Notes under the pieces: model-generated
Database searches by the model: none
Told to the model about the DNA's origin: nothing
What the model saw: only the letters and a program-made list of their open reading frames with translations
Program-made: the position numbers and the translations under genes
Shown here: positions 1 to 64,000 of the stretch, piece by piece
How the letters are laid out: every line of letters begins with the position of its first letter
Numbering within the stretch: the stretch's first letter is position 1
Source of the DNA: Chitinophagaceae bacterium
GTDB lineage: Bacteria; Bacteroidota; Bacteroidia; Chitinophagales; Chitinophagaceae
Assembly (NCBI GenBank): GCA_019752045.1
Contig: JAIEMP010000013.1
Coordinates: 1-64,000 of the forward strand
DNA length: 64,000 nt
Direction: 5' to 3'

Positions 1-334
1 CGACCTTCCGCTTACAAGCGGGACGCTCCAGCCAACTGAGCTTAATAATATAATCTAAAAAACAAAAGGCCCGCATTGCTGCGAATCTTATAAAGCTTGT
101 TGAAAGTATCGGGCGATACGACCTTCCGCTTACAAGCGGGACGCTCCAGCCAACTGAGCTTAATAATATAATCTAAAAAACAAAAGGCCCGCATTACTGC
201 GAACCTTATAAAGCTTGTTGAAAGTATCGGGCGCTACGACCTTCCCGCTTACAAGCGGGACGCTCCAGCCAACTGAGCTAAATAATATAATCTAAAACAA
301 AAGGCCCGCATTACTGCGAACCTTATAAAGCTTG
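1..334 (-). repeat. Tandem array of degenerate tRNA-Ala copies, 118-bp period
   Basis: Copies begin at 1, 119 and 237, and the array runs off the left edge of the window. Read on the minus strand, each copy has a tRNA-Ala-like D arm, then an 18-nt palindrome (TCCCGCTTGTAAGCGGGA or a one-base variant) where the anticodon arm should be. A shortened, decayed T arm and a terminator-like hairpin follow. The intact tRNA-Ala at 335-408 is in effect the next unit, because flanking and terminator sequence are shared. The copies should not fold as functional tRNAs: the acceptor 5' strand is lost and the T arm lacks about four bases. They could be products of slippage duplication or remnants of integration at a tRNA. 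Confidence 0.85.
293..324 (-). terminator. Rho-independent terminator of tRNA-Ala
   Basis: On the minus strand an AAGG...CCTT stem, extended by CGCA/TGCG, is followed by a T-rich run (TTTGTTTT) directly downstream of the tRNA-Ala 3' end. The same hairpin recurs in each 118-bp degenerate copy. Confidence 0.7.
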
Positions 335-408
<74 letters not shown>

Positions 409-558
409 ATTTTATTTCAATCTATCTTTCTTAGCACCAACGACCTTCCCGCTTACTAGCGGGACGCTCTAGCCAACTGAGCTAACCCCCCATTTTATTT
501 GAATCTATCTTTCTTAGTACCGACGACCTTCCCGATTGCATCGGGACGCTCTAGCCAA
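409..558 (-). repeat. Two partial tRNA-Ala copies upstream of the intact gene, 83-bp period
   Basis: On the 5' side of the tRNA-Ala gene the minus strand carries two more partial copies. The nearer one keeps the acceptor 5' strand and D arm; the farther one keeps only the end of the D arm before the sequence diverges near 558. In both, the anticodon arm is replaced by a palindrome: TCCCGCTAGTAAGCGGGA at 447-464 and TCCCGATGCAATCGGGA at 530-546. The variable region AGGTCGT follows, and then an unrelated A/T-rich spacer of about 35 bp repeated in both. The palindromes differ between copies but keep their pairing. No T arm or 3' acceptor strand is present, so these are not functional tRNAs. Confidence 0.8.
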
Positions 559-618
559 ACCGTTTCAGGCTGCCAAAGATAATGGTCGAATGATCTGCAG
601 CAAAAAAAATTGCAACAG

Positions 619-900
619 TTATTGTTTAATGTCTTCTTTCACTTCCTTGATCACCTCTTTTACTTTTTCACCCGCCTTTTTAATATCTCTTTTCATCGGC
701 TCCACTACTTTCTTTTGCAGCGTATCAGCAGCATCTTTCATGGTGCTGTCTACTTTTTCAATAATAGTAGATGTATCAGCTGCTTCTGAAGCTTCAGAGG
801 CCTCTGTGGTTTCTGACTTTTCATTGTCTGTTTTTGATTCAGTACTGTCGGCACAGGCCATGCATAAGGAAAGAAATAAAATGCTGAAAAGTTTTTTCAT
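619..900 (-). CDS. Small secreted or lipid-anchored charged protein
   Basis: A 93-residue protein with an N-terminal signal sequence ending in a Cys (residues about 1-16, LCMAC) that may be lipidated, although the lipobox is not canonical. A Glu/Ser/Thr/Ala-rich low-complexity stretch follows, then a C-terminal half of alternating Lys and Glu (VKEVIKEVKEDIKQ) that should form a long amphipathic helix. It resembles small YtxH- or apolipophorin-like envelope stress proteins only in composition, and no family is recognised. It lies just downstream of der on the same strand, 60 bp away, so it may be co-transcribed. No catalytic motif is visible. Confidence 0.6.
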   Translation of the reverse strand: MKKLFSILFLSLCMACADSTESKTDNEKSETTEASEASEAADTSTIIEKVDSTMKDAADTLQKKVVEPMKRDIKKAGEKVKEVIKEVKEDIKQ

Positions 901-960
901 AATGCTGAGTTTAAGAAAACATAAAATTAATCATCCTTACAGTACAGCCATTGTACTCAA

Positions 961-2271
961 TTATTTTTTTCTGAAAAATAAACGCATGGGCGATCCTTTA
1001 AAATTAAAGGCCAGGCGCAACTGATTCTCCAGATAATTTTTATACGGTTGTTTTACATCATCGGGATGATTACAGAAAAATGCAAAAGACGGAACAGGCG
1101 TTGGTAACTGCGTAACATATTTAATGCTTACAGGCACGCCTCTTACAACAGGCGGGTGATAAGCATTAATTGCTTTTTGTACGGCTTCGTTCAGTTCTGA
1201 TGTAGAAATTTTGCGCTGTCTGTTTTCAACTACCTGTAATGCCGATTCAATTGCCTGCATTATTCTTGTTTTTTCGGTTGCAGAAATAAACAACACCGGA
1301 ACATCATTAAACGGAGCCAGACGGCTTCTTAATTCTTTTTCATAATCACGGGAGGTGTTGGTTTCTTTTACCATCAAATCCCATTTGTTTACCAACAGCA
1401 CAATGCCTTTTCCTTTTTTAACTGCTAAGGAATAAATATTGAGATCCTGCTGGGTTATTCCTTTCTCTGCTTCTATCACCATCAAACAAACATCTGCTTC
1501 ATCCATGGCACGGATAGCTCTTATCACAGAATAAAACTCCAGATCTTCATTCACCTTTGTTTTACGTCTGATACCTGCCGTATCAATCAATATAAATTCT
1601 TTATTAAAGAGGTTGTAATGGGTGTGAATGGTATCTCTGGTTGTACCGGCAATATCACTTACAATGGTTCTTTCTTCACCAAGTAAAGCATTGAGCAGGG
1701 AAGATTTTCCCACATTGGGCTGACCGATAATAGCAATTTTAGGAACAGAATTATCTGCCTGCTCCGGCTGGTCTTCAGGAATCAATTCAACAAGTGCATC
1801 CAGCAGTTCACCTGTTCCGCTTCCCGTCATGCTGCTCAGGAAAAAAATATGTTCAAAGCCCAAGGCATAAAATTCACTTGCTTCGAGCAAGCGTTCATGA
1901 TTGTCTACTTTATTAATGGCGAGAAAAACCGGTTTTTTGGTGCGGCGCAACAGATCGGTCATAGCTTCATCCAGATCAGTAACTCCCGTTGCCGCATCGC
2001 ACATAAATACAACAGCGTTTGCTTCTTCCAGAGCGATGTTTACCTGTTTTCTGATTTCAGTTTCAAACACATCTTTACTGTCGGGCACAAATCCACCCGT
2101 ATCAATGACATTAAACGGTTTACCGTTCCAGTCGGCCACGCCGTACTGACGGTCTCTGGTAACGCCGCTGAGATCATCTACTATCGCTTTACGCTCTTCT
2201 AATAAACGATTAAAAAATGTACTCTTTCCCACATTGGGCCTTCCCACAATTGCAATAGTAAAACCTGCCAT
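961..2271 (-). CDS. der: Ribosome-associated GTPase Der (EngA)
   Basis: A double-domain GTPase needed for maturation of the 50S ribosomal subunit. The 436-residue product has two complete G domains: the first P-loop is GRPNVGKS (residues 10-17) with DTGG at 57-60 and NKVD at 120-123; the second P-loop is GQPNVGKS (183-190) with DTAG and NKWD. A C-terminal KH-like domain ends in a basic tail, as is typical of Der. The start at 2271 was chosen because the family begins a few residues before the first P-loop; a longer reading frame to 2343 adds non-homologous residues. Length and motif order are normal for the family. Confidence 0.97.
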   Translation of the reverse strand: MAGFTIAIVGRPNVGKSTFFNRLLEERKAIVDDLSGVTRDRQYGVADWNGKPFNVIDTGGFVPDSKDVFETEIRKQVNIALEEANAVVFMCDAATGVTDLDEAMTDLLRRTKKPVFLAINKVDNHERLLEASEFYALGFEHIFFLSSMTGSGTGELLDALVELIPEDQPEQADNSVPKIAIIGQPNVGKSSLLNALLGEERTIVSDIAGTTRDTIHTHYNLFNKEFILIDTAGIRRKTKVNEDLEFYSVIRAIRAMDEADVCLMVIEAEKGITQQDLNIYSLAVKKGKGIVLLVNKWDLMVKETNTSRDYEKELRSRLAPFNDVPVLFISATEKTRIMQAIESALQVVENRQRKISTSELNEAVQKAINAYHPPVVRGVPVSIKYVTQLPTPVPSFAFFCNHPDDVKQPYKNYLENQLRLAFNFKGSPMRLFFRKK

Positions 2272-2358
2272 AAAATAATTATAAGGGCGGCAAAAGTACT
2301 GAATTAAAAAGAAAGGATCAGAATGATCTGTAAGCTGCAGCAATAAAGGCTGCGCTCA

Positions 2359-3144
2359 TTACTTGTTTGGGCTTTCTTTCTGACTGTTGTAATATTCAAT
2401 AAAACGGATGACATCGGCTTCTTTTTTGAAGTTGATGTTGTTTTCATTTGCCCAGTTTTTATATGAAAAGGCCCCGGGCAGCAGTTCAAGAATTCCATCG
2501 GAAGAGAGTTTCTTCAAGGGCTCTGCTTTATTTCCTACCTGGATATAATAGTAGGTCATGTCTTTAAAGAAATAATATTTAGACATGCCGCCACTGCCTT
2601 CTGATTTTGCCAGCTCTTTTCGTTTTAGTTTAAGTAGTATGGCCGGACCGGTATGAAAAACCTGCAGGTATTCATTTATTTTTTCATTGTTGAGATAGAT
2701 GTATGGAAGAAAATTAAGAAAGACTGCTTTTACCTGATTGCTGATCGTGTCTTCATAAATCACCACTTTACGAATGGCATCATTTTCAAGCTCCACCACA
2801 TCGCCATTACGCAGCGAATAAATTTTTCCATTGGCGAAATTCATATTTACAGGAACCTTGGCAATGAAATTATTCTTGATGTCATATACTGCAGCAAAAT
2901 ACCATCTGTCGCTCCAAAAGGGCGAACCCTTTACATCGCCATACTTTAATGTTTTTAATGAAGGATCCAGATCGTTCAACAGCTTTTCTCCGGTATAAAT
3001 ATTTTTATTCTGAAAATCTGTAAGATTTGCAGGGATGCGGTTACCGCCATCGGCAAGTTGGTAAGCTCCTGTTGACTGACTCTTTGCAACAATCCCAACT
3101 AAAACAAAAACAGGTAACAGGAGGATGTATTTAAGTTTCATCAA
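2359..3144 (-). CDS. Secreted protein of unknown function, paralogue of the next gene
   Basis: A 261-residue protein with an N-terminal signal peptide (residues 1-22) and no transmembrane segment after it. It shares a co-linear set of motifs with the neighbouring protein at 3190-3927: KGSPF.SD+W, an 'AVFLN..P.I+LN' strand, 'VFHTG.AILLK', a GG(M) loop before KYY.FK, and a C-terminal 'NFKKE.DVIRFI.YYN'. The two genes are 45 bp apart on the same strand and look like a tandem duplication. The pattern suggests a mostly beta, periplasmic or surface protein. I do not recognise a function or a named domain. The start could be either of two adjacent ATG codons (3144 or 3141). Confidence 0.75.
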   Translation of the reverse strand: MMKLKYILLLPVFVLVGIVAKSQSTGAYQLADGGNRIPANLTDFQNKNIYTGEKLLNDLDPSLKTLKYGDVKGSPFWSDRWYFAAVYDIKNNFIAKVPVNMNFANGKIYSLRNGDVVELENDAIRKVVIYEDTISNQVKAVFLNFLPYIYLNNEKINEYLQVFHTGPAILLKLKRKELAKSEGSGGMSKYYFFKDMTYYYIQVGNKAEPLKKLSSDGILELLPGAFSYKNWANENNINFKKEADVIRFIEYYNSQKESPNK

Positions 3145-3189
3145 TTATGCTGTTTTACTTGTATAAATTTTATGTAAACACATCAATCT

Positions 3190-3927
3190 TCAATTAACAG
3201 ACTCTTTTTCTTTTCCCTGATTATAGTAGTTAATGAAACGGATGACATCTTCTTCTTTCTTAAAATTCAGCTTTTGTTCCTCTGCCCATTTTTGCAAGTT
3301 GTAAGCACCCGGTAACTGTTCAATTAAATCAATTGATAAACGGTTAAGACGTTCTACCTTTCCATTTACCTGTAAAAAATAAAAGCTGCTGTTTTTGAAA
3401 TAATAATATTTGGGCATACCTCCACCACCTTCTGATTTCACCACTTCTTTTGTACGGTATTTAAGCAGGATAGCATATCCCGTATGAAAAACTTCTACAA
3501 AATCTGTTATGGGTTTTCCATTCAAAAAAAGATTGGGGATATTGTTTAAGAACACCGCCTTTACATCAATTGCATCAAAAGTTGAATGAATTACTACTTT
3601 ACCCGCCATTTTTTTTTCAGCAACAATGGTCTTATCGCCCTGTAAAACATACAACTCACCGGTTGCAAGATTAAACCGCACAGGCAACTTGCCTACTATT
3701 TCATTTTTTTGATTGTAGATAGAAGCGGGCATCCATTTGTCTGAGAGAAAAGGTGATCCTTTAATTTGTTCATACGGTATGCCGTTTACAGTAATGGCAG
3801 GATCGTAATACATATTCATCTGAAAATTTCCACCGCCATTACTGACTACATCAAAACCGGGTTGAGAAAAAAGCAGGTTAAATGAAGAAAAAAAACAAAG
3901 TAAGAGAGATATAGTTTTGCTTTTCAT
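3190..3927 (-). CDS. Secreted protein of unknown function, paralogue of the previous gene
   Basis: A 245-residue protein with a signal peptide (residues 1-21, ending near LLFSQ). It aligns by eye along its length with the protein at 2359-3144, including 'KGSPFLSDKW', 'AVFLNNIPNLFLNG', 'VFHTGYAILLKYRTKE' and 'NFKKEEDVIRFINYYN'. The pair lies between der and era and may be co-transcribed from upstream of this copy. The high conservation of the C-terminal helix suggests it is functionally constrained. No enzymatic residues stand out; a role in the envelope is an inference from the signal peptide only. Confidence 0.75.
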   Translation of the reverse strand: MKSKTISLLLCFFSSFNLLFSQPGFDVVSNGGGNFQMNMYYDPAITVNGIPYEQIKGSPFLSDKWMPASIYNQKNEIVGKLPVRFNLATGELYVLQGDKTIVAEKKMAGKVVIHSTFDAIDVKAVFLNNIPNLFLNGKPITDFVEVFHTGYAILLKYRTKEVVKSEGGGGMPKYYYFKNSSFYFLQVNGKVERLNRLSIDLIEQLPGAYNLQKWAEEQKLNFKKEEDVIRFINYYNQGKEKESVN

Positions 3928-3959
3928 ACGAAGCAGTTTAATCTAACATAATTATCTAC

Positions 3960-4829
3960 CTAAAAATAACCATATTCTTTTAAAAACATATCTGTGTCAC
4001 GCCATTTTGGGCGCACTTTAATAAATAATTCCAGGAACACTTTTGAGTCCACAAATTTTTCAATTTCGGCTCTTGCCATGGTGCCCAGTTTTTTAATCAT
4101 CTCACCTTTTGTACCAAGCAGAATTCCTTTCTGGCTGTCACGCTGCACAATAATTTCAGCAGAAATTTTAATGAGTGATGTTTTTTCTTCAAAAGCCGTA
4201 ACTACCACTGTAGTGTGGTAAGGAATTTCATCGCTGAAGAGTTCAAATATTTTTTCACGTATCAGTTCTGCTACAAAAAAACGGGTACTGAGATCGGTTA
4301 ACTGATCTTCATCAAAAAAAGGCTCACCTTCGGGTAACAATTCAAGAATGGGTTTGATGAATGCTTTTTTATTAATGCCCGATAATGCAGAAATGGTAAT
4401 TACCTGTTTGCAATACGGTTTTGCTTCAAAGAATGCTTTTGCTTCAGCAAGTTTGGCTGTATCTACTGTATCAATCTTGTTCAACAGCACTACAACGGGA
4501 ACTTTTAAACGAATGGATGCAAACAATTCATCATTCTCCTGCCAGTTATCTTTAATGTCGAGCATCAGCAGCGCTACATCAGCATCTTCCAATGCGCTCT
4601 TTACACTGCTCATCATTTTTTCCTGCAGTTTGTATTTGGGATCAATGATGCCGGGCGTATCAGAAATAATAAGCTGATATTCTTTGGTAGTAAGTATGCC
4701 TTTGATCCGGTGCCGGGTTGTTTGCACTTTATGTGATACTATAGCAAGTTTCTCACCCAACAATGCGTTGAGTAATGTGCTTTTGCCCGCATTGGGCTTT
4801 CCGAATATGTTTACAAATCCAACTTTCAT
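3960..4829 (-). CDS. era: GTPase Era
   Basis: A GTPase that binds 16S rRNA and assists 30S subunit assembly. The 289-residue product has the P-loop GKPNAGKS at residues 10-17, a switch with TTRHRIKG, DTPG, and NKID for base recognition. A C-terminal KH domain follows, with the 'GTKGEMIKKLG' GxxG loop that contacts rRNA. The start at 4829 gives the usual short N-terminus; an upstream in-frame start at 4868 adds unrelated residues. Having der and era within 4 kb is compatible with a ribosome-biogenesis neighbourhood, although two unrelated secreted genes separate them. Confidence 0.97.
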   Translation of the reverse strand: MKVGFVNIFGKPNAGKSTLLNALLGEKLAIVSHKVQTTRHRIKGILTTKEYQLIISDTPGIIDPKYKLQEKMMSSVKSALEDADVALLMLDIKDNWQENDELFASIRLKVPVVVLLNKIDTVDTAKLAEAKAFFEAKPYCKQVITISALSGINKKAFIKPILELLPEGEPFFDEDQLTDLSTRFFVAELIREKIFELFSDEIPYHTTVVVTAFEEKTSLIKISAEIIVQRDSQKGILLGTKGEMIKKLGTMARAEIEKFVDSKVFLELFIKVRPKWRDTDMFLKEYGYF

Positions 4830-4916
4830 AAAAAAAGCATGTAGCTGTCGGCTGCAAGCTACAAGCAATGATCTGAAAGATAAAACTGTTTGTTGATTGC
4901 GGAACTACCGTGTGAA

Positions 4917-5013
4917 TAAAATAAAAAAGGCCCTTGAGGGCTTTTGCTGTTGTGAAAAAGAAGAGCGAACTCCCGTCCGCCTACTGGCGGATATGAGCCG
5001 GTAATTCAGTCAC
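4917..5013 (-). pseudogene. Degenerate partial copy of initiator tRNA-Met with a palindrome insert
   Basis: This stretch copies the intact initiator tRNA at 5067-5138 together with its downstream terminator hairpin (AAGGCCC...GGGC at about 4927-4942). On the minus strand GGCTCATA from the anticodon loop is followed by a 16-nt palindrome, TCCGCCAGTAGGCGGA (4976-4991), and then by CGGGAGTTCG from the T arm. The 5' acceptor and D arm are unrecognisable and the 3' acceptor is mutated, so it cannot be a functional tRNA. It follows the same pattern as the broken tRNA-Ala copies at 1-558. Confidence 0.75.
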
Positions 5014-5036
5014 ACAAAATAGTAACAAAGAACTTA

Positions 5037-5061
5037 AATAAAAAAGGCCCTTGAGGGCCTT
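5037..5061 (-). terminator. Rho-independent terminator of tRNA-fMet
   Basis: On the minus strand a 7-bp stem, AAGGCCC/GGGCCTT, with a 4-nt loop is followed by TTTTTATTT, six bases after the tRNA 3' end. A near-identical hairpin follows the degenerate copy at 4917-5013. Confidence 0.85.
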
Positions 5062-5066
5062 ATCTG

Positions 5067-5138
<72 letters not shown>

Positions 5139-5180
5139 GAATGGACGGCAAAAGTAAGGGTAAAACCAATTGCACCCAAA

Positions 5181-5214
5181 ACAAAGAGGCAGAACTTTTG
5201 TTCTGCCTCTTTGT
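5181..5214 (-). terminator. Hairpin terminator downstream of the DUF2807 genes
   Basis: A perfect 15-bp inverted repeat (ACAAAGAGGCAGAAC and its complement) with a short T-rich loop lies 20 bp beyond the stop codon of the gene at 5234-5965 and is followed by T-rich sequence on the minus strand. It separates that gene from the tRNA gene. Confidence 0.75.
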
Positions 5215-5233
5215 TCATCTTCTTTTCTGAAAC

Positions 5234-5965
5234 TTATTTTGAACTTCTTTTCTTTAAACTGGATGCTCCGCTGGTGGAAAAATCACTAACAGATGCACTT
5301 CCTTTATACTCTACATCACTTGCTCCGCTTGCCTTTACTTTTAAATCTTTGTTCACGGTTATACGGATATCTGAAGCGCCGGAAGCTTCTGCTTTACAGT
5401 TTTCTGTTATCAGATCAAATCCCTTAAAATCACTGGCGTCACTTACTTCAATTTGGAGTGTGGTTACTTTTCCTTTAATGTTGGCACTCGATGCTCCACT
5501 CTGCTCTACAATCATTTCTGCTGCTTCCACTTCCCCTTTTAAACTGGAGGCTCCGCTCAGTTCCACTTTCAGCTTACTGCCTTTTAATACCCCATCAATT
5601 TTAATATCACTTGCACCCGAAATTTCCAGCATATCAATATTCTTTACGGAAATATAAGCCCGCAACTTTCTGTCTTCATTCGACCATTTCCATATACTTT
5701 CATTGTCGTAAGAAATGCGCAACACACCATTAATCACTTCTGTTTTAATACGGCTACGGTATTTTTCTTCGCTTGCACTTACCACCACTGCTTCTTCATT
5801 GCCTTGTTTGATAATTACATCAAACGCATTGGAAACACGGATGGCATGAAAGCTGCCTACCTTACGTTCCTGTGCATTTTTATCATTGATCACAGTTACA
5901 TCCTGCGCTGTTACAACAGGTAACAAGGCAAAGATGAACATCGCTGTTACAAAAAACTTTTTCAT
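5234..5965 (-). CDS. Secreted DUF2807 (head GIN) domain protein
   Basis: A 243-residue exported protein with a signal peptide (residues 1-20, ending VVTAQ). The mature part is a series of short repeats rich in 'SGASxLKG' and 'SGASDI' turns, which is the pattern of the DUF2807 auto-transporter-adhesin 'head GIN' right-handed beta-helix. Its function in Bacteroidota is unknown; such proteins are thought to sit in the periplasm or outer membrane. The start at 5965 places the signal peptide at the N-terminus; an upstream in-frame ATG at 5998 would add 11 residues. It is 25 bp downstream of a paralogue, so the two probably form an operon. Confidence 0.85.
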   Translation of the reverse strand: MKKFFVTAMFIFALLPVVTAQDVTVINDKNAQERKVGSFHAIRVSNAFDVIIKQGNEEAVVVSASEEKYRSRIKTEVINGVLRISYDNESIWKWSNEDRKLRAYISVKNIDMLEISGASDIKIDGVLKGSKLKVELSGASSLKGEVEAAEMIVEQSGASSANIKGKVTTLQIEVSDASDFKGFDLITENCKAEASGASDIRITVNKDLKVKASGASDVEYKGSASVSDFSTSGASSLKKRSSK

Positions 5966-5990
5966 TTTATAAGAATTTACTTTTAAAGAA

Positions 5991-6716
5991 TTAATCATTA
6001 TCGGTTCTGCGGATGATGCCACCAAGACTGGTATTTACTTCATTGATTTTCCCTTTGCCTTTATAATAAATACCGCCGCCGCTGGAAGTATAGAATTTCA
6101 TTTCTTCATTTACAGTTACCTGCACTTTTGCACCCGAGGTAGAACGGATGTCTGCTTTACCTGCAGCTAAATCGTAAGCCTCCATTTTTGCACCACTGTT
6201 GGCACTTACATTAAAGGTACCTACAGATCCTGAGATGGTGGATTTGGCTCCGCTTTCAGTTTCAACAACCAGTTTACCCGCTTCTACTTTTCCTCTAAAG
6301 GTTGCTCCTGATTTTACAAACAAGGTAAAGATGTCTGCTTTCATCACCCCTTCTGTTTTAACTGTACTGCCGGCATTTGCTGTGAGCTGACGTAAAGATT
6401 TGAACGAAACATAGGCCTTGAGCCGTTTGCCCGAACTCGTCCAGTCAGCAAAAGATTCACGGTCGTAATAAATTTTCAGTACCCCGTCTTCCACTTCTGT
6501 TTTTAACCTGCTTTTGTATTCATCACGTGAAGCACTTACTGCAACTGCTTCTTCGGTTGACTGTGTGAGATACAGATCAATTCCATCTGTCACTTTTATG
6601 GAATGAAAACCGGAGACGGTCCGTTTTTCCACATTCTCATCTTCAAACTTTGATTCCTGTGCTGTGGTAAACAGGAAAAGCGATAAGGTAAACAAGCTCA
6701 ATATAAACTTATGCAT
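5991..6716 (-). CDS. Secreted DUF2807 (head GIN) domain protein, paralogue
   Basis: A 241-residue paralogue of the downstream gene. It has a signal peptide (residues 1-19, ending FTTAQ), the shared 'VSGFHSIKV.DGIDLYL.QS.EEAV.VSAS' opening, and repeating turns such as 'SGATFRGKV', 'SGAKSTISGSV' and 'SGAKMEAYD' typical of the DUF2807 beta-helix. The start at 6716 was chosen because it directly precedes a hydrophobic signal sequence. It is the promoter-proximal member of the pair and is divergent from the TPP-riboswitch/TonB receptor unit. No catalytic residues are apparent. Confidence 0.85.
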   Translation of the reverse strand: MHKFILSLFTLSLFLFTTAQESKFEDENVEKRTVSGFHSIKVTDGIDLYLTQSTEEAVAVSASRDEYKSRLKTEVEDGVLKIYYDRESFADWTSSGKRLKAYVSFKSLRQLTANAGSTVKTEGVMKADIFTLFVKSGATFRGKVEAGKLVVETESGAKSTISGSVGTFNVSANSGAKMEAYDLAAGKADIRSTSGAKVQVTVNEEMKFYTSSGGGIYYKGKGKINEVNTSLGGIIRRTDND

Positions 6717-6779
6717 AGTGAAATGTTTTTTATGATACGACAAATTGTATGCGAATGTTACAGGAACGTGAAAAGAATT

Positions 6780-6787
6780 TATCTTTG
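6780..6787 (+). promoter_or_regulatory. Predicted -7 box upstream of the TPP riboswitch
   Basis: TATCTTTG matches the Bacteroidota -7 consensus TAnnTTTG and lies about 40 bp before the riboswitch core. A hairpin with arms GTCAAAA and TTTTGAC around GGCGAAGCC (6792-6819) sits between box and riboswitch. No -33 TTTG was found at the usual distance. Confidence 0.45.
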
Positions 6788-6823
6788 CCCCGTCAAAAAG
6801 CGGCGAAGCCGGTTTTGACACAG

Positions 6824-6916
6824 ATTCCCCGGGGTGCTATTCTCCTGCCAAGGCAGGAGGGGCTGAGATTAAACCCGTAGAACCTGATCAGGGTAATGCC
6901 TGCGCAGGGAAGGAGG
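6824..6916 (+). promoter_or_regulatory. TPP riboswitch (THI element)
   Basis: The conserved core is directly readable: GGGGTGCT, then a P3 hairpin, GGCTGAGATTAAACCC, GAACCTGATC, GGGTAATGCC and GCGCAGGGAA, in the order of the thiamine pyrophosphate aptamer. The P3 arm is an 18-nt perfect hairpin, CTCCTGCCAAGGCAGGAG (6842-6859). GGGAA of the aptamer end can also pair with TTCCC about 20 nt downstream, which may form part of the expression platform. It precedes a TonB-dependent receptor, so the regulated step is predicted to be uptake of thiamine or a thiamine precursor across the outer membrane. Confidence 0.95.
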
Positions 6917-6983
6917 ATTTTTTATTCCCCTCTTTTCGTTTCGCAGCATTTCCGTCTCAATTTTTAACTGTAAAAAACAGAAG

Positions 6984-9410
6984 ATGATGAAAAAATTGAT
7001 GCTGGGAATGTTGGTGATTTTATCACAACAAATTTCAGTGGCTCAGTACAAACTGAGCGGGAAAGTAATTGATGGAGTAACAAAAGCTCCGGTAGAAAAT
7101 GCAACGGTTGAAATTAACCGGATTGCTGTAACGCAAACAAATGCGGCAGGTATGTTCAGCACGGGTGTTGCAAAAAAAGGAACTTATCGTATCCGCATCA
7201 GCACTGTAGGTTACAAAACAGTGGAACAGGATGTGATGGTGAATGAAAAAGAAACCGGACTCCAGTTTTCATTGCAGCAACAGCAACTGATGCTGAAGTC
7301 TATTGAGATCAATGCCATCCGTGCAGGCGACCGGATGCCCTTTGCAAAAACCAATCTCAGTAAAAAAGAAATTGAGAAAGCAAATCTGGGACAGGATCTT
7401 CCATTCATTGTGAACCAAACGCCTGCTGTTGTTGTAAACTCCGATGCAGGAAATGGAATTGGATACACGGGCATCCGTATCCGTGGCAGCGATGCAACAA
7501 GAATCAACATGACATTGAATGGCATTCCTTACAATGATGCCGAAAGCCAGGGATTATTTTTTGTAAATCTTCCTGATTTTTCTTCTTCAGTCAATTCAAT
7601 TCAAATTCAGAGAGGTGTTGGTACTTCATCAAATGGTGGAGGTGCATTTGGAGCCACACTCAACTTAAGCACCAATGAGTTTAATGAAAAACCATATGCT
7701 GAAATAAATACAGGTGGCGGCAGTTTTAATACATTGCGGCAAACGATTAAAGCAGGAAGTGGTTTAATGGGTGGACATTTTACCGTTGACACCAGACTTT
7801 CATTCATAAACAGTGAAGGGTTTATTGACAGGGGAAGCTCAAATCTTGGTTCGTTGTATTTTTCTGCGGCATACATCAACAAAAAAACCTCCCTTCGTTT
7901 CAATGCATTTACAGGCAATGAAAAAACCTATCAATCATGGAACGGTATACCCGAAGCAAAACTGAAACGCAATGATGCAAAACTGATGGAGCATTATCTG
8001 AACAATGCATCATCGCTCTACCCTACGGTTGAAGATTCGCTGAATCTGTTTGCAAACAATAACAACAGAACATACAATGTGTTCCGGTACAACAATCAAA
8101 CAGATAATTACCGGCAGGATCATTACCAGTTATTCTTCAACCATGAATTAAATAAATACTGGAGCGTAAACAGCGCTTTCTTTTTAACACGTGGAAAAGG
8201 CTATTATGAAGAATACAAAGTAAAGGAGTCGCTGGATGATTATGGATTAAATGCTGTTGATGCAGACATCATCCGACAGTTGTGGTTAAACAACTGGTTT
8301 TACGGGACAACCTTTTCGGCACAATACAAAAAAGAAAAAGATCAGTTGAGTATTGGTGGTGCATATACCCGTTATAAAGGTTTGCATTACGGCAAAGTCA
8401 TCTGGAGCGAAGTAGCAGTGCCAAAAGATTATAAGTGGTACGATCTTGATGCGTATAAAAATGATTTTAACCTGTACACAAAATATCAGCGAAGGTTAAC
8501 TCCACGTTTGGAAGCATTTGCTGATTTGCAATACCGCAGTGTAACATATACCATCAACGGCTTTAGAAAAAACCCCACATTAAAATCTGGTGGTGATTTT
8601 AATTTCTTTAATCCAAAGCTGGGTATTTCGTATGCTGACAGTAAGGGCTGGCTTGGCTTTGCATCGTTCAGCGTTGGAAACAAAGAACCCAACCGGGAAG
8701 ATTTTGAAGCAGGTGCTGCACAAAAACCTAAACATGAAACTTTGTACGATCTGGAACTGAATATTGAAAAACGCAGTTCGGTTTTCAGTGCAGGTGTAAC
8801 AGGTTATTTGATGCGATATAAAAATCAATTGGTGTTAACAGGTCGTATTAATGATGTGGGCGCTTATACCAGAACAAACATCCCCGAGAGTTACCGTGCA
8901 GGTATTGAATTAACTGCTTCATTAAAACTCACTGATTGGTTTAACCTTGCTGCAAATGCAAGCTTCAGCCAAAACCGGGTGCTGAATTTTACAGAATTTG
9001 TAGATGATTATGATAATGGCGGACAAAAAGAAAATCTCTACAGGACTTCGCCACTTGCTTTTTCACTGGCTGTTGTAAGCGGAGCTACTGTGAATTTTAT
9101 TCCTGTAAAAAACGGAGAGATCAGTCTCATCAACAAATATGTATCACGCCAGTATCTTGATAACACCGGCAACAAGTCCAGAAGTATTGATCCGTTTTTT
9201 ATAAGTGATCTGCGTTTGAGTTATGGCATCCGTATAAAACGCATCAAAGAAATCAATCTGGTATTTCAAATAAATAATGCGTTCAATACATTGTATGAAG
9301 CAAACGGATATACCTTCAGCTATATCTATGCCGGCCAAACTATAACGGAGAATTTTTATTATCCCATGGCAGGAATAAACTTCCTTGCAGGAATCAATAT
9401 CAAACTGTAA
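6984..9410 (+). CDS. TonB-dependent receptor, predicted thiamine (precursor) importer
   Basis: An 808-residue outer-membrane receptor that would use TonB energy to import a ligand. A signal peptide (residues 1-20) is followed by a carboxypeptidase-regulatory-like beta-sandwich (about 22-105, 'GKVIDGVTKAPVENATVEI'), the plug domain (about 120-230, with 'GIRIRGSDATRINMTLNGIPYNDAESQG') and a C-terminal beta-barrel ending in an aromatic-rich strand. The TPP riboswitch 70 bp upstream is the main argument for thiamine or a precursor as ligand; TPP-controlled TonB receptors are known in Bacteroides. Either of two adjacent ATG codons could start it. No TPP biosynthesis gene is nearby. Confidence 0.9.
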   Translation: MMKKLMLGMLVILSQQISVAQYKLSGKVIDGVTKAPVENATVEINRIAVTQTNAAGMFSTGVAKKGTYRIRISTVGYKTVEQDVMVNEKETGLQFSLQQQQLMLKSIEINAIRAGDRMPFAKTNLSKKEIEKANLGQDLPFIVNQTPAVVVNSDAGNGIGYTGIRIRGSDATRINMTLNGIPYNDAESQGLFFVNLPDFSSSVNSIQIQRGVGTSSNGGGAFGATLNLSTNEFNEKPYAEINTGGGSFNTLRQTIKAGSGLMGGHFTVDTRLSFINSEGFIDRGSSNLGSLYFSAAYINKKTSLRFNAFTGNEKTYQSWNGIPEAKLKRNDAKLMEHYLNNASSLYPTVEDSLNLFANNNNRTYNVFRYNNQTDNYRQDHYQLFFNHELNKYWSVNSAFFLTRGKGYYEEYKVKESLDDYGLNAVDADIIRQLWLNNWFYGTTFSAQYKKEKDQLSIGGAYTRYKGLHYGKVIWSEVAVPKDYKWYDLDAYKNDFNLYTKYQRRLTPRLEAFADLQYRSVTYTINGFRKNPTLKSGGDFNFFNPKLGISYADSKGWLGFASFSVGNKEPNREDFEAGAAQKPKHETLYDLELNIEKRSSVFSAGVTGYLMRYKNQLVLTGRINDVGAYTRTNIPESYRAGIELTASLKLTDWFNLAANASFSQNRVLNFTEFVDDYDNGGQKENLYRTSPLAFSLAVVSGATVNFIPVKNGEISLINKYVSRQYLDNTGNKSRSIDPFFISDLRLSYGIRIKRIKEINLVFQINNAFNTLYEANGYTFSYIYAGQTITENFYYPMAGINFLAGINIKL

Positions 9411-9414
9411 ACGT

Positions 9415-9446
9415 AAAGAGGGAACAGAAATTTCTGTTCCCTCTTT
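9415..9446. terminator. Bidirectional terminator between convergent genes
   Basis: A 32-bp perfect palindrome (arm AAAGAGGGAACAGAAA) starts four bases after the TonB receptor stop codon and is followed by AAAA on the plus strand. Reading is possible from both sides, and it separates the receptor from the convergent rhodanese gene. Confidence 0.85.
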
Positions 9447-9491
9447 AAAATATTCTCGTGTTTCTTTGTATCTCTTTCCTCTGTATTGAAA

Positions 9492-9800
9492 TTATACACC
9501 AAATGTTGCTCTCCAAGCCAGCATACCACCTGTTACATTAATCACATTAGTAAAGCCCATCGTTTCTGCAAACATGCAGGCTTGTCCGCTGCGGTTACCG
9601 CTGCGGCAATAGAAAATGACTTCTTTATCTTTTAAACTTTCAAGCTCATCCATATCCATTGTTTGAATACGGCCCAACGGATGCAGGATGCCGCCAATAT
9701 TAAACTCTGCATGTTCATGCGGTTCACGCACATCAACAATATTTAATTGTTCGCCTGCATCTATTCTGGCTTTTAATTCTTCAACAGTAATTGTATTCAT
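9492..9800 (-). CDS. Single-domain rhodanese-like protein
   Basis: A 102-residue cytoplasmic protein consisting of one rhodanese domain. It carries the 'NIVDVREPHEHAEFNI' strand-loop and the active-site loop CRSGNRSG with catalytic Cys65, the position that carries the persulfide sulfur in sulfurtransferases. The six-residue loop length fits the sulfur-transferring class rather than the phosphatase class. The gene stands alone between a convergent receptor gene and a PASTA gene 170 bp away, and the sulfur acceptor cannot be told from context. Confidence 0.9.
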   Translation of the reverse strand: MNTITVEELKARIDAGEQLNIVDVREPHEHAEFNIGGILHPLGRIQTMDMDELESLKDKEVIFYCRSGNRSGQACMFAETMGFTNVINVTGGMLAWRATFGV

Positions 9801-9809
9801 AAAATGTAA

Positions 9810-9960
9810 AGTTTCCTGTTAGTAATAATCTTTTCTGCTGTACTTCCCTTTGTGTTCTTAGTGAAAAACTTCGTGAACTTTGTGATACCATCAAATTAAT
9901 AAAGCAAACTGTTACACAAAGGAGGCACAAAGATCACAATTAGAGTTTAAATTCAAAAGG
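9810..9960. repeat. Intergenic low-complexity CTTTGTG/CACAAAG repeats
   Basis: The gap between the PASTA and rhodanese genes holds imperfect short words (CCTTTGTGTTCTTAGTG, CTTCGTGAACTTTGTG) and the opposite orientation (ACACAAAGGAGGCACAAAG). The same word family recurs at 51137-51228. No gene is seen here. Confidence 0.6.
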
Positions 9961-9970
9961 GAATAAAATT

Positions 9971-10801
9971 TTAATACTCATTCTCTTTTTTCTCCATCAC
10001 CGCTTTTGGCTTTTGTATGGAATCAATCTTTGTGCGGTCCATACTGATGTATAAATCCATCAGCTGACCGCCACGGATGCGGATGGGTCTGCCTTCTTCA
10101 TCTCTCCGGGCAGGACTTTGCTTAATGACAAATGCATTACTGCTGTCGCCCACATTTCCATCAACAATTACAGCACCCAATAATAATTCATTACTTTCTA
10201 AAAATACTTTTGCCTCTGCAAACGTCATCCCAAGCAGATCAGGTACCATCATTTCTTTTTGTTTGATGCCACCACCCAACACCAGACTGATGCTGCTGCC
10301 CATAGGAATTTTTGAACCGGGTACAATATTATTTCCATTATACAATTGTTCCAGTACAGAGCCTACAGCAAAATCGGGTCTTGAAGAAGTATCTCCCAGT
10401 TTTAACCCAAGTGTATTAAGCTGCAGTTGCACACTGCGGTAAGTTTGGCCAACAAAGTTGGGTACAGCAACCAAGGGTGCTTCGGCCCTGTTTATGGTTA
10501 AATATACAGTGCGGTTTATTTTCACCAGTTCATCAGGTGCAGGTGATTGTTTTACCACTGATAATTTCGGCAAACTATCATAATACACGCTGTCCTGCAC
10601 TTCTACCTGAAATCCTTGTGACAGCAAAAGCTTTTTTGCACTCTCAATGGTTTGCCCTTTTACTTGTGGCACTTTAATATAATCGCCATGTTTGGTGATC
10701 ATATCCAGCAACTGAAAGAAAATAAACACTGCTGCAAAACCTAATACAAGGGCAACAATGAGATTGGTTAAAAAAGACCTGTTAGTAAGAAATGAAAACA
10801 C
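9971..10801 (-). CDS. Membrane-anchored PASTA domain protein
   Basis: A 276-residue protein with one N-terminal transmembrane helix (about residues 12-34) and three consecutive PASTA repeats (about 38-105, 108-178 and 186-258), each with a 'VPxxxGxxxxxAxxxLxxxGL' type opening. PASTA domains bind peptidoglycan or beta-lactam-like groups. Without a kinase or transpeptidase domain this is a stand-alone cell-wall sensing or scaffolding protein. It is 36 bp downstream of ddl on the same strand, so it is very likely co-transcribed with a peptidoglycan precursor gene, which fits an envelope role. The Lys/Glu-rich C-terminus is unordered. Confidence 0.88.
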   Translation of the reverse strand: MFSFLTNRSFLTNLIVALVLGFAAVFIFFQLLDMITKHGDYIKVPQVKGQTIESAKKLLLSQGFQVEVQDSVYYDSLPKLSVVKQSPAPDELVKINRTVYLTINRAEAPLVAVPNFVGQTYRSVQLQLNTLGLKLGDTSSRPDFAVGSVLEQLYNGNNIVPGSKIPMGSSISLVLGGGIKQKEMMVPDLLGMTFAEAKVFLESNELLLGAVIVDGNVGDSSNAFVIKQSPARRDEEGRPIRIRGGQLMDLYISMDRTKIDSIQKPKAVMEKKENEY

Positions 10802-10837
10802 AAGTAATGATTTAAGTATTCAATATCGTTAATAATC

Positions 10838-11836
10838 TTAAGAACGGTGATTTGCTGTTGCTTCATCTACTAAAGCAGAATAAAAAGTTTCCAGCGTCCA
10901 GCCCATGGCTTTTACCTGTTGTGGAACTATGCTGGCATCACTCTGGCCGGGTATTGTATTTATTTCTAACATAAACGGCACATTCAGCTCTTCATTGTAA
11001 ATAAAATCAATTCGTATAACACCACCGCAGTTAAATACAGCATAAACTTTTTTGGCCGCTTCGCCTACTTTGGCAAACATTTCATCTGTTGCTTTTGCCG
11101 GTGTAATTTCTGTACTCTTCCCTTGGTACTTAGCAACAAAATCAAAGAACTCCATATCAGCATCGGCAATTACTTCTGTCATGGGCATGGCAATGATTTC
11201 GCCTTTGTGTTTAAATACGCCAATGGTAAATTCTCTTCCACTGATCATTTCTTCTACCAATACCTGATCATCTTCGTTAAAAGCTTTTTCAATGGCTGCA
11301 GCAAGATCTTCCTGTTTACTCACTTTGCTCATACCAATACTGCTGCCGCCGTTGTTGGGTTTCACAAACACCGGGAGTTTTAACTGAATAGTTTTTGTAT
11401 CAACAGGTATGTGTTTAAACAGGTGTACACTTTTAGCTACATGAATGCCTGCAAAAGCTGCCACTGCAACCGTATATCGTTTGTTGAATGTGATAGCTGA
11501 TGTTGCTGCGCTGCAGGAGGTATAAGGCAGGTTCAATGTATCGAAATAGCCCTGCAGCTTTCCATCTTCACCGGGTGTGCCGTGCATACCAATAAAGATG
11601 CAATCAAACACAATTTTGTTTCCATCAACCGTAATGGTAAAATCATTTTTATTCACCGGTTGTTTGTAGCCGTTGGCCTCTTCGTATGTCCAGCCTTCTT
11701 TAGTAATATCAATTACAAATACATTGTATTTGCTTTTGTTTAAATGTGTGTAAATGGTTTTAGCGCTTTTGTAAGAGATTACCGATTCGCCGCTATAACC
11801 ACCCGTAACAAGGGCAATATTAATTGGTTGGTTCAT
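10838..11836 (-). CDS. ddl: D-alanine--D-alanine ligase
   Basis: A cytoplasmic ATP-grasp ligase that joins two D-Ala for peptidoglycan precursor synthesis. The 332-residue product has the N-terminal 'ALVTGGYSGESVIS' domain, the 'HGTPGEDGKLQGYFD' substrate loop, 'FVKPNNGGSSIGMSKV' and 'VEEMISGREFTIGV' of the ATP-grasp fold, and the metal-binding 'RIDFIY...FMLEINTIPGQSDASIVPQQ' end. Length is normal. It is followed at 36 bp by a PASTA-domain gene. The start is the only ATG before the conserved first strand. Confidence 0.96.
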   Translation of the reverse strand: MNQPINIALVTGGYSGESVISYKSAKTIYTHLNKSKYNVFVIDITKEGWTYEEANGYKQPVNKNDFTITVDGNKIVFDCIFIGMHGTPGEDGKLQGYFDTLNLPYTSCSAATSAITFNKRYTVAVAAFAGIHVAKSVHLFKHIPVDTKTIQLKLPVFVKPNNGGSSIGMSKVSKQEDLAAAIEKAFNEDDQVLVEEMISGREFTIGVFKHKGEIIAMPMTEVIADADMEFFDFVAKYQGKSTEITPAKATDEMFAKVGEAAKKVYAVFNCGGVIRIDFIYNEELNVPFMLEINTIPGQSDASIVPQQVKAMGWTLETFYSALVDEATANHRS

Positions 11837-11935
11837 GTAGTTGGTTTATACCCGAAAAACAATCCTGAATTCTATCTCCTGTATTAAATTTTCTGTCTTC
11901 TTTATTCCGCTTCTCTTTTCAATAATCCTGCCACA

Positions 11936-12055
11936 AAGGAATTCAAAATCCAAATTCCAAAAAACAAATTCCAAAAAACAAGCTCTTCGCTAAGCACGCC
12001 CCACTCACCTGCGCTAAAGCTTCGGTGAGCAGGCTCACTCATCATTCATCACTCA
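11936..12055. repeat. Intergenic low-complexity repeats
   Basis: The sequence contains AAATTCCAAAAAACA-type words, a palindromic stretch with CTCACC and GGTGAG arms, and a run of CATCACTCAT units that reaches the stop codon of the next gene. The AATCCAAATTCC words also occur inside the ABC ATPase gene (29.4 kb) and at 58.9 kb. No gene is seen. Confidence 0.6.
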
Positions 12056-12547
12056 TCACTCATTACTCATCTCAATCCCCGGATTCCCGGTATCCAACAC
12101 AAACTTCCATTTGCCGTCTTTTTGTTTGCGCCAGATGGAAAGGTAAGTTCCTCTCAGTGTGGTATCTTTTGTTGCAACTTTGTACACGCCATAGGTAAAA
12201 CCAAGATCATGTGCGGCCGACATATCTGCACCCTTTGGTTCCCATGTCATGGTAAAGGATGTGTCTTCCTGATTGTTCAGAAATTTAATTACATCACCTT
12301 CTATAATGGGTAAATAACCCGGGCGCAGTAACACGGCATCATCAGCAATAAATTCAAGAAAAGCTTTTTTCATGCCCATTTTTGAACTGGCTTCAGAAAA
12401 AGCCTGATCGGTTTGTACCATCTCCTCCAATGCCGCTTCGGTATCAATATCTTTGTTAGTTAACTGCTCATCGGACTTCTCCGATTGAAATACACAAGCA
12501 CTGAATAATACCGAAACAGTTAACAACAAAAACAAAGACTTCATCAT
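12056..12547 (-). CDS. Lipoprotein with NTF2-like (DUF4440/SnoaL-type) domain
   Basis: A protein of about 163 residues with a lipoprotein signal (lipobox LFSAC at about residue 17), so probably anchored in the outer membrane on the periplasmic side. The mature part reads as an NTF2-like fold of the DUF4440 type: an opening helix 'LEEMVQTDQAFSEASSKMGMKKAFLEFIADDAVLLRPG', a central 'TWEPKGADMS...LGFTYGVYKV' hairpin, and the terminal 'GTYLSIWRKQKDGKWKFVLDTGNPG' strands. Such domains often bind small ligands, and the substrate is unknown. The start at 12547 (or the next ATG, 12544) directly precedes the signal sequence. Confidence 0.75.
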   Translation of the reverse strand: MMKSLFLLLTVSVLFSACVFQSEKSDEQLTNKDIDTEAALEEMVQTDQAFSEASSKMGMKKAFLEFIADDAVLLRPGYLPIIEGDVIKFLNNQEDTSFTMTWEPKGADMSAAHDLGFTYGVYKVATKDTTLRGTYLSIWRKQKDGKWKFVLDTGNPGIEMSNE

Positions 12548-12656
12548 GCGTGCAAGATAATGATTCGCTCTATAAATTATACCGCAACGAATGGCTGTTA
12601 AGAGTTCTTTCACAAAAAGAAACAAGAAAAACCAATGCAGATTCTGCTAAAAAAGC

Positions 12657-12689
12657 AAGGTGAGAGTTTTCAAGCCCTCACCTTTTTTT
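12657..12689. terminator. Bidirectional hairpin terminator
   Basis: An 8-bp stem AAGGTGAG/CTCACCTT is followed by a T run on the plus strand and by TTGCTTTTTT on the minus strand. It lies in the 320-bp gap between the NTF2-like lipoprotein and the ferredoxin gene and probably ends ferredoxin transcription. The rest of the gap holds no gene. Confidence 0.6.
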
Positions 12690-12826
12690 AAACGGGAAAT
12701 ATCACCCGCCGTATTCCGGATTCGTTCTTACGGGAACTCATCCATCAGAGAAAATTCTTCTTGAAACCACCAGCGCAACTTATTGATGAAGCTGAATGGT
12801 TCTTCATTTAATTATTTATAAACTTC

Positions 12827-12871
12827 AGCCCTGTCTCCCTCTCCTTATGAGAGGGAATGAGGGTGAGGTCA
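12827..12871. repeat. Intergenic CCCTCTCC/GAGAGGG hairpin repeat
   Basis: A GC-rich imperfect hairpin with arms CCCTCTCC and GAGAGGG next to the ferredoxin stop codon. Related words occur upstream of the thioesterase gene (31608-31647), after queA (31479-31497) and before the SGNH gene (about 38727-38752), so it looks like a dispersed repeat. Confidence 0.55.
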
Positions 12872-13216
12872 AATATGCAATTTCCCTTTCCGCTCCAGCA
12901 ACTGATCCACGGTTTCCTGATACATTTCATCCGGTACACAGCAATCAACCGGACAAACACTGGCGCACTGCGGTTCTTCATGAAAACCCTGACACTCGGT
13001 ACACTTGTTGGGTGTAATATAATAGGTATCCATGCTAACCGGTGCATTCTTTGCAGCCGCATCTACAATTGTTCCGTCAATTAACGTATAACTTCCTTTT
13101 ACTGTTGTGCCATCTGCAATTGCCCATTCTACACCACCTTCGTAAATAGCATTGTTCGGACATTCGGGTTCGCAGGCCCCGCAGTTAATACATTCTTCTG
13201 TAATTTTTATTGCCAT
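12869..13216 (-). CDS. Ferredoxin with two [4Fe-4S] cluster motifs
   Basis: A 115-residue electron carrier with two Cys motifs: [12 protein letters not shown] (residues about 9-20) and [18 protein letters not shown] (about 74-91), separated by an insertion of about 50 residues. The spacing of the second motif (CxxC...C...CP with a longer gap) is that of YfhL-type bacterial ferredoxins. It is divergent from an acyl-CoA reductase gene across about 150 bp. The two are often neighbours in Bacteroidota, which suggests the ferredoxin could serve that or another reductive reaction, but this is inference. Confidence 0.93.
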
Positions 13217-13328
13217 ACTGTTTTGAATTTTTCCGGGTTTGTGTTGATTTTTGGTTTTCGTTTTTCCTGTAATAAAAGTACAATAAAAACGAATTCAGCA
13301 AACTAATCGTCAAAGGCTTTTGTTCATT

Positions 13329-13336
13329 TACATTTG
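13329..13336 (+). promoter_or_regulatory. Predicted -7 box for the acyl-CoA reductase gene
   Basis: TACATTTG matches TAnnTTTG and lies 28 bp before the ATG. It forms part of a short inverted repeat, CATTTG-cagtt-CAAATG. No TTTG is found at the -33 position. Confidence 0.45.
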
Positions 13337-13363
13337 CAGTTCAAATGTAAAATAAACCGCTGA

Positions 13364-14359
13364 ATGAATGTACAACAAAGAGTGGAAATTTTAGTGCAGT
13401 TGGGTGCATATATTTCTGCACAGGATCCGCAATGGGAAGATGCTAAACGCCGTGCCGAACAATTCAATCACTGGTTTACCCCTGCCTTTACAGCCATGGC
13501 AGCAAACAGCATTGCCAGCGCCTTTTTACAAAAAGAAAAACTGGAACAATGGGTGGCCCATTATCATGTGGATGATAACATACAACCTAAGACCGTTGGT
13601 ATTATCATGGCCGGCAATATTCCACTTGTTGGCTTTCACGATTTTTTATGTGTGTTCATCAGCGGACATAAACAGGTATGCAAACTTTCGAGCAAAGACG
13701 ATATTCTGCTGAAACATCTCGTTGAAAAAATGATTGAATGGAATCCATCCGTTGCTGATCATGTACGTTTTGATACGATGTTGAAAGATTGCGATGCATA
13801 CATTGCAACGGGCAGTAATAACAGTGCCCGTTATTTCGATTATTATTTTGGCCGCTACCCTTCCATCATTCGTCGTAACCGAACTTCTGTTGCAGTACTC
13901 ACCGGCTACGAAACTCCCGAACAACTTTCGTTGCTGGCCGATGACGTGATGACGTATTTTGGTTTGGGTTGTCGTAACGTTACACAGATCTATACACCTG
14001 CAGCTTATGATTTTGTTCCCTTGCTTGCTGCACTAAAAAAATACAGTTGGATGTTCGATCATCACAAGTACCGCAACAATTACGATTATCAGCTGGCCAT
14101 TTATTTAATGAACAACAAGTACTACATGACCAACGATTGTATTGTACTGGTTGAAAACAGCAACCCCTTCTCTCCTATTGGTACACTGCATTATCATTTT
14201 TACGAAAATCTGGATGAATTAACTGCACAATTAAAAACCAACGATCAGGTACAAGCCATTGTTGGTGCAAATGCATTAGCATTTGGACAAGCACAACAAC
14301 CATCGCTCATGGATTATGCAGATGGCGTTGATGTAATGGCGTTTTTGTTGGGGTTGTAA
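13364..14359 (+). CDS. Acyl-CoA reductase, LuxC-like
   Basis: A 331-residue protein of the LuxC / aldehyde dehydrogenase superfamily, predicted to reduce an acyl-CoA (or acyl-thioester) to the aldehyde with NAD(P)H. It shows the cofactor-binding 'VGIIMAGNIPLVGFHDFL', the 'ATGSNNSARYFDYYFGRYPSIIRRNR' segment, and 'YFGLGCRNVTQIY' in which Cys203 is the probable catalytic nucleophile. It is shorter than true LuxC (about 480 residues), which is normal for the Bacteroidota family annotated 'acyl-CoA reductase'. The true substrate is not known. The gene faces away from the ferredoxin gene. Confidence 0.85.
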   Translation: MNVQQRVEILVQLGAYISAQDPQWEDAKRRAEQFNHWFTPAFTAMAANSIASAFLQKEKLEQWVAHYHVDDNIQPKTVGIIMAGNIPLVGFHDFLCVFISGHKQVCKLSSKDDILLKHLVEKMIEWNPSVADHVRFDTMLKDCDAYIATGSNNSARYFDYYFGRYPSIIRRNRTSVAVLTGYETPEQLSLLADDVMTYFGLGCRNVTQIYTPAAYDFVPLLAALKKYSWMFDHHKYRNNYDYQLAIYLMNNKYYMTNDCIVLVENSNPFSPIGTLHYHFYENLDELTAQLKTNDQVQAIVGANALAFGQAQQPSLMDYADGVDVMAFLLGL

Positions 14360-14552
14360 GTTTTTTGATTTCCGGCTGATGAATGTGTGGCATCAATTGT
14401 TGCGTCGCACACTTGTACTTTCTGTTTCCATAGCAGCATGCAAACCGGTCGGCCCGCTGCGGCGGTCTGAACGATTTGTTCAAGAAATGGAACTACTATT
14501 CAAATCCCTTTATATCCATCTTTTACTTATTTTGTGAAACAAACCACACCCA

Positions 14553-16940
14553 TTGCACGATAAAAAACAGCTATCCGAAAGAGACATTTGTACCAAATAC
14601 ATTACACCTGCGCTACAAAGAGCAGGATGGGATATTGAGTCGCAAATATTAGAAGAAGTATCTTTTACCGATGGTAAGATTTACGTTCGGGGTAAGCTAA
14701 CTGCAAGAGGTAAAAGAAAAAGAGCCGATTACATTTTATACTATCGTTCCAACCCTATTGCAATCATAGAAGCAAAGGATAATACTCATTCAATTAGTGC
14801 AGGTATTCAACAGGCTTTGGATTATGCAAGAATATTAGACATTCCATGTGTATTCAGCAGCAATGGAGATGGATTTTTATTTCATGATAGAACTGTCAAA
14901 GATAATTCGATCGAAACAGAATTAACCTTAGAGGCATTTCCCTCACCGGAAGATTTATGGAACCGGTATAAAATCTTCAAGGGCATTCAATCAGCAGAGC
15001 AGGAAAGAATTATTTCACAGGAATATTATTCGGATGGTTCGGGCCGTAAACCAAGATACTACCAGGAAGTCGCTATCAATAGAACGATTGGTGCGATAGC
15101 TAAAGATAAAAACAGGATGCTATTGGTAATGGCAACGGGAACAGGTAAAACATATACTGCTTTTCAAATCGTTTACCGGTTGTGGAAAGCAAAAGTGAAA
15201 AAGAGAATTTTATTTCTTGCTGATAGAAATGTGCTGATATCACAAACAAAGAATAATGACTTTCGCCACTTTGGCGATAAAATGACGTGGGTAAAAAACA
15301 GGCAGGTAGATAAAAGTTATGAAATATATCTGGCCTTATACCAGGGAATATCCGGCAACGAAGTTGAAGCCAATATCTATAAACAATTTTCTCCCGATTT
15401 TTTTGACCTAGTAGTAATAGATGAGTGCCATCGGGGAAGTGCAAAAGATGACAGTGCATGGCGGGAGATACTGGCCTATTTTAAAAACGCTACTCATCTT
15501 GGATTAACCGCTACGCCAAAAGAAACCAACGAAATTTCCAACATTGAATATTTCGGCGATCCTATTTATACCTATTCATTAAAACAGGGCATAGATGATG
15601 GTTTCCTTGCACCTTATCGTGTTGTAAGAATTGGGTTAAATATTGACCTGGAAGGCTGGCGGCCACAAAAAGGAAAATTGGATAAGGAAGGAAACCCGAT
15701 AGAAGACAGAATTTACAACCGCAAAGATTTCGACCGCAATATTGTTATTGATGAACGCACAGATACCGTTGCCAAAAAAATAACTGAGTTTTTAAAAGGC
15801 ACAGGAAGATTTTCGAAAACGATAGTGTTCTGCGTAGATATTAACCATGCAGAAAGGATGCGATCTGCCCTTGCGAACCACAATACCGATCTTGTAAAAG
15901 AAAATTACAAATACATCGTACAGATAACCGGCGATAATGAAGAAGGCAAAAGAGAATTAGACAACTTTATTAATGTAGAAGAAAAATACCCCGTGATTGC
16001 TACTACTTCTAAATTAATGAGTACTGGTGTAGATGCACAAACCTGCAAGGTGATTGTGCTGGATAGTAATATTGCCAGCATGACCGAGTTCAAACAAATC
16101 ATTGGCAGGGGTACAAGAATAAGAGAAGATTTCGGGAAACTATATTTCACCATTCTTGATTTCAGAAATGTAACTGACCTGTTTGCCGATCCTGATTTTG
16201 ACGGGCCGCCGATCCGAATTAAAGAAGCTGCCGAAGGCGATGATCTTTCTACTGTTGAGTTAGAAGAGGAAGAAATAGAAGATCTCATAATTGATAATGT
16301 AAGTGGTGAGGAAATAAAAATAAGAAAGCCGGTTCGCTACCCCGACAATGATATGCAAACGATGGCCCGGGAACGAAAGCCAAAAATATTTATAAATGGC
16401 GTTGACGTTTCTGTATTAGTATCAAGAGAAATGTATTTTGATAATGAAGGCAAACCCATAACCGTAAGCCTGAAAGACCATACAAAAGAAATTATCAAAA
16501 ATCATTACGCATCAATGGATGAGTTCCTGAACAAATGGAACCATACCGAAAAGAAAGCCGCCATTGTAAAGGAGCTGGAAGAACAAGGAGTATTAGTAGC
16601 AGCATTACAGGATGCCGTGAATAAAGAACTGGATTTATTTGATTTGGTTTGCCATGTGGCATACGATCAGCCGCCGCTGACAAGAAAAGAAAGAGCCAAT
16701 AATGTAAAAAAACGAAACTACTTTACGAAGTATGGTGAACAGGCAAAAAAAGTAGTAGATGCTTTGCTGGATAAATATGCGGATGAAGGCATAACCACTA
16801 TTGAAAGTGCGGAAGTATTATCAATTGACCCTTTATCTAACTTCGGCACTCCGTATGAAATTATACAGGCATTTGGCGGAAAAGAAAATTACAATGATGC
16901 CGTAAAGGAGTTGGAGAAACAATTATATCAATTTGCTTAG
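14553..16940 (+). CDS. hsdR: Type I restriction enzyme subunit R (HsdR, EcoEI-like)
   Basis: The ATP-dependent motor and nuclease subunit of a type I restriction system, 795 residues. The N-terminal nuclease domain shows D59 and EAK (E73, K75) of the PD-(D/E)xK site. The SF2 helicase has ATGTGKT (194-200), DECH (290-293), LTATPKE and 'QIIGRGTRIRED'. A C-terminal EcoEI_R-type specificity/assembly domain follows. The start is a TTG at 14553; an in-frame stop lies 18 bp upstream, and the 'LSERDICTKYITPAL' opening fits the family, so no longer start is possible. It belongs with hsdM and hsdS at 17.9-20.9 kb, separated by a DUF3800 gene. Confidence 0.95.
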   Translation: MHDKKQLSERDICTKYITPALQRAGWDIESQILEEVSFTDGKIYVRGKLTARGKRKRADYILYYRSNPIAIIEAKDNTHSISAGIQQALDYARILDIPCVFSSNGDGFLFHDRTVKDNSIETELTLEAFPSPEDLWNRYKIFKGIQSAEQERIISQEYYSDGSGRKPRYYQEVAINRTIGAIAKDKNRMLLVMATGTGKTYTAFQIVYRLWKAKVKKRILFLADRNVLISQTKNNDFRHFGDKMTWVKNRQVDKSYEIYLALYQGISGNEVEANIYKQFSPDFFDLVVIDECHRGSAKDDSAWREILAYFKNATHLGLTATPKETNEISNIEYFGDPIYTYSLKQGIDDGFLAPYRVVRIGLNIDLEGWRPQKGKLDKEGNPIEDRIYNRKDFDRNIVIDERTDTVAKKITEFLKGTGRFSKTIVFCVDINHAERMRSALANHNTDLVKENYKYIVQITGDNEEGKRELDNFINVEEKYPVIATTSKLMSTGVDAQTCKVIVLDSNIASMTEFKQIIGRGTRIREDFGKLYFTILDFRNVTDLFADPDFDGPPIRIKEAAEGDDLSTVELEEEEIEDLIIDNVSGEEIKIRKPVRYPDNDMQTMARERKPKIFINGVDVSVLVSREMYFDNEGKPITVSLKDHTKEIIKNHYASMDEFLNKWNHTEKKAAIVKELEEQGVLVAALQDAVNKELDLFDLVCHVAYDQPPLTRKERANNVKKRNYFTKYGEQAKKVVDALLDKYADEGITTIESAEVLSIDPLSNFGTPYEIIQAFGGKENYNDAVKELEKQLYQFA

Positions 16941-17037
16941 GTTTGATTAAAAAATACTTTGGGGTACCATTTTGGTGACTTCAACAAAATGGCTGTAATA
17001 GACAGAAGTGTAAATTGAAAATAACGATACTTTTTTA

Positions 17038-17823
17038 ATGAAATACAGAATTTACATAGATGAAGTGGGCAACTCTGATATAAAAAGCTCTGCAAACGAA
17101 GATCACCGCTTTCTTTGCCTTACCGGAGTTATTTTCAGGCTTGATTATGTAAGCGAGGTATTGCAGCCTGAATTAGAAGCATTAAAAGCTAAGTACTTTG
17201 GCTCACATCCTGACGACCCGGTAATATTTCACCGGAAAGAATTGGTGTATAAAAAACACCCTTTTCAAGTATTGGCCAATCCGGAAACTTCAAAAGCTTT
17301 CGATGAAGAATTTCTACAACTCCTCGCTAAATGGGATTACAAGGTAATTGGAGTGGTAATTGACAAGCAGGAGCATAATAATAACTACGCTGACACCTGG
17401 AAATATGACCCCTATCATTATTGCCAGGAAATATTATTGGAGCGGTACAAACTGTTTTTAAATATTCAGAATGCATCCGGCGATGTAATGATTGAATCAA
17501 GAGGGGGAAAAGAAGATATAAGATTGAAGAAATCCTTCAGAACACTGATGGACAAGGGAACTAACTATCTTACAGCAGAAGAATTAAATGAACGTATTAC
17601 TTCTAAAGAACTAAAAGTAAAAGCAAAAGGGGCCAATGTGGCTGGTTTGCAATTAGCCGATTTGATTGACCATTCTGTAAGAAGGTATGCCTTTAAAAAT
17701 ATCCTTAAAATGGATGATGGGAAAACTACTTTTTCAGATGCAATTATTGATGTGTTGGCGGCCAGTAAGTTTTTTAAATACAAAGGAAGAATCTATGGTT
17801 ATGGCGTTAAGAAACTTCCCTAA
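17038..17823 (+). CDS. DUF3800 protein inside the type I restriction locus
   Basis: A 261-residue protein with the DUF3800 signature: 'YIDEVGNSD' near the N-terminus (D8, E9), a following 'HRFLCLTGVIF', a central 'VIGVVIDKQEH' strand, 'DVMIESRGGKED', and C-terminal 'GLQLADLIDHSVRRY' with a conserved Asp. DUF3800 is an RNase H-like fold family that often occurs in phage and defence contexts; its activity is mostly unproven. Here it lies between hsdR and hsdM on the same strand, about 100 bp after hsdR and 130 bp before hsdM. The position suggests a role tied to the restriction system or a passenger. An inverted repeat (CCATTTTG/CAAAATGG, 16967-16992) precedes it. Confidence 0.85.
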   Translation: MKYRIYIDEVGNSDIKSSANEDHRFLCLTGVIFRLDYVSEVLQPELEALKAKYFGSHPDDPVIFHRKELVYKKHPFQVLANPETSKAFDEEFLQLLAKWDYKVIGVVIDKQEHNNNYADTWKYDPYHYCQEILLERYKLFLNIQNASGDVMIESRGGKEDIRLKKSFRTLMDKGTNYLTAEELNERITSKELKVKAKGANVAGLQLADLIDHSVRRYAFKNILKMDDGKTTFSDAIIDVLAASKFFKYKGRIYGYGVKKLP

Positions 17824-17869
17824 AAAAAGAAACCCCTCGAAAGGGGCAAGGGCCATACAACCCTCCACC

Positions 17870-17883
17870 TCCGCATAAGCGGA
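17870..17883. repeat. Short palindrome TCCGCATAAGCGGA
   Basis: A 14-bp palindrome in the gap between the DUF3800 gene and hsdM. It resembles the TCC..C-N-G..GGA palindromes found in the degenerate tRNA copies and the TPP riboswitch. A CCCCTcgaaAGGGG hairpin also lies in this gap. Confidence 0.5.
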
Positions 17884-17953
17884 TTAACGTAAAAGTAGTA
17901 AATTATTTTTTACTACAAAATGTAAAAGCATATTTGTAACATAATCTTTGTAA

Positions 17954-19384
17954 ATGAGCAACTTAACCTCCACCATAAAATCCATTCAGGACATCATGCG
18001 CAAAGACGCCGGTGTGGATGGCGATGCACAACGTATCTCACAACTCGGCTGGATGCTCTTCCTCAAAATATTTGATGAGATGGAAGAAGAATGGGATACG
18101 ATTAAAGAAAATTATAAATCTCCCATACGTACAGACCTGCGCTGGCGCCACTGGGCTGCCGATGCAGAAGGTATGACAGGTGATGAGTTGCTGGACTTTG
18201 TAAACAACACCCTCTTCCCAACCATGAAGAACATGAAGCTGCGCAATAATAAAGATGCAGCTAAAATGGTAAGAGATGTGTTTGAAGACAGCTACAACTA
18301 CATGAAGAGCGGTACACTGCTGCGGCAAGTGATCAATAAAATAAATACCGACATCAACCTGAACACACAGGCCGAACGACATGCCTTTAATGATATTTAC
18401 GAACAGATACTCCGTGACCTGCAGAGTGCCGGCAATGCCGGTGAGTTTTATACACCACGGCCGATAACACAGTTTATTGTAGAAATGATAGACCCTAAGC
18501 TGGGAGAAACCATTCTTGACCCCGCATGTGGCACAGCGGGATATTTAGTAAATGCCATTGAACATATCCGGAAAAACAGTAAAGTAAAAACGCTGGCAGA
18601 AAGAGATAAATTACAAAACAGTATAAAAGGCGTAGAGAAAAAACCACTGCCGCATATGCTGGCTACTACCAATTTAATACTGCACGGTATAGAAGTGCCC
18701 ACCATTGAGCATGATAACTACCTGAATAAAACATGGGCCAACTGGACAGAAAAAGAACGGGTGAATGTAATAATTACCAACCCGCCCTTTGGTGGTATGG
18801 AAGAAGATGGTGTAGAAAATAATTTTCCATTAACCTACCGAACAAGAGAAACAGCCAATCTCTTTATGGCACTCATCATTCATTTATTAAAAGATGAAGG
18901 CCGCTGCGGATTGGTATTGCCCGATGGATTTTTATTTGGCGAAGGTGTGGCCACAAGAATAAAAGAAAACCTGCTGGAAAAATGCAACCTGCATACCATT
19001 GTACGATTGCCCAATGGAGTGTTTGCACCATACACCGGTATTAAAACAAATTTATTGTTTTTTGAAAAAGGAAAACCCACCAAAGACATCTGGTATTTTG
19101 AACACCCCTACCCGGATGGTGTAAAAATGTATAATAAAACCAAACCCATTAACATAAAAGAGTTTGACTTAGAAAAAGCATGGTGGAAGAAAAGAGTGGA
19201 GAATGAATATGCCTGGAAAGTAAGTGTAGATGAAATAAAGAAGCGGAATTACAATCTTGATATAAAAAATCCGAAGGCAGCTGAAGCACAACATTCTTAC
19301 ACAAGTAATGAGTTGCTTGAGTTATTGGATAAAAGTTTTAGCCGTAGCCATGAATTGTTAGGACAGTTAAAAGCAGAATTATGA
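17954..19384 (+). CDS. hsdM: Type I DNA methyltransferase subunit M (HsdM)
   Basis: The N6-adenine methyltransferase subunit of the type I system, 476 residues. The N-terminal helical domain (about 1-150) precedes a Rossmann-like methyltransferase domain with the SAM-binding motif DPACGTAGYL (189-198) and the catalytic motif NPPF (276-279). 'EFYTPRPITQFIVEMIDP' is the typical junction between the two domains. Its stop codon overlaps the hsdS start codon (ATGA), so M and S are translationally coupled, which fits the 2M:1S stoichiometric assembly. With HsdR it forms the full restriction complex. Confidence 0.96.
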   Translation: MSNLTSTIKSIQDIMRKDAGVDGDAQRISQLGWMLFLKIFDEMEEEWDTIKENYKSPIRTDLRWRHWAADAEGMTGDELLDFVNNTLFPTMKNMKLRNNKDAAKMVRDVFEDSYNYMKSGTLLRQVINKINTDINLNTQAERHAFNDIYEQILRDLQSAGNAGEFYTPRPITQFIVEMIDPKLGETILDPACGTAGYLVNAIEHIRKNSKVKTLAERDKLQNSIKGVEKKPLPHMLATTNLILHGIEVPTIEHDNYLNKTWANWTEKERVNVIITNPPFGGMEEDGVENNFPLTYRTRETANLFMALIIHLLKDEGRCGLVLPDGFLFGEGVATRIKENLLEKCNLHTIVRLPNGVFAPYTGIKTNLLFFEKGKPTKDIWYFEHPYPDGVKMYNKTKPINIKEFDLEKAWWKKRVENEYAWKVSVDEIKKRNYNLDIKNPKAAEAQHSYTSNELLELLDKSFSRSHELLGQLKAEL

Positions 19385-20934
19385 ATGTTCTAATTTGGCA
19401 AAATGTTTTTTTTAATAATATCCCCACATATATCTCATTGATTAATGAGGCATTGGCAAATGAGTTTCCCTTAGAACCACTTTCAAATCACATTAAAGTA
19501 CAAGGGGGATATTCATTCAAGGCAAATGAGTATAGAAGCGAAGGCATACCGATTATACGAATCTCTGACTTTCAGGATGAAAAAATTGATTTGTCTTCAG
19601 TAAGATATTATAAGGAGGAAAAAGCATTTGATAAATTTGAATTGTTTCCTGGCGATATTATAATTGCAATGACAGGTGGAACAATTGGGAAATTAGCAAT
19701 TGTACAAGAAGGATTAGGAAAGTTATACCTAAATCAAAGGGTTGGCAAGTTTTCAATCATTAATAAAAATGAATTTGAACCTGAATATATCTACTGGCTG
19801 GCAAGAGGAATTCAGGATAAAGTAAAAAACTTGGGTTATGGCGGTGCGCAGCCAAATATTGGTAACTCACAAATTGAAGCATTGCGTTTTTCATTTCCTT
19901 CCAAAAAAATTCAATTGAAAATAATTGAATTCTTAAACGATATAAAGGAGAATAAATTAAAGAGTAAAATATATTTTAATGAGGTAGTTGAAAATAAAAT
20001 AAAAAAATATCAATCTGCAGGTGTGAATTTGTTTACAGTATTAGAGGAATGTGATAATCAACAAACCCATCTCCAACTTCTCCGCCAGGCTATTTTACAA
20101 GAAGCAGTACAAGGCAAACTTACCAAACAAAACAAAGATGATGAACCAGCAGCTAAATTATTACAACGCATAAAAACCGAAAAGCAAAAACTGATAGCAG
20201 CAGGCAAACTAAAAAAAGAAAAAGAACTACCACCCATTACTGAAGATGAAATACCATTTGAATTGCCAATGGGTTGGGTGTGGTGCAGGTTGGGGGAGAT
20301 TGGCAATATTATGGATGGTGCCATTATTGATGGTCCTTTTGGGACTTCAATAGACGTTAAAAGGGATTATATTACTGAAGGAATTCCAGTAATTAGAATG
20401 ATGAATATTAAACCTTATCGGTTTTTAACAAACGAATTAAAATTTGTTTCAGAAAATAAGTTTGAAGAGTTAAAAAGATATAATATTCAACCAGCTGATA
20501 TTGTTTTTTCAAAAGTTGGTGCGGGCATAGGAGAAGCTTGTATTGTTCCTGAAACAATAAAAATTGCTATGATATCTACAACAGGAGTAACAAGATTTAG
20601 AGTGGGTCAAATTGTTGACCCTTTGTATTTATGTCACTTTCTAAATTCCTATAAACCTGAATTCATCAGGCTAGCTTCGACAACTGCTCAACCTTTTTTA
20701 AATATGGCAACAATTAAAAGGGTACTCTTTCCTCTCCCCCCACTTTCCGAGCAGCACCGCATAATAACCAAAGTGCAGCAGTTGCTGCAAATAGTAAACC
20801 AGTTAGAGCAGCAGGTAGCCCATAGCCAAGCTCAGACCGGCCAATTGCTGCAGGCGGTATTAAAAGAGGCGTTTAGTAATACCGGCAAAGTGTATGAGGA
20901 AAATGAGATGATGACGATGGCGGCGGAGGAATAA
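19381..20934 (+). CDS. hsdS: Type I specificity subunit (HsdS)
   Basis: The DNA-recognition subunit, 517 residues, with two target recognition domains. TRD1 (about 25-190) contains 'GDIIIAMTGGTIGKLAIV'. TRD2 (about 290-470) contains 'ADIVFSKVGAGIGEACIV'. Each is followed by a conserved helical spacer: 'QTHLQLLRQAILQEAVQGKL' after TRD1 and 'SEQHRIITKVQQLLQIVNQLEQQV' after TRD2. The two recognition domains are more AT-rich and less like each other than the helical parts, as expected for swapped specificity domains. The recognition sequence cannot be read from the protein. No second hsdS or invertase is present nearby. Confidence 0.95.
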   Translation: MNVLIWQNVFFNNIPTYISLINEALANEFPLEPLSNHIKVQGGYSFKANEYRSEGIPIIRISDFQDEKIDLSSVRYYKEEKAFDKFELFPGDIIIAMTGGTIGKLAIVQEGLGKLYLNQRVGKFSIINKNEFEPEYIYWLARGIQDKVKNLGYGGAQPNIGNSQIEALRFSFPSKKIQLKIIEFLNDIKENKLKSKIYFNEVVENKIKKYQSAGVNLFTVLEECDNQQTHLQLLRQAILQEAVQGKLTKQNKDDEPAAKLLQRIKTEKQKLIAAGKLKKEKELPPITEDEIPFELPMGWVWCRLGEIGNIMDGAIIDGPFGTSIDVKRDYITEGIPVIRMMNIKPYRFLTNELKFVSENKFEELKRYNIQPADIVFSKVGAGIGEACIVPETIKIAMISTTGVTRFRVGQIVDPLYLCHFLNSYKPEFIRLASTTAQPFLNMATIKRVLFPLPPLSEQHRIITKVQQLLQIVNQLEQQVAHSQAQTGQLLQAVLKEAFSNTGKVYEENEMMTMAAEE

Positions 20935-20961
20935 ATTTTATAAATAAATTAAAGTAAACTT

Positions 20962-21336
20962 ATGGCAACAACTGCAGCTAATAACAATTCGTTTTGGGGT
21001 ATGATAATTTACGAGATTAAAGGAGACGGAACATTGTATGGCACATGGAAAAATAACCAACTATCAAATGATTCTATATTAGGTGAAATTGCAAGAAAGA
21101 ATGATAACAATCCTGATATTGAAGGCTTATATACTGTTTCATGGATTGAAGAAAACAATCAACCTCAAGTAGGTACTTTAACTATAAATCTAATTGAAAA
21201 TAATACCGCCCTTTCTTTTGAATGGCAAGATTCAAATAACCAAGAAGTTTTTAGAGGGATGGGGATGCCGATTGGTTTAGACCGAATTGCCGTTACTTAT
21301 TGGAATACGGTCCAAGCTTTACAATTATCCTTTTAA
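20962..21336 (+). CDS. Small unknown protein directly after hsdS
   Basis: A 124-residue soluble protein that starts 28 bp after hsdS on the same strand. It has no signal peptide or membrane segment. The pattern of alternating hydrophobic residues, with 'IEGLYTVSWIEENNQPQVGTLTINLIE' and 'ALSFEWQDSNNQEVFRGMGMPIGLDRIAV', suggests a small beta-barrel or beta-sandwich similar in style to lipocalin-like domains. I do not recognise a family. Its place at the end of the restriction operon makes it a candidate accessory protein, but this is context only. The base composition is AT-rich like hsdS. Confidence 0.6.
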   Translation: MATTAANNNSFWGMIIYEIKGDGTLYGTWKNNQLSNDSILGEIARKNDNNPDIEGLYTVSWIEENNQPQVGTLTINLIENNTALSFEWQDSNNQEVFRGMGMPIGLDRIAVTYWNTVQALQLSF

Positions 21337-21452
21337 TAGCTTCAAATAGTATATTTTAAATATCAGCAAACAATTCATAAAAGCCTTAATGAAAAAAAGA
21401 AAAGATTGGATTACACAATGTGGTGTGCAGATATTGAGCTGGTAAGAGTTTT

Positions 21453-21488
21453 GAAAATGAGGAGTAATTTATGGCAGCGGAGGAGTGA
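21453..21488 (+). repeat. Decayed copy of the hsdS 3' end
   Basis: Thirty-six bases (GAAAATGAGGAG, then ATGGCAGCGGAGGAGTGA) closely match the last codons of hsdS at 20900-20934 (GAAAATGAG..., ATGGCGGCGGAGGAATAA), in the same frame and ending in a stop. It suggests that the small gene at 20962-21336 was placed between hsdS and a duplicated hsdS end, or that a duplication occurred. The match is short. Confidence 0.4.
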
Positions 21489-21498
21489 GATCCGTATC

Positions 21499-21534
21499 TT
21501 ACCTGTACAACCTCAAAAGAGGTTGTACAGGTAA
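21499..21534 (+). terminator. 16-bp perfect inverted repeat, probable terminator of the restriction operon
   Basis: The arm TTACCTGTACAACCTC and its exact complement are separated by AAAA and followed by AAACC. The stem is long enough to end transcription, although the T run is poor on both strands. It separates the restriction operon from the toxin-antitoxin-chaperone module and could also be a protein-binding palindrome. Confidence 0.55.
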
Positions 21535-21570
21535 AAACCATTACCATTTAAAATTTTTAACCGGGCAAAC

Positions 21571-21601
21571 TTTGGAATTCAGGAATTTGGCCTTATGTTT
21601 G
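21571..21601 (+). promoter_or_regulatory. Bacteroidota promoter of the toxin-antitoxin-chaperone module
   Basis: TTTG (21571-21574), a 19-bp spacer, and TATGTTTG (21594-21601) match the -33 TTTG and -7 TAnnTTTG consensus with the expected spacing. The predicted start of transcription lies about 6-7 bp after the -7 box, inside the palindrome at 21603-21620. Confidence 0.75.
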
Positions 21602-21602
21602 C

Positions 21603-21620
21603 CTTAACTTATAAGTTAAG
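21603..21620 (+). promoter_or_regulatory. 18-bp perfect palindrome, predicted autoregulatory operator
   Basis: CTTAACTTATAAGTTAAG is a perfect palindrome directly after the -7 box and directly before the TTG start codon of the first gene. An XRE-type antitoxin is encoded in the operon. Such antitoxins usually repress their own promoter by binding a palindrome over the start site, so this is the expected operator. Binding has not been shown. Confidence 0.7.
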
Positions 21621-22130
21621 TTGATAGTTCAATTCATTGAAATACCGGAGCTGGCTTTTGAAAAAGTGCATTATTATACCGTGCTGCTGGAGGGTCGACC
21701 TCATTCAGAATTCAGGGATTTTCAAATCCGTATGACACTGCAGAAAAAAGACAGGACTGATCTGGCAGAAATAAACCGGTATATACAACAAATAGGAGAC
21801 GAGTATGGCGCACACACACAACATTTCAAAAAAGAAGACGCTGCAGAGCGATTACCCCCGCCTTATCATGTGTTCATTGAAACAGAGGAACCCAATGATT
21901 ACGGGCTTCGTCTTTACTGCATCCGTCTTTCACCTTCCGTAGTTATTTTATTAAACGGCGACAGGAAAACCGCATTAAAAGTGCATGATTGCAACAACTG
22001 CTATGTGCATTTTGACCGTGCAAGAAAAATATCCCGTGAAATAGACCGGGCCATTACAGATGGGTTTATTGAAATAGACGACGATGAAAAAGAACTCATT
22101 CTTGATGAAGATTTTGACATAACTATATAA
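21621..22130 (+). CDS. Predicted toxin (RelE/HigB-like) of a toxin-antitoxin-chaperone module
   Basis: A 169-residue acidic protein, first gene of a three-gene operon. The central segment 'YGLRLYCIRLSPSVVILLNGDRKTA' followed by 'FDRARKISREIDRAI' (about 94-145) has the strand-strand-helix layout of RelE/HigB toxins ('R.y...-...vvLLhgf.KK...A...I'), but this is a distant match. The N-terminal part (about 15-85) is extra, and an acidic tail (EIDDDEKELILDEDFD) follows. It starts at a TTG directly after the operator palindrome, and a stop codon lies just upstream in frame. Toxicity is inferred from context: an XRE gene follows at 22 bp, then a SecB-like gene. An alternative is a DNA-modification or sensing protein of unknown type. 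Confidence 0.6.
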   Translation: MIVQFIEIPELAFEKVHYYTVLLEGRPHSEFRDFQIRMTLQKKDRTDLAEINRYIQQIGDEYGAHTQHFKKEDAAERLPPPYHVFIETEEPNDYGLRLYCIRLSPSVVILLNGDRKTALKVHDCNNCYVHFDRARKISREIDRAITDGFIEIDDDEKELILDEDFDITI

Positions 22131-22152
22131 AGGAAAAGGAACCACAACTCCC

Positions 22153-22602
22153 ATGATAAAAAAGAAAAAAATACTAAAAGCAGAAGCTCTCCCTGAATTC
22201 AAAGCGTCTGTTGATGCGATGCCGGAGGACAGCAAAATATTTGTTGATAAGTCTCTGGAGATTGCTCATTACATTTTCAGGTTAATGGATCAAAAGGGAA
22301 TGAAACAAAAAGACCTGGCTTCTAAAATGGGTAAAACAGAGGCAGAGCTGAGCAAGATTTTAGCTGGCATGCATAATCTTACGCTTCGTTCTGTTGCCAA
22401 ACTGGAGGCTGCGCTTGGTGCAACTATTATTTGCACTCCTGTAAATAAAAAAATTGCATTCCCTAAGTTGAATTCGGAAAGAACTAGCTACGCAGTATCA
22501 GAAAAAAAACCGGAACGCACTGCTCATACGTTGAGCGGCTATGGCATGGTTGTTCAAATGAATACGAATAATGGTTTTCAAAACAGTTCACAGGCAATAT
22601 GA
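22153..22602 (+). CDS. XRE-family antitoxin with long C-terminal tail
   Basis: A 149-residue protein with an HTH_3 (XRE) DNA-binding domain at about 38-95 ('IFRLMDQKGMKQKDLASKMG', 'ELSKILAGMHNLTLRSVAKLE'), resembling HigA antitoxins. The roughly 54 residues after it (96-149) are not part of the HTH, are rich in Ser/Thr/Asn and end in GFQNSSQAI. In known toxin-antitoxin-chaperone systems a C-terminal chaperone-addiction (ChAD) tail makes the antitoxin depend on a SecB-like chaperone, and this tail is a candidate for that function. An AGGAAAAGGA Shine-Dalgarno-like stretch precedes it. Its stop codon overlaps the next start (ATGA). Confidence 0.85.
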   Translation: MIKKKKILKAEALPEFKASVDAMPEDSKIFVDKSLEIAHYIFRLMDQKGMKQKDLASKMGKTEAELSKILAGMHNLTLRSVAKLEAALGATIICTPVNKKIAFPKLNSERTSYAVSEKKPERTAHTLSGYGMVVQMNTNNGFQNSSQAI

Positions 22603-23063
22603 GTACTGAAAAAAAAGTAGACCCCGAAAAAATACAGATCGTTAATATCAGAACAATCAAGGGGAATATTAATGGTACGTCAGACATCGATGAAACCCTT
22701 ATAGGAGGTCACCAGTTTAATTTTGAATTAGGTACAGGATTAAATCCTGAAGAGAATATTGTTGGCCTGCAACTCATGGTCAGCATTACAGCAAAGGATA
22801 AAAATGAAGTTCCACTCGATATCCGTGGATCCTATACGCATGAAATTATTTTTATAGTAGAAAACCTGAATGAGTTTCTAACAGAAACAGGTACCTCCGA
22901 AAAGAAAAAGTTTATTGTTGATGGCACACTTGGAAGTATTTTAGTAAGTATTGCCTATTCAACAGTTCGGGGTATTATTTTTACCAGAACACAAGGCACT
23001 TCTCTAGGTACTGTTATTCTACCGGTAATTGATCCAAAACAACTAATGAAACTTCATCAATAA
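22599..23063 (+). CDS. SecB-like chaperone of the toxin-antitoxin-chaperone module
   Basis: A 154-residue protein that reads as a SecB fold. It has several beta-strands with 'FNFELGTGLNPEENIVGLQL' and 'GSYTHEIIFIVENLNEFL', followed by the long helix 'GSILVSIAYSTVRGIIFTRT' and the C-terminal 'TVILPVIDPKQLM' that parallels the SecB ending '..LPPINFxxL'. Export SecB is found mainly in Proteobacteria. Outside that group, SecB-like proteins are often solitary chaperones that control toxin-antitoxin pairs, as Rv1957 does in Mycobacterium tuberculosis. The start overlaps the antitoxin stop (ATGA), which fixes a coupled, dependent translation. The fold call is by eye and should be tested by profile or structure search. 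Confidence 0.72.
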   Translation: MSTEKKVDPEKIQIVNIRTIKGNINGTSDIDETLIGGHQFNFELGTGLNPEENIVGLQLMVSITAKDKNEVPLDIRGSYTHEIIFIVENLNEFLTETGTSEKKKFIVDGTLGSILVSIAYSTVRGIIFTRTQGTSLGTVILPVIDPKQLMKLHQ

Positions 23064-23199
23064 CCTTGGTTTTATTTCAATGGATTCATTTTTATAAATC
23101 TCTACCTAACCTAGTGACTACTTTCAGAAGCTTATGCCAAACTAAGAAACACTGAGTGCGAGATTGATAAAAAGGAAAATAAAATTGATCCATTCCCCA

Positions 23200-23739
23200 A
23201 TGCCCACCACCCTCCACTGCACCCAACTCAAACCAACCGATACAGATGCATTGGTATCATACCTTTTGCTGCTGAGTGATGTAACAAAAAAACGGTTTGC
23301 TCCTCATTTGTTTACAGCAAAGGCAGTAGAGGAAATTCTCAGCAGCCATCAATATGCAGCATTTGCTGTAAAAGATGAAACAGCAAAACGCATCCTTGCT
23401 TATGCAGTTGTACATTTTGGTGTAGCGCAGGATGAAGTGCCACGCTTTGCAGGTTATGGTTTAGAAATCCATCAGCAAACCGATTGCATGTATGCGCCAT
23501 CGGTAGCAGATGAATGGCAGGGCAAAGGAATGGGCAGTCTGTTGTTACAGTTTATCTGTGATGCATTAATTGAAGAAGGTAAAAAACGAATCTTCTTATG
23601 GGGTGGTGTACAAACCGGTAATACAAAGGCTTTGCATTTTTACAGCAACAGAGGATTTCAGGTGCTGGGTACATTTGAATACAAGGGCAGCAATACAGAT
23701 ATGCTGCTGGAACTCACAATCGGGCAGCGCACTTTATAA
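23200..23739 (+). CDS. GNAT-family N-acetyltransferase
   Basis: A protein of about 179 residues with the GCN5-related fold. The acetyl-CoA pyrophosphate loop reads '[22 protein letters not shown]' (Q/R-x-x-G-x-G/A), followed by '[32 protein letters not shown]', the usual end of the domain. The substrate is unknown. The ATG at 23200 fits better than the upstream TTG at 23164, which adds residues with no family match. The gene overlaps the convergent VF530 gene by six bases. Confidence 0.9.
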
Positions 23740-23943
23740 AATAGAAAGATACAGCTCTTCTACTTTTTTTCTGGCCCATGGTGTTTTACGTAAAAACGTT
23801 AAACTCGATTTGATGCTGGGGTTGCTGTTGAAACAATTGATGCGGATGATCTGCCCCAGCTCTTCCCATCCAAAATGGTCTACAAGTGCGGTAACAATCA
23901 TCTCTAATGTTTTTCCGTGCAGGGGATCGTTCGACTGATGCAT
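23734..23943 (-). CDS. VF530-family (DUF2132) small DNA-binding-like protein
   Basis: A 69-residue protein with the VF530/DUF2132 signature '[34 protein letters not shown]', '(D/N)[21 protein letters not shown]' and 'LYL'. The family is small and helical, widespread in Proteobacteria and Bacteroidota, and of unproven function; a nucleic-acid-binding role was proposed from the structure. The ATG at 23943 was preferred over the TTG at 23949. It overlaps the convergent acetyltransferase gene at the 3' end. Confidence 0.92.
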
Positions 23944-24061
23944 GTACAAAATTTATTCTGCTGCAAAGAACATGATTTTTTGCGAAGGTATAAAACGGTG
24001 TTTGCACGGTTGCTTTTGGCTGAGATAGATGCTATATTTAAACAACTAAAACCTGCTCATC

Positions 24062-24751
24062 ATGTCAACAACAACTCCCGAACGTAAAGGACAATATCAA
24101 CTCATCCCCTTCTTATGGTTACGCAGAGGAATTGGCTTTTTAGGTTTTGTATTTCCGGTGGTACTGGTGCTGGGTGCATGGTGGTTAGGAGGATGCAACG
24201 TTATACTTGGCTCAATCAGCGATTATTACCATACCCGTATGGGCGATGTATTTGTGGGAGTAATCTGTGTTATTGGTCTGTTTCTGTTTACTTACCGTGG
24301 CCCTGATAAAGCAGACAGTATTGCATCAAACCTTGCCTGCATCTTTGCTATGGGGATAGCTTTTTTTCCTACAGACATTAAAGAGCTGCATGAAACAACC
24401 TCCTGTCTTATTTGTAAAGTAGATACATTCAAATTTGTGCACAATATTTTTGCTGCAGCTTTTTTTCTGGTGCTCACTTATTTTTCATTGTGCCTGTTTA
24501 CAAAAACAGCAAAAGACGACCCCCCGACAGCACAAAAACTGAAACGAAATTTTGTTTACAAAGTTTGTGGCTATGTAATGCTGAGTTGCATCATTCTTAT
24601 TTTCGTGTACTGGCTTTTCTTGAAAGATTTATCCATTTTAAACAACATACCCGTCATCTTTATTTTTGAATGGATTGCTTTATGGGCATTTGGCATTTCA
24701 TGGATTGTAAAAGGAGGCTGGTTTCTGGAAGATAAATTTAAAAAAAACTGA
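24062..24751 (+). CDS. Polytopic membrane protein of unknown function
   Basis: A 229-residue integral membrane protein with about six transmembrane helices (near residues 21-44, 58-77, 87-101, 122-141, 163-184 and 192-212). The loop 'LGSISDYYHTRMGDVFVGV' after helix 1 and 'FPTDIKELHETTSCLICKV' between helices 3 and 4 carry charged and Cys residues. It resembles DUF998-like small membrane proteins in layout, and I cannot assign a function. It stands alone, with about 100 bp upstream of non-coding sequence and a 290-bp downstream gap with no visible gene. Confidence 0.7.
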   Translation: MSTTTPERKGQYQLIPFLWLRRGIGFLGFVFPVVLVLGAWWLGGCNVILGSISDYYHTRMGDVFVGVICVIGLFLFTYRGPDKADSIASNLACIFAMGIAFFPTDIKELHETTSCLICKVDTFKFVHNIFAAAFFLVLTYFSLCLFTKTAKDDPPTAQKLKRNFVYKVCGYVMLSCIILIFVYWLFLKDLSILNNIPVIFIFEWIALWAFGISWIVKGGWFLEDKFKKN

Positions 24752-25038
24752 TCCATCCTGTTGCAAGAGATTACTTACTGCCTGTAAAAGCTAAAATACG
24801 GCTGACTTATTTTTATTCTATCTAAGGTGCAATAAAATACAGGAGGAAAAAAGCAGGTTATACTACATCCTGTTTCCTGAAAATCACTTTATTTTGACAC
24901 CGTAAACAAAAAGCAACCTGCTTTTATCCAATAACTAAAACCTTTTTTCAAAGTTGTTCTAAATACAGAACCGCTTTATTAAAACGATTGAGTTTTCCAT
25001 TTTCCAATTATCCTTTATTAAAAAACAATCCTTCCATT

Positions 25039-26208
25039 ATGAAAAATCTGGTAATCTTCGGATGCCTCCTTTTGGCATCCTGCACCAAAACAGCCATTGA
25101 CCAACAGGTACCCGCAGCAAAAATGAATGAGCAGCAACGCTGCGATTTTGGGATGACTTCTTTTAATCTTACAAAACGTCCTGCTGTAGAACAGTTCTCA
25201 CATGAAGCTTTACGCAGAAGACCAGGCGGTAATGGTGGAACAACAACAACTCCTCCACCCCCCGGTGTTCCTGTACTTTACCTCGACTTTGACGGTGAAG
25301 TGGTTTCAGGAACAGCATGGAACAGTTCAGGCGACATCAATTGTGCTCCGGCCAATTTAACTGCTGATGCCATTCAACAAATTATACAACGTGTAAGCAA
25401 TGACTTCAGTCCGTTTAATGTTTTAATTACAACTGATGCTGCTGTTTACAATTCATCAACAGCAAAAAGAACAAAGGTGATCATTACTGAATCATGGGAA
25501 TGGTATGGTCAGGCAGGTGGTGTAGCTTATCAGGGTACATTTGCTCCGGGTTCTACTACACCTTGTTTTGTTTTTTCATCATTACTTAATTACAGTACCA
25601 AAGCAGTGGCTGAGGCTATTTCACACGAATCAGGTCATACAATTGGTTTGTACCACCAGTCGTCTTATGATGCAAATGGTGTAAAAACGGCAGAATACAA
25701 CAGTGGCGTGGGTACAGGAGAAATCGCATGGGCTCCGATTATGGGAAACTCATATGGCAGAAATTTATCGCTCTGGCATAAGGGTTCATCAAATGTAAGT
25801 GCTACTTATATTCAGGATGATGTGGCAATTATTCAATCGGCTGTAGGAAGCAAGACAGATGATTTTTCAAACGGCATTACAGGTGCAGCGGTTTTAACTG
25901 CTACTGCAGATGCGGTGATCAACAACGCAACTGATGTTGATTATTTTTCTGTAACTGCTGCCGCAAATCAAACCATATCAGTTACTCCTTTTAATACAGG
26001 CATCAGCCATGCAGGTTCAAATGTTGATCTGGTATTAAAAGTGTATAATGCACAGGGCGTGTTGCTGAGCAGCATCAACGATGGCCCGGTATTAAATGCT
26101 TCTGTTGCTCTCAGTGCAGGATCTTACTACATTTCAGTATCTGCAGGTTCAAACGCCAATACAACTACCCATGGTATGTTGGGTAAATACAAAATCAGTC
26201 TTCAATAA
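25039..26208 (+). CDS. Secreted zinc metalloprotease, lipoprotein
   Basis: A protein of about 389 residues with a lipoprotein signal (lipobox LLASC near residue 14). The catalytic domain contains 'VLYLDFDGEVVSGTAWN', 'QRVSNDFSPFNVLITTD' and the zinc motif 'EAISHESGHTIGLYHQS' (HExxHTxGLxH, metzincin-like), with a downstream 'WAPIMGNSYGRNLSLWHKG' segment whose Met may be the Met-turn. A C-terminal pre-peptidase-like domain (about 280-385, 'DADVINNATDVDYFSVTAAANQT') is typical of exported proteases. The start at 25039 places the lipobox normally; the longer TTG frame from 24988 does not. The substrate is unknown. Confidence 0.88.
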   Translation: MKNLVIFGCLLLASCTKTAIDQQVPAAKMNEQQRCDFGMTSFNLTKRPAVEQFSHEALRRRPGGNGGTTTTPPPPGVPVLYLDFDGEVVSGTAWNSSGDINCAPANLTADAIQQIIQRVSNDFSPFNVLITTDAAVYNSSTAKRTKVIITESWEWYGQAGGVAYQGTFAPGSTTPCFVFSSLLNYSTKAVAEAISHESGHTIGLYHQSSYDANGVKTAEYNSGVGTGEIAWAPIMGNSYGRNLSLWHKGSSNVSATYIQDDVAIIQSAVGSKTDDFSNGITGAAVLTATADAVINNATDVDYFSVTAAANQTISVTPFNTGISHAGSNVDLVLKVYNAQGVLLSSINDGPVLNASVALSAGSYYISVSAGSNANTTTHGMLGKYKISLQ

Positions 26209-26224
26209 TTAATGCATAAAGCAG

Positions 26225-26269
26225 AAAGTCCCTTTTGAACGTTTTGTTCAACAGGGACTTTTCTTTTTT
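26225..26269 (+). terminator. Rho-independent terminator of the metalloprotease gene
   Basis: AAAGTCCC...GGGACTT with an inner TTGAAC/GTTCAA stem is followed by TTCTTTTTT, 16 bp after the stop codon. Confidence 0.9.
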
Positions 26270-26309
26270 ACTGAATTTATATACGCAAGTCAACAGTAAA
26301 TCATTCAAC

Positions 26310-26480
26310 TTACTTCATAGCTTCCTCCGGCTCTGCATCAGCTTTATCATGAGGAGGTTTATGATAATCGTTTTTTAATTGATCTTCCAGATCTTTTTCA
26401 TCTTTTACATTTCTCCAGATTAAAAAACTTATGAGGGCAATGATGCCGATACCAACGGGTACCAATATATACCAGTTCAT
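26310..26480 (-). CDS. Small single-helix membrane protein
   Basis: A 56-residue product read by translating the minus strand from the ATG at 26480. It has one transmembrane helix at the N-terminus ('WYILVPVGIGIIALISFLIW', residues 3-22), then a charged cytoplasmic tail 'RNVKDEKDLEDQLKNDYHK' and an acidic end. Similar short proteins with 'KDEKD.E.QL.NDY' tails occur in Bacteroidota, and their function is unknown. It is convergent with the metalloprotease gene. Confidence 0.75.
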   Translation of the reverse strand: MNWYILVPVGIGIIALISFLIWRNVKDEKDLEDQLKNDYHKPPHDKADAEPEEAMK

Positions 26481-26786
26481 ACTGCTTTATTTTTAATGAA
26501 AGTTAATCTGTTTTTTACGGAATGCACATTAAGTTTTTGTTCAAGTTTAAATGGCTGCACATTCCGTTAAAACACCCTTTTGCAGTAACTCAGGGGTTGG
26601 TAGATTTATTTAATTCCTGAAAGCCGTTGTTGATTCCACCTATCTTTTTTCTCATGATCATTAGTTGGTTGTACGGACAGGGTTATCTGTTCGCAAAGCC
26701 CCCGAATCATCGGGGGTTTTATTCTTTCAACAGCAATCTTTTGTTTTCATCTTTAACTTTATTGACACACAAATAATTTGCTGAAA
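26481..26786. other. Gene-free stretch with an orphan terminator
   Basis: This 306-bp gap has no convincing open reading frame. It contains a GGACAG/CTGTTC hairpin and a strong plus-strand terminator at 26699-26723, although no plus-strand gene lies upstream. A small RNA on the plus strand is therefore possible. Confidence 0.45.
26699..26723 (+). terminator. Orphan Rho-independent terminator
   Basis: CCCCCGA-atca-TCGGGGG followed by TTTTATT on the plus strand. The minus strand lacks a T run. The nearest upstream plus-strand gene already has its own terminator at 26225-26269. Confidence 0.75.
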
Positions 26787-27227
26787 TCACTGTTCAAAGG
26801 CCGGTAATTCTGCTAAACTGATGAGCTTACTTTCTTTTTTAATCCATGCATAAGTATAAACTCCGTTGCTGATGACGAGATGGGGAACCGGAATTGTGAG
26901 ATGATAACGTATGAGTTGCTCCAGCACTTTTTCAGTTAATTCAACATCCATGGCTTTGCATTCAATGAGCATCCAGGGTTCGTGCTCTTTGTTATAAACC
27001 AGCAGATCAAAACGCTTTTTTAATTCGCCCAGCTTCATTTCTTTTTCAACTCCTATATATGCAGCAGGGTATTTTTTTGTTTGAATAAAGTATTGCAACA
27101 GGTTTTGCCGCACCCATTCTTCTGGCGTGAGCCTCACCCATTGTTTTCGTATAACATCAAAAATAAATTCCTTTCCATCTTCCTTTTTTATTTGAAAAGC
27201 GGGTGGAGGAAAAACTACTTTTATCAT
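26787..27227 (-). CDS. Stand-alone HsdR N-terminal-like nuclease domain protein
   Basis: A 146-residue protein matching the 'type I restriction enzyme R protein N-terminal' (HSDR_N_2) family of PD-(D/E)xK nuclease-like folds. It contains 'IRKQWVRLTPEEWVRQNLLQYFIQTKKYP', 'KRFDLLVYNKEHEPWMLIECKA' (D and E.K of the nuclease core) and 'QLIRYHLTIPVPHLVISNGVYTYAW'. It is common in Bacteroidota as a lone gene outside restriction loci and its role is unknown, so it is not counted as part of the 14-21 kb system. The start at 27227 (ATG) fits the family; upstream in-frame residues do not. Confidence 0.88.
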   Translation of the reverse strand: MIKVVFPPPAFQIKKEDGKEFIFDVIRKQWVRLTPEEWVRQNLLQYFIQTKKYPAAYIGVEKEMKLGELKKRFDLLVYNKEHEPWMLIECKAMDVELTEKVLEQLIRYHLTIPVPHLVISNGVYTYAWIKKESKLISLAELPAFEQ

Positions 27228-27324
27228 ACTCCAAAGTAAAGGAAAAAGACGATAGACAGCAGATGACAGACAATTACATCTTGTTGTTGCACGAACGTTT
27301 TTAAAATTGTATTTTGAAAATAAA

Positions 27325-27681
27325 ATGGCATTTAAATTTGAACAGCTCAAAGTATGGCAACTGGCCATGGATTTAGGTGAAGAAATGGATTCACTTGCCG
27401 AACAATTTCATAAAAAGGGAGAGTTTAATTTAAAGCAGCAGATCAGAAGAGCAGCAGACAGCGTTGCTTTAAATATTTCTGAAGGCTCTACAGGCCTCTC
27501 AAATGCAGAACAGAAAAGATTCCTTAGAATTGCAAATCGGTCAGCATTGGAAGTTGTAACTTGCCTGCACAAGGCAAGGAGAAGAAACTATATTGATGAA
27601 AAAACTTTTCTTAAACAGTATAACAATTGTGAAATACTTGTAAAGATGCTTCAATCTTTCATCTTAAAAATCAGTGATTAA
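27325..27681 (+). CDS. Four-helix bundle protein (23S rRNA-intervening-sequence type)
   Basis: A 118-residue protein of the four-helix bundle / S23 family, with 'FEQLKVWQLAMDLGEEMDSLAEQF', 'LKQQIRRAADSVALNISEGSTG', 'RFLRIANRSALEVVTCLHKARR' and a last helix. The family is named after proteins encoded in 23S rRNA intervening sequences, but in Bacteroidota it occurs as scattered single genes of unknown function. The ATG at 27325 was chosen over the TTG at 27307. A second member lies at 47171-47485. Confidence 0.92.
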   Translation: MAFKFEQLKVWQLAMDLGEEMDSLAEQFHKKGEFNLKQQIRRAADSVALNISEGSTGLSNAEQKRFLRIANRSALEVVTCLHKARRRNYIDEKTFLKQYNNCEILVKMLQSFILKISD

Positions 27682-27735
27682 CAAACAAGGCAGACTGTTA
27701 ACATCGTCAATTGTCTGCCGTCAATCGTCAAATAA

Positions 27736-28512
27736 ATGAAAACAAAAGAGGATATCGTAAAAAACTGGCTGCCCCGTTACACAGGAAAACAATTAGAAGA
27801 ATTCGGCGAGTATATTCTGCTCACCAACTTCAGCAATTATGTAAACATGTTTGCAGAGTGGAACAATGTAGAAGTAGTTGGCAGAGATAAACCGATGCAA
27901 TGTGCTACAGCAGAAGGCATCACCATCATCAACTTTGGAATGGGCAGCGCCACCGCAGCAACGGTGATGGATCTGTTATCGGCTATCAATCCAAAAGCTG
28001 TTTTGTTCTTAGGAAAGTGCGGCGGATTAAAATCAAAAAATAAAATCGGCGATCTCATACTGCCCATTGCAGCAATACGTGGAGATGGTACAAGCAATGA
28101 TTATTTTCCACCGGAAGTTCCTGCACTGCCTTCGTTTGCTTTGCAAAAAGCAGTGTCTACCACCATCCGTGATTATGACAGTGATTACTGGACGGGAACC
28201 GTGTACACCACTAACCGCAGGGTTTGGGAACACGATGTGGAATTTAAAATTTATCTGGAAAAAATCCGTGCAATGGCCATTGATATGGAAACGGCCACCA
28301 TTTTTACTGTTGGTTTTTACAATCATATTCCAACCGGTGCATTGTTACTGGTGAGCGACAGCCCCATGACACCCGAAGGTGTAAAAACGGAAGAGAGCGA
28401 TAAAAAAGTGACTTCGCATTTTGTAGAGAACCACATTAAAATTGGCATTGATTCGTTGAAACAATTAATCAATAACGGCAATACAGTAAAACATCTGAGG
28501 TTTCAGGAGTAA
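27736..28512 (+). CDS. amn: AMP nucleosidase (short Bacteroidota type)
   Basis: A 258-residue cytoplasmic nucleosidase that would split AMP into adenine and ribose 5-phosphate. It belongs to the nucleoside phosphorylase (PNP/UDP) fold: 'INFGMGSATAATVMDLLSAI', 'AVLFLGKCGGLKSKNKIGDLILP', 'AIRGDGTSNDYFPPEVPA', and 'AIDMETATIFTVGFY' with the base/ribose-contacting MET segment, then 'LLVSDSPMTPEGVKTEESD'. It lacks the extra N-terminal domain of the E. coli enzyme, as is usual in Bacteroidota. Its stop codon overlaps the ABC gene start (TAATG), so the two are coupled. Confidence 0.92.
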   Translation: MKTKEDIVKNWLPRYTGKQLEEFGEYILLTNFSNYVNMFAEWNNVEVVGRDKPMQCATAEGITIINFGMGSATAATVMDLLSAINPKAVLFLGKCGGLKSKNKIGDLILPIAAIRGDGTSNDYFPPEVPALPSFALQKAVSTTIRDYDSDYWTGTVYTTNRRVWEHDVEFKIYLEKIRAMAIDMETATIFTVGFYNHIPTGALLLVSDSPMTPEGVKTEESDKKVTSHFVENHIKIGIDSLKQLINNGNTVKHLRFQE

Positions 28513-30251
28513 TGTCGGCTTTACTTCATATCAATAATCTGGAGGTTGACTTTAAAACAGAAGCAGGATGGATAAAAGCCATTCATGGCATTTCGTTTTC
28601 TGTAAACAAAGGCGAAACGGTTGCTGTTGTGGGCGAATCCGGTTCGGGTAAATCTGTTACTGCACTTTCTGCATTACAGTTAATATCACAACCTCCGGCT
28701 CATTATCCAACAGGTGAAATCCTTTTCACTAAAAAAAACGGTGAGGAGATTAATTTATTAAAAGCAACTGCTGCACAACTGCAAACCATCCGTGGTAATG
28801 AAATTGCGATGATCTTTCAGGAACCGATGTCATCGTTAAACCCTGTGTTTAACTGCGGTTCACAGGTAATGGAAGCCATTCAACTCCATCAAAAAGTAAA
28901 AAAGGAAGAAGCAAGAAAACGCACACTTCAGTTGTTTGAAAAAGTAAAGTTGCCCAACCCGGAAGCTATGCTTCATCGTTATCCGCATCAACTCAGCGGC
29001 GGACAAAAACAACGGGTGATGATTGCAATGGCCATGAGTTGTAATCCATCATTGTTAATTGCTGATGAACCTACCACAGCATTAGATGTAACTGTACAGC
29101 AAACCATTTTGCAACTGATAAAAGAATTGCAGCAGGAAACAGGTATGGGGGTTTTGTTTATAACACATGATCTGGGTATAGTGCATGATATTGCTGATAA
29201 AATTGTAGTGATGTATCAGGGACAAATTGTGGAACAGGGAACAGCGCAACAAATTCTACAACAACCAACACATCCTTATACAAAAGCATTGTTGGCATGC
29301 CGCCCTGCATTGCATGCAAAAGGAAAACGATTACCGGTGGTGAGTGATTTCCTGGAAATGGAAAATGAAAAGTCGAAAGTGGAAAATGAAAATCCAAATA
29401 CCAAATTACAAAATCCAATTTCCAAATTGCAAATTCCAAATACCCAATTCCAAACTCCCCTTCTTCAAATTCAAAATCTCAACGTTTGGTTTCCTGAGCA
29501 GAAAAAACTGTTTGGTAAAACTTCTTACATAAAAGCAGTGAATGATGTAAGCTTTGATGTATATGCCGGTGAAACATTAGGACTGGTTGGTGAAAGCGGA
29601 TGTGGAAAAACCACACTGGGCAGGGCTTTGTTGCGTTTGGTTGATGCAACATCGGGCAGCATTCTGCTCAATGGAGAAAATATACTCAGCAAATCAACTG
29701 AAGCATTCAAACAACAACGCAAATATCTGCAGATCGTTTTTCAGGATCCCTACTCTTCTTTAAATCCACGTATCAGTATTGGCGATGCTATTGCTGAACC
29801 GATGCTGGTGCATCAGTTACAACCTAATCAAAAAAAAGCAAAAGAAAAAACAGTTGAGTTGCTGGAGAAAGTAAATCTTACTGCAGATCAGTTCAATCGC
29901 TATCCGCATGAGTTTAGTGGCGGACAAAGGCAACGCATTGTAATTGCAAGGGCTTTGGCATTACATCCATCTTTTATTGTGTGGGATGAATCGGTTTCTG
30001 CTCTTGATGTAAGTGTGCAGGCACAAGTACTAAATTTACTCAACGATTTAAAAAAGGAATTCAACTTTACATCCATTTTTATTTCGCATGATCTGTCGGT
30101 GGTGCGTTATATCTGCGACCGGATTATTGTTATGAACAAAGGTTGTATAGAAGAAACAGGTGCTGCCGATGATATTTACAACCATCCTCAAACAGATTAT
30201 ACCAAACAATTACTCGCTGCCATTCCCGGAAATGCAACAATGGTGAGTTAA
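28512..30251 (+). CDS. Peptide/nickel-type ABC transporter ATPase, two ATPase domains fused (DppD-DppF type)
   Basis: A 579-residue protein with two complete ABC ATPase domains. Domain 1 (about 1-270) has the Walker A GESGSGKS (41-48), the signature LSGGQKQR and 'LLIADEPTTALD'. Domain 2 (about 318-575) has GESGCGKTT, FSGGQRQR and 'IVWDESVSALD'. Both carry the oligopeptide/dipeptide C-terminal extension ('HPYTKALLA', 'TDYTKQLLA'). It would energise import of peptides, but no permease or binding-protein gene lies next to it. The linker (about residues 282-315) is encoded by a low-complexity repeat and reads as Asn/Lys/Pro-rich filler. In the second domain Asp of DEPT is replaced within DESV, as often seen in DppF types. 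Confidence 0.93.
   Translation: MSALLHINNLEVDFKTEAGWIKAIHGISFSVNKGETVAVVGESGSGKSVTALSALQLISQPPAHYPTGEILFTKKNGEEINLLKATAAQLQTIRGNEIAMIFQEPMSSLNPVFNCGSQVMEAIQLHQKVKKEEARKRTLQLFEKVKLPNPEAMLHRYPHQLSGGQKQRVMIAMAMSCNPSLLIADEPTTALDVTVQQTILQLIKELQQETGMGVLFITHDLGIVHDIADKIVVMYQGQIVEQGTAQQILQQPTHPYTKALLACRPALHAKGKRLPVVSDFLEMENEKSKVENENPNTKLQNPISKLQIPNTQFQTPLLQIQNLNVWFPEQKKLFGKTSYIKAVNDVSFDVYAGETLGLVGESGCGKTTLGRALLRLVDATSGSILLNGENILSKSTEAFKQQRKYLQIVFQDPYSSLNPRISIGDAIAEPMLVHQLQPNQKKAKEKTVELLEKVNLTADQFNRYPHEFSGGQRQRIVIARALALHPSFIVWDESVSALDVSVQAQVLNLLNDLKKEFNFTSIFISHDLSVVRYICDRIIVMNKGCIEETGAADDIYNHPQTDYTKQLLAAIPGNATMVS
29356..29456 (+). repeat. Low-complexity repeat inside the ABC ATPase linker
   Basis: Two repeat families sit in frame here: GGAAAATGAAAAG/TCGAAAGTGGAAAATG and then TCCAAATACC/AATTCCAAA-type words. 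The first recurs upstream of the 3-hydroxybutyryl-CoA dehydrogenase gene (47584-47615, minus) and inside prmC (about 62090-62135). The second resembles the intergenic repeats at 11.94 and 58.92 kb. Confidence 0.8.
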
Positions 30252-30288
30252 GAGTGGATAAGTTTCACCAAAATCCCGCTATTTTCCT

Positions 30289-30400
30289 TACCTTCGCCCG
30301 CATTAAAAAGTAACAGATTCAAACCCGGTGCTGTAAGACGGGGTTTGGAAGGGCTCTCTTGAATTTTACCCATCGCTGCGTTTGTATCTGTTACATAAAT
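30289..30400 (+). promoter_or_regulatory. Candidate structured RNA leader upstream of queA
   Basis: After a TACCTTCG box (one mismatch to TAnnTTTG, 30289-30296) the leader has a perfect 9-bp closing stem, GTAACAGAT (30310-30318) with ATCTGTTAC (30386-30394). Inside, CAAAC/GTTTG can extend that stem, or AAACCC (30321-30326) can pair with GGGTTT (30341-30346), so two folds exclude each other. TAAATTTTTT follows the closing stem, 10 bp before the ATG. It does not match the preQ1-I core that might be expected near queA, nor any SAM class I can recall. Confidence 0.45.
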
Positions 30401-30414
30401 TTTTTACAAGCAGC

Positions 30415-31464
30415 ATGAAATTATCCCAGTTTACATTCGATCTACCGCTCAACCTCATTGCTCAAAACCCTACAAAAAAACGTGAAGACAGCCGTTTGAT
30501 GGTGGTGCACCGTAAAACCGGACAAATCGAAAACCGCCAGTTCCGTGATATTATGGAGTACTTTGATGACAAAGATGTGTTTGTTGTAAACAACACCAAA
30601 GTGTTTCCTGCACGTATGTATGGCCGCAAGGAAAAAACAGGTGCCAAGATTGAAGTGTTTCTTCTCCGTGAATTAAATAAACAAAACCGTTTGTGGGATG
30701 TGATTGTTGATCCCGCAAGAAAAATACGTGTAGGTAATAAATTGTATTTCGGCGAAACAGAAGATCTGGTTGCTGAAGTAATTGACAATACCACTTCACG
30801 TGGCAGAACCATTCGTTTTCTGTTTGAAGGAACAGATGAAGAGTTTCGTACTGTGTTATACAACATGGGCGAAACACCACTTCCAAAATACATCAAGCGC
30901 AAACCGGATGATGAAGATCGTGAACGTTATCAAACCGTATTTGCAAAGCACGAAGGTGCTGTAGCTGCTCCAACTGCAGGTATGCACTTTAGTCAGGAGT
31001 TGATTAAGCGTCTGGAAATTCAGGGTGTGCGTTTTGCAGAAGTAACCTTGCATACAGGTTTGGGAACCTTCCGCCCCATTGAAGTAGAAGACCTCAGCAA
31101 ACATAAAATGGACGCTGAATATTATAAGATTGATGAGTTTGCATGTAAAATTGTAAACAAAGCAAAAGAAGGTAAGAACCGCATTTGTTCCATTGGTACC
31201 ACTACCATGCGTGCCTTGGAAACATCTTTCACGGCACAAAAATTATTAAAACCAAATGAAGGCTGGACGAATATTTTTATTCACCCTCCTTACAATTTTA
31301 ATATTGCCGATTCGCTGGTGACCAATTTTCATTTGCCGAAAACAAGTTTGTTGATTATGACCTGCGCATTTGCCGGTTATGATCTTACAATGGAAGCTTA
31401 TAAAAAAGCAATTAAAGACAAATACCGTTTCTTCAGTTACGGAGATGCGATGTTGGTGATTTAA
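30415..31464 (+). CDS. queA: tRNA preQ1 ribosyltransferase-isomerase QueA
   Basis: A cytoplasmic enzyme of queuosine synthesis. It transfers the ribosyl part of S-adenosylmethionine to preQ1 in the tRNA wobble position, giving epoxyqueuosine. The 349-residue product has the family markers '[23 protein letters not shown]', '[23 protein letters not shown]', '[38 protein letters not shown]' and '[12 protein letters not shown]'-like '[20 protein letters not shown]'. The ATG at 30415 fits; an upstream TTG frame from 30382 runs into the leader RNA. No other queuosine gene is nearby. Confidence 0.95.
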
Positions 31465-31478
31465 AAAGCCCCACCTAA

Positions 31479-31497
31479 CCTCCCCGGAGGGGGAGGA
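31479..31497. repeat. GC-rich hairpin repeat after queA
   Basis: CCTCCCCGGAGGGGGAGG, a near-perfect hairpin 15 bp after the queA stop codon. It is probably a member of the dispersed C-rich hairpins also seen at 12827, 31608 and 38727. It could help end transcription, but no T run follows. Confidence 0.55.
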
Positions 31498-31607
31498 ACA
31501 AAGGCAAGCAACTAAGAAATTAAAAGCATTTGCATAGTGTAAAAAAATTACTGCAGATGCTTTTTTCAATAGCTGATATGTCAGCATTTATTTGATTAAC
31601 CTACAAA

Positions 31608-31647
31608 TTCTCGGCCTCTCTACCGGAGAGGGAACGAGGGAGAGGCG
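31608..31647. repeat. GC-rich hairpin repeat forming the thioesterase ribosome-binding region
   Basis: CCTCTCTACCGGAGAGG is followed by GAACGAGGGAGAGG. The purine-rich end (GGGAGAGG) lies 6 bp before the ATG at 31652, so a repeat appears to supply the Shine-Dalgarno-like sequence of the thioesterase gene. Confidence 0.5.
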
Positions 31648-31651
31648 TTTT

Positions 31652-32167
31652 ATGAACAGCAAAACAGCAAAAGAATCCTTTATTGTAATGACGGAGCTGG
31701 TGCTCCCCAACGACACCAATGTATTTGGAAACTTAATGGGAGGCCGCCTCATGTACTGGATGGATATTGCATCTGCACTGGCTGCTGGCAAGCATTGTAA
31801 TTCGCCCGTAGTTACTGCCAGCGTTGATAATATTTCATTTGAAAATCCCATTAAGTTGGGTAATGTGGTGCATATTGAAGCCAAAGTAACCAGAGCCTTT
31901 AACAGCTCGATGGAAGTACACATGAAAGTGTGGGGCGAAGATACCACCCAGCAGTACCGTTACAAAAGCAATGAGGCCTATTATACCTTTGTAGCGCTTG
32001 ACCCTAACCGTAAGCCAAGACCGGTGCCTCAATTGCTTCCTGAAACAGAAGAAGAACAAAAATTATTTGATGGTGCTTTACGCCGCAGGCAATTACGTTT
32101 AATTCTTGGTGGAAAAATGAAGCCGAAAGATGCAGCAGAGTTGAGAGCGTTGTTTACAGAAGGTTAA
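31652..32167 (+). CDS. Hotdog-fold acyl-CoA thioesterase
   Basis: A 171-residue cytoplasmic thioesterase of the YciA/BACH type that hydrolyses acyl-CoA to free acid and CoA. The hotdog helix region reads 'MTELVLPNDTNVFGNLMGGRLMYWMDIASALAAGKHCN', where the N-x-x-G-x-x-M-G-G segment is the conserved active-site stretch with Asp77-like 'D' in 'WMD'. 'VHIEAKVTRAFNSSMEVHMKVW' is the following strand pair. The start at 31652 fits the family length; a TTG frame starting at 31592 would translate a repeat. It is convergent with the next gene and shares TTAA at the stop codons. Confidence 0.9.
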   Translation: MNSKTAKESFIVMTELVLPNDTNVFGNLMGGRLMYWMDIASALAAGKHCNSPVVTASVDNISFENPIKLGNVVHIEAKVTRAFNSSMEVHMKVWGEDTTQQYRYKSNEAYYTFVALDPNRKPRPVPQLLPETEEEQKLFDGALRRRQLRLILGGKMKPKDAAELRALFTEG

Positions 32168-33294
32168 TCCGGCTCATAATCTTCGGGCAGCATATTGGCC
32201 AACCGCTCAAAGGACCACATTCCATCGTAATAAAAATTCATTGCGTTCAAAATAATCCCTCTGTTATCCATCAGGATAGGCCGTTGGCGTGGATGTATTC
32301 CGGAGGAAGTTCCAACATTTGGTTGGCCTGCTAAAAAAATCGTTCGGGATATTTCTATTTTCAGTGCTGTATTTTTTTTATAGACAATCTTTAACCAGTC
32401 GGCAATTTTCAACTCATACACTTTGTTTATCGTATCTGCATGCACTTTCAACAAACTGTCCTCTGTTACTGGAACGGCCACATTCCTTTCAGAACGTATG
32501 TTCTTTCCGTATATTTTGATTTTTTCACTGTCAACCGGCATCTGTACTATGTACACATTCTGCATCGTAAACCCTTCTGCCTGTAGCTTTCTGTTAACAA
32601 GGCTTCTGTAAAAATGCTGTGAGCTTCCAACATATACCATCTCTCTTCTTCGTTTCCATTTTCGATTTGTTGTTTCACCTTCTCCCCAATCTTCAAAACG
32701 TGTAAAACCAAAAAACCGGAATTCGCCTGTTGTGGGATTAAAATAAAAATCAACCAGTGTAAAATGAATGGTATATCCTAATTCAGGATTCTCAATCACC
32801 AAAACAGTATCTGCAAAAGCAACAATATCTTTTTGCGTTGTTCCATTTGCAAATCCAACGGCATCTATATTCCGGATTTTGCAACGACGGGCAGCATCGG
32901 TAAATCCCAATAAATTTTCTTTAAACAGTTTCAGATATCGAAGCCTGGTTTCGTTGGACAAAATCAAAATGTCCCGCATCTGTTTCTCTTCCCTGTCTAA
33001 CTGAAAGCGAATTCTGAAATCTTTTTTGCCGATGATTATCGGATACAGCAGCGATTCAAACCCAACAAACGAAACCACCACATCATACGAGCCTGAACTT
33101 AAAGATGAGATTTCAAAATCGCCATCTTCATTTGTTGTGGTGCCTTTGGTTGTATTGTTGATGTAAACACTGGCACCTTTCAAAGGAGTCATGGTTTCTG
33201 CATCCAGTACCTTTCCTCTGATCACATAGGTTTGTGCAAATAGATTACAAGGCACTAAAAATAAAAGAAGTATTAACAGACGGATAAAATTCAT
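32164..33294 (-). CDS. Exported carboxypeptidase-regulatory-like domain protein
   Basis: A 376-residue exported protein with a signal peptide (residues 1-20, ending NLFAQ) and a carboxypeptidase-D regulatory-like beta-sandwich (about 22-105, 'RGKVLDAETMTPLKGASVYINNTTKGTTTNEDGDFEISSL'). The remaining 270 residues are a mixed domain with 'YTIHFTLVDFYFNPTTGEFRFFGFTRFED' and 'MDNRGIILNAMNFYYDGMWSFERLANMLPEDYEP', as seen in many Bacteroidota exported proteins of unknown function. The start at 33294 gives a proper signal sequence. It lies 15 bp downstream of the ion channel gene and may be co-transcribed. Confidence 0.82.
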   Translation of the reverse strand: MNFIRLLILLLFLVPCNLFAQTYVIRGKVLDAETMTPLKGASVYINNTTKGTTTNEDGDFEISSLSSGSYDVVVSFVGFESLLYPIIIGKKDFRIRFQLDREEKQMRDILILSNETRLRYLKLFKENLLGFTDAARRCKIRNIDAVGFANGTTQKDIVAFADTVLVIENPELGYTIHFTLVDFYFNPTTGEFRFFGFTRFEDWGEGETTNRKWKRRREMVYVGSSQHFYRSLVNRKLQAEGFTMQNVYIVQMPVDSEKIKIYGKNIRSERNVAVPVTEDSLLKVHADTINKVYELKIADWLKIVYKKNTALKIEISRTIFLAGQPNVGTSSGIHPRQRPILMDNRGIILNAMNFYYDGMWSFERLANMLPEDYEPD

Positions 33295-33308
33295 AAATGC
33301 GATATAGA

Positions 33309-34127
33309 TCAATGAGCCTGATCGGTATGAAACGTATTGCCGCACTGCGGACATTTAATGGTTTTCTTTTCCTTTGCTCTTTGAATTTCTTCTAAAAAAC
33401 CGGCAGTGATAATACCTGCAGGTAATGCAAAAATAGCCACTCCACAAAGCATCAGCACGGCGGTCATTATTTTACCAATCAGCGTAATGGGAACCATATC
33501 ACCATACCCTACTGATGTTAATGTAACAAAGGCCCACCATAAAGTAGCGGGTATGCTGGAGAAAACGGTTGGTTGTGCAAGATGCTCAGCAAAATACATG
33601 ATGGAGGAAGCAATGATCACCAGAAAAAGAATCAACACAACACTCAGCTTTAATTCACTGGCTCTTTTTACAAACACATTCCGGATCATTTTTGCCGATT
33701 TCATATAAGCCGTAAGCCGAAACAAACGAAGAAAACGCAGTAACCGCAAAATACGCAACACCCGCAGATCAAGACCCACCACCACATGTACATAAAACGG
33801 AAGAATAGCCAGCAGATCAATCAATCCTTCAACGGAAAAAATATAACGAATGCGTCCGTAAACTGAATGCTGATAACGGGGATCATGATCGCAACTCCAC
33901 ACCCGTAATACGTATTCAACTGTAAATATGATGACAGAAGTTAAATCGAAGTAGTGAAAAAAATCAATGTACCTCTCGTGCAATGGCTGTACTGTTTCAA
34001 GAATAACCACAATCACATTCAACAGAATAAGCAGGATGATAAACCCATTGACTATTTTATCCCATTTGGTTTCTCCCAACTCAGGATGCAGAAGAATGTG
34101 CACTTTCTTTCTGGTAGCATGATACAT
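33309..34127 (-). CDS. Voltage-gated-type potassium channel with C-terminal zinc-binding-like tail
   Basis: A 272-residue six-helix ion channel subunit. S4 is visible as an arginine-repeat helix (about 122-138, 'RVLRILRLLRFLRLFRL'). The pore loop carries the K+ selectivity filter TLTSVGYGD (202-210). The N-terminal part has S1-S3 (about 27-46, 58-76 and 97-118). A short tail after S6 reads CPQCG....H....H (C259, C262, H267, H272), a small CxxC/HxxxxH zinc-binding-like motif that is unusual for the family. Four subunits would form a channel. It lies upstream of a carboxypeptidase-regulatory-like gene on the same strand. Confidence 0.92.
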   Translation of the reverse strand: MYHATRKKVHILLHPELGETKWDKIVNGFIILLILLNVIVVILETVQPLHERYIDFFHYFDLTSVIIFTVEYVLRVWSCDHDPRYQHSVYGRIRYIFSVEGLIDLLAILPFYVHVVVGLDLRVLRILRLLRFLRLFRLTAYMKSAKMIRNVFVKRASELKLSVVLILFLVIIASSIMYFAEHLAQPTVFSSIPATLWWAFVTLTSVGYGDMVPITLIGKIMTAVLMLCGVAIFALPAGIITAGFLEEIQRAKEKKTIKCPQCGNTFHTDQAH

Positions 34128-34206
34128 AGACCGGCAGTTTTGACAATTTTAAAGTTAGGGATAAAAATCTCTTACTCCCACCTTCTATTCGTTTTCATTT
34201 GGGAAT

Positions 34207-34238
34207 AAAAAAAAGGATGAAACAGTTCATCCTTTTTT
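34207..34238. terminator. Bidirectional terminator between acyltransferase and K+ channel genes
   Basis: AAAGGATGAA-caG-TTCATCCTTT with A and T runs on both sides, 25 bp after the acyltransferase stop codon on the minus strand. Confidence 0.85.
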
Positions 34239-34264
34239 TGAATTCTTTTTTAGAGCTCATTATT

Positions 34265-35035
34265 TCACTTATCAATTACACTCATCAGGTGATGTTTCCC
34301 TTTGAGCATGTGTTGTTTACTTTGTTCAATGGCATCCATTACCTGATCAAGAATTGTGTCAACTGGCGCATTGTAATCTATTTCCATAGGATCTTTGATG
34401 GTAACAGAGAGAATGCTCCCTCTCTTTTTAAACTTGAGACCCTTTTTATTAAATGCACGCCAGAATCCGTTGATGACAATGGGAACAACAATGGGTTGAT
34501 TCTGCTTAATAATATAAGCTGTTCCTTTACGGCCGGGAGCAAATGGTTTTGTAGTCCCCTGCGGAAAAGTGATGACCCAGCTATCATCCAGAGCTCTTGC
34601 AATTTTTCTTGTATCGCCGGGATCAAGCCCACGCTGCACTTCTTTTCCTTCGGCTCTCCATGTACGCTTTACCGTGAGTGCCCCTGCTTTTGCAAACAAA
34701 CGGGTAAGCCATGTATCCTTCATGGTTTCTGCTGCAGCAACAAAATATACTTTAGTAATGGGGTTCAGTAAATAATAAGGCACACCCAATCCTTTGTACT
34801 TACCCCATTTGGCAGCAAAGAAAATGTGTAAGAATGCAATTACATCAGCAAAATAAGTCTGGTGATTACTTACAAATAATACATTGCGTTTGGGAAGATC
34901 TTTTAATTTTTCTGCGCCATTTACTTCCAGCTTATTGATGAGTGCAATACCGGGATATGTAACTGCACCAACAACACCGTAAACAATACGACGCAATAAA
35001 TTAAAATCTTTAATTCGTTCGAAGAAAGTTGACAT
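34265..35035 (-). CDS. 1-acyl-sn-glycerol-3-phosphate acyltransferase-like protein
   Basis: A 256-residue PlsC-family acyltransferase expected to acylate lysophosphatidate or a similar lipid at the inner membrane. The catalytic block NHQTYFAD (NHxxxxD), the 'FPQGTTKPF' block (usual FPEGT, Glu replaced by Gln) and the 'PIVVPIVINGFWRAF' block are in the right order. The start at 35035 fits the family; a longer frame to 35101 is less likely. The Glu-to-Gln change at the FPEGT position is notable, because Glu normally takes part in acceptor-phosphate binding. It is divergent from the HAD gene at 35161. Confidence 0.9.
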   Translation of the reverse strand: MSTFFERIKDFNLLRRIVYGVVGAVTYPGIALINKLEVNGAEKLKDLPKRNVLFVSNHQTYFADVIAFLHIFFAAKWGKYKGLGVPYYLLNPITKVYFVAAAETMKDTWLTRLFAKAGALTVKRTWRAEGKEVQRGLDPGDTRKIARALDDSWVITFPQGTTKPFAPGRKGTAYIIKQNQPIVVPIVINGFWRAFNKKGLKFKKRGSILSVTIKDPMEIDYNAPVDTILDQVMDAIEQSKQHMLKGKHHLMSVIDK

Positions 35036-35148
35036 GGTTAAAGTTGATTGACGCCCAAAAGGGGAGCTGCAAGATAACAATTTGGTAATATTGACAAACA
35101 TTAATTTTCAATGAGATTATTGTCACCAATACATGAAATTTTCCCCAT

Positions 35149-35156
35149 TATTTTTG
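35149..35156 (+). promoter_or_regulatory. Predicted -7 box for the HAD hydrolase gene
   Basis: TATTTTTG matches TAnnTTTG and ends 4 bp before the ATG at 35161, which predicts an almost leaderless transcript. A similar box, TATTTTTG, lies just before the ATG at 46501. Confidence 0.4.
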
Positions 35157-35160
35157 CGGT

Positions 35161-35817
35161 ATGCAGTACAAAGCAGTGATTTTTGACATGGACGGATTAC
35201 TGATTGACAGTGAACCACTCTGGCAGGAAGCCGGCAAAGAAACCTTACTGGAATTTGGGGTAGAACTTACAGATGAACAGTACCATTCATCTACCGGTTT
35301 ACGCACTGAAGAGTGGATTGAACACTGGTTTCATTTTTTTGGACTTCCCATGGAATATGCACCTGCAGCAACTGATACCATTCTTGAAAAAGCGATTGCA
35401 AAAATTGAAGACCGTGGCACTATTTTTCCCGGTGTTGCATCTGCATTTGATTTTTTCAGTACCCGAAATTTTAAAATGGGTATTGCCACTTCTTCTCCCC
35501 TCTCGTTGGTGGAGGTGGTATTGAAAAAACTAAACACCGGTATTACATTTGATGCGATTGCCTCAGCCGAAAAACTTCCCTACGGCAAACCACATCCGCA
35601 GGTATATCTTGATTGTGCAGCTGCATTAAATATCAATCCATCAAATTGTATTGCGTTTGAAGATTCATTTAACGGAATGATTGCAGCTAAAGCAGCAAAA
35701 ATGAAATGTGTGGTTGTTCCTGCTGTTGCAGATTATGATCATGCAAAGTGGGGTGCTGCAGATTTAAAAATTAATTCGTTAGCTGCATTTCAACAACAGC
35801 ATCTTCCTGCACTTTAA
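35161..35817 (+). CDS. HAD-family sugar-phosphate phosphatase (HxpB/YniC-like)
   Basis: A 218-residue cytoplasmic HAD hydrolase with an alpha-helical cap (subfamily I). Motif I is FDMDGLLIDSEPLW, motif II is 'MGIATSSP', and motif III/IV reads 'PYGKPHPQVYLDCAAALNINPSNCIAFEDSFNGMIAAKAAKM'. The opening 'DGLLIDSEPLWQEAGKE' is typical of hexitol phosphatase B / 2-deoxyglucose-6-phosphatase and beta-phosphoglucomutase relatives. The real substrate is unknown. Its last codons overlap the stop region of the convergent glycosyltransferase-phosphatase gene by 4 bp. Confidence 0.92.
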   Translation: MQYKAVIFDMDGLLIDSEPLWQEAGKETLLEFGVELTDEQYHSSTGLRTEEWIEHWFHFFGLPMEYAPAATDTILEKAIAKIEDRGTIFPGVASAFDFFSTRNFKMGIATSSPLSLVEVVLKKLNTGITFDAIASAEKLPYGKPHPQVYLDCAAALNINPSNCIAFEDSFNGMIAAKAAKMKCVVVPAVADYDHAKWGAADLKINSLAAFQQQHLPAL

Positions 35818-37190
35818 GCAAATTCAAGAATTTCTTCAAATGCAGGTACCGTAATCTGCCGGTCGGCCACATAGTTCATCAGTTCATTTGATGAGCAAAA
35901 AGAAACACCCACACCAACATGCTTAATCATACACAGGTCGTTTTCACTGTCTCCAACTGCAATGGCATTGTTGATGTTAATCTTGTAATGCTTCATGATA
36001 TGCTGCACTGCATTTGTTTTACAAAGAGTATGCTTACAGACGGATGCTTCATTGTTAAAAAAGAAAGAAGGAATTTTTACTTCTCCTGTAGCAACACTTT
36101 TTGAAAACTCCAGTTCATTCGATAAAGAAAAGTCTGCTCCGATTTTTGTTTTGATATGATTAGTGACTACATCATAACTGTCGCTGATGATACCTACTAC
36201 ATATCCTCGTTTTTTTAACTCGCTAACTACATAGATCACATCTTCAACCAATGGAATGCTATCTGCTACTGCCAGAATTTGCGACAGATCAAGTCCCTTT
36301 AACATGCGGGCAATATTTTTTGTTACAATCACTGTATCTTTTTCGCTGGCACGGATTGAATACAATTCTTTTTCAAAACCATAAATTCTGGAGCATGTAT
36401 CAATAAACCGGCCACGCAGAATAGTATTGTCCATATCAAAAATGGCCATCTTTTCCAATCCAATCAGGCTTTCACGTATGGCAAAATCCATCTGGTCTCT
36501 GATTTCGGAATAGGATTGCAATTCTTCCAGTGTAACATTAGGTTTGTTTTGCTGCATGGCTTTTTGAATAATTGCTCTCGATACCTCTTTACTCATTTTA
36601 CCCAATGCCTGCCAAGGTTTACTTTTATTATCAATGTAACCAATATTTACTTCTGTTATTCTGGCTTTCTGCAGATACATGTCTATGAGTATACCAATAT
36701 CAACTCCATAATCATCATAAAAATCTATTTTTTGAAAAAAGCTTTTCCTTCCTGCAATCATACCGCTTAACGGCTGTTCAAAATCTGATAAATCGGGGAA
36801 CAGAATATTCAACAATGGTTTTGCAACAAGCTCTGTTACTCTGCCTGCATTACGCCCAAAAGTTGCTTTTACAAAATCATGGGTATTGTTGATGATGGGT
36901 GCAGTAAGATCACGAATGGTATAAGGAGGATAAGGATCAATATCACCATCAAGAAAAATTAAAATATCGTTGCTTGCGCAAAGCATCCCTTCTTTCATGG
37001 ATGCACCTTTCCCCAGCTTGGTGCTGGTAATTACTTTTGCACCGGCAGCTGCAGCTTTTGTAACAGTTGCATCTAACGACTTATCATCTACCACCAGTAC
37101 TTCGGTTACATGTTCATCTGCCAGTGCAAATTTTATCACATTTTCAATTGTTTCCGCCTCATTCAATACCGGAATAATGACTGTTACCAT
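35814..37190 (-). CDS. GpgS-like glycosyltransferase fused to a HAD phosphatase (predicted glucosylglycerate synthesis)
   Basis: A 458-residue two-domain cytoplasmic protein. Residues about 1-215 are a GT-A glycosyltransferase: 'VIIPVLNEAETIENVI', a DGDID metal motif (81-85), and 'AGRVTELVAKPLLNILFPDL...QPLSG...YGVDIGILIDMY', the run that characterises glucosyl-3-phosphoglycerate synthase (GpgS, GT81). Residues about 247-455 are a SerB-type HAD phosphatase: DMDNT (252-256), 'VGIISDSYD' and 'AIAVGDSENDLCMI'. GpgS makes glucosyl-3-phosphoglycerate and a phosphatase then yields glucosylglycerate, so the fusion could carry out both steps. Bifunctional synthase/phosphatase fusions are known for mannosylglycerate. 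The donor sugar and acceptor are not proven. Confidence 0.82.
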   Translation of the reverse strand: MVTVIIPVLNEAETIENVIKFALADEHVTEVLVVDDKSLDATVTKAAAAGAKVITSTKLGKGASMKEGMLCASNDILIFLDGDIDPYPPYTIRDLTAPIINNTHDFVKATFGRNAGRVTELVAKPLLNILFPDLSDFEQPLSGMIAGRKSFFQKIDFYDDYGVDIGILIDMYLQKARITEVNIGYIDNKSKPWQALGKMSKEVSRAIIQKAMQQNKPNVTLEELQSYSEIRDQMDFAIRESLIGLEKMAIFDMDNTILRGRFIDTCSRIYGFEKELYSIRASEKDTVIVTKNIARMLKGLDLSQILAVADSIPLVEDVIYVVSELKKRGYVVGIISDSYDVVTNHIKTKIGADFSLSNELEFSKSVATGEVKIPSFFFNNEASVCKHTLCKTNAVQHIMKHYKININNAIAVGDSENDLCMIKHVGVGVSFCSSNELMNYVADRQITVPAFEEILEFA

Positions 37191-37363
37191 ACACATACAT
37201 TTATTTGTTTGAAAAAGGAATTACTACAGTTAGTTTACAGGGAGTACAGGCAGAAAAAATCTGCAGGATAATAATCAAGATGAATGCAACTAAATAATGG
37301 TTGCCCCACCTATAAAAAATAATTATACTATCAAACCGAACAAAGATTTAAGAATATGGAGCA

Positions 37364-37393
37364 ATAAAAAAAGGATATCAGTACGATATCCTT
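37364..37393 (-). terminator. Terminator of the glutaryl-CoA dehydrogenase gene
   Basis: AAGGATATC-gtact-GATATCCTT followed by TTTTTTT on the minus strand, about 25 bp after the stop codon. Confidence 0.9.
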
Positions 37394-37417
37394 CGGCATT
37401 TATTTTTATTATCCCTT

Positions 37418-38602
37418 TTATTTAAACGCATTCAATCCTGTTACATCCATTCCTGTAATGAGCAAATGAATATCATGTGTTCCTTCATAAGTGATTACAC
37501 TTTCAAGGTTCATCATGTGGCGCATGATCGGGTACTCACCTGTAATACCCATACCACCCAGCATCTGTCTTGCATCACGACAAATATTGGTTGCAATTTC
37601 GCAACTGTTGCGCTTAGCCATACTCACCTGTTGCGGTGTTACCCGTCCTTCATTCATCAACACACCCAATCGCCAGTTGAGTAATTGTGCTTTGGTAATT
37701 TCAGTAATCATCTCGGCAAGTTTTTTTTGCTGTAACTGAAATCCACCAATTGGACGATCGAACTGCATGCGTTGTTTACTGTAACGCAAAGCTGTATCAT
37801 AACAATCCATAGCTGCGCCAATTACACCCCATGCAATTCCATAACGGGCCTTGGTTAAACATCCTAACGGACCTTTTAATCCCTGCACATTGGGTAATAT
37901 ATTTTCTTTAGGAACTTTTACATTATCAAATACCAATTCTCCGGTTGCACTTGCCCGTAAGCTCCACTTGCCATGTGTTGTTGGGGTAGAAAATCCTTCC
38001 ATTCCTCTTTCCACCACTACACCTCTTACAATACCTGCTTCATCTTTTGCCCACACGACTGCAAGGTGTGCATACGGTGCATTACTGATCCACATTTTAC
38101 TTCCGTTAAGGATCACATATTCACCGGCATCTTTAATATTGGTGAGCATGCTGCTGGGGTCACTACCATGATCAGGTTCAGTTAATCCGAAACAACCCAA
38201 CCATTCGCCGCTTGCAAGCTTGGGCAAAAAACGCATCCGCTGTTCTTCATTACCGTAAGCATAAATAGGATACATCACCAATGAGCCCTGTACACTTGCC
38301 GTTGAACGCACACCGCTATCGCCACGCTCCAGTTCCTGCATCATTAAACCATAACTGATATAATCCAAACCACCGCCACCATACTCCTGCGGCACTGTTG
38401 GACCAAAGCATCCCAACTCTCCCATTTGTTTAACAATCTGCACAGGAAATTCTGCACGTTGAGCATAGTCTTCAATGATGGGAGAAATTTCTTTTTTTAC
38501 ATAAGCACGCACTGTATCACGAATGAGCTTTTGCTCTTCCGTTAACAAATCATCTGTTAAAAAATAATCGGGACTTTGAAAAAGGTCTTGTTTTACACTC
38601 AT
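37418..38602 (-). CDS. gcdH: Acyl-CoA dehydrogenase, glutaryl-CoA dehydrogenase type
   Basis: A 394-residue FAD enzyme that would oxidise and decarboxylate glutaryl-CoA to crotonyl-CoA in lysine/tryptophan breakdown. It carries 'GCFGLTEPDHGSDPSSM' (flavin/substrate loop), 'MWISNAPYAHLAVVWAKD', 'RYGIAWGVIGAAMDCYDTALRYSKQRMQFDRPIGGFQLQQ', and the catalytic-base region 'VITYEGTHDIHLLITGMDVTGLNAF'. The YEGTHDIH segment with its Glu base is typical of glutaryl-CoA dehydrogenases. 3-Hydroxybutyryl-CoA dehydrogenase (47641) and kynureninase (40970) in the same window would fit tryptophan/lysine degradation, though they are not in one operon. Confidence 0.93.
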   Translation of the reverse strand: MSVKQDLFQSPDYFLTDDLLTEEQKLIRDTVRAYVKKEISPIIEDYAQRAEFPVQIVKQMGELGCFGPTVPQEYGGGGLDYISYGLMMQELERGDSGVRSTASVQGSLVMYPIYAYGNEEQRMRFLPKLASGEWLGCFGLTEPDHGSDPSSMLTNIKDAGEYVILNGSKMWISNAPYAHLAVVWAKDEAGIVRGVVVERGMEGFSTPTTHGKWSLRASATGELVFDNVKVPKENILPNVQGLKGPLGCLTKARYGIAWGVIGAAMDCYDTALRYSKQRMQFDRPIGGFQLQQKKLAEMITEITKAQLLNWRLGVLMNEGRVTPQQVSMAKRNSCEIATNICRDARQMLGGMGITGEYPIMRHMMNLESVITYEGTHDIHLLITGMDVTGLNAFK

Positions 38603-38726
38603 ACTGGAAGCAATTTATTGTTATCGTCGTTTGTACTGCTATGTTACACCGGTTGTGTCACTCACTTCATCGTTCATTAATTCTACTGAACAACCCACCC
38701 CTTCAATCTTTACTTTGTGTAACATA

Positions 38727-38752
38727 CTGCGGCCCCTCTGGGGAGGGGATAT
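38727..38752. repeat. GC-rich hairpin repeat upstream of the SGNH gene
   Basis: CCCCTCTGGGGAGGGG is a short hairpin in the 226-bp gap between gcdH and the SGNH hydrolase gene, related to the C-rich hairpins at 12827, 31479 and 31608. Confidence 0.5.
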
Positions 38753-38828
38753 ACTGCCCGCAAATGTACGAAGGCATCGGCAATAGAATTAAAAAGTTGT
38801 ATTTTTCCTGCCAAATGAAACCGTAAAC

Positions 38829-39497
38829 ATGAAACGATTTGCATTTTTCTTTGTTTCCTTTTTCTTATTCATCAATGCAGCCTTTATGCAAACCAAGCCC
38901 CTTACCTATCTTGCCCTTGGCGATTCTTATACCATCGGTGAAAGCGTTCCATTAAACAAAAATTTTCCAAACCAAACAGTTGCTTTATTAAAGAAGGAAA
39001 ACATTGCAATGGAAGAGCCTGCTATCATTGCCAAAACAGGCTGGACGACGGATGAATTACAGGAGCAGATCAGTCGAACACGTTTAGCTGTTCCATTTGA
39101 TTTTGTAACGTTGCTGATTGGTGTAAACAATCAATATCGTGGTAGAAGTGCAGAAGAATATGCACAACAGTTTGAAGAGTTGTTACAACAAGCCATCAGT
39201 TTTGCAGGAGATATACCAACCCATGTAATTGTAATAAGCATTCCTGATTGGGGTGTTACTCCTTTTGCAGAAGACAGAGACCGGAATAAAATTGCAAAAG
39301 AGATTGATGCGTTTAATGAAATAAATGAAAAGATCGTTAAAAAATATAACGTGCATTACATCAACATCACGCCCTTTACAAGAGAAGCAACAACAGATAA
39401 TAGCTTGGTTGCAAAAGATGGGTTGCATCCATCAGCAAAAGATTATGGAAGATGGGCGATGAAGGTGAAGGAAGTGATGTTAAAAGAAATCAAATAA
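38829..39497 (+). CDS. Exported SGNH/GDSL esterase
   Basis: A 222-residue SGNH hydrolase with a signal peptide (residues 1-20, ending AAFMQ). The nucleophile block is GDSYT (Ser33), block III is GVNNQYRG, and the catalytic Asp-His pair lies in DGLHPSAKDY. The expected reaction is hydrolysis of an ester (lipid, acetylated sugar or acyl-CoA), and the substrate is not clear. The ATG lies just after the gap that separates it from the divergent gcdH. It is convergent with pyrF. Confidence 0.93.
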   Translation: MKRFAFFFVSFFLFINAAFMQTKPLTYLALGDSYTIGESVPLNKNFPNQTVALLKKENIAMEEPAIIAKTGWTTDELQEQISRTRLAVPFDFVTLLIGVNNQYRGRSAEEYAQQFEELLQQAISFAGDIPTHVIVISIPDWGVTPFAEDRDRNKIAKEIDAFNEINEKIVKKYNVHYINITPFTREATTDNSLVAKDGLHPSAKDYGRWAMKVKEVMLKEIK

Positions 39498-39540
39498 TAA
39501 TTTTTCAACCGCCGCCAGAGTTTATAACTACTGACGGGAT

Positions 39541-40389
39541 TTATGATAAATACGTTTTCATTTCAGCCCCGTACTGCTCTGCAATTTTTTTTGCTTTATA
39601 CGCAAAATCTTCCCTGTCACTTGCATAAATTATTGCACGGCTTGCATTCACTAAAAGTCCGCACTGAGCGGTAGTCGAAGTGTCCTTTATCATCGCTTTC
39701 TCCGAAATATCTTTTAAACTTCCACCCTGTGCACCAACACCGGGCACCAATAAAAAATGATCAGGAATAATACTGCGGATATTCACAAACTCTTCGGCCT
39801 GTGTTGCACCAACCACAAACATGAGGTTATCTGGTGTGCCCCATGATGAAACAGTTCGTAATACACGTTCGTATAAAAATTCTGCACGCAGATGTTCTTC
39901 GCCGTTTTCACTGATGAGCTGTTTCATTTCAAAATCATTGGCTCCTTTGTTAGAAGTTAATCCCAATACAATGGCCCACTTGCCTTCATATTCTAAAAAC
40001 GGACGTACACTGTCTTCACCCATATACGGCGCAACAGTGATGGCATCAAAACTCATCGTTTCAAAAAATGCTTTTGCATATTGTGCGGATGTATTACCAA
40101 TATCGCCTCTTTTGGCATCCGCAATTTTAAAATGCGTTGAGGGAATATAATTAACTGTGCGTTCCATCACCTCCCAGCCTTTTACACCCATGGCTTCATA
40201 AAACGCCGTATTGATTTTATAACTTACACAATAATCCAGTGTAGCATCAATGATGTCTTTATTGAATTCAAACATCGCATCGGGATGCGATTGCAAATGT
40301 TTTGGAATTTTGATGAGGTCGGTATCTAAACCAACACATAAGTAGGTTTGTTTCTGATTGATTTGTTCAATGAGCTCAGATCTTTTCAT
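39541..40389 (-). CDS. pyrF: Orotidine 5'-phosphate decarboxylase (long type)
   Basis: A 282-residue cytoplasmic enzyme that decarboxylates OMP to UMP in pyrimidine synthesis. Catalytic residues are in DAKRGDIGNT (D91, K93), with 'YMGEDSVRPFLEY' and the phosphate-binding 'LVPGVGAQGGSLKDI', as in the group 2 family of Bacteroidota and Actinobacteria. Residues 236-241 (TSTTAQ) are encoded by a short repeat (ACTTCGACTACCGCTCAG) that appears inserted in frame between KD and CGLLVN, where relatives have no extra residues. Its start codon overlaps the end of the DUF5615 gene (4 bp). Confidence 0.95.
   Translation of the reverse strand: MKRSELIEQINQKQTYLCVGLDTDLIKIPKHLQSHPDAMFEFNKDIIDATLDYCVSYKINTAFYEAMGVKGWEVMERTVNYIPSTHFKIADAKRGDIGNTSAQYAKAFFETMSFDAITVAPYMGEDSVRPFLEYEGKWAIVLGLTSNKGANDFEMKQLISENGEEHLRAEFLYERVLRTVSSWGTPDNLMFVVGATQAEEFVNIRSIIPDHFLLVPGVGAQGGSLKDISEKAMIKDTSTTAQCGLLVNASRAIIYASDREDFAYKAKKIAEQYGAEMKTYLS
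39664..39681 (-). repeat. 18-bp in-frame repeat insertion in pyrF
   Basis: On the minus strand ACTTCGACTACCGCTCAG (with flanks CACT...AGTG) adds six residues, TSTTAQ, to PyrF. The word is like a palindromic CACTTCGACT...CTCAGTG element that I recall from other Bacteroidota intergenic regions. Confidence 0.65.
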
Positions 40390-40733
40390 AATTCTTTACT
40401 GTAAATTTCAAGGAGTCCGGTTTCTGGTGAAAGAAACAATTCTTCAATATCTTTTTTATGCTTCAAAATAATTTCAGCTAAATAGGCTGTGCTTTGATTA
40501 CCTGTTTTCAGTAAGAGAACTTTAGGAGGAAAGCCGGACAGATTCATCAGATTCAAAAAATCTTCATCATTGGTTACAATGATCAGATTGCTTTCTTTTG
40601 CAAATTTCCAAATCAATTGATCAGATGCAGGTATCGGTAAACCTGTTTGTTCTACATGCAAACATTCAAATCCTTTTTCCTGTAAAATGCGAACGAGCCG
40701 CCACGACAGATTGGCATCAATGAGCAGCTTCAT
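40386..40733 (-). CDS. DUF5615 PIN-like toxin
   Basis: A 115-residue PIN-like nuclease of the DUF5615 family, predicted to act as toxin by RNA cleavage. Conserved acidic residues are in LLIDANLSWRLV (D6) and 'NLIIVTNDEDFLNL' (ND.D), with 'HVEQTGLPIPASDQLIWKFAKE' between. It overlaps the upstream DUF433 antitoxin gene by one base, so the two form a standard DUF433/DUF5615 toxin-antitoxin pair, and it precedes pyrF with a 4-bp overlap. The catalytic activity has not been shown for this family in general. Confidence 0.9.
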   Translation of the reverse strand: MKLLIDANLSWRLVRILQEKGFECLHVEQTGLPIPASDQLIWKFAKESNLIIVTNDEDFLNLMNLSGFPPKVLLLKTGNQSTAYLAEIILKHKKDIEELFLSPETGLLEIYSKEL

Positions 40734-40960
40734 CAGGCAGCAATCATTTTAATCATGGATTCACGATTTGCTGCAAATGCCAATGCTGCCAGTATATGTT
40801 CTTCTTTCAAGGATGGAAAATCCTCCAGTATTTCCGGATGAGTTGTACCTCCGGCAAGAAGTTGAAGAATATCTGCTATCGCTATCCTCGTTCCTTTGAT
40901 ACATGGTTTACCAAAGCGTACTTCAGCATTAATTGAGATATAGTTTGAAAGCTCTTTCAT
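40733..40960 (-). CDS. DUF433 antitoxin
   Basis: A 75-residue winged-helix/HTH-like protein of the DUF433 family, with 'YISINAEVRFGKPCIKGTRIAIADILQLLAGGTTHPEILEDFPSL' and 'EEHILAALAFAA', the highly conserved pattern of the VapB-like antitoxin. It likely binds DNA and neutralises the PIN-like toxin encoded directly downstream. It is 10 bp upstream of the kynU stop region on the same strand. Confidence 0.92.
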   Translation of the reverse strand: MKELSNYISINAEVRFGKPCIKGTRIAIADILQLLAGGTTHPEILEDFPSLKEEHILAALAFAANRESMIKMIAA

Positions 40961-40969
40961 TGTTTAAAA

Positions 40970-42244
40970 TTACAAAATCAATTTGAGTTGATGTCCAAAT
41001 TTCCACACTTCTTCAAATGTATTGTACAATGGAACCGGTGCCAGGCGGATCACCGAAGGCTCCCGCCAGTCAACATAGAAACCCTGCTTCATCAGTTCGT
41101 TGTATATTTCTTTTCCTCGCTCCAGCATATTCATACTTACCTGACAGCCATGTTCGTTTTCTTTTCGTGGAGTAATAAATTCAATAATGGGTTTTGTTTG
41201 TGATGCATTCACCTCATCGAGTATATACCACAGATAAGCGGTGAGCAATTTTCTTTTTGTGCTGATGTTTGTCCAGCCGGCTTCTTCCACTACCTGCAAT
41301 GCAGCACGGTGACTGGCATACATCATCATGGCAGGCGTGCCCAACTGCCATCCTTCTGCACTCAGCATTGGTTTAAAGCCTTTGTCCATTTTAAAACGAG
41401 TTGCCTGATCATAGCCCCACCAACCTGCAAAGCGGATCATTTTTTCATCGTTATGATAACGATCATGTATATAAACTGCTGCTACTGCACCCGGACCCGA
41501 ATTGAGATATTTATAACTGCACCAGCAGGCAAAATCAACATGCCAGTCGTGTAAGTTTAATTCAATATTACCTGCAGCATGTGCCAGATCGAAACCAACT
41601 TTTGCTCCGGCCTGTTGTGCAAGCTGGGTGATGGTTTGCATATCAAACACCTGCCCGCTGTAATAATTAATTCCGCCAAGTAATACCAATGCTAATTCAT
41701 CTTTATGCTCTACGATCTTTTGCAACACATCTTCATTGCGGATGGTATGTTCTCCGGCTCTTGGTTTAATTTCAATGATTGCATCAGCCGGATCAAAACC
41801 ATGATGCTTTACATGTGTTTCCATCATGTACTGATCACTGGGAAACGCTTTTGCTTCGCACAGAATTTTAAACCGCTTTCCCTGCGGACGATAAAAACTT
41901 ACCAGCATCAAATGCAGATTCACCGAGAGATTATTCATTACGCTCAATTCATGTGGCAAACATCCAACGATCTTGCTCAGTGGCTGCGTAAGATGCTGAT
42001 GATAATCCATCCAAGGTTCATCTGCATGAAAAAAAGATTCTACACCATGTGTTGCCCAATCGTTCATAATCGTTTGTACAAAATCATTGGTACGTTTGGG
42101 TTGAAGCCCTAATGAATTACCAAGAAAATAAACTTTCTCTTTTCCGTTTTCTGTTGGAATAATAAACTGCTGACGAAACTCTTTTAACGGATCCTGTGCA
42201 TCGAGTTGCTGCGCAAAGGCAAGACTGTTTTGAAACTGCATCAT
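40970..42244 (-). CDS. kynU: Kynureninase
   Basis: A 424-residue PLP enzyme that splits kynurenine into anthranilate and alanine in tryptophan breakdown. It shows 'FLGNSLGLQPKRTNDFVQTIMNDWATHGVESF', the PLP-phosphate region, 'KVGFDLAHAAGNIELNLHDWHVDFACWCSYKYLNSGPGAVAAVYIH' with the Schiff-base Lys in SYKY, and 'GWWGYDQATRFKMDKGF'. The family length is normal. It is the first gene (5') of a minus-strand run kynU - DUF433 - DUF5615 - pyrF, and the toxin-antitoxin pair sits inside that run. Confidence 0.95.
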   Translation of the reverse strand: MMQFQNSLAFAQQLDAQDPLKEFRQQFIIPTENGKEKVYFLGNSLGLQPKRTNDFVQTIMNDWATHGVESFFHADEPWMDYHQHLTQPLSKIVGCLPHELSVMNNLSVNLHLMLVSFYRPQGKRFKILCEAKAFPSDQYMMETHVKHHGFDPADAIIEIKPRAGEHTIRNEDVLQKIVEHKDELALVLLGGINYYSGQVFDMQTITQLAQQAGAKVGFDLAHAAGNIELNLHDWHVDFACWCSYKYLNSGPGAVAAVYIHDRYHNDEKMIRFAGWWGYDQATRFKMDKGFKPMLSAEGWQLGTPAMMMYASHRAALQVVEEAGWTNISTKRKLLTAYLWYILDEVNASQTKPIIEFITPRKENEHGCQVSMNMLERGKEIYNELMKQGFYVDWREPSVIRLAPVPLYNTFEEVWKFGHQLKLIL

Positions 42245-42293
42245 ACTATTTTGGTTCTTGGTCCTTGAATGACCATTGTTTTTAATTACTTAT

Positions 42294-42480
42294 TCCGTCC
42301 GACGAGGGCGTCTGACTGATGTTGCAAGGTCGGACGTCCCCGTCAGACCGATTATTTTTTTCTTTCATTTACTCCGTCCGACGAGGGCGTCTGACTGATG
42401 TTGCAAGGTCGGACGTCCTCGTCAGACCGATTATTTTTATTTACTCTCTCGTTTACTCCGTCCGACGAGGGCGCCTGACG
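42294..42480. repeat. Three tandem copies of a GTCYGAC palindromic repeat
   Basis: Two full units and a partial third begin at 42294, 42373 and 42457. Each has the near-palindrome GTCCGACGAGGGCGTCTGAC, a TGATGTTGCAAG spacer, and a second near-palindrome, GTCGGACGTCC(C/T)CGTCAGAC. The two halves can also pair with each other as a long hairpin. The 20-bp word GTCCGACGAGGGCGTCTGAC recurs as an exact reverse complement inside prmC (62160-62179). No gene lies in this gap. Confidence 0.85.
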
Positions 42481-42485
42481 TGGAT

Positions 42486-43424
42486 TTATTCATTAAACAA
42501 GTTAGGATAATCGGTGATGATTCCATCAACTCCCATCTTCTTCAGCCGTTCAATTTCTTCTTTTGTATTTACCGTCCATGGAATGAGTTTCATTTTTTTT
42601 GAACGACAGTAAGAAATAACTGCTTCGTTTACCAATGAAAAGTGCGGACTGTAAATAGATGGGGTAAAGCCAAGTGCTGTGATTTGCTTTTCTATGCTAC
42701 GCTTGTCATTGTCTTCAATGAGCATGGCTGTTTTAATATGCGGATAGTGTTGGTGCAGGTATTGTAAGGTTCTGAAATCAAATGATTGAATGATGACCCA
42801 ATCTTCCAGTTTTTTTTCTTTGATCACTGCCATCAGCAATTCAACAAACTCATCCGGTTTTGGATGATACAAATTATCGCCAATCGGCAAACATTTTGTT
42901 TCAATATTGAAGTAAGGATGAGGCCGTTTACTTGTGATCATGAACTGAGCAACGCTGTCAAACAGCTCTTTCAGTAAAGGTTTATATGCAGCCATTTTTT
43001 GCTGTTGCGGGAAACGTGGATTCACTTTCATTCCCACATCATACTTTCGAACATCGGCATAATTCATTTGATAAATGTTCAATCCTTTTTCTTCTGCAAG
43101 AGTTACATACTCACCGTTTGGCTTGGTTGTGATATCATGATTAAAGAACGGCTCATGCGATACAACAACCTGTTTATCTTTTGTAATCACTACATCGAGC
43201 TCCAATGTTGTTACTCCCAATGCTAATGCATGCAACATAGCCGGAATGGTATTCTCCGGCATTAAGCCACGGCAGCCACGATGGCCTTGTTTATCGAAAG
43301 AGGTTTGCATATTTAAAGTATCATACGCATAATCCAAAGGATTCAAGCAAATCGTTCCTGTTGGTTTATTTGATCTGTAAAATGAAAAGAAAAAAATCAG
43401 GAAAAAGAAAAGTAAATTTTTCAT
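42486..43424 (-). CDS. Glycerophosphodiester phosphodiesterase
   Basis: A 312-residue exported phosphodiesterase with an N-terminal hydrophobic signal (about residues 1-16). The GDPD TIM-barrel is shown by HRGCRGLMPENTIPAM (His-Arg and Glu-Asn-Thr of the active site), 'ELDVVITKDKQVVVSHEPF' (metal-binding E.D...H), 'FNIETK' and 'IPWTVNTKEEIERLKKMGVDGIITDYPNLF'. It would release glycerol 3-phosphate from glycerophosphodiesters in the periplasm. The gene is followed by the GTCYGAC repeats and preceded by a RelE/ParE pair. Confidence 0.94.
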   Translation of the reverse strand: MKNLLFFFLIFFFSFYRSNKPTGTICLNPLDYAYDTLNMQTSFDKQGHRGCRGLMPENTIPAMLHALALGVTTLELDVVITKDKQVVVSHEPFFNHDITTKPNGEYVTLAEEKGLNIYQMNYADVRKYDVGMKVNPRFPQQQKMAAYKPLLKELFDSVAQFMITSKRPHPYFNIETKCLPIGDNLYHPKPDEFVELLMAVIKEKKLEDWVIIQSFDFRTLQYLHQHYPHIKTAMLIEDNDKRSIEKQITALGFTPSIYSPHFSLVNEAVISYCRSKKMKLIPWTVNTKEEIERLKKMGVDGIITDYPNLFNE

Positions 43425-43433
43425 TTCTGGAAA

Positions 43434-43700
43434 TTACAACTGATCATAAATATCTTTTCTGTGTCCGATTTCTCTAACATCAACCAACAGGATCACCTCT
43501 TCAATGGCATAAATAATCCTGTAATCGCCAAAACGGATACGCCATAAGTTTTTGTATCCTTTTAATTTTTTACAACCTGTTGGACGGGGATTGTTTTGAA
43601 GCGATTCTAATAACGTTACAATTGACTTTGTAATAGAATTTGGCAAACGGGCAAGACTTTTTTCAGCTGACCTTGTTAAAACAACTGAATATTTTTTCAT
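43434..43700 (-). CDS. RelE/ParE-family toxin
   Basis: An 88-residue toxin of the RelE/ParE superfamily, with 'LTRSAEKSLARLPNSITKSIVTLLESLQNNPRPTGCKKLKGYKNLWRIRFGDYRIIYAIEEVILLVDVREIGHRKDIYD'-type organisation: L.G..+.WRIR.GDYRI.Y and a terminal GHRKDIY. RelE-type toxins cleave mRNA on the ribosome. Its start overlaps the upstream antitoxin stop (ATGA). The end lies 10 bp before the start of the phosphodiesterase gene on the same strand. Confidence 0.95.
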   Translation of the reverse strand: MKKYSVVLTRSAEKSLARLPNSITKSIVTLLESLQNNPRPTGCKKLKGYKNLWRIRFGDYRIIYAIEEVILLVDVREIGHRKDIYDQL

Positions 43701-43894
43701 TTCAGTTTACCTTTCTTTTTGAGATTGCTGATAACTTTAGAAAGCGGCACCCTTTCCTCATCTCTTTTTGATTCTGCAATAATTCCATCCAGCAGATCTT
43801 CCATTTCTTCATCATACTTTTCAAGTACTTTCAGTTCAATTTGAACTGCTATCTTATTATTTTTTTCGTCTGTTACATATTTCACACCTTTCAT
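43697..43894 (-). CDS. Antitoxin of the RelE/ParE pair
   Basis: A 65-residue antitoxin-like protein. The N-terminal 'KYVTDEKNNKIAVQIELKVLEKYDEEMEDLLDGIIAESKRDEE' is the helical/strand pattern of small Bacteroidota antitoxins that accompany RelE/ParE toxins, and the basic tail 'VISNLKKKGKLK' may contact the toxin. It is translationally coupled with the toxin through a 4-bp overlap. Confidence 0.85.
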   Translation of the reverse strand: MKGVKYVTDEKNNKIAVQIELKVLEKYDEEMEDLLDGIIAESKRDEERVPLSKVISNLKKKGKLK

Positions 43895-43916
43895 AATATC
43901 TGTTTAATGGATAAAT

Positions 43917-44570
43917 TTACTTTTTTTCTTCCGTATTTAATTGCCCAAACACTTTATCTCTTCTCTCTTCCATTTTTCTTGCCACTTCCGCAGCTTCTCC
44001 ACCCACTGCTTTTAATTTTTCTGCAATGTGATGATAACTTTCTTCATCACGGTTCTGGCTCAGTTTAAATACATGCTCCACCGAACTCACTTCTATTTCA
44101 AAAGCAACAATCGCTTTCATTAAACTGCTGCGGTAGTCATGCGGAAGGTTATCAAACACGGTTGCAGATTGCTGATCATTGTTTTCGTAATGCAGCGAAA
44201 GTTTACGCAATGCATCTTCCAATCCCTTTTCATCTAAAAAAGAAAGCGTTCCTCTTGCATGTACACTCATGTAGTTCCATGTACTTGCCTGATGCGGATC
44301 GTTGTACCAGGTGGCACTTACATAAGTATGCGGACCGGTAAACACAACCAATACATTTGGATTTTTTTCAAACGCATTATGGTGATCCTGTTTCCGCATC
44401 ATATGCCCCAGCAGAATCATCTTCCCCTCTCTCTCTTCAAACAATAAAGGAATTTGTGTTGCTGCAGAACGGCCATCAGCATTACCAATCAACATCGCAA
44501 ACGGATGCTGTTTCATAAATTCAATAACAACCTGCGGATCGGGTTCTTTAAAATGAGGGAGACTGTACAT
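43917..44570 (-). CDS. PaiB-like FMN-binding negative regulator
   Basis: A 217-residue cytoplasmic protein of the PaiB family (FMN-binding split barrel). Markers are 'MYSLPHFKEPDPQVVIEFMKQHPFAMLIG', 'EEREGKMILLGHMMRKQDH', 'VLVVFTGPHTYVSATWYNDPHQASTWNYMSVHARG' and 'IVAFEIEVSSVEHVFKLSQNRDEESY'. In Bacillus PaiB is tied to protease/sporulation regulation; in most species it is a possible flavin-dependent enzyme of unknown substrate. It precedes the small RelE/ParE pair by 22 bp on the same strand. The start (ATG at 44570) fits the family. Confidence 0.93.
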   Translation of the reverse strand: MYSLPHFKEPDPQVVIEFMKQHPFAMLIGNADGRSAATQIPLLFEEREGKMILLGHMMRKQDHHNAFEKNPNVLVVFTGPHTYVSATWYNDPHQASTWNYMSVHARGTLSFLDEKGLEDALRKLSLHYENNDQQSATVFDNLPHDYRSSLMKAIVAFEIEVSSVEHVFKLSQNRDEESYHHIAEKLKAVGGEAAEVARKMEERRDKVFGQLNTEEKK

Positions 44571-44647
44571 AGTTCAAAGGTAGGCTAAGAGAGTAAGAGA
44601 AAAATAAGAGTTGGCACACGGAGGCACAGAGGGCACAGACAAGCGCT

Positions 44648-44899
44648 GCCGTGGTCGGTGTCTTCACCGAACACAAACAGAGCTACTTAAAAATGAAAGC
44701 CGGGGAGACGGTAAGGCGGAGAGAAAATTGTAGTTGAATTCTTCCTGTCTCATCGTCTTACCGGCATCATACAACCGCCGTGGTCGGTGTCTTCACCGAA
44801 CACAAACAGAGCTACTTAAAAATGAAAGCCGGGAAGACGGTAAGGCGGAGAGAAAATTGTAGTTGAATTCTTCCCGTCTCATCGTCTTACCGGCATCAA
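44648..44899. repeat. Tandem 129-bp direct repeat
   Basis: Two copies (from 44648 and 44777) with few differences lie in the 370-bp gap between paiB and the GlsB-family gene. Each holds a TCGGTGTCTTCACCGA palindrome, a spacer AACACAAACAGAGC, and GCCGG...CCGGC outer arms around GACGGTAAG/CTTACCG. No protein-coding gene is seen in the gap. Confidence 0.85.
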
Positions 44900-44940
44900 T
44901 ACTCAAAATGAGTTGATTTATTTTTTACATAGTAACAGGA

Positions 44941-45189
44941 TCACTTACCCTTAAACAACACATTGATCACAGCAAGAATAATCACTGCACCCAGTGCACC
45001 TGTAAGTATTGCACCAATCCATCCTGTGCCGAAACTGATACCGAATTTACCCAGCAGCCAGTAGCCAACAAAACTTCCAAGTATACCAACAACGATGTTG
45101 CCTAATAAACCAAGTCCGCCTCCTTTAAATATCTGTGCACCCAGCCAACCGGCAATAGCTCCAATTAAAAGTGTTGCAATGATTTCCAT
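44941..45189 (-). CDS. GlsB/YeaQ/YmgE-family stress response membrane protein
   Basis: An 82-residue integral membrane protein with three hydrophobic helices and the family glycine-rich pattern 'LLIGAIAGWLGAQIFKGGGLGLLGNIVVGILGSFVGYWLLG' and 'TGWIGAILTGALGAVIILAVI'. The family is induced by stress in several bacteria, but the molecular role is unknown. It stands alone between a repeat region and the Mrp gene. Confidence 0.95.
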   Translation of the reverse strand: MEIIATLLIGAIAGWLGAQIFKGGGLGLLGNIVVGILGSFVGYWLLGKFGISFGTGWIGAILTGALGAVIILAVINVLFKGK

Positions 45190-45303
45190 GATTCGTTTTT
45201 TAGTGAGTAATGAAAACTGAATCTACCCTTTTGTAAACGAAAACGGGTATCTTCTTTTCAAAACAGCAAAAAAATAATTGCTGCAATCCTCACCGTACAT
45301 AAA

Positions 45304-46398
45304 CTATACCACAGTAGTCAATAGCTCCGTTACAGGCATTCCTGCATTACGGATGGCAATGCTTCTTACAGTAGCATCGGTAAAATCTTCAAATGCTTTT
45401 TTGGTAATGAGATCATCGCCTGCCATGACAGGTGTACCTGCATCACCCCCTTCACGAATGCTTTGAACCAATGGAATCTGACCAAGAAAATTCAGTTCAA
45501 ATTCATCGGCCAAACGTTTGCCGCCATCTTTTCCAAAAATGTAATATTTATTATCTGGTAATTCTGCCGGAGTAAAGTATGCCATGTTCTCCACCAGTCC
45601 GATAATGGGTACTTTAATTTGTGTTTGTCCAAACATCGCCACTGCTTTCTTTGCATCGGCAAGTGCAATATCCTGCGGAGTAGTTACCACAACAGCACCT
45701 GTAACAGGAACTGTTTGTACCAATGTTAAATGAATATCGCCTGTGCCCGGTGGCATATCAATCACTAAATAATCCAGTTCTTCCCACAACACATCGGTTA
45801 CAAATTGTTTAATGGCACTGCTCGCCATAGGGCCACGCCAAACAATAGCATCTTTTTCATTTACCAGTAAACCAATGCTCATGAATTTGATCCCGAATTT
45901 TTCCATGGGAACAATCATGCCTTTACCATTCACTTCAGTCATCTTTGGTCGTTCACCTCTAACACCAAACATCATGGGTACACTTGGTCCGTAAATATCA
46001 GCATCCATCAAACCAACTTTTGCACCATTCCTTGCTAATGCAATGGCAAGGTTTGCACTCACTGTGCTCTTACCTACTCCACCTTTTCCACTTACTACTG
46101 CAATAATATTTTTTACATTGGGCAGAACCGATTTAGGATCTTTCCGGTTGCTGCTTGTATTGGATGTAAAGTTTACCTGCACATTGGCTTCTTTATTTAC
46201 CAGCAGATGAATAGCATTCTTTGATGCATTGCCCATGAGATCTTTCATAGGACAGGCTGGTGTGGTTAACACAATGGTGAAACTCACATTGTTTCCATCA
46301 ATTACCAGATCCTGTATCATATTCAACGTAACGAGGTCTTTACCGAGATCGGGCTCCTGTACATTACTCAATGCCTGCAACACTTGTTCCTTTGTCAT
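45304..46398 (-). CDS. Mrp/ApbC-like Fe-S cluster carrier ATPase
   Basis: A 364-residue P-loop ATPase of the MinD/Mrp family (Fe-S cluster carrier). The N-terminal MIP18-like domain ('QALSNVQEPDLGKDLVTLNMIQDLVI', 'PACPMKDLMGNASKNAI') is followed by the deviant Walker A GKGGVGKST, 'GLMDADIYGPSVPMMFG', 'YLVIDMPPGTGDIHLTL', and 'NMAYFTPAELPDNKYYIFGKDGG'. It would transfer Fe-S clusters to target apoproteins. It is divergent from the gene at 46501. The start is fixed by family alignment at 46398. Confidence 0.95.
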   Translation of the reverse strand: MTKEQVLQALSNVQEPDLGKDLVTLNMIQDLVIDGNNVSFTIVLTTPACPMKDLMGNASKNAIHLLVNKEANVQVNFTSNTSSNRKDPKSVLPNVKNIIAVVSGKGGVGKSTVSANLAIALARNGAKVGLMDADIYGPSVPMMFGVRGERPKMTEVNGKGMIVPMEKFGIKFMSIGLLVNEKDAIVWRGPMASSAIKQFVTDVLWEELDYLVIDMPPGTGDIHLTLVQTVPVTGAVVVTTPQDIALADAKKAVAMFGQTQIKVPIIGLVENMAYFTPAELPDNKYYIFGKDGGKRLADEFELNFLGQIPLVQSIREGGDAGTPVMAGDDLITKKAFEDFTDATVRSIAIRNAGMPVTELLTTVV

Positions 46399-46500
46399 AT
46401 TCGTATTATTTGTTAAAAAAAGAAATCAGGGAACAAAATTAACCATTGAAAGGTTTCATTTCATGAGGCAAATCATGTTTTCCACTTATTTTTGAAGCAG

Positions 46501-47139
46501 ATGAAGAAATTTTTACTCCTCAGTCTTATTTGTTGCCTGCTGGCCCCCGTTGTTGTGAAAGCACAATTTGAATCGGTGAAGGATTCCATTGTACAATTGT
46601 ATGGTGTGGTGATGACGGCCGACAGTCTTCGTGGGCTCCCATCCGTTACAGTGAAACTCCGCAACCAGAACCGTGGTACGTTTACAAATGAACAAGGTGT
46701 GTTTAGTATTGTGGTGATGAAGGGCGACATCATTGATTTTACCAGTATTGGTTTTAAACCAAAAGCAGTAACCATTCCTGCAAATATGGAAGGCAATTCG
46801 TTCAGCATTATTCAGCTTATGGTGGTTGATACGGTTTATTTACCGGCAACAATTATTAAAGCCAGACCAAGAAGAGAACAGTTTGAACGGGAGTTTGTGA
46901 ATGCAGATGTACCATCCGATAAAATTGAAATTGCACGACAAAATACCAGAACGGCCCAATCAAGAATACTGCAGCAATCATTACCAAGAGATGGCGGCGA
47001 AAATTCAAGAAACATTCAACGGCAGTATGCACAATCACAATACTACAACGGGCAGTACCGTCCGCAGAATATCTTTAACCCTGTAGCATGGAACGAATTT
47101 ATACAGGCGTGGAAGAGAGGAGACTTTAAGAAGAAATAG
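46501..47139 (+). CDS. Exported carboxypeptidase-regulatory-like domain protein
   Basis: A 212-residue exported protein with a signal peptide (residues 1-22, ending VVKAQ) and a carboxypeptidase-D regulatory-like beta-sandwich ('YGVVMTADSLRGLPSVTVKLRNQNRGTFTNEQGVFSIVVMKGDIIDFTSIGFKPKAVTIP'). The C-terminal 80 residues are helical and Gln/Arg-rich. It resembles Bacteroidota exported proteins of unknown function with this domain. The ATG at 46501 was preferred over the TTG at 46492. A TATTTTTG box lies just upstream. Confidence 0.82.
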   Translation: MKKFLLLSLICCLLAPVVVKAQFESVKDSIVQLYGVVMTADSLRGLPSVTVKLRNQNRGTFTNEQGVFSIVVMKGDIIDFTSIGFKPKAVTIPANMEGNSFSIIQLMVVDTVYLPATIIKARPRREQFEREFVNADVPSDKIEIARQNTRTAQSRILQQSLPRDGGENSRNIQRQYAQSQYYNGQYRPQNIFNPVAWNEFIQAWKRGDFKKK

Positions 47140-47170
47140 GAACTGGGAAGTTGAAAACCGAAAGTAGCCC

Positions 47171-47485
47171 CTACTTCCTTTTCAATTTTGCTGTTTTGCC
47201 GGATGCAGTTAAGATGGCCGTTATTTCTGTTGCTTCTTTATGCAAATCAGCTAATCTTTTTGCAGGAAAGACCTCAACTTCGTGCATCAGCTCAATCCAA
47301 TAACAGGTTTCATCAGCCTCTTCTTCAGCAATAGTAAGTTTCGAGATAAAATCAGCTGTGCTTCTTCCTCTTAATGATGATCTGTAATTTGCTCCTACCG
47401 ATGTAGCCGAACGAACAACCTGCCTTACAAGAATATCTTCAATCTTTCCTGAAGGAACTTCTTTACACATTTTAATGACTCTCAC
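47171..47485 (-). CDS. Four-helix bundle protein with a probable disrupted start
   Basis: A 104-residue member of the four-helix bundle / S23 family ('RVIKMCKEVPSGKIEDILVRQVVRSATSVGANYRSSLRGRSTADFISKLTIAEEEADETCYWIELM'). The annotated start is a GTG at 47485. Relatives extend about 15 residues further, and here the upstream sequence continues the family pattern (LKDRTKAFAV), but the ATG at 47524 is followed after three codons (Met-Ser-Gln) by an in-frame TAA. So either translation begins at the GTG or the gene is a recent nonsense mutant. It is a paralogue of the gene at 27325. It is not in an operon with its neighbours. Confidence 0.75.
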   Translation of the reverse strand: MRVIKMCKEVPSGKIEDILVRQVVRSATSVGANYRSSLRGRSTADFISKLTIAEEEADETCYWIELMHEVEVFPAKRLADLHKEATEITAILTASGKTAKLKRK

Positions 47486-47583
47486 TGCAAATGCTTTAGT
47501 GCGGTCTTTTAATTATTGACTCATAATTTTTTATTTTGGTGAATACTTTCGACTTTCGCTGAACGATTGCATGGTTGTGACGA

Positions 47584-47615
47584 ACTTTCGATTTTCCACT
47601 TCCAATTTTCGATTT
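47584..47615 (-). repeat. GGAAAATCGAAAG low-complexity repeat
   Basis: On the minus strand GAAATCGAAAATTGGAAG and TGGAAAATCGAAAG match the repeat found in the ABC ATPase linker (29356-29456) and in prmC (about 62090-62135). Here it is intergenic, 25 bp upstream of the 3-hydroxybutyryl-CoA dehydrogenase gene. Confidence 0.75.
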
Positions 47616-47640
47616 CATAAAATACTAAACATCTTTCAAA

Positions 47641-48525
47641 ATGAAGAATATTGCCGTAGTAGGTGCAGGTACCATGGGAAATGGTATTGCACATGTATTT
47701 GCTCAAACAGGTTTTCATGTTACATTGATTGATGTAAATCCATCTCAATTAGAAAAAGCGGTGGCAACCATTGCAAAAAATCTCGACCGGCAGGTAAGTA
47801 AGGGTACACTTACAGAAGAACAAAAACAAGCTGCGCTTAAAAACATCAAAGCGGTACCCGATTTAATTGAAGGTGTAAAAGATGCTGAACTTGTTGTTGA
47901 AGCTGCTACAGAAAATACAGAACTGAAACTGAAGATCTTTAAAGAAATTGATAAGTATGCTCCTGTCGGTTGCATATTGGCCAGCAATACTTCTTCTATT
48001 TCTATTACAAAGATTGCTGCTGCTACAAGCAGACCGCAATCGGTGATAGGAATGCACTTTATGAATCCTGTGCCTGTGATGAAACTGGTAGAGATCATTA
48101 ATGGATATGAAACAAAAAAAGAAATTACTGCAACCATTGTTGAGTTAAGTACGCAGCTTGGAAAAATTCCCTGCGTGGTGAATGATTACCCCGGCTTTGT
48201 TGCCAACCGTATTTTAATGCCTATGATCAACGAAGCAATTTACAGTTTGTACGAAGGCGTTGCAGGTGTGGAAGAAATTGATACGGTGATGAAACTGGGC
48301 ATGGCCCACCCGATGGGGCCATTACAGTTAGCTGATTTTATTGGTCTGGATGTGTGCCATTCTATTTTAAAAGTTTTGCAGGATGGTTTTGGCAATCCGA
48401 AATATGCACCTTGTCCATTGCTGGTGAATATGGTTACTGCAGGAAAGCTGGGTGTGAAAACCGGTGAAGGTTTTTATACTTATGCTGCGGGGAGTAAAGA
48501 GTTGGTGCCTGCACGAAGGAAATAA
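47641..48525 (+). CDS. 3-hydroxybutyryl-CoA dehydrogenase
   Basis: A 294-residue cytoplasmic NAD(P)-dependent dehydrogenase. The Rossmann domain reads 'IAVVGAGTMGNGIAHVFAQTGFHVTLIDV' (GxGxxG). The catalytic part has 'ASNTSSISITKIA...PQSVIGMHFMNPVPVMKLVEII' with the His-Asn catalytic region, and 'VNDYPGFVANRILMPMINEAIYSLYEGV' and 'MAHPMGPLQLADFIGLDVC' of the C-terminal dimer domain. It would interconvert acetoacetyl-CoA and 3-hydroxybutyryl-CoA. Co-occurrence with glutaryl-CoA dehydrogenase in the window fits fatty/amino-acid catabolism. Confidence 0.96.
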   Translation: MKNIAVVGAGTMGNGIAHVFAQTGFHVTLIDVNPSQLEKAVATIAKNLDRQVSKGTLTEEQKQAALKNIKAVPDLIEGVKDAELVVEAATENTELKLKIFKEIDKYAPVGCILASNTSSISITKIAAATSRPQSVIGMHFMNPVPVMKLVEIINGYETKKEITATIVELSTQLGKIPCVVNDYPGFVANRILMPMINEAIYSLYEGVAGVEEIDTVMKLGMAHPMGPLQLADFIGLDVCHSILKVLQDGFGNPKYAPCPLLVNMVTAGKLGVKTGEGFYTYAAGSKELVPARRK

Positions 48526-48696
48526 AGCGAAAGTGAATGAGCGTTTTAGAATAAAACATCACTTCATTATTGATATAGTAACCAAATGACTCAGGGGATT
48601 TGATTGTACTGATAACAGGCTGTCTACCGCCAAGCAGGAGTAAAATGCATAATACTAAACCATTGGTTATCAGATTAGCTCTTTTTATTGTATAAT

Positions 48697-48720
48697 AACA
48701 TAAGTTGCGTGTTGGATGCT
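48697..48720 (+). repeat. Left inverted repeat of the PLD gene cassette
   Basis: AACATAA, then GTTGCG, then TGTTGGATGCT. It matches the reverse complement of the right repeat at 49612-49629 at 17 of 18 bases apart from the 6-base insertion. Confidence 0.6.
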
Positions 48721-48746
48721 ATTATAGAAAACTACAAAACATTTAA

Positions 48747-49610
48747 ATGGAATTAATTAGACCGGCAGAAATATCAGGCAAGATTATGACGCTTATTGAA
48801 AGTGCAAAAGAGAAAGTTATTATTGTCTCACCTTATAATAGAATTGATTCTTGGACAAAACTTACCAATCGAATAAAAGAAGCAAAAAATAAAGGCGTTA
48901 AGTTTGAGTGGTTCATTAGAAAAAATGTTGATGGCAATTATCGTGAAGTTGCAGATATTGGAATTACCCCTATTGAGATCGAGAATTTGCATTGCAAAAT
49001 ATATCTTAATGAGAAAACTGCAATTGTTACTTCAATGAATTTACATTATTACTCTGATACAAACTCAATTGATATAGGCTATTGCACAACTAATGAAAAT
49101 GAGTATTTAGAAATAGTTGATTTCGTTAACCTATTTGTTAAACGAAACAACAACCAAACTAAAGTTGGTTTAGACAATCCTATCAGTGAAATAAAACAAA
49201 AGAAATATCACTTGTTGCTGACTAACTTCTTAAAGAAAAATGAGTTCTTAGCTTTATGCAAATTATCAAATGACACATCAAAGTATGGCGAAAAGATAAC
49301 AGTTGAAAACTTTAAGCAAAACTATCAACTAATTTTTGAACCAAGGTTTGGTTATTATAGAGTTGACTTAAGAATTTGTTATGACTACCAAAAAAAAGTT
49401 GGAGTATACGAGAAATTAAAAACACAAAGCGAATTCTTAGAAAACAAGATCGGACACAGTATTGACTTTGGCAATCAAATGAAGAGACTTAAAATTGATA
49501 TAACTGAAAATATCGAAGAGAGAACCAGTGAATGGACTGAAAAGCATTTTTTACAACATCAAGTCTTATTTTCTAAAATCATTTCTGTTTTTAATTCAGT
49601 TTTAGAGTAA
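48747..49610 (+). CDS. PLD-like (single HKD-variant) protein, possibly defence-related
   Basis: A 287-residue AT-rich gene. The N-terminal half (about 1-135) is a phospholipase D-like fold with one half-site, LHCKIYLNE (H82, K84, with Glu89 where the HKD Asp is usual) followed by 'TSMNL' (S96, N98). The typical partner half-site is missing, so it would need a dimer. The C-terminal half (about 145-285) is not recognised, with 'FEPRFGYYRVDLRICYDYQ' and a helical end. PLD-like single-motif proteins occur as nucleases in defence systems and as endonucleases such as Nuc/BfiI. The gene lies alone between imperfect inverted repeats, which suggests a moved unit. Confidence 0.75.
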   Translation: MELIRPAEISGKIMTLIESAKEKVIIVSPYNRIDSWTKLTNRIKEAKNKGVKFEWFIRKNVDGNYREVADIGITPIEIENLHCKIYLNEKTAIVTSMNLHYYSDTNSIDIGYCTTNENEYLEIVDFVNLFVKRNNNQTKVGLDNPISEIKQKKYHLLLTNFLKKNEFLALCKLSNDTSKYGEKITVENFKQNYQLIFEPRFGYYRVDLRICYDYQKKVGVYEKLKTQSEFLENKIGHSIDFGNQMKRLKIDITENIEERTSEWTEKHFLQHQVLFSKIISVFNSVLE

Positions 49611-49611
49611 A

Positions 49612-49629
49612 AGCAGCCAACATTATGTT
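49612..49629 (-). repeat. Right inverted repeat of the PLD gene cassette
   Basis: AGCAGCCAACATTATGTT directly after the PLD stop codon. It also forms an imperfect hairpin with the following CGGCT, and GGGCTT...AAGCCC makes another hairpin at about 49649-49668. Confidence 0.6.
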
Positions 49630-49798
49630 CGGCTAGTCTTGGGCTTGACGAATAAAGCCCAGCTATAGTTCTTAATATTTAACTTTATCAAAAAGCCAGG
49701 CAGCAGTTCCAGGCGCACGAAAATAAAATACCACACCATCAGCAATACCTGTTCGTTTGTGGCAACCTTAAATCCCTACGATAGAACAAAACCAAACT

Positions 49799-49984
49799 AT
49801 GGAATATTTATCTACGACAAGTCTTGCTTATGAGCTTGGCATCCCAACAAATGAACTTTTCAGCAAACTCAAATCACTTGGTTGGATAGATCGCAAAAAT
49901 GATAAATGGATTTTGACTTTTTCGCCTTTGTTGGTCTTCATGAAAAAAGCACGCCGTCGTCTGGTCTCCCGACCAACGACTTAA
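49799..49984 (+). pseudogene. Fragment of an N-terminal winged-helix-like domain
   Basis: Sixty-one codons. The first 40 ('MEYLSTTSLAYELGIPTNELFSKLKSLGWIDRKNDKWILT') match by eye an N-terminal helix-turn-helix-like domain that begins several Bacteroidota nucleases, primases and HNH proteins. There it is followed by a 'GKEKGG' segment and a catalytic domain. After residue 40 the sequence becomes basic and unrelated (KARRRLVSRPTT) and stops. It is read as a truncated gene, or less likely as a free-standing small DNA-binding protein. Confidence 0.5.
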
Positions 49985-50103
49985 AAGCACATTCCAATTT
50001 AATTTTGGATAAATGATCAATCACAACTGCGATTTTGTTACTAATTTTAAATTTATTGCTGGTCTATTCACCAATAGAGATAGTGGCAAAACAACAAACT
50101 AAC

Positions 50104-50718
50104 ATGAAAAAACAAATACTGAGTGTTGTGCTTTCGATGCTTTCTGCATGTTCACTTTTTGCCCAGTATGTTCTTGAAACCCCTGATGGGAAAAAAGTAA
50201 AACTAAACCCTGATGGCAGCTGGCAATTTATAACAAAAAAAGGTGCACTGGTTGAAAAAACATCTGTCCCAAAAACAAGTACTGCGGTATATAAAAGTAA
50301 GTTTAAAAAATTCGCATTATACTACGACCCTTCTCAATGGGTTTATGATACAACAAAAAAAAGCAATGAGCTGGATTGGGATGTAACATTTCATTCAAAA
50401 GATTTTGCCATCACCGGGTACTTTATGGAATCGAGACTTTCAATGCCTCTAGAAAGTATTGAAGAAACCCTGAGAGCTGAATGGCAGCAAGTTGGTGAAA
50501 TAAAGTCCATTAAGTTTTTTACCGATACTATCAATAACTTAGAACTCAACGGTTTTGATATGTCCCTTTCTTACAGTGGAGTGAATTATGAATACAGAGG
50601 TTATATTTATTCAACATTAAGAGGTTCCTTTCAAATTATTGCAGGTACGCAGAAAGAAGTTTTTGATGAAGACAAAGACAAGATCTATGCACTTTTTAAA
50701 GGACTTATGAAATTGTAA
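50104..50718 (+). CDS. Secreted protein with a DGKKVKLNPDGSW motif
   Basis: A 204-residue exported protein with a signal peptide (residues 1-20, ending SLFAQ). The N-terminal 'YVLETPDGKKVKLNPDGSWQFI' motif is common at the start of Bacteroidota secreted proteins and reads like a repeated SH3-like or beta-hairpin segment. The rest ('KFALYYDPSQWVYDTTKKSNELDWDVTFHSKDFAITGYFME', 'YRGYIYSTLRGSFQIIAGT') resembles a stress-protein-like domain of unknown function. The start at 50104 gives a proper signal sequence; the longer TTG frame is unlikely. It is followed by a small membrane protein. Confidence 0.75.
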   Translation: MKKQILSVVLSMLSACSLFAQYVLETPDGKKVKLNPDGSWQFITKKGALVEKTSVPKTSTAVYKSKFKKFALYYDPSQWVYDTTKKSNELDWDVTFHSKDFAITGYFMESRLSMPLESIEETLRAEWQQVGEIKSIKFFTDTINNLELNGFDMSLSYSGVNYEYRGYIYSTLRGSFQIIAGTQKEVFDEDKDKIYALFKGLMKL

Positions 50719-50761
50719 TGGACTTAATCAGCAAGTTATGAAATCACTAAAAAAATCTAAC

Positions 50762-51103
50762 ATGAAGAATATACTTTTTACCCTCTTTAAAATATTAATC
50801 GCATTTGTATTAGTTGGAAAATTTTTAAACTGGTTTTTAGATTTCAACGACCGGACCAACCAGATGCTGAACAGCACCATGTTCACTTTAATAGGCATTA
50901 CCTACATCGTGATGGGAAATACATGGCAGCATCCGTTCAAAAAAATGACCATCATCACCTGCGGAGTATATTTAATTGGGATGAATTTCTTCAACAAACA
51001 TACTGCACTGGATATCATTGGCATCATCTGTATTCTCGTGCCCATGCTCATTGCACGTTTTTACAAAGAAGATAGAACAACAGCGGAGACTTTACAGAAC
51101 TGA
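50762..51103 (+). CDS. Small polytopic membrane protein of unknown function
   Basis: A protein of about 113 residues with three to four hydrophobic segments (near 5-25, 35-55, 65-85 and 85-100), with 'WFLDFNDRTNQMLNSTMFTLIGITYIVMGNTWQHPFKKM' in a loop-helix region. I do not recognise a family. The start is uncertain between 50738 and 50762; the latter places the first helix at the N-terminus. It follows the secreted protein gene by about 40 bp. Confidence 0.6.
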   Translation: MKNILFTLFKILIAFVLVGKFLNWFLDFNDRTNQMLNSTMFTLIGITYIVMGNTWQHPFKKMTIITCGVYLIGMNFFNKHTALDIIGIICILVPMLIARFYKEDRTTAETLQN

Positions 51104-51129
51104 TTGTTTACACTGACATCATTTACTTC

Positions 51130-51235
51130 ACCGCCACTTCTTTGTGTCCTTTGCGAAAACCTCCGTGTCCTTTGTGCTACATAAAACACAAATCCGGTTA
51201 CACAAAGAACACAAAGGATACACAAAGTGCACAAC
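51130..51235. repeat. CTTTGTG/CACAAAG inverted repeat region
   Basis: Words such as CTTTGTGTCCTTTGCG and CTCCGTGTCCTTTGTG on one arm and CACAAAGAACACAAAG on the other form a long imperfect hairpin. The same word family occurs at 9810-9960. No gene lies here. Confidence 0.65.
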
Positions 51236-51340
51236 TCTATACCTTGTTGCTTTGCGACTAACAATAGTTGCCTCATCGCAACCTTTCCCACAACTGCCTT
51301 CCCTCCTTTCACTTAACTTCGGAAATCAATTCACTCATTC

Positions 51341-52153
51341 ATGATACAATATCGTTTTTCAATTGCACTTAGTTTATTGCTCACCGGTATACTTGTGCTT
51401 AACTCAGCACACAAAAAAGAAACTAAAGAGAAATGGGTTTCGTTGTTTAACGGTAAAGATCTCAACGATTGGGTTGCAAAAATGCATCATCACGAAACGG
51501 GTGTCAACTTTGGCAATGCTTTTCGTGCAGAAGAAAATATGATCAAAGTGCGGTACGATCAGTATGGCGATTTCAAGGAACAGTTTGGCCATCTCTACTA
51601 TAAAAAACCTTTCTCTTTTTACCATTTAAAACTGGAATACCGTTTTGTGGGCGAATGGTTTAAAACGGCACCATCTTATACGTTGCGGAACAGCGGTGTG
51701 ATGTTTCATTCGCAAAACCCGTATACGATGCCGAAAGAACAGGATTGGCCCATCTCTGTTGAATTTCAATTTCTCGGTGGCTTGAGCGATGGCAAACAAA
51801 GATCAACAGGTAATATGTGTTCGCCCGGTACAGAGATTGTGTACAATGGAAAAATTTATGATGGGCATTGTCTCAACTCCACATCCAAAACCTATGACGG
51901 TGAGCAATGGGTAAGTGCTGAACTGATTGTGTTGGGCGATTCAATTGTAAAACATATCATCAATGGCGATACAGTATTGCAATACAGCAAACCACAGATT
52001 GGTGGCGGTGTAGTGAACCGATTTGATCCCAAAATGAAACAGGATGGCAAATTGCTGAACAGTGGATTTATTGCATTGCAAAGCGAAGGTCAGCCGGTAG
52101 ATTTCAGGAATATACAGATCATGGATCTTACACACAGGTATAAAAAGAAATAA
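51341..52153 (+). CDS. DUF1080 (3-keto-disaccharide hydrolase-like) exported protein
   Basis: A 270-residue exported protein with a signal peptide (residues 1-23). The mature part is a DUF1080 concanavalin-like jelly-roll: 'WVSLFNGKDLNDWVAKM', 'HLKLEYRFVGEWFKTAPSYTLRNSGVMFHS', 'WPISVEFQFLGG', 'GTEIVYNG', and 'SGFIALQSEGQPVDFRNIQI'. DUF1080 domains act on glycans, with one family shown to be 3-keto-disaccharide hydrolases. It lies directly upstream of a sugar transporter and a TonB receptor on the same strand, so a sugar-use function is plausible but unproven. Confidence 0.92.
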   Translation: MIQYRFSIALSLLLTGILVLNSAHKKETKEKWVSLFNGKDLNDWVAKMHHHETGVNFGNAFRAEENMIKVRYDQYGDFKEQFGHLYYKKPFSFYHLKLEYRFVGEWFKTAPSYTLRNSGVMFHSQNPYTMPKEQDWPISVEFQFLGGLSDGKQRSTGNMCSPGTEIVYNGKIYDGHCLNSTSKTYDGEQWVSAELIVLGDSIVKHIINGDTVLQYSKPQIGGGVVNRFDPKMKQDGKLLNSGFIALQSEGQPVDFRNIQIMDLTHRYKKK

Positions 52154-52284
52154 CCCATTCTTTTATTGAGCAGCTCCAGTTATTTTAACTAATTGATCAC
52201 ATCAACCGTTTGCAGATTTTCAGCTGAGTAAGTTTTCCCGTTCTTACTTATATTCACAAACTGCTCAAACCAAACGATTGCCAC

Positions 52285-53604
52285 ATGCAAAAAAACAAAC
52301 TGCTGATCTGGTCACTAACGGTTGCGTTAAGTGGCTTTTTATTCGGACTGGATGTTGCTGTTATTTCCGGTGCTGAACAAAAAATTCAGGAACTCTGGAG
52401 TTTATCAGATGCAATGCATGGCTTTGCTATTGCTTCGGCTCTGTATGGAACAGTTGTGGGCGCCATCTTTGGTGGTATGATTGCCGATAAGCTGGGAAGA
52501 AAACGTACACTATTCTGGATTGGTTTGTTTTTTCTTGTATCATCACTTGGTTCTGCGCTGGCGCAGGACGTTTACATTTTTATTCTTTTCCGTATCATGG
52601 GAGGGTTCAGTATCGGTGCTTCATCGGTTGCATCGCCTTTATACATTTCAGAAATAGCACCGCCAAAGAAGCGGGGTTTTCTGGTTGCCTTGTTTCAGTT
52701 CAATATAGTATTTGGTATTTTAACAGCGTATGTATCCAATTATTTTTTTCAAACAGGAGCAGAGAACGACTGGCGCTGGATGCTGGGAGTTGTAGCCATC
52801 CCCTCTCTCCTCTTTACATTGCTCACTTTATTTATTTCTGAAAGTCCACGTTGGTTGGTACTTCACAAAAATGATCCAACAAAAGCAAAAGAAGTATTGA
52901 ATGAGATTGATGCTGAAGTTGCCGAAACAACATTACAGGCCATCATTCAATCGAAACATACAACAGGCAAGCAAAAAAGCACACCGTTATTTTCAAAACA
53001 ATATCGCTGGCCGGTATTGCTTGCATTTTTACTGGCCTTCTTTAATCAAACATCAGGCATTAATGCCATTATTTATTATGCACCAAGAGTATTTGAAATG
53101 AGCGGGCTCGGAAAATCAGCCGCTTTACTTTCTTCAACAGGAATTGGTGTGGTGAATCTTGTTTTTACCATGATCGGCTTGTCATTGATTGACCGGTTTG
53201 GAAGAAAGTTATTAATGTATATTGGTTCCATTGGTTATATCGTTTCTCTTTCTTTGATTGCTTATGCATTCTTCAGCAATCAGTTTGCAGGCATGACGAT
53301 TTTTGTATTCCTGTTTATTGCATCGCATGCAGTTGGACAAGGCGCTGTGATCTGGGTGTTTATTTCAGAAATTTTTCCGAACGAAGTACGTGCAAACGGC
53401 CAGGCCTTTGGTTGTTTTACGCACTGGATCTTTGCTGCAATTATAGCCAACATTTTTCCCATTGTTGCGGGAGCATTTGGAGGTGGCCCCATCTTTTTAT
53501 TTTTTGCACTGATGATGATTTTACAACTGCTTTATGTAAAGTTGATGATGCCTGAAACAAAAGGCGTTTCACTGGAAGATATGGAGACAAGGGTTATTCA
53601 TTGA
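52285..53604 (+). CDS. MFS sugar transporter (sugar-porter family)
   Basis: A 439-residue inner-membrane transporter with 12 predicted helices. Sugar porter signatures are present: 'DKLGRKRTLFW', 'RIMGGFSIGASSVASPLYISEIAPPKKRG', 'ISESPRWLVL' and 'QTSGINAIIYYAPRVFEMSG', then 'IDRFGRKLL' and 'PETKGVSLEDME'. It probably imports a monosaccharide with protons. The TonB receptor downstream (ATG at 53667) and the DUF1080 gene upstream point to uptake of a specific glycan or sugar, but the substrate is unknown. Confidence 0.95.
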   Translation: MQKNKLLIWSLTVALSGFLFGLDVAVISGAEQKIQELWSLSDAMHGFAIASALYGTVVGAIFGGMIADKLGRKRTLFWIGLFFLVSSLGSALAQDVYIFILFRIMGGFSIGASSVASPLYISEIAPPKKRGFLVALFQFNIVFGILTAYVSNYFFQTGAENDWRWMLGVVAIPSLLFTLLTLFISESPRWLVLHKNDPTKAKEVLNEIDAEVAETTLQAIIQSKHTTGKQKSTPLFSKQYRWPVLLAFLLAFFNQTSGINAIIYYAPRVFEMSGLGKSAALLSSTGIGVVNLVFTMIGLSLIDRFGRKLLMYIGSIGYIVSLSLIAYAFFSNQFAGMTIFVFLFIASHAVGQGAVIWVFISEIFPNEVRANGQAFGCFTHWIFAAIIANIFPIVAGAFGGGPIFLFFALMMILQLLYVKLMMPETKGVSLEDMETRVIH

Positions 53605-53666
53605 TAAACGGCAATTTGCAGTTCTGTAAAAAAGAACATCTTTGCACAAACCGGAAACAACCGTTT

Positions 53667-56075
53667 ATGCCGCAAAAGTTTTTATTTGTTGTATGCTTAT
53701 TCTTTGCTGTTTATACAAATGCACAGGTAAAAACCGTTACCCTATCAGGTTTGCTGAAAAGCAAAACAACCAAACAGCCCATCGCCTTTGCAACTATTCA
53801 ACTAAAATCAGAGAAAGACAGCAGCTTTGTTACCGGCACTATCAGTAATGAAGAAGGTCGTTTTTCTTTCAGCAACCTGGCAAGTGGCAACTATATTCTG
53901 CAAGCTACATTGGTTGGCTACAAACTGCATCAACAGGTTATTCTAATCGGCAGGCTGAGTTCTTTTCTTGATCTTGCAACAATTGAACTGGAAGAAGATG
54001 CACAGCAATTAACAGATGTTGTTGTAACAGCAAAGCAAGAAACAGTTGCTGAAAAGATGGATAAAAAAACATTTTCCATTACAGATAATATTACTCAAAC
54101 AGGTGGCTCGGTTTTACAGGCCATGAAAAATTTACCCGGCATTACGGTTGATGCAAACGGCAAGCTTCAGTTAAGAGGTAACAACAGGGTAACCATTCTC
54201 ATTGATGGAAAACAAACTGCTATGACGGGCTTTGGCAATCAGGCTGCGCTGGATAATATTCCTGCATCAGCAATTGAACGTATCGAGATCATCAACAACC
54301 CTTCTTCAAGATATGATGCCAATGGAAATGCAGGCATCATCAATATCATTTATAAAAAAACAAAACAAGATGGGTTTAATGGCAAGCTCAGTCTTACAAC
54401 GGGTCTTGGTGCATTGTGGGAGAAGAGAGAAAACCTGCCAACCATCCGGCCCCAATACAAAGCAACACCAAAAATCAATCCTTCGCTTTCGCTCAACTAC
54501 CGAAAGAATAAAGTGAATTTATTTTTACAGGCCGACTACATGTATAACAAAACCCTGAACAGGAATGAATTTGCTGAACGTTATTATTCCAATGGTGATA
54601 CCATCCGCCAACAGGTAAAACGAAACAGGTTAACAACAGTGGCAACAGGAAAAACGGGTATTGACTGGAACATCAACAGCAACAACTCCATTACAGTATC
54701 CGCTTTGTTCAGCAGTGAACATGTAACAGATGATGGTGACATCCCTTACTACAATTTTAAATTATCTGAACGCAAACGGCTCTGGCAATTTTTTGAAGAT
54801 GAGTTTAATACAGCTGCAACTGCTACTGTTCAATATCAACATAAATTTAAACAGGCTGGTCATTTACTCAATATGAGTTACAACTATACGTTTCACCGTG
54901 AAGATGAAAAGTATTTTCTCATCAATCAAATGCCCACCTATACAGGAAAGGATACGTTTATGCTTTTGGCAGATGAACATGTAAGTGATGTTACTGTTGA
55001 TTATATTAAACCATTAAAGAGCGGGAAATTAGAAACGGGAGCAAAATTCCGTTGGAGGAATATCCCCACTAATATGCGTTTCTTTCCCGGCATCAATTCG
55101 CCATTGGATGTAAATGCAGGAGGATGGGCACGCTACAATGAAGTGATACCCGCTATCTACAGCAACTATATTTATGAAGCAAAAAAGATTGAACTGGAAG
55201 CAGGTGTTCGCTTAGAAAATGTGAATTTAACGTACACCGTTAACCCCGATCATAACACGTACAAAAGTGATGGCTATAATTATGTGCAACTATTTCCGAG
55301 TGTACGATTCACATATATCATCAGTGAACATAATCGTTTGTCTGTATTTTATAATCGCCGTGTTGACAGACCTGATGAAGGCGACATCCGGATTTTTCCA
55401 AAATACGATGAACCCGAAGTTTTAAAAGTGGGCAACCCCGGATTGAAACCGCAGTTTACACAAACGATGGAGCTTGGTTATAAATCAAGCTGGGCCAAAG
55501 GATTTTTTTACAGTGCATTGTATCATCGTATCAGCAATGGCAACATCACAAGGATCGGCACAACAGTTCCCGGAAGTACAATTATCTACAATGTGTTTCA
55601 AAATGCAAAAGAAGCATACAATACAGGTGTTGAGCTCATCGCCAATCAGAAACTGAACAGGTTCATCTCTTTCAACATCAATGTAAATGCTTACCAGAAT
55701 ATCATTGCTGCATTTACTGTTGAAAATAAATATCCTGTTTCAACAACCTACAGTGCTCAAAGAGAAAAAGCTTATTCAGGAAGTGTAAAGCTGAATACGA
55801 TGTTTGCATTAAAAGCAAATACTGAAATTCAGATTGCTGCTGTTTATCTCGCTCCTGATATTATTCCACAAGGAAAAATTGCTGAACGTTTTTCAGTTGA
55901 CTTTGGAGTAAAGAAATCCATCCAAAAAAATAAAGGAGAATTATTTTTTAATGCAACTGATTTGTTTAACACACTCCGTATCAGCAGACAAATCAATGGT
56001 ACATCATTTAGAGTTGTTAGTACAGACTATTATGAAACACAGGTGTACAGGCTGGGCTACAGTTATAAGTTTTGA
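53667..56075 (+). CDS. TonB-dependent receptor / outer membrane beta-barrel family protein
   Basis: An 802-residue outer-membrane protein with a signal peptide (residues 1-19, ending YTNAQ). It has a carboxypeptidase-regulatory-like domain ('SGLLKSKTTKQPIAFATIQLKSEKDSSFVTGTISNEEGRFSFSNL'), a plug ('VLQAMKNLPGITVDANGKLQLRGNNRVTILIDGKQTAMTGFGNQAALDNIPASAIERIEIINNPSSRYDANGNAGIINIIYKK') and a long barrel of the OMP_b-brl family. Such proteins are TonB-like receptors of the outer-membrane-beta-barrel group. The ligand is unknown; the sugar transporter upstream may feed from the same substrate. The upstream frame from 53601 overlaps the transporter end and is not used. Confidence 0.92.
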   Translation: MPQKFLFVVCLFFAVYTNAQVKTVTLSGLLKSKTTKQPIAFATIQLKSEKDSSFVTGTISNEEGRFSFSNLASGNYILQATLVGYKLHQQVILIGRLSSFLDLATIELEEDAQQLTDVVVTAKQETVAEKMDKKTFSITDNITQTGGSVLQAMKNLPGITVDANGKLQLRGNNRVTILIDGKQTAMTGFGNQAALDNIPASAIERIEIINNPSSRYDANGNAGIINIIYKKTKQDGFNGKLSLTTGLGALWEKRENLPTIRPQYKATPKINPSLSLNYRKNKVNLFLQADYMYNKTLNRNEFAERYYSNGDTIRQQVKRNRLTTVATGKTGIDWNINSNNSITVSALFSSEHVTDDGDIPYYNFKLSERKRLWQFFEDEFNTAATATVQYQHKFKQAGHLLNMSYNYTFHREDEKYFLINQMPTYTGKDTFMLLADEHVSDVTVDYIKPLKSGKLETGAKFRWRNIPTNMRFFPGINSPLDVNAGGWARYNEVIPAIYSNYIYEAKKIELEAGVRLENVNLTYTVNPDHNTYKSDGYNYVQLFPSVRFTYIISEHNRLSVFYNRRVDRPDEGDIRIFPKYDEPEVLKVGNPGLKPQFTQTMELGYKSSWAKGFFYSALYHRISNGNITRIGTTVPGSTIIYNVFQNAKEAYNTGVELIANQKLNRFISFNINVNAYQNIIAAFTVENKYPVSTTYSAQREKAYSGSVKLNTMFALKANTEIQIAAVYLAPDIIPQGKIAERFSVDFGVKKSIQKNKGELFFNATDLFNTLRISRQINGTSFRVVSTDYYETQVYRLGYSYKF

Positions 56076-56337
56076 TCTGCTGCGGAAAATGCTGTGCAGT
56101 AAAGAGAATCCGCTGCTGCTTATCTGTGTTATCATCATCAACAATAAAAAAAATCACCCGTAGTACTACGTGTATCCCTTTTTTTATTCACATTTTCTAA
56201 AAGACTGCTCACAAAATAAAAAAATTCAACAATAAGAATTTATTTTGCATCGTTACTACGTTACTCTATTCCCCCAACATCTGCTGCTTGTAAGACTGTG
56301 TACATGAACCCAACTGTTCAACTGTAATTGATATGCT

Positions 56338-56964
56338 ATGAAGAATTTTATGACGGCTCTGATTATGTTATCAGGAATATTAAATTCCTGCTCAACCAAC
56401 TCTACAGGCAAAACTGCAGCCGCAGCACCGAAAGAGAAACCAGTGTATACCAATCCTTCCACCAGCAACAAAACGGGGCCACGTGCCATGCAAAAATATT
56501 ACCGCAGCACAAACACCGCTGTTGGTGCCACCCGGATTGTGATTGACAAATCAGATTTTGAATTGCGTGTATATGACAGCGAAGGTTTGCTGGCAGCTTA
56601 TCCGGTAGTATTTGGATTAAAACCGCTGGAAGATAAATTTATGCAGGGCGACAGAAAAACTCCCGAAGGATCGTTCAAAGTTGTTTATTCAAAACAGCAT
56701 CAACTCTGGAAACGGATGCTGATGCTTAACTATCCAACTTCAGAAAGTGCTGTAAAATTTAAGGTAAGAAAGAGTAATGGATTAATTCCTGCAACAGCCA
56801 CCATTGGTAATGGCATTGGTATTCATGGAGTAGAACCGGGGAATGATTATTTTATTGATCGCTTTTACAACTGGACCAACGGATGCATTTCACTGAAGAA
56901 TCATCATATTGAAGATTTGGCGAGATATGTAAAAGCAGGAACGCCTGTATCTATTCAGAAATAA
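56338..56964 (+). CDS. L,D-transpeptidase family lipoprotein (YkuD domain)
   Basis: A 208-residue protein with a lipoprotein signal (lipobox LNSC at residues 15-18). The mature part has the YkuD fold: 'IVIDKSDFELRVYDSEGLLAAYPVVFGLKPLEDKFMQGDRKTPEGSFKV', then 'GIGIHGVEPGNDYFIDRFYNWTNGCISLKN' with the catalytic His and Cys (H...S/TxGC). It would form 3-3 cross-links or attach proteins to peptidoglycan in the periplasm. It stands alone with about 260 bp of non-coding sequence upstream. Confidence 0.95.
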   Translation: MKNFMTALIMLSGILNSCSTNSTGKTAAAAPKEKPVYTNPSTSNKTGPRAMQKYYRSTNTAVGATRIVIDKSDFELRVYDSEGLLAAYPVVFGLKPLEDKFMQGDRKTPEGSFKVVYSKQHQLWKRMLMLNYPTSESAVKFKVRKSNGLIPATATIGNGIGIHGVEPGNDYFIDRFYNWTNGCISLKNHHIEDLARYVKAGTPVSIQK

Positions 56965-56972
56965 AGAATTGC

Positions 56973-57470
56973 TTAATTGATATTGCACAAATCAATGCTG
57001 TCAATTGATTTTGTGCTGAGGATTACTTTATTGATCATACCCTTCATGTTGTAGTAAACAATCATGATACCAAATGCCATTTGATAAGCTTCCCAGTTGG
57101 CATCTTTTAATTTGGGATTTCCAAAACGTACAAACAGATCATCCCGTTTTGCACCCATCACCGGAACAGTAAAGTTTCCTTTAAATGCATCGGTGATCAC
57201 TACATAATCCCGCTGCACATAAAAGCAGATACCTTTATCATCATAATAAACTCCACCGCCGCAGCCTGATTCGTTGCCTTCTTTATCGGCCGAAGTAAAA
57301 CAAGGCAATTTTGCTTTGATCTGTTCCGGATCTGCATTGGGTTTGGCTTCGTTGATCCAGCCTTTGTATACATCAACAGTAATAACGCCGCAATCTGGTT
57401 TTGTTTTTAATTGTGCTGATGCAGAAAAGAATACAGAGAAAATCAGGAGCAGCGTAAATGTGTATTTCAT
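56973..57470 (-). CDS. Secreted protein of unknown function, first of a tandem pair
   Basis: A 165-residue exported protein with a signal peptide (residues 1-19, ending SASAQ) and five cysteines in the mature part (CGV..., PCFTS, GCGGG, ICFYVQ, LCNIN). It aligns with the neighbour at 57546-58043 over nearly all positions ('DCG.(I/L)TVDVYKGWINEAKPN.DPEQIKAKLPCFTS', 'CGGGVYYDDKG', 'YVVITD.FKG.FT.PV.G.KR'). The pair is a tandem duplication 75 bp apart. No function is recognised. Confidence 0.8.
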   Translation of the reverse strand: MKYTFTLLLIFSVFFSASAQLKTKPDCGVITVDVYKGWINEAKPNADPEQIKAKLPCFTSADKEGNESGCGGGVYYDDKGICFYVQRDYVVITDAFKGNFTVPVMGAKRDDLFVRFGNPKLKDANWEAYQMAFGIMIVYYNMKGMINKVILSTKSIDSIDLCNIN

Positions 57471-57545
57471 TTGTTCATTTGTTGTAATACTACAAATTTC
57501 TTTTTAAACTTTCAATTGAACAAATGAAGCTTCTACCGGTAAGTG

Positions 57546-58043
57546 TTAATTTGTACTGCACAGATCAATATCATCGGTTGTTTTTGTACTAATGATGATT
57601 TTATTAATGGTTCCTTTTGCACCGTAGTACACAATCATGATACCATAGGCCATTTGATAAGCCTCCCAGTTTGCATCTTTCATTTTGGGGTTACCGAATG
57701 TATTGAACAATCCTCCCCGCTTTACACCAAGCACAGGGGAAGTAAACTTTCCTTTAAACTTATCTGTAATAACCATGTAGTCACGTTGGGTATAAAAGCG
57801 AAGACCTTTATCATCATAGTAAACACCACCTCCGCAGTTAGCTGTTGCTCCTTCTTTTTCAAACGAAGTAAAACAGGGCAGTTTTGCTTTGATCTGTTCC
57901 GGATCAATGTTGGGCTTTGCTTCATTGATCCAGCCCTTATACACATCAACGGTTAAAGTGCCGCAATCGGCCTTTACTTTTAACTGAGCGGTTGCAGAAC
58001 AGGCGATGAGAATCAACGTAAAGAATAAAACAGAATGTTTCAT
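57546..58043 (-). CDS. Secreted protein of unknown function, second of a tandem pair
   Basis: A 165-residue paralogue of the gene at 56973-57470, with signal peptide (residues 1-19, ending ATAQ), 'DVYKGWINEAKPNIDPEQIKAKLPCFTS', 'NCGGGVYYDDKGLRFYTQRDYMVITDKFKGKFTSPVLG' and 'WEAYQMAYGIMIVYYGAKGTINKIIISTK'. Conserved cysteines suggest a disulphide-stabilised fold. It is divergent from the YdcF gene. No catalytic motif is seen. Confidence 0.8.
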   Translation of the reverse strand: MKHSVLFFTLILIACSATAQLKVKADCGTLTVDVYKGWINEAKPNIDPEQIKAKLPCFTSFEKEGATANCGGGVYYDDKGLRFYTQRDYMVITDKFKGKFTSPVLGVKRGGLFNTFGNPKMKDANWEAYQMAYGIMIVYYGAKGTINKIIISTKTTDDIDLCSTN

Positions 58044-58139
58044 GGAATAATTGTTTCCGTTTGTACTGCAAAATCCCTGCTAAAAATTCAATTCAAGGTG
58101 ATCAGCAGCCCGTTTGCAGAAATATTTATCTTCACAGCC

Positions 58140-58901
58140 ATGTTTTTTATCCTCTCTAAAGTCCTCAACTTTTTTCTGTCGCCGTTTAACTGGCTGCTGA
58201 TCCTGTTCCTGTTTGCATACTTTACAAAAGATGCAAAGCGGAAAAAACGCTGGATTATTATTTGCATTTGCGGATTCCTGTTTTTTTCCAATCCATACAT
58301 TATTCATAAGCTCATCATCAACTGGCAGGCTTCTCAAAAAACTTTTGCTGTGAATGAACAATATGAGACCGGTATTTTACTGGCAGGTTTTGTTGGGTTT
58401 GAATACAATAAAAAGCAAGGCTATTACGGTGCGGCGAGTGATCGTTTTATTCAGGCCATCCGATTGTATAAACTGGGCCGCATAAAAAAAATTCTCATTA
58501 CCGGCGGCAGCGGAAGCATCTGGCGGCAACAATACAAAGAAGCTGATTTTGTAAAAGAGCAACTGCAGGAAATGGGTGTGGCAGCAGCAGATATTTTGAG
58601 TGAGAACCAAAGCAGGAATACGTACGAGAATGCCATCAACACAAAACAACTGTTGGATTCTTTACAACTGAAAGCACCTTACCTGCTCATTACATCAGCT
58701 ATTCACATGAAACGGTCGCAGCAGGTATTTACAAAAGCCGGAATTAAAACTGTTGCTTATCCATGTAATTTCAATGCCATAAATAATCCGCAGTTATTCT
58801 GGAATTCAATTACACCTACCTACAAAGCATTTGAAAGTTGGGATATTTATTTAAAAGAAGTGGTAGGGTTATTGGTTTATAAGCTCACGGGTAAAGCATA
58901 A
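58140..58901 (+). CDS. YdcF/ElyC-like (DUF218) membrane-associated protein
   Basis: A protein of about 253 residues with two N-terminal hydrophobic helices (about 8-28 and 34-50), then a DUF218 domain: 'YETGILLAGFVGFEYNKKQGYYGAASDRFIQAIRLYKLGRIKKILITGGSGSIW', 'DILSENQSRNTYENAINTKQLLD' and 'LLITSAIHMKRSQQVFTKAGIKTVAYPCNF'. DUF218 includes SanA/ElyC/YdcF, some tied to envelope integrity. The function is unknown here. The ATG at 58140 is favoured over a longer frame. Confidence 0.9.
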   Translation: MFFILSKVLNFFLSPFNWLLILFLFAYFTKDAKRKKRWIIICICGFLFFSNPYIIHKLIINWQASQKTFAVNEQYETGILLAGFVGFEYNKKQGYYGAASDRFIQAIRLYKLGRIKKILITGGSGSIWRQQYKEADFVKEQLQEMGVAAADILSENQSRNTYENAINTKQLLDSLQLKAPYLLITSAIHMKRSQQVFTKAGIKTVAYPCNFNAINNPQLFWNSITPTYKAFESWDIYLKEVVGLLVYKLTGKA

Positions 58902-58919
58902 GGGGAAGGCACAGGTACC

Positions 58920-59035
58920 AATATCCAATATCCAATATCCAAAATCCAAGGCACAAGAAGAACAAAAAACAAAAGACAAAATATGAGGCGGAGGAAACAA
59001 TAATGAGCAACCACCTTCAACTCATAACCCTTAAC
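58920..59035. repeat. Intergenic CAATATCC and ACTCATAAC low-complexity repeats
   Basis: CAATATCCAATATCCAA, ACAAAAAACAAAAGACA and CTCATAACCCTTAACTC words lie between the YdcF gene and the convergent YigZ gene. The first word family resembles repeats at 11.94 kb and in the ABC linker. No gene lies here. Confidence 0.6.
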
Positions 59036-59638
59036 TCATAACTTCTTCACCTCAACCGTATGCATATCGCCTAACTTAAACAACACTTCCTCCAGTCTGT
59101 TCTTTGGTACGCCAATCACCACATCACAAAACAAATGCTGCTCCTGTTTCAGCAGGGTGCAGTTATATTGTTTTACAACCATCATTACATCATTCATTTT
59201 AGTATAATCAAAATGAAGTGCGTATACAACTTCAATTTGTTTTTGAATAACAGGTGTTGTTTGCAATGCAAGTGAAGTGACTGTTTTATATGCATTGATT
59301 AAACCGGGTACACCCAGCAATGTTCCGCCAAAGTATCGAACTACAATCACCAGCACATTGGTAAGTTCTTTGCTGTCTATCTGTCCCAATATAGGTTTTC
59401 CTGCACTGCCCGATGGCTCTCCGTCATCACTTACACGAAACGTATTTCCATCAACACCCAACCTGTATGCAAAACAATGATGCGCTGCTTTAGGATGTTC
59501 TTCTTTTAACTGTTTTAATTTTTCTTTAAACTCCTGAACTGATGCCAGTGGAAAAGCATAGGCAAGAAAACGGCTGCCCCTGTCTTTAAATTCTGCTACA
59601 ACAGGTTGTGATATGGTATAATAAAATTCTTCGTTCAT
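59036..59638 (-). CDS. YigZ/IMPACT family protein
   Basis: A 200-residue protein with an N-terminal UPF0029 (IMPACT) domain ('EFKDRGSRFLAYAFPLASVQEFKEKLKQLKEEHPKAAHHCFAYRLGVDGNTFRVSDDGEPSGSAGKPILGQIDSKELTNVLVIVVRYFGGTLLGVPGLINAYK', where GEPSGSAGKPI is the family mark) and a C-terminal DUF1949 domain. The family is linked to translation/growth regulation in eukaryotes; in bacteria its role is unclear. The start at 59638 fits. Confidence 0.95.
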   Translation of the reverse strand: MNEEFYYTISQPVVAEFKDRGSRFLAYAFPLASVQEFKEKLKQLKEEHPKAAHHCFAYRLGVDGNTFRVSDDGEPSGSAGKPILGQIDSKELTNVLVIVVRYFGGTLLGVPGLINAYKTVTSLALQTTPVIQKQIEVVYALHFDYTKMNDVMMVVKQYNCTLLKQEQHLFCDVVIGVPKNRLEEVLFKLGDMHTVEVKKL

Positions 59639-59670
59639 GTAATGTGAATAGTCAACGGTAAAAATGCAGT

Positions 59671-60552
59671 TTATCCAAAAGCAATTAATATAATGGCAAG
59701 CACGGAGAGTACAATGCCCAGCCAGTTTAATTTAGACAGCCGCTCTTTAAATAAAATGAATGCAACAATGGTGCTGAAGAGTACAATACCCATATTGTTA
59801 ATGGGGATGATGGCGGAGCTGTTACCTGAAAAATCTTTTAACACATGTACCATACACCAGATGGAAAAATAATTCGGCACACCAATGATCATTCCAGCCA
59901 ACACAGCTTTTGGTTCAAACTTTAATTTTCCTGTGCTGAACAAAACAACCATCAGTAATAACCCAACGCTTGCCGCCACTGCAAATGATGTAATGAGATA
60001 AGCATTTTGATTGCTTTCATTTAAAAAACGGATCTCCACATATTTGATCATGGTATCCAGCAAACCACTGCCGATAAATAATACAACGGGCAACAGTAAA
60101 TATTGCTTCTTCATTTTCTTTCCCGATGGTTCTGTTGCATTTGCAGATGGCCAGCAGGTTAGCATTACTGCAGCTAATGCAGTTACAATACCTGTGATCT
60201 TAAGCAGTGTTGCGGTTTCATTGTACAGATAAACAGAAAACAGAAAAGGGATGGCAAGTGAAAGTTTGTTGGCAACAGATGCTACTGAAACGCCCATCGT
60301 TTGTGCAGTAACACCAATAATATTAAACAACCCGATAAAAAAACAACCCATGAGCAACGACCAGGGGAACCAGCTCTGCTCTATTGCTGCAGCATTGACG
60401 GGGAAAGCACCATTCACCAACGATCCTGTAACAACACAGGTTACATAATTAAATACAATGGCCTGAAATGTATTGATGCCGAAACGCTCCACCAACTTAA
60501 ATGAAAGCGTTAACCACGATGATAGAACGATACTGCCGATGAGAAAAAACAT
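59671..60552 (-). CDS. EamA/DMT-family transporter
   Basis: A 293-residue inner-membrane protein with ten predicted helices in two EamA-like repeats, of the DMT superfamily. Helix ends such as 'NIIGVTAQTMGVSVASVANKLSLAIPFLFSVYLYNETATLLKITGIVTALAAVMLTC' and 'IPINNMGIVLFSTIVAFILFKERLSKLNWLGIVLSVLAIILIA' are typical. The substrate is unknown (metabolite or drug export). It is adjacent to ribD and YigZ on the same strand, with 15 bp to ribD. Confidence 0.93.
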   Translation of the reverse strand: MFFLIGSIVLSSWLTLSFKLVERFGINTFQAIVFNYVTCVVTGSLVNGAFPVNAAAIEQSWFPWSLLMGCFFIGLFNIIGVTAQTMGVSVASVANKLSLAIPFLFSVYLYNETATLLKITGIVTALAAVMLTCWPSANATEPSGKKMKKQYLLLPVVLFIGSGLLDTMIKYVEIRFLNESNQNAYLITSFAVAASVGLLLMVVLFSTGKLKFEPKAVLAGMIIGVPNYFSIWCMVHVLKDFSGNSSAIIPINNMGIVLFSTIVAFILFKERLSKLNWLGIVLSVLAIILIAFG

Positions 60553-60567
60553 CCGTTGAAAAATAAT

Positions 60568-61647
60568 TTATGAATGATGATTTGAGTTTTTTCCAAACAC
60601 AATCCAGTCGCTGCCTATTTGTTGTGTATGTGTTTGAATATAATTGGTAAGAACGGGCGAAGCTAATCCGTTTTGTACGTTCAGTTGTTCATTGGTAATG
60701 ATCCGCACTTCATCCCACAGATTTTCCTGAATAAAACTTTGCAGAAGTTGAGCCCCTCCTTCTACCAGTACACTCTGGATCTGTAGCCGGTACAATGCTT
60801 CTGTAATTTGATGAACGATATTTTCTTCACTGTTGATTTTATAAAACCGGATATTCCCTTCTTCCGCATCTTTTATTGTATTAAACACAACAGTCTTTGC
60901 ACTTATGTTGAATAATTGAAGTGTAGTGGGCAAGCGCAACTGCCTGTCAATTACTAAACGTAAAGGTTGTTTGCCCGGCCAATACCGGTTGGTCAGTTGC
61001 GGATCATCCAGCAGAGCAGTATTGGTTCCAACAAGAACAGCATCTTCTTCACTGCGCCATTGATGTACCAGACGATTAGTTGTTTCATTACTGATCAGTA
61101 ACCGCTCTTTATTACCGGTCCCCATAAACCCATCTGCAGTTTGAGCCCATTTCAACAGAATAAGAGGTCGTTGTTGTGTTTGAAATGTAAAGAAGCGTTT
61201 GTTCAATTCAACACATTGTTCCTTCAACACATCAACAAGCGTCTCCACTCCTGCTGCGCTTAATTTTTCAATGCCTTTTCCCTGCCCGACTTCGTCATTC
61301 AGGCGGGCATTTACTTCTCTAAAAGGATCACGACAGCCGATCACTACCTTTTTAATTTGATGTTTGATGATGAGATCACTGCAAGGTGGCGTTTTGCCAA
61401 AATGAGCACAAGGCTCTAATGAAACGTATAAGGTTGATGCTGGGATCAACTGCTTATTTTCTTCATTTACTGAGTTGATGCAATTCACTTCTGCATGTGC
61501 TTCACCGTACTGTTGGTGCCAGCCCTCACCAATAATCTGATCAGCATGCACCAGCACTGCACCAACCATGGGATTGGGTGCAACAGTACCTGCTCCTTTT
61601 TGAGCCAGTTCTATGCAGCGATGCATGTATTGTTCATCCTTTGTCAT
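60568..61647 (-). CDS. ribD: Bifunctional riboflavin deaminase-reductase RibD
   Basis: A 359-residue cytoplasmic enzyme of riboflavin synthesis. The N-terminal deaminase has HAEVN (51-55) and 'LEPCAHFGKTPPC' (zinc Cys80 and Cys89); the C-terminal half is the reductase ('SNETTNRLVHQWRSEEDAVLVGTNTALLDDPQLTNRYW'). Between the two, residues 114-122 (ARLNDEVGQ) interrupt the usual 'DPFxEVN-GKGIEKL' junction. They are encoded by a 27-bp palindromic repeat, an in-frame insertion. The rest is normal. It is divergent from prmC across a long inverted repeat. Confidence 0.95.
   Translation of the reverse strand: MTKDEQYMHRCIELAQKGAGTVAPNPMVGAVLVHADQIIGEGWHQQYGEAHAEVNCINSVNEENKQLIPASTLYVSLEPCAHFGKTPPCSDLIIKHQIKKVVIGCRDPFREVNARLNDEVGQGKGIEKLSAAGVETLVDVLKEQCVELNKRFFTFQTQQRPLILLKWAQTADGFMGTGNKERLLISNETTNRLVHQWRSEEDAVLVGTNTALLDDPQLTNRYWPGKQPLRLVIDRQLRLPTTLQLFNISAKTVVFNTIKDAEEGNIRFYKINSEENIVHQITEALYRLQIQSVLVEGGAQLLQSFIQENLWDEVRIITNEQLNVQNGLASPVLTNYIQTHTQQIGSDWIVFGKNSNHHS
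61282..61308 (-). repeat. 27-bp in-frame palindromic insertion in ribD
   Basis: On the minus strand GCCCG...CGGGC arms enclose CCTGAATGACGAAGT, followed by AG. It encodes ARLNDEVGQ between EVN and GKGIEKL of RibD, where relatives run on without a gap. It interrupts no known catalytic residue. Confidence 0.85.
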
Positions 61648-61683
61648 GAAGGTTGCAAAAATAACTGTTTCGGAGCGACTCTC

Positions 61684-61746
61684 AGGTATGCCATACTTTT
61701 GAAAGCTTTATTAATTTCAGCAATCTGAAATAAGTATGGCATACCT
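61684..61746. promoter_or_regulatory. 63-bp inverted repeat between ribD and prmC
   Basis: Outer arms AGGTATGCCATACTT (61684-61698) and AAGTATGGCATACCT (61732-61746) are exact complements. Each contains the palindrome GTATG-S-CATAC, with centres about 48 bp apart. An inner hairpin ATTTCAG-caat-CTGAAAT lies between them (61714-61731). It fills the divergent promoter region and could be a pair of operator sites, a bidirectional hairpin, or a small mobile repeat. Confidence 0.6.
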
Positions 61747-61774
61747 ATCAATTACCTGAATTAGATTTGCAAAG

Positions 61775-62734
61775 ATGACCTGGCAGGAACAATACCAACA
61801 CTTACGGCAAGCATTAACTGCTGTGCATGCAGCTTCTGAAGCGGAAGCCATGGCAGCAATGGTTGTTGAATTTGTAGGCAAAAAAAAGATACAGCAACTC
61901 AAACAGGAGATTGTTGCTGCTGAAGCGATAACACAGATCAATCTTATACTGCAACAACTCCTCACCCATCGCCCTTTGCAGTATGTGCTGAATGAAGCCT
62001 GGTTCTATGGATTAAAGTTTGAAGTAAACGAAAGCGTTTTAATTCCAAGACCCGAAACGGAAGAGTTGGTTGATTGGATCGTTAAGAAAATCGAAAGTGG
62101 AAAGTGGAAAATGAAAAGTGGAGAGGAAAATACAACTGCTGAAGTGCAAAATACGCCACGTCAGACGCCCTCGTCGGACGGATTGGATATTTCGGGTGAG
62201 CCACCCCAAATACAAAGGGTGAGCCACCCTGCGATTCTCGATATTGGCACCGGCAGCGGCTGCATACCCATTGCTCTCAAAAAAAAACATCCTGCATCAA
62301 ACGTTTCAGCCATTGATGTTTGCAGCGAAGCTTTGCATGTTGCAATCACCAATGCAGTAACACATGAAACAGAGATCAACTTTCAGTTGCTTGATTTTTT
62401 AGATGAAGGCAAATGGAATGAATTAGGCAAGTACGACATCATTGTCAGCAATCCTCCTTATATCAAAACAAGCGAAGCAGATAGCATGAGTGAACATGTG
62501 TTGGAGTACGAACCACACAAAGCATTATTTGTTCCCGATGAAGATGCATTAATCTTCTATCGAAAGATTGCTGATTTTGCGTTACAACATCTCAATCCAA
62601 AAGGTGCTGTGTATGTTGAGATAAACCAACTGTTAGGAAAAGAAACAGTAGAATTATTTCAGCAAAAAGGATTTACCGTTGAATTGAAAAAAGATATGAG
62701 TGGGAATGAAAGAATGATAAAAGCAAGTTTATAG
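61775..62734 (+). CDS. prmC: Release factor glutamine methyltransferase PrmC, with a repeat-derived linker insertion
   Basis: A 319-residue SAM-dependent methyltransferase that methylates the GGQ glutamine of peptide-chain release factors. The N-terminal helical domain is followed by 'LIPRPETEELVDWIVKK', then about 48 extra residues (106-153), then the SAM motif DIGTGSG (156-162) and catalytic NPPY (226-229). The usual length is about 280 residues. The extra part is encoded by three repeat families (a GGAAAATGAAAAGTGG type, GTCAGACG...CGTCGGAC, and GGGTGAGCCACCC twice) and is in frame. Since it lies in the linker, activity may be kept. Confidence 0.95.
   Translation: MTWQEQYQHLRQALTAVHAASEAEAMAAMVVEFVGKKKIQQLKQEIVAAEAITQINLILQQLLTHRPLQYVLNEAWFYGLKFEVNESVLIPRPETEELVDWIVKKIESGKWKMKSGEENTTAEVQNTPRQTPSSDGLDISGEPPQIQRVSHPAILDIGTGSGCIPIALKKKHPASNVSAIDVCSEALHVAITNAVTHETEINFQLLDFLDEGKWNELGKYDIIVSNPPYIKTSEADSMSEHVLEYEPHKALFVPDEDALIFYRKIADFALQHLNPKGAVYVEINQLLGKETVELFQQKGFTVELKKDMSGNERMIKASL
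62090..62230 (+). repeat. Composite repeat insertion inside prmC
   Basis: Three elements lie in series: a low-complexity GAAAGTGGAAAATG stretch (about 62090-62135), GTCAGACGCCCTCGTCGGAC at 62160-62179 (an exact reverse complement of the words at 42297 and 42376), and two copies of GGGTGAGCCACCC (62194-62206 and 62217-62229). The insertion keeps the reading frame and stays within the linker of the enzyme. Confidence 0.85.
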
Positions 62735-62840
62735 TTGATGGTTTGTAGTTAGAGCAAACTGAAGATTCAATAGTCATCTGTAGCACAAAAAATGCAGGTC
62801 AGTTGATTTACATACTGAAGCTGGAACTATAAACTACAAA

Positions 62841-63254
62841 CTATTGAACTCCTTTTTTATCTACGCTCATCACTGCCTTTACCCCTAAGCGATCGGCAGC
62901 ACGGAGCACAGCAGCAAAACTTTCAATGGTTGCATTGCGATCGGCATTGATCACAATACTTACTTCTTCTCCACTGTTTCGTTTTGAGCTGATCATTTGT
63001 GAAAGGGTTGTATCCATCAGCAACGGATCAACAGGCGTTGAGCCTACATAAAAACGATTGGTTGCATCAATCGTTACTACGACGGTTTGTTTACTGCGTG
63101 TATTGCTTTTGGCTTTTGGCAAAGAAGCTTTCCGCACATTGGGGTTGGCCAGTGTACTTACAATTAAGAAAAACATGAGCAGGATGAACAGGATATCGTT
63201 CAACGCATCCGTAAACACTTCTGATGATTCACCTCTTTTTTTTCTGAGATTCAT
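62841..63254 (-). CDS. ExbD/TolR-family biopolymer transport protein
   Basis: A 137-residue inner-membrane protein with one transmembrane helix (about 17-38, 'FTDALNDILFILLMFFLIVSTL', with the conserved Asp near its start) and a periplasmic domain ('EEVSIVINADRNATIESFAAVLRAADRLGVKAVMSVDKKG'). It would work with the MotA/TolQ/ExbB-type protein encoded 10 bp upstream to use the proton motive force to energise TonB or Tol. The stop is at 62841. Confidence 0.94.
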   Translation of the reverse strand: MNLRKKRGESSEVFTDALNDILFILLMFFLIVSTLANPNVRKASLPKAKSNTRSKQTVVVTIDATNRFYVGSTPVDPLLMDTTLSQMISSKRNSGEEVSIVINADRNATIESFAAVLRAADRLGVKAVMSVDKKGVQ

Positions 63255-63264
63255 GCTTGCTTGT

Positions 63265-63960
63265 TTAACGGGTTGGTTCCTGTAATACGTCTAAGAAATC
63301 GGCAGCTGCAGCTTCCATTTTATTTGCTGCTTTTTCAACCTGTGTGTGCAGGATATTATGAAACAGGTAAGCAATTAAACCAATCACCAGACCGGTAATT
63401 GAAGTAATCAATTTTGTATAGATACCGCCTGCAATGGTACTCAGTTCATATTCACCTGTGGCATTGATGTTAAAGAACAACTGCATCAAACCAACCAGTG
63501 TACCAACGAAACCAAAGATGGGAGCAATCTTAGAAATGACAGAAAGAATGCTCACATTGCGTTCCAGTTTATACAGTTCCAGTTGTGCCACATTTTCCAT
63601 ATTACTTTCAATATATTCAATGGGCTTGCCTACACGTTGCAGACCTTTATCAATCATTCGTCCAACCGGGTTCACGGTGTTGCGTGCAAAATTTCTTGCA
63701 GCAGTAACATTTCCGCTCACAATATTATCACGGATGATGTTCATAAAATTATCATCCACCTGTGTGGCTTTTTTAATGGCCATCCAACGTTCTACAAAAA
63801 CGTATACGGTGGCAACACTCAATAATAAAAGGGGAACCATGATCCACCCACCTGAAAATAACAGGTCAATGACATGCATTTCTTTTGGCGCAACCGGTGG
63901 GGTTACTGCTTTTGTAAGGGTATCAACTGCTGTTTGAACCTGGAGTAAGAAAACGTTCAT
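63265..63960 (-). CDS. MotA/TolQ/ExbB-family proton channel protein
   Basis: A 231-residue inner-membrane protein with three transmembrane helices (about 32-52, 133-157 and 178-198) and the family segments 'NVSILSVISKIAPIFGFVGTLVGLMQLFFNI' and 'GGIYTKLITSITGLVIGLIAYLFHNI'. With the ExbD/TolR protein it forms a proton-driven motor for TonB-dependent uptake or the Tol system. The two TonB receptors at 7.0 and 53.7 kb would depend on such a complex. The start is 40 bp from the window edge. Confidence 0.95.
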   Translation of the reverse strand: MNVFLLQVQTAVDTLTKAVTPPVAPKEMHVIDLLFSGGWIMVPLLLLSVATVYVFVERWMAIKKATQVDDNFMNIIRDNIVSGNVTAARNFARNTVNPVGRMIDKGLQRVGKPIEYIESNMENVAQLELYKLERNVSILSVISKIAPIFGFVGTLVGLMQLFFNINATGEYELSTIAGGIYTKLITSITGLVIGLIAYLFHNILHTQVEKAANKMEAAAADFLDVLQEPTR

Positions 63961-64000
63961 GTGGTTATATGGTTTTATTAATGCATCTAAACTTAATGTA

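Follow-up and report, generated by a model that had tools for sequence, protein, structure and literature searches.

Several described toxin-antitoxin-chaperone (TAC) modules stand close to the locus analyzed here, namely HigB1-HigA1-Rv1957 of Mycobacterium tuberculosis, HigBAC of Escherichia coli (together with Gp49-type HigB, PF05973) and CmdTAC (PD-T4-9). The proteins of the M. tuberculosis system share 10-11% identity with those of our locus in structural alignments; the predicted toxin of our locus is longer, and its antitoxin tail has no tryptophan, unlike the chaperone-binding peptide of HigA1 described in PMC6377645. With Gp49-type HigB, our gene 1 shares profile similarity, but PF05973 does not match it, and beyond the core that aligns it has an extra N-terminal strand, an insertion in its middle and further strands at the C terminus. 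Operons with a Gp49-like toxin, an XRE antitoxin and a SecB-like protein also occur in this phylum as other probable TACs (L168, 694-1926; L171). CmdTAC has a SecB-like chaperone in third place, as does our locus, and the chaperone of one related locus, L010, matches the models of both systems (PDC-M64C, 1e-14; PD-T4-9_C, 4.2e-4). However, CmdT is an ADP-ribosyltransferase, unlike the toxin predicted here, and CmdA is described in PMC11618068 as a pair of helices at the N terminus with a disordered tail, not as an XRE protein.

The three genes lie in a window of 64,000 nucleotides (the whole stretch of DNA that was analyzed), and all of them match models of one candidate system in PADLOC-DB, PDC-M64 (gene 1, 2e-45, models PDC-M64A/B; gene 2, 1.6e-26, models PDC-M64B/C; gene 3, 1.1e-27). 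The PADLOC library as shown holds no description of PDC-M64, and neither the name nor an account of the M64 family was found in the open-access literature, a scope that excludes bioRxiv preprints and most subscription journals. For this defense candidate, which PADLOC lists without description, we propose an identity, a type II TAC module made up of all three genes (probability about 0.88). The kind is known; new is a lineage without an assigned function in the sources searched, a TAC whose toxin and chaperone are not directly recognized by Pfam. The toxin has, in its predicted model, a known toxin-antitoxin fold, a predicted SecB-like chaperone is encoded in the operon, and the C-terminal extension of the antitoxin tracks the chaperone, with one exception (L059). 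The computed evidence consists of the folds, the gene order, the tail-chaperone coupling and a conserved operator sequence. A Bacteroidota TAC had already been suggested in an earlier note on this DNA, and the predicted RelE/HigB fold of gene 1, the predicted SecB fold of gene 3 and the co-occurrence of the trio support that suggestion.

Layout and upstream region

The features of the locus are, in window coordinates:

14553..20934, + strand: type I restriction-modification operon encoding HsdR, a DUF3800 protein, HsdM and HsdS (PADLOC REase_I, MTase_I, Specificity_I; Pfam DUF3800)
21501..21532, no strand: inverted repeat with 14-bp arms and a 4-nt loop, between restriction operon and module
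21571..21601, + strand: promoter-like boxes of the Bacteroidota type (TTTG at 21571-21574, 19 bp, TATGTTTG at 21594-21601)
21603..21620, no strand: operator-like perfect 18-bp palindrome CTTAACTTATAAGTTAAG, abutting the TTG start codon of gene 1
21621-22130, + strand: gene 1, predicted toxin (diverged RelE/HigB-fold protein), TTG start, 169 aa
22153-22602, + strand: gene 2, XRE-family antitoxin, 149 aa, helix-turn-helix at residues about 43-91
22432..22599, + strand: C-terminal tail of gene 2, candidate chaperone-addiction region, residues about 94-149, ending in -QAI
22599-23063, + strand: gene 3, predicted SecB-like TAC chaperone, 154 aa

Reading of the sequence bore out the three frames, the 169-residue length of gene 1, its TTG start, the 22-bp gap between genes 1 and 2 and the ATGA overlap between genes 2 and 3 that the earlier note had given. 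Its statement that the module sits directly after a type I restriction operon holds in part: the operon is upstream, but a 124-aa ORF without clear family (20962-21336) and the inverted repeat intervene after hsdS. Because these two elements separate hsdS from the trio, the trio is probably its own transcription unit. Since the terminator scan made no call at 21501-21532, we infer rather than observe that the inverted repeat may act as a transcription barrier. Other features of the window are a TPP riboswitch (6820-6927; Rfam RF00059, 72.5 bits), a 34-bp perfect palindrome, TAAAGAGGGAACAGAAATTTCTGTTCCCTCTTTA (9414-9447), and the DUF3800 gene within the restriction operon (17038-17823).

The promoter-like boxes that had been claimed, TTTG followed after 19 bp by TATGTTTG, are present at 21571-21601. 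Boxes of the TTTG/TAnnTTTG type are the Bacteroidota promoter consensus, and a scan of 42 regions upstream of gene 1 found TTTG-17..21-TAnnTTTG in 8, all of them in the window's clade. TTG occupies the start position of gene 1 in 12/12 listed rows of that clade. The claimed palindrome, CTTAACTTATAAGTTAAG, is perfect and ends just before this codon; only one other perfect palindrome in the window is 18 bp or longer. CTTAACTTATAAGTTAAG has no second copy in the 4.16-Mb genome and recurs unchanged at the same position in five relatives (L065, L066, L068, L069, L071). A number of other copies have shorter or varied palindromes upstream (TTAACTTATAAGTTAA, TTCACTT..AAGTGAA), and in 8 of the 42 regions no inverted repeat was detected upstream of gene 1 at the settings used. 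The best inverted-repeat arm had a mean length of 7.5 upstream of the copies versus 5.8 in mononucleotide shuffles, a comparison in which the window's own best arm is the 21501-21532 repeat and not CTTAACTTATAAGTTAAG. Judged by its conservation, CTTAACTTATAAGTTAAG is operator-like and may be bound by the gene 2 product.

Predicted folds of genes 1 and 3

The AlphaFold model of gene 1 (pLDDT 90.2) matches RelE/HigB toxins in fold by Foldseek and VIA, with no Foldseek match at E ≤ 0.001. In hhalign comparisons, run with controls, gene 1 matched the Gp49/HigB profile with a probability of 89.7 and did not match the HigB_toxin profile PF09907 (probability 0.1); the Gp49 and HigB profiles were built from 20 and 23 extracted proteins, respectively, fewer than all loci found. 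The Gp49 likeness is of the profile-profile kind only, and Pfam gave no match for gene 1 at E ≤ 1, Gp49 (PF05973) included. NCBIfam gave no match, PHROGs nothing useful, and the PDB profile search chance matches only (best E, 0.39). Residues R97 and K116 do not vary within A1 or A7 and align near an R and a K of Gp49 toxins; they are candidates for a catalytic role. By its predicted fold, gene 1 belongs to the RelE/ParE (BECR-fold) superfamily, where structure prediction and fold comparison place it as the diverged, extended RelE/HigB-like protein that had been supposed. By analogy, it would be a ribosome-dependent mRNA-cleaving enzyme. A separate profile match between Gp49 and the antitoxin (probability 82) was discarded, as it was gone once row L123, a presumed toxin-antitoxin fusion, had been removed. 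Longer and more diverged relatives of gene 1 (175-200 aa; L013-L017, L024, L027, L030) are accompanied by antitoxins and chaperones of the same types.

Gene 3 had been thought SecB-like, and fold comparison of its predicted structure indeed gives the SecB fold. Pfam yielded no match at E ≤ 1, SecB (PF02556) included, NCBIfam one meaningless match (0.075) and PHROGs nothing useful; the PDB profile search returned SecB at E 0.038, and the direct profile comparison of M64C with SecB was weak (probability 25-40). The tie to Pfam SecB runs through the fold match and a bridging protein and is not direct. It is imaginable that gene 3 is the general export SecB of the cell and that the operon is a housekeeping regulator, with no toxin module at all. 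Its SecB fold would fit, as would the rarity of Pfam SecB, which was detected in 8 of the 296 genomes of the phylum sample and not in the window's own genome. However, of 395 genomes sampled in the phylum, just 77 have a match to the M64C model (46 to the gene-1 model), a patchy distribution for a housekeeping gene, and M64C occurs with toxin-like genes of several types, so that we consider an export function very improbable. As part of a TAC, the same 77 genomes would extend chaperone-gated toxins through Bacteroidota.

Antitoxin tail and chaperone

Gene 2 is the XRE gene that had been claimed, with a Pfam HTH_3 match at E 5.5e-9 (residues 43-91). The trio co-occurs as expected: of 44 loci with gene 1 on genome-collection contigs, all have gene 2 and 41 also have gene 3. 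The three loci without gene 3 are L083, whose contig ends inside gene 2, and L072 and L073, whose antitoxins have no tail. In the looser 395-genome sample, an M64C match adjoins 29 of the 49 gene-1 matches; the other 20 have none at E ≤ 0.001, three of them having Pfam SecB instead.

Where an M64C gene follows (70 distinct loci), the antitoxin tail extends 30-86 residues past the conserved helix-turn-helix region, with a median of about 52. Nine further loci have no M64C match. Three of these carry a Pfam SecB protein in the gene 3 position and have tails of 30, 31 and 51 residues, five have no recognized chaperone and tails of 9, 11, 12, 12 and 20 residues, and the last, L059, is an exception to the rule, with a 47-residue tail and no chaperone gene visible. 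Summed up, all 73 antitoxins with a chaperone have long tails and five of the six without one have short tails; no formal probability is given for this coupling because the loci are related. Near-identical rows were merged for the count, and L108, in which gene 1 is split, was counted once. Left out were L058, L060 and L083, in which no complete gene 2 was found, and loci without a gene-1 match at 1e-5, such as L010, L012, L020, L021, L023, L025, L028, L031, L106 and L107 (no open frame was called for gene 1 in the latter two). Four of the five short-tail loci come from genomes G190, G359, G261 and G370 of the 395-genome sample, in which the M64C model had no match at any position.

These counts bear on a simpler explanation, an ordinary two-gene HigBA-type module whose third gene is unrelated and overlaps by accident. 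Pairs of gene 1 and gene 2 without a chaperone do exist (L032/L073, L072, L036, L039, L049), as it would predict. Nevertheless, the presence of gene 3 in 41 of the 44 fetched loci, its predicted SecB fold and the way the chaperone tracks the antitoxin tail argue against an accidental neighbor, and we regard this explanation as improbable. For the TAC, such natural pairs with and without chaperone amount to an evolutionary test of chaperone addiction. In the gene-1 tree, rooted at the midpoint, the chaperone-less L072 and L073 fall within a clade of 14 that is supported (95/92) and otherwise made up of chaperone carriers; their exact place in it is weakly supported (82/52). Since they are nested among chaperone carriers, their position suggests that tail and chaperone were lost together.

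The end of the tail is also of note. A C-terminal [AV][AVILMSGT] is found in 60 of 70 distinct antitoxins compared to 8.0% of 435 ORFs of at least 150 aa from the same loci, the pattern having been picked with the ends already in view and some trio genes being among the control ORFs; for a stricter end, two of [AVILM], the figures are 35 of 70 and 11.3%. The review PMC8165232 identifies the C-terminal Val-Ala of HigA1 as its ClpX degron and states that a terminal Ala-Ile resembles a ClpX signal. The window antitoxin ends in -QAI, which is a candidate ClpX degron. Inspection by eye shows, near the end of many tails in the window's clade, an aromatic residue followed by alternating hydrophobics (GYGMVVQM in the window) and, in flavobacterial tails, a Y-[VI]-[YF]-[LF] segment; both are candidate chaperone-binding segments.

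In our model, the XRE antitoxin would neutralize gene 1 and, by binding the 18-bp palindrome at the operon start, repress the operon. Its tail would combine a chaperone-binding segment with a ClpX-like end (-AI), and gene 3 would hold and shield this tail. If gene 3 were missing or busy with another client (e.g., a phage structural protein, compare CmdTAC), degradation of the antitoxin would follow, and the freed gene 1 product would stop translation. Chaperone-tail binding, degradation by ClpXP, toxin release and the translation block are all modeled on known TACs.

Defense neighborhood and possible role

Fifty neighboring proteins, one or two per locus from 44 loci, were scanned against PADLOC with E cutoffs of 1e-15 and 1e-10. 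At least one scanned neighbor matched in 16 loci and none in 28, a figure without background control in which some matches are domains of broad families; the first 20 proteins were chosen for size, which biases the count toward matches. Because a matched background is lacking, no enrichment of defense genes is claimed. A pooled scan of 70 flanking proteins gave pAgo, AbiEi and others, which were not tied to loci and were left uncounted. In four loci of different lineages (L081, L090, L097, L103), a BREX operon holds the trio between its brxC and pglX genes (the trio spans about 3965-5330, or 1416-2777 in L097), and in the window, L068, L087, L100 and L107 type I restriction genes adjoin the trio or lie close by. 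The gene-1 tree is compatible with one origin of the BREX embedding as well as with two. The words "SecB" and "chaperone" are absent from the main text of a 2026 survey of BREX diversity (PMC12839542).

Because the trio adjoins restriction systems and sits in BREX operons in some relatives, it would most likely act in phage defense, as a second, abortive layer. A true TAC may also be retained for stress response or locus stabilization and not for phage defense, which we take as a serious possibility without favoring it. Published descriptions of the M. tuberculosis TAC call it stress-responsive (PMC11618068, PMC5105189, PMC8165232), and the 28 loci without a PADLOC match in the one to two neighbors scanned would be in line with such a role. 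On the other hand, at least 16 of 44 loci, again without background control, have a PADLOC-matching neighbor, four of them BREX genes on both sides, and anti-phage activity is reported for CmdTAC (PMC11618068), MqsRAC (PMC9519451) and HigBAC (PMC11980606). For CmdTAC, a phage capsid protein is described as drawing the chaperone away (PMC11618068), and for HigBAC, a phage tail protein is reported as the trigger (PMC11980606).

A more elaborate form of the second-layer defense is tentative, and its parts taken together are rather unlikely. The M64 TAC might be a portable sensor for DNA-targeting defenses, placed beside type I restriction genes or in BREX operons; its chaperone might serve as a decoy that phage structural or anti-restriction proteins bind, and a phage escaping restriction would thereby free the toxin; and the chaperone unit might be interchangeable (M64C or Pfam SecB), gained and lost together with the tail. 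The BREX-embedded copies make the wiring of such layered defenses directly testable.

Tblastn gave no match for gene 1 or gene 3 in plasmids and none for gene 1 in phages. Among the viral contigs searched, gene 1 matched in three loci and gene 3 in none. On these three putative phage contigs (L062-L064), whose matches fall at identical coordinates, the full trio is present, located at 4977-6386 in L062. Other small first genes without clear family precede an XRE gene and M64C in L020, L021 and L031 and are possibly further toxin types, and in L012, L023, L025 and L028 no gene-2-like antitoxin was recognized upstream of the M64C-matching gene. A second gene-3-like match lies downstream of the trio in L095 (6744-7103), and ORFs near the trio of L062 resemble, by eye, phage tail genes.
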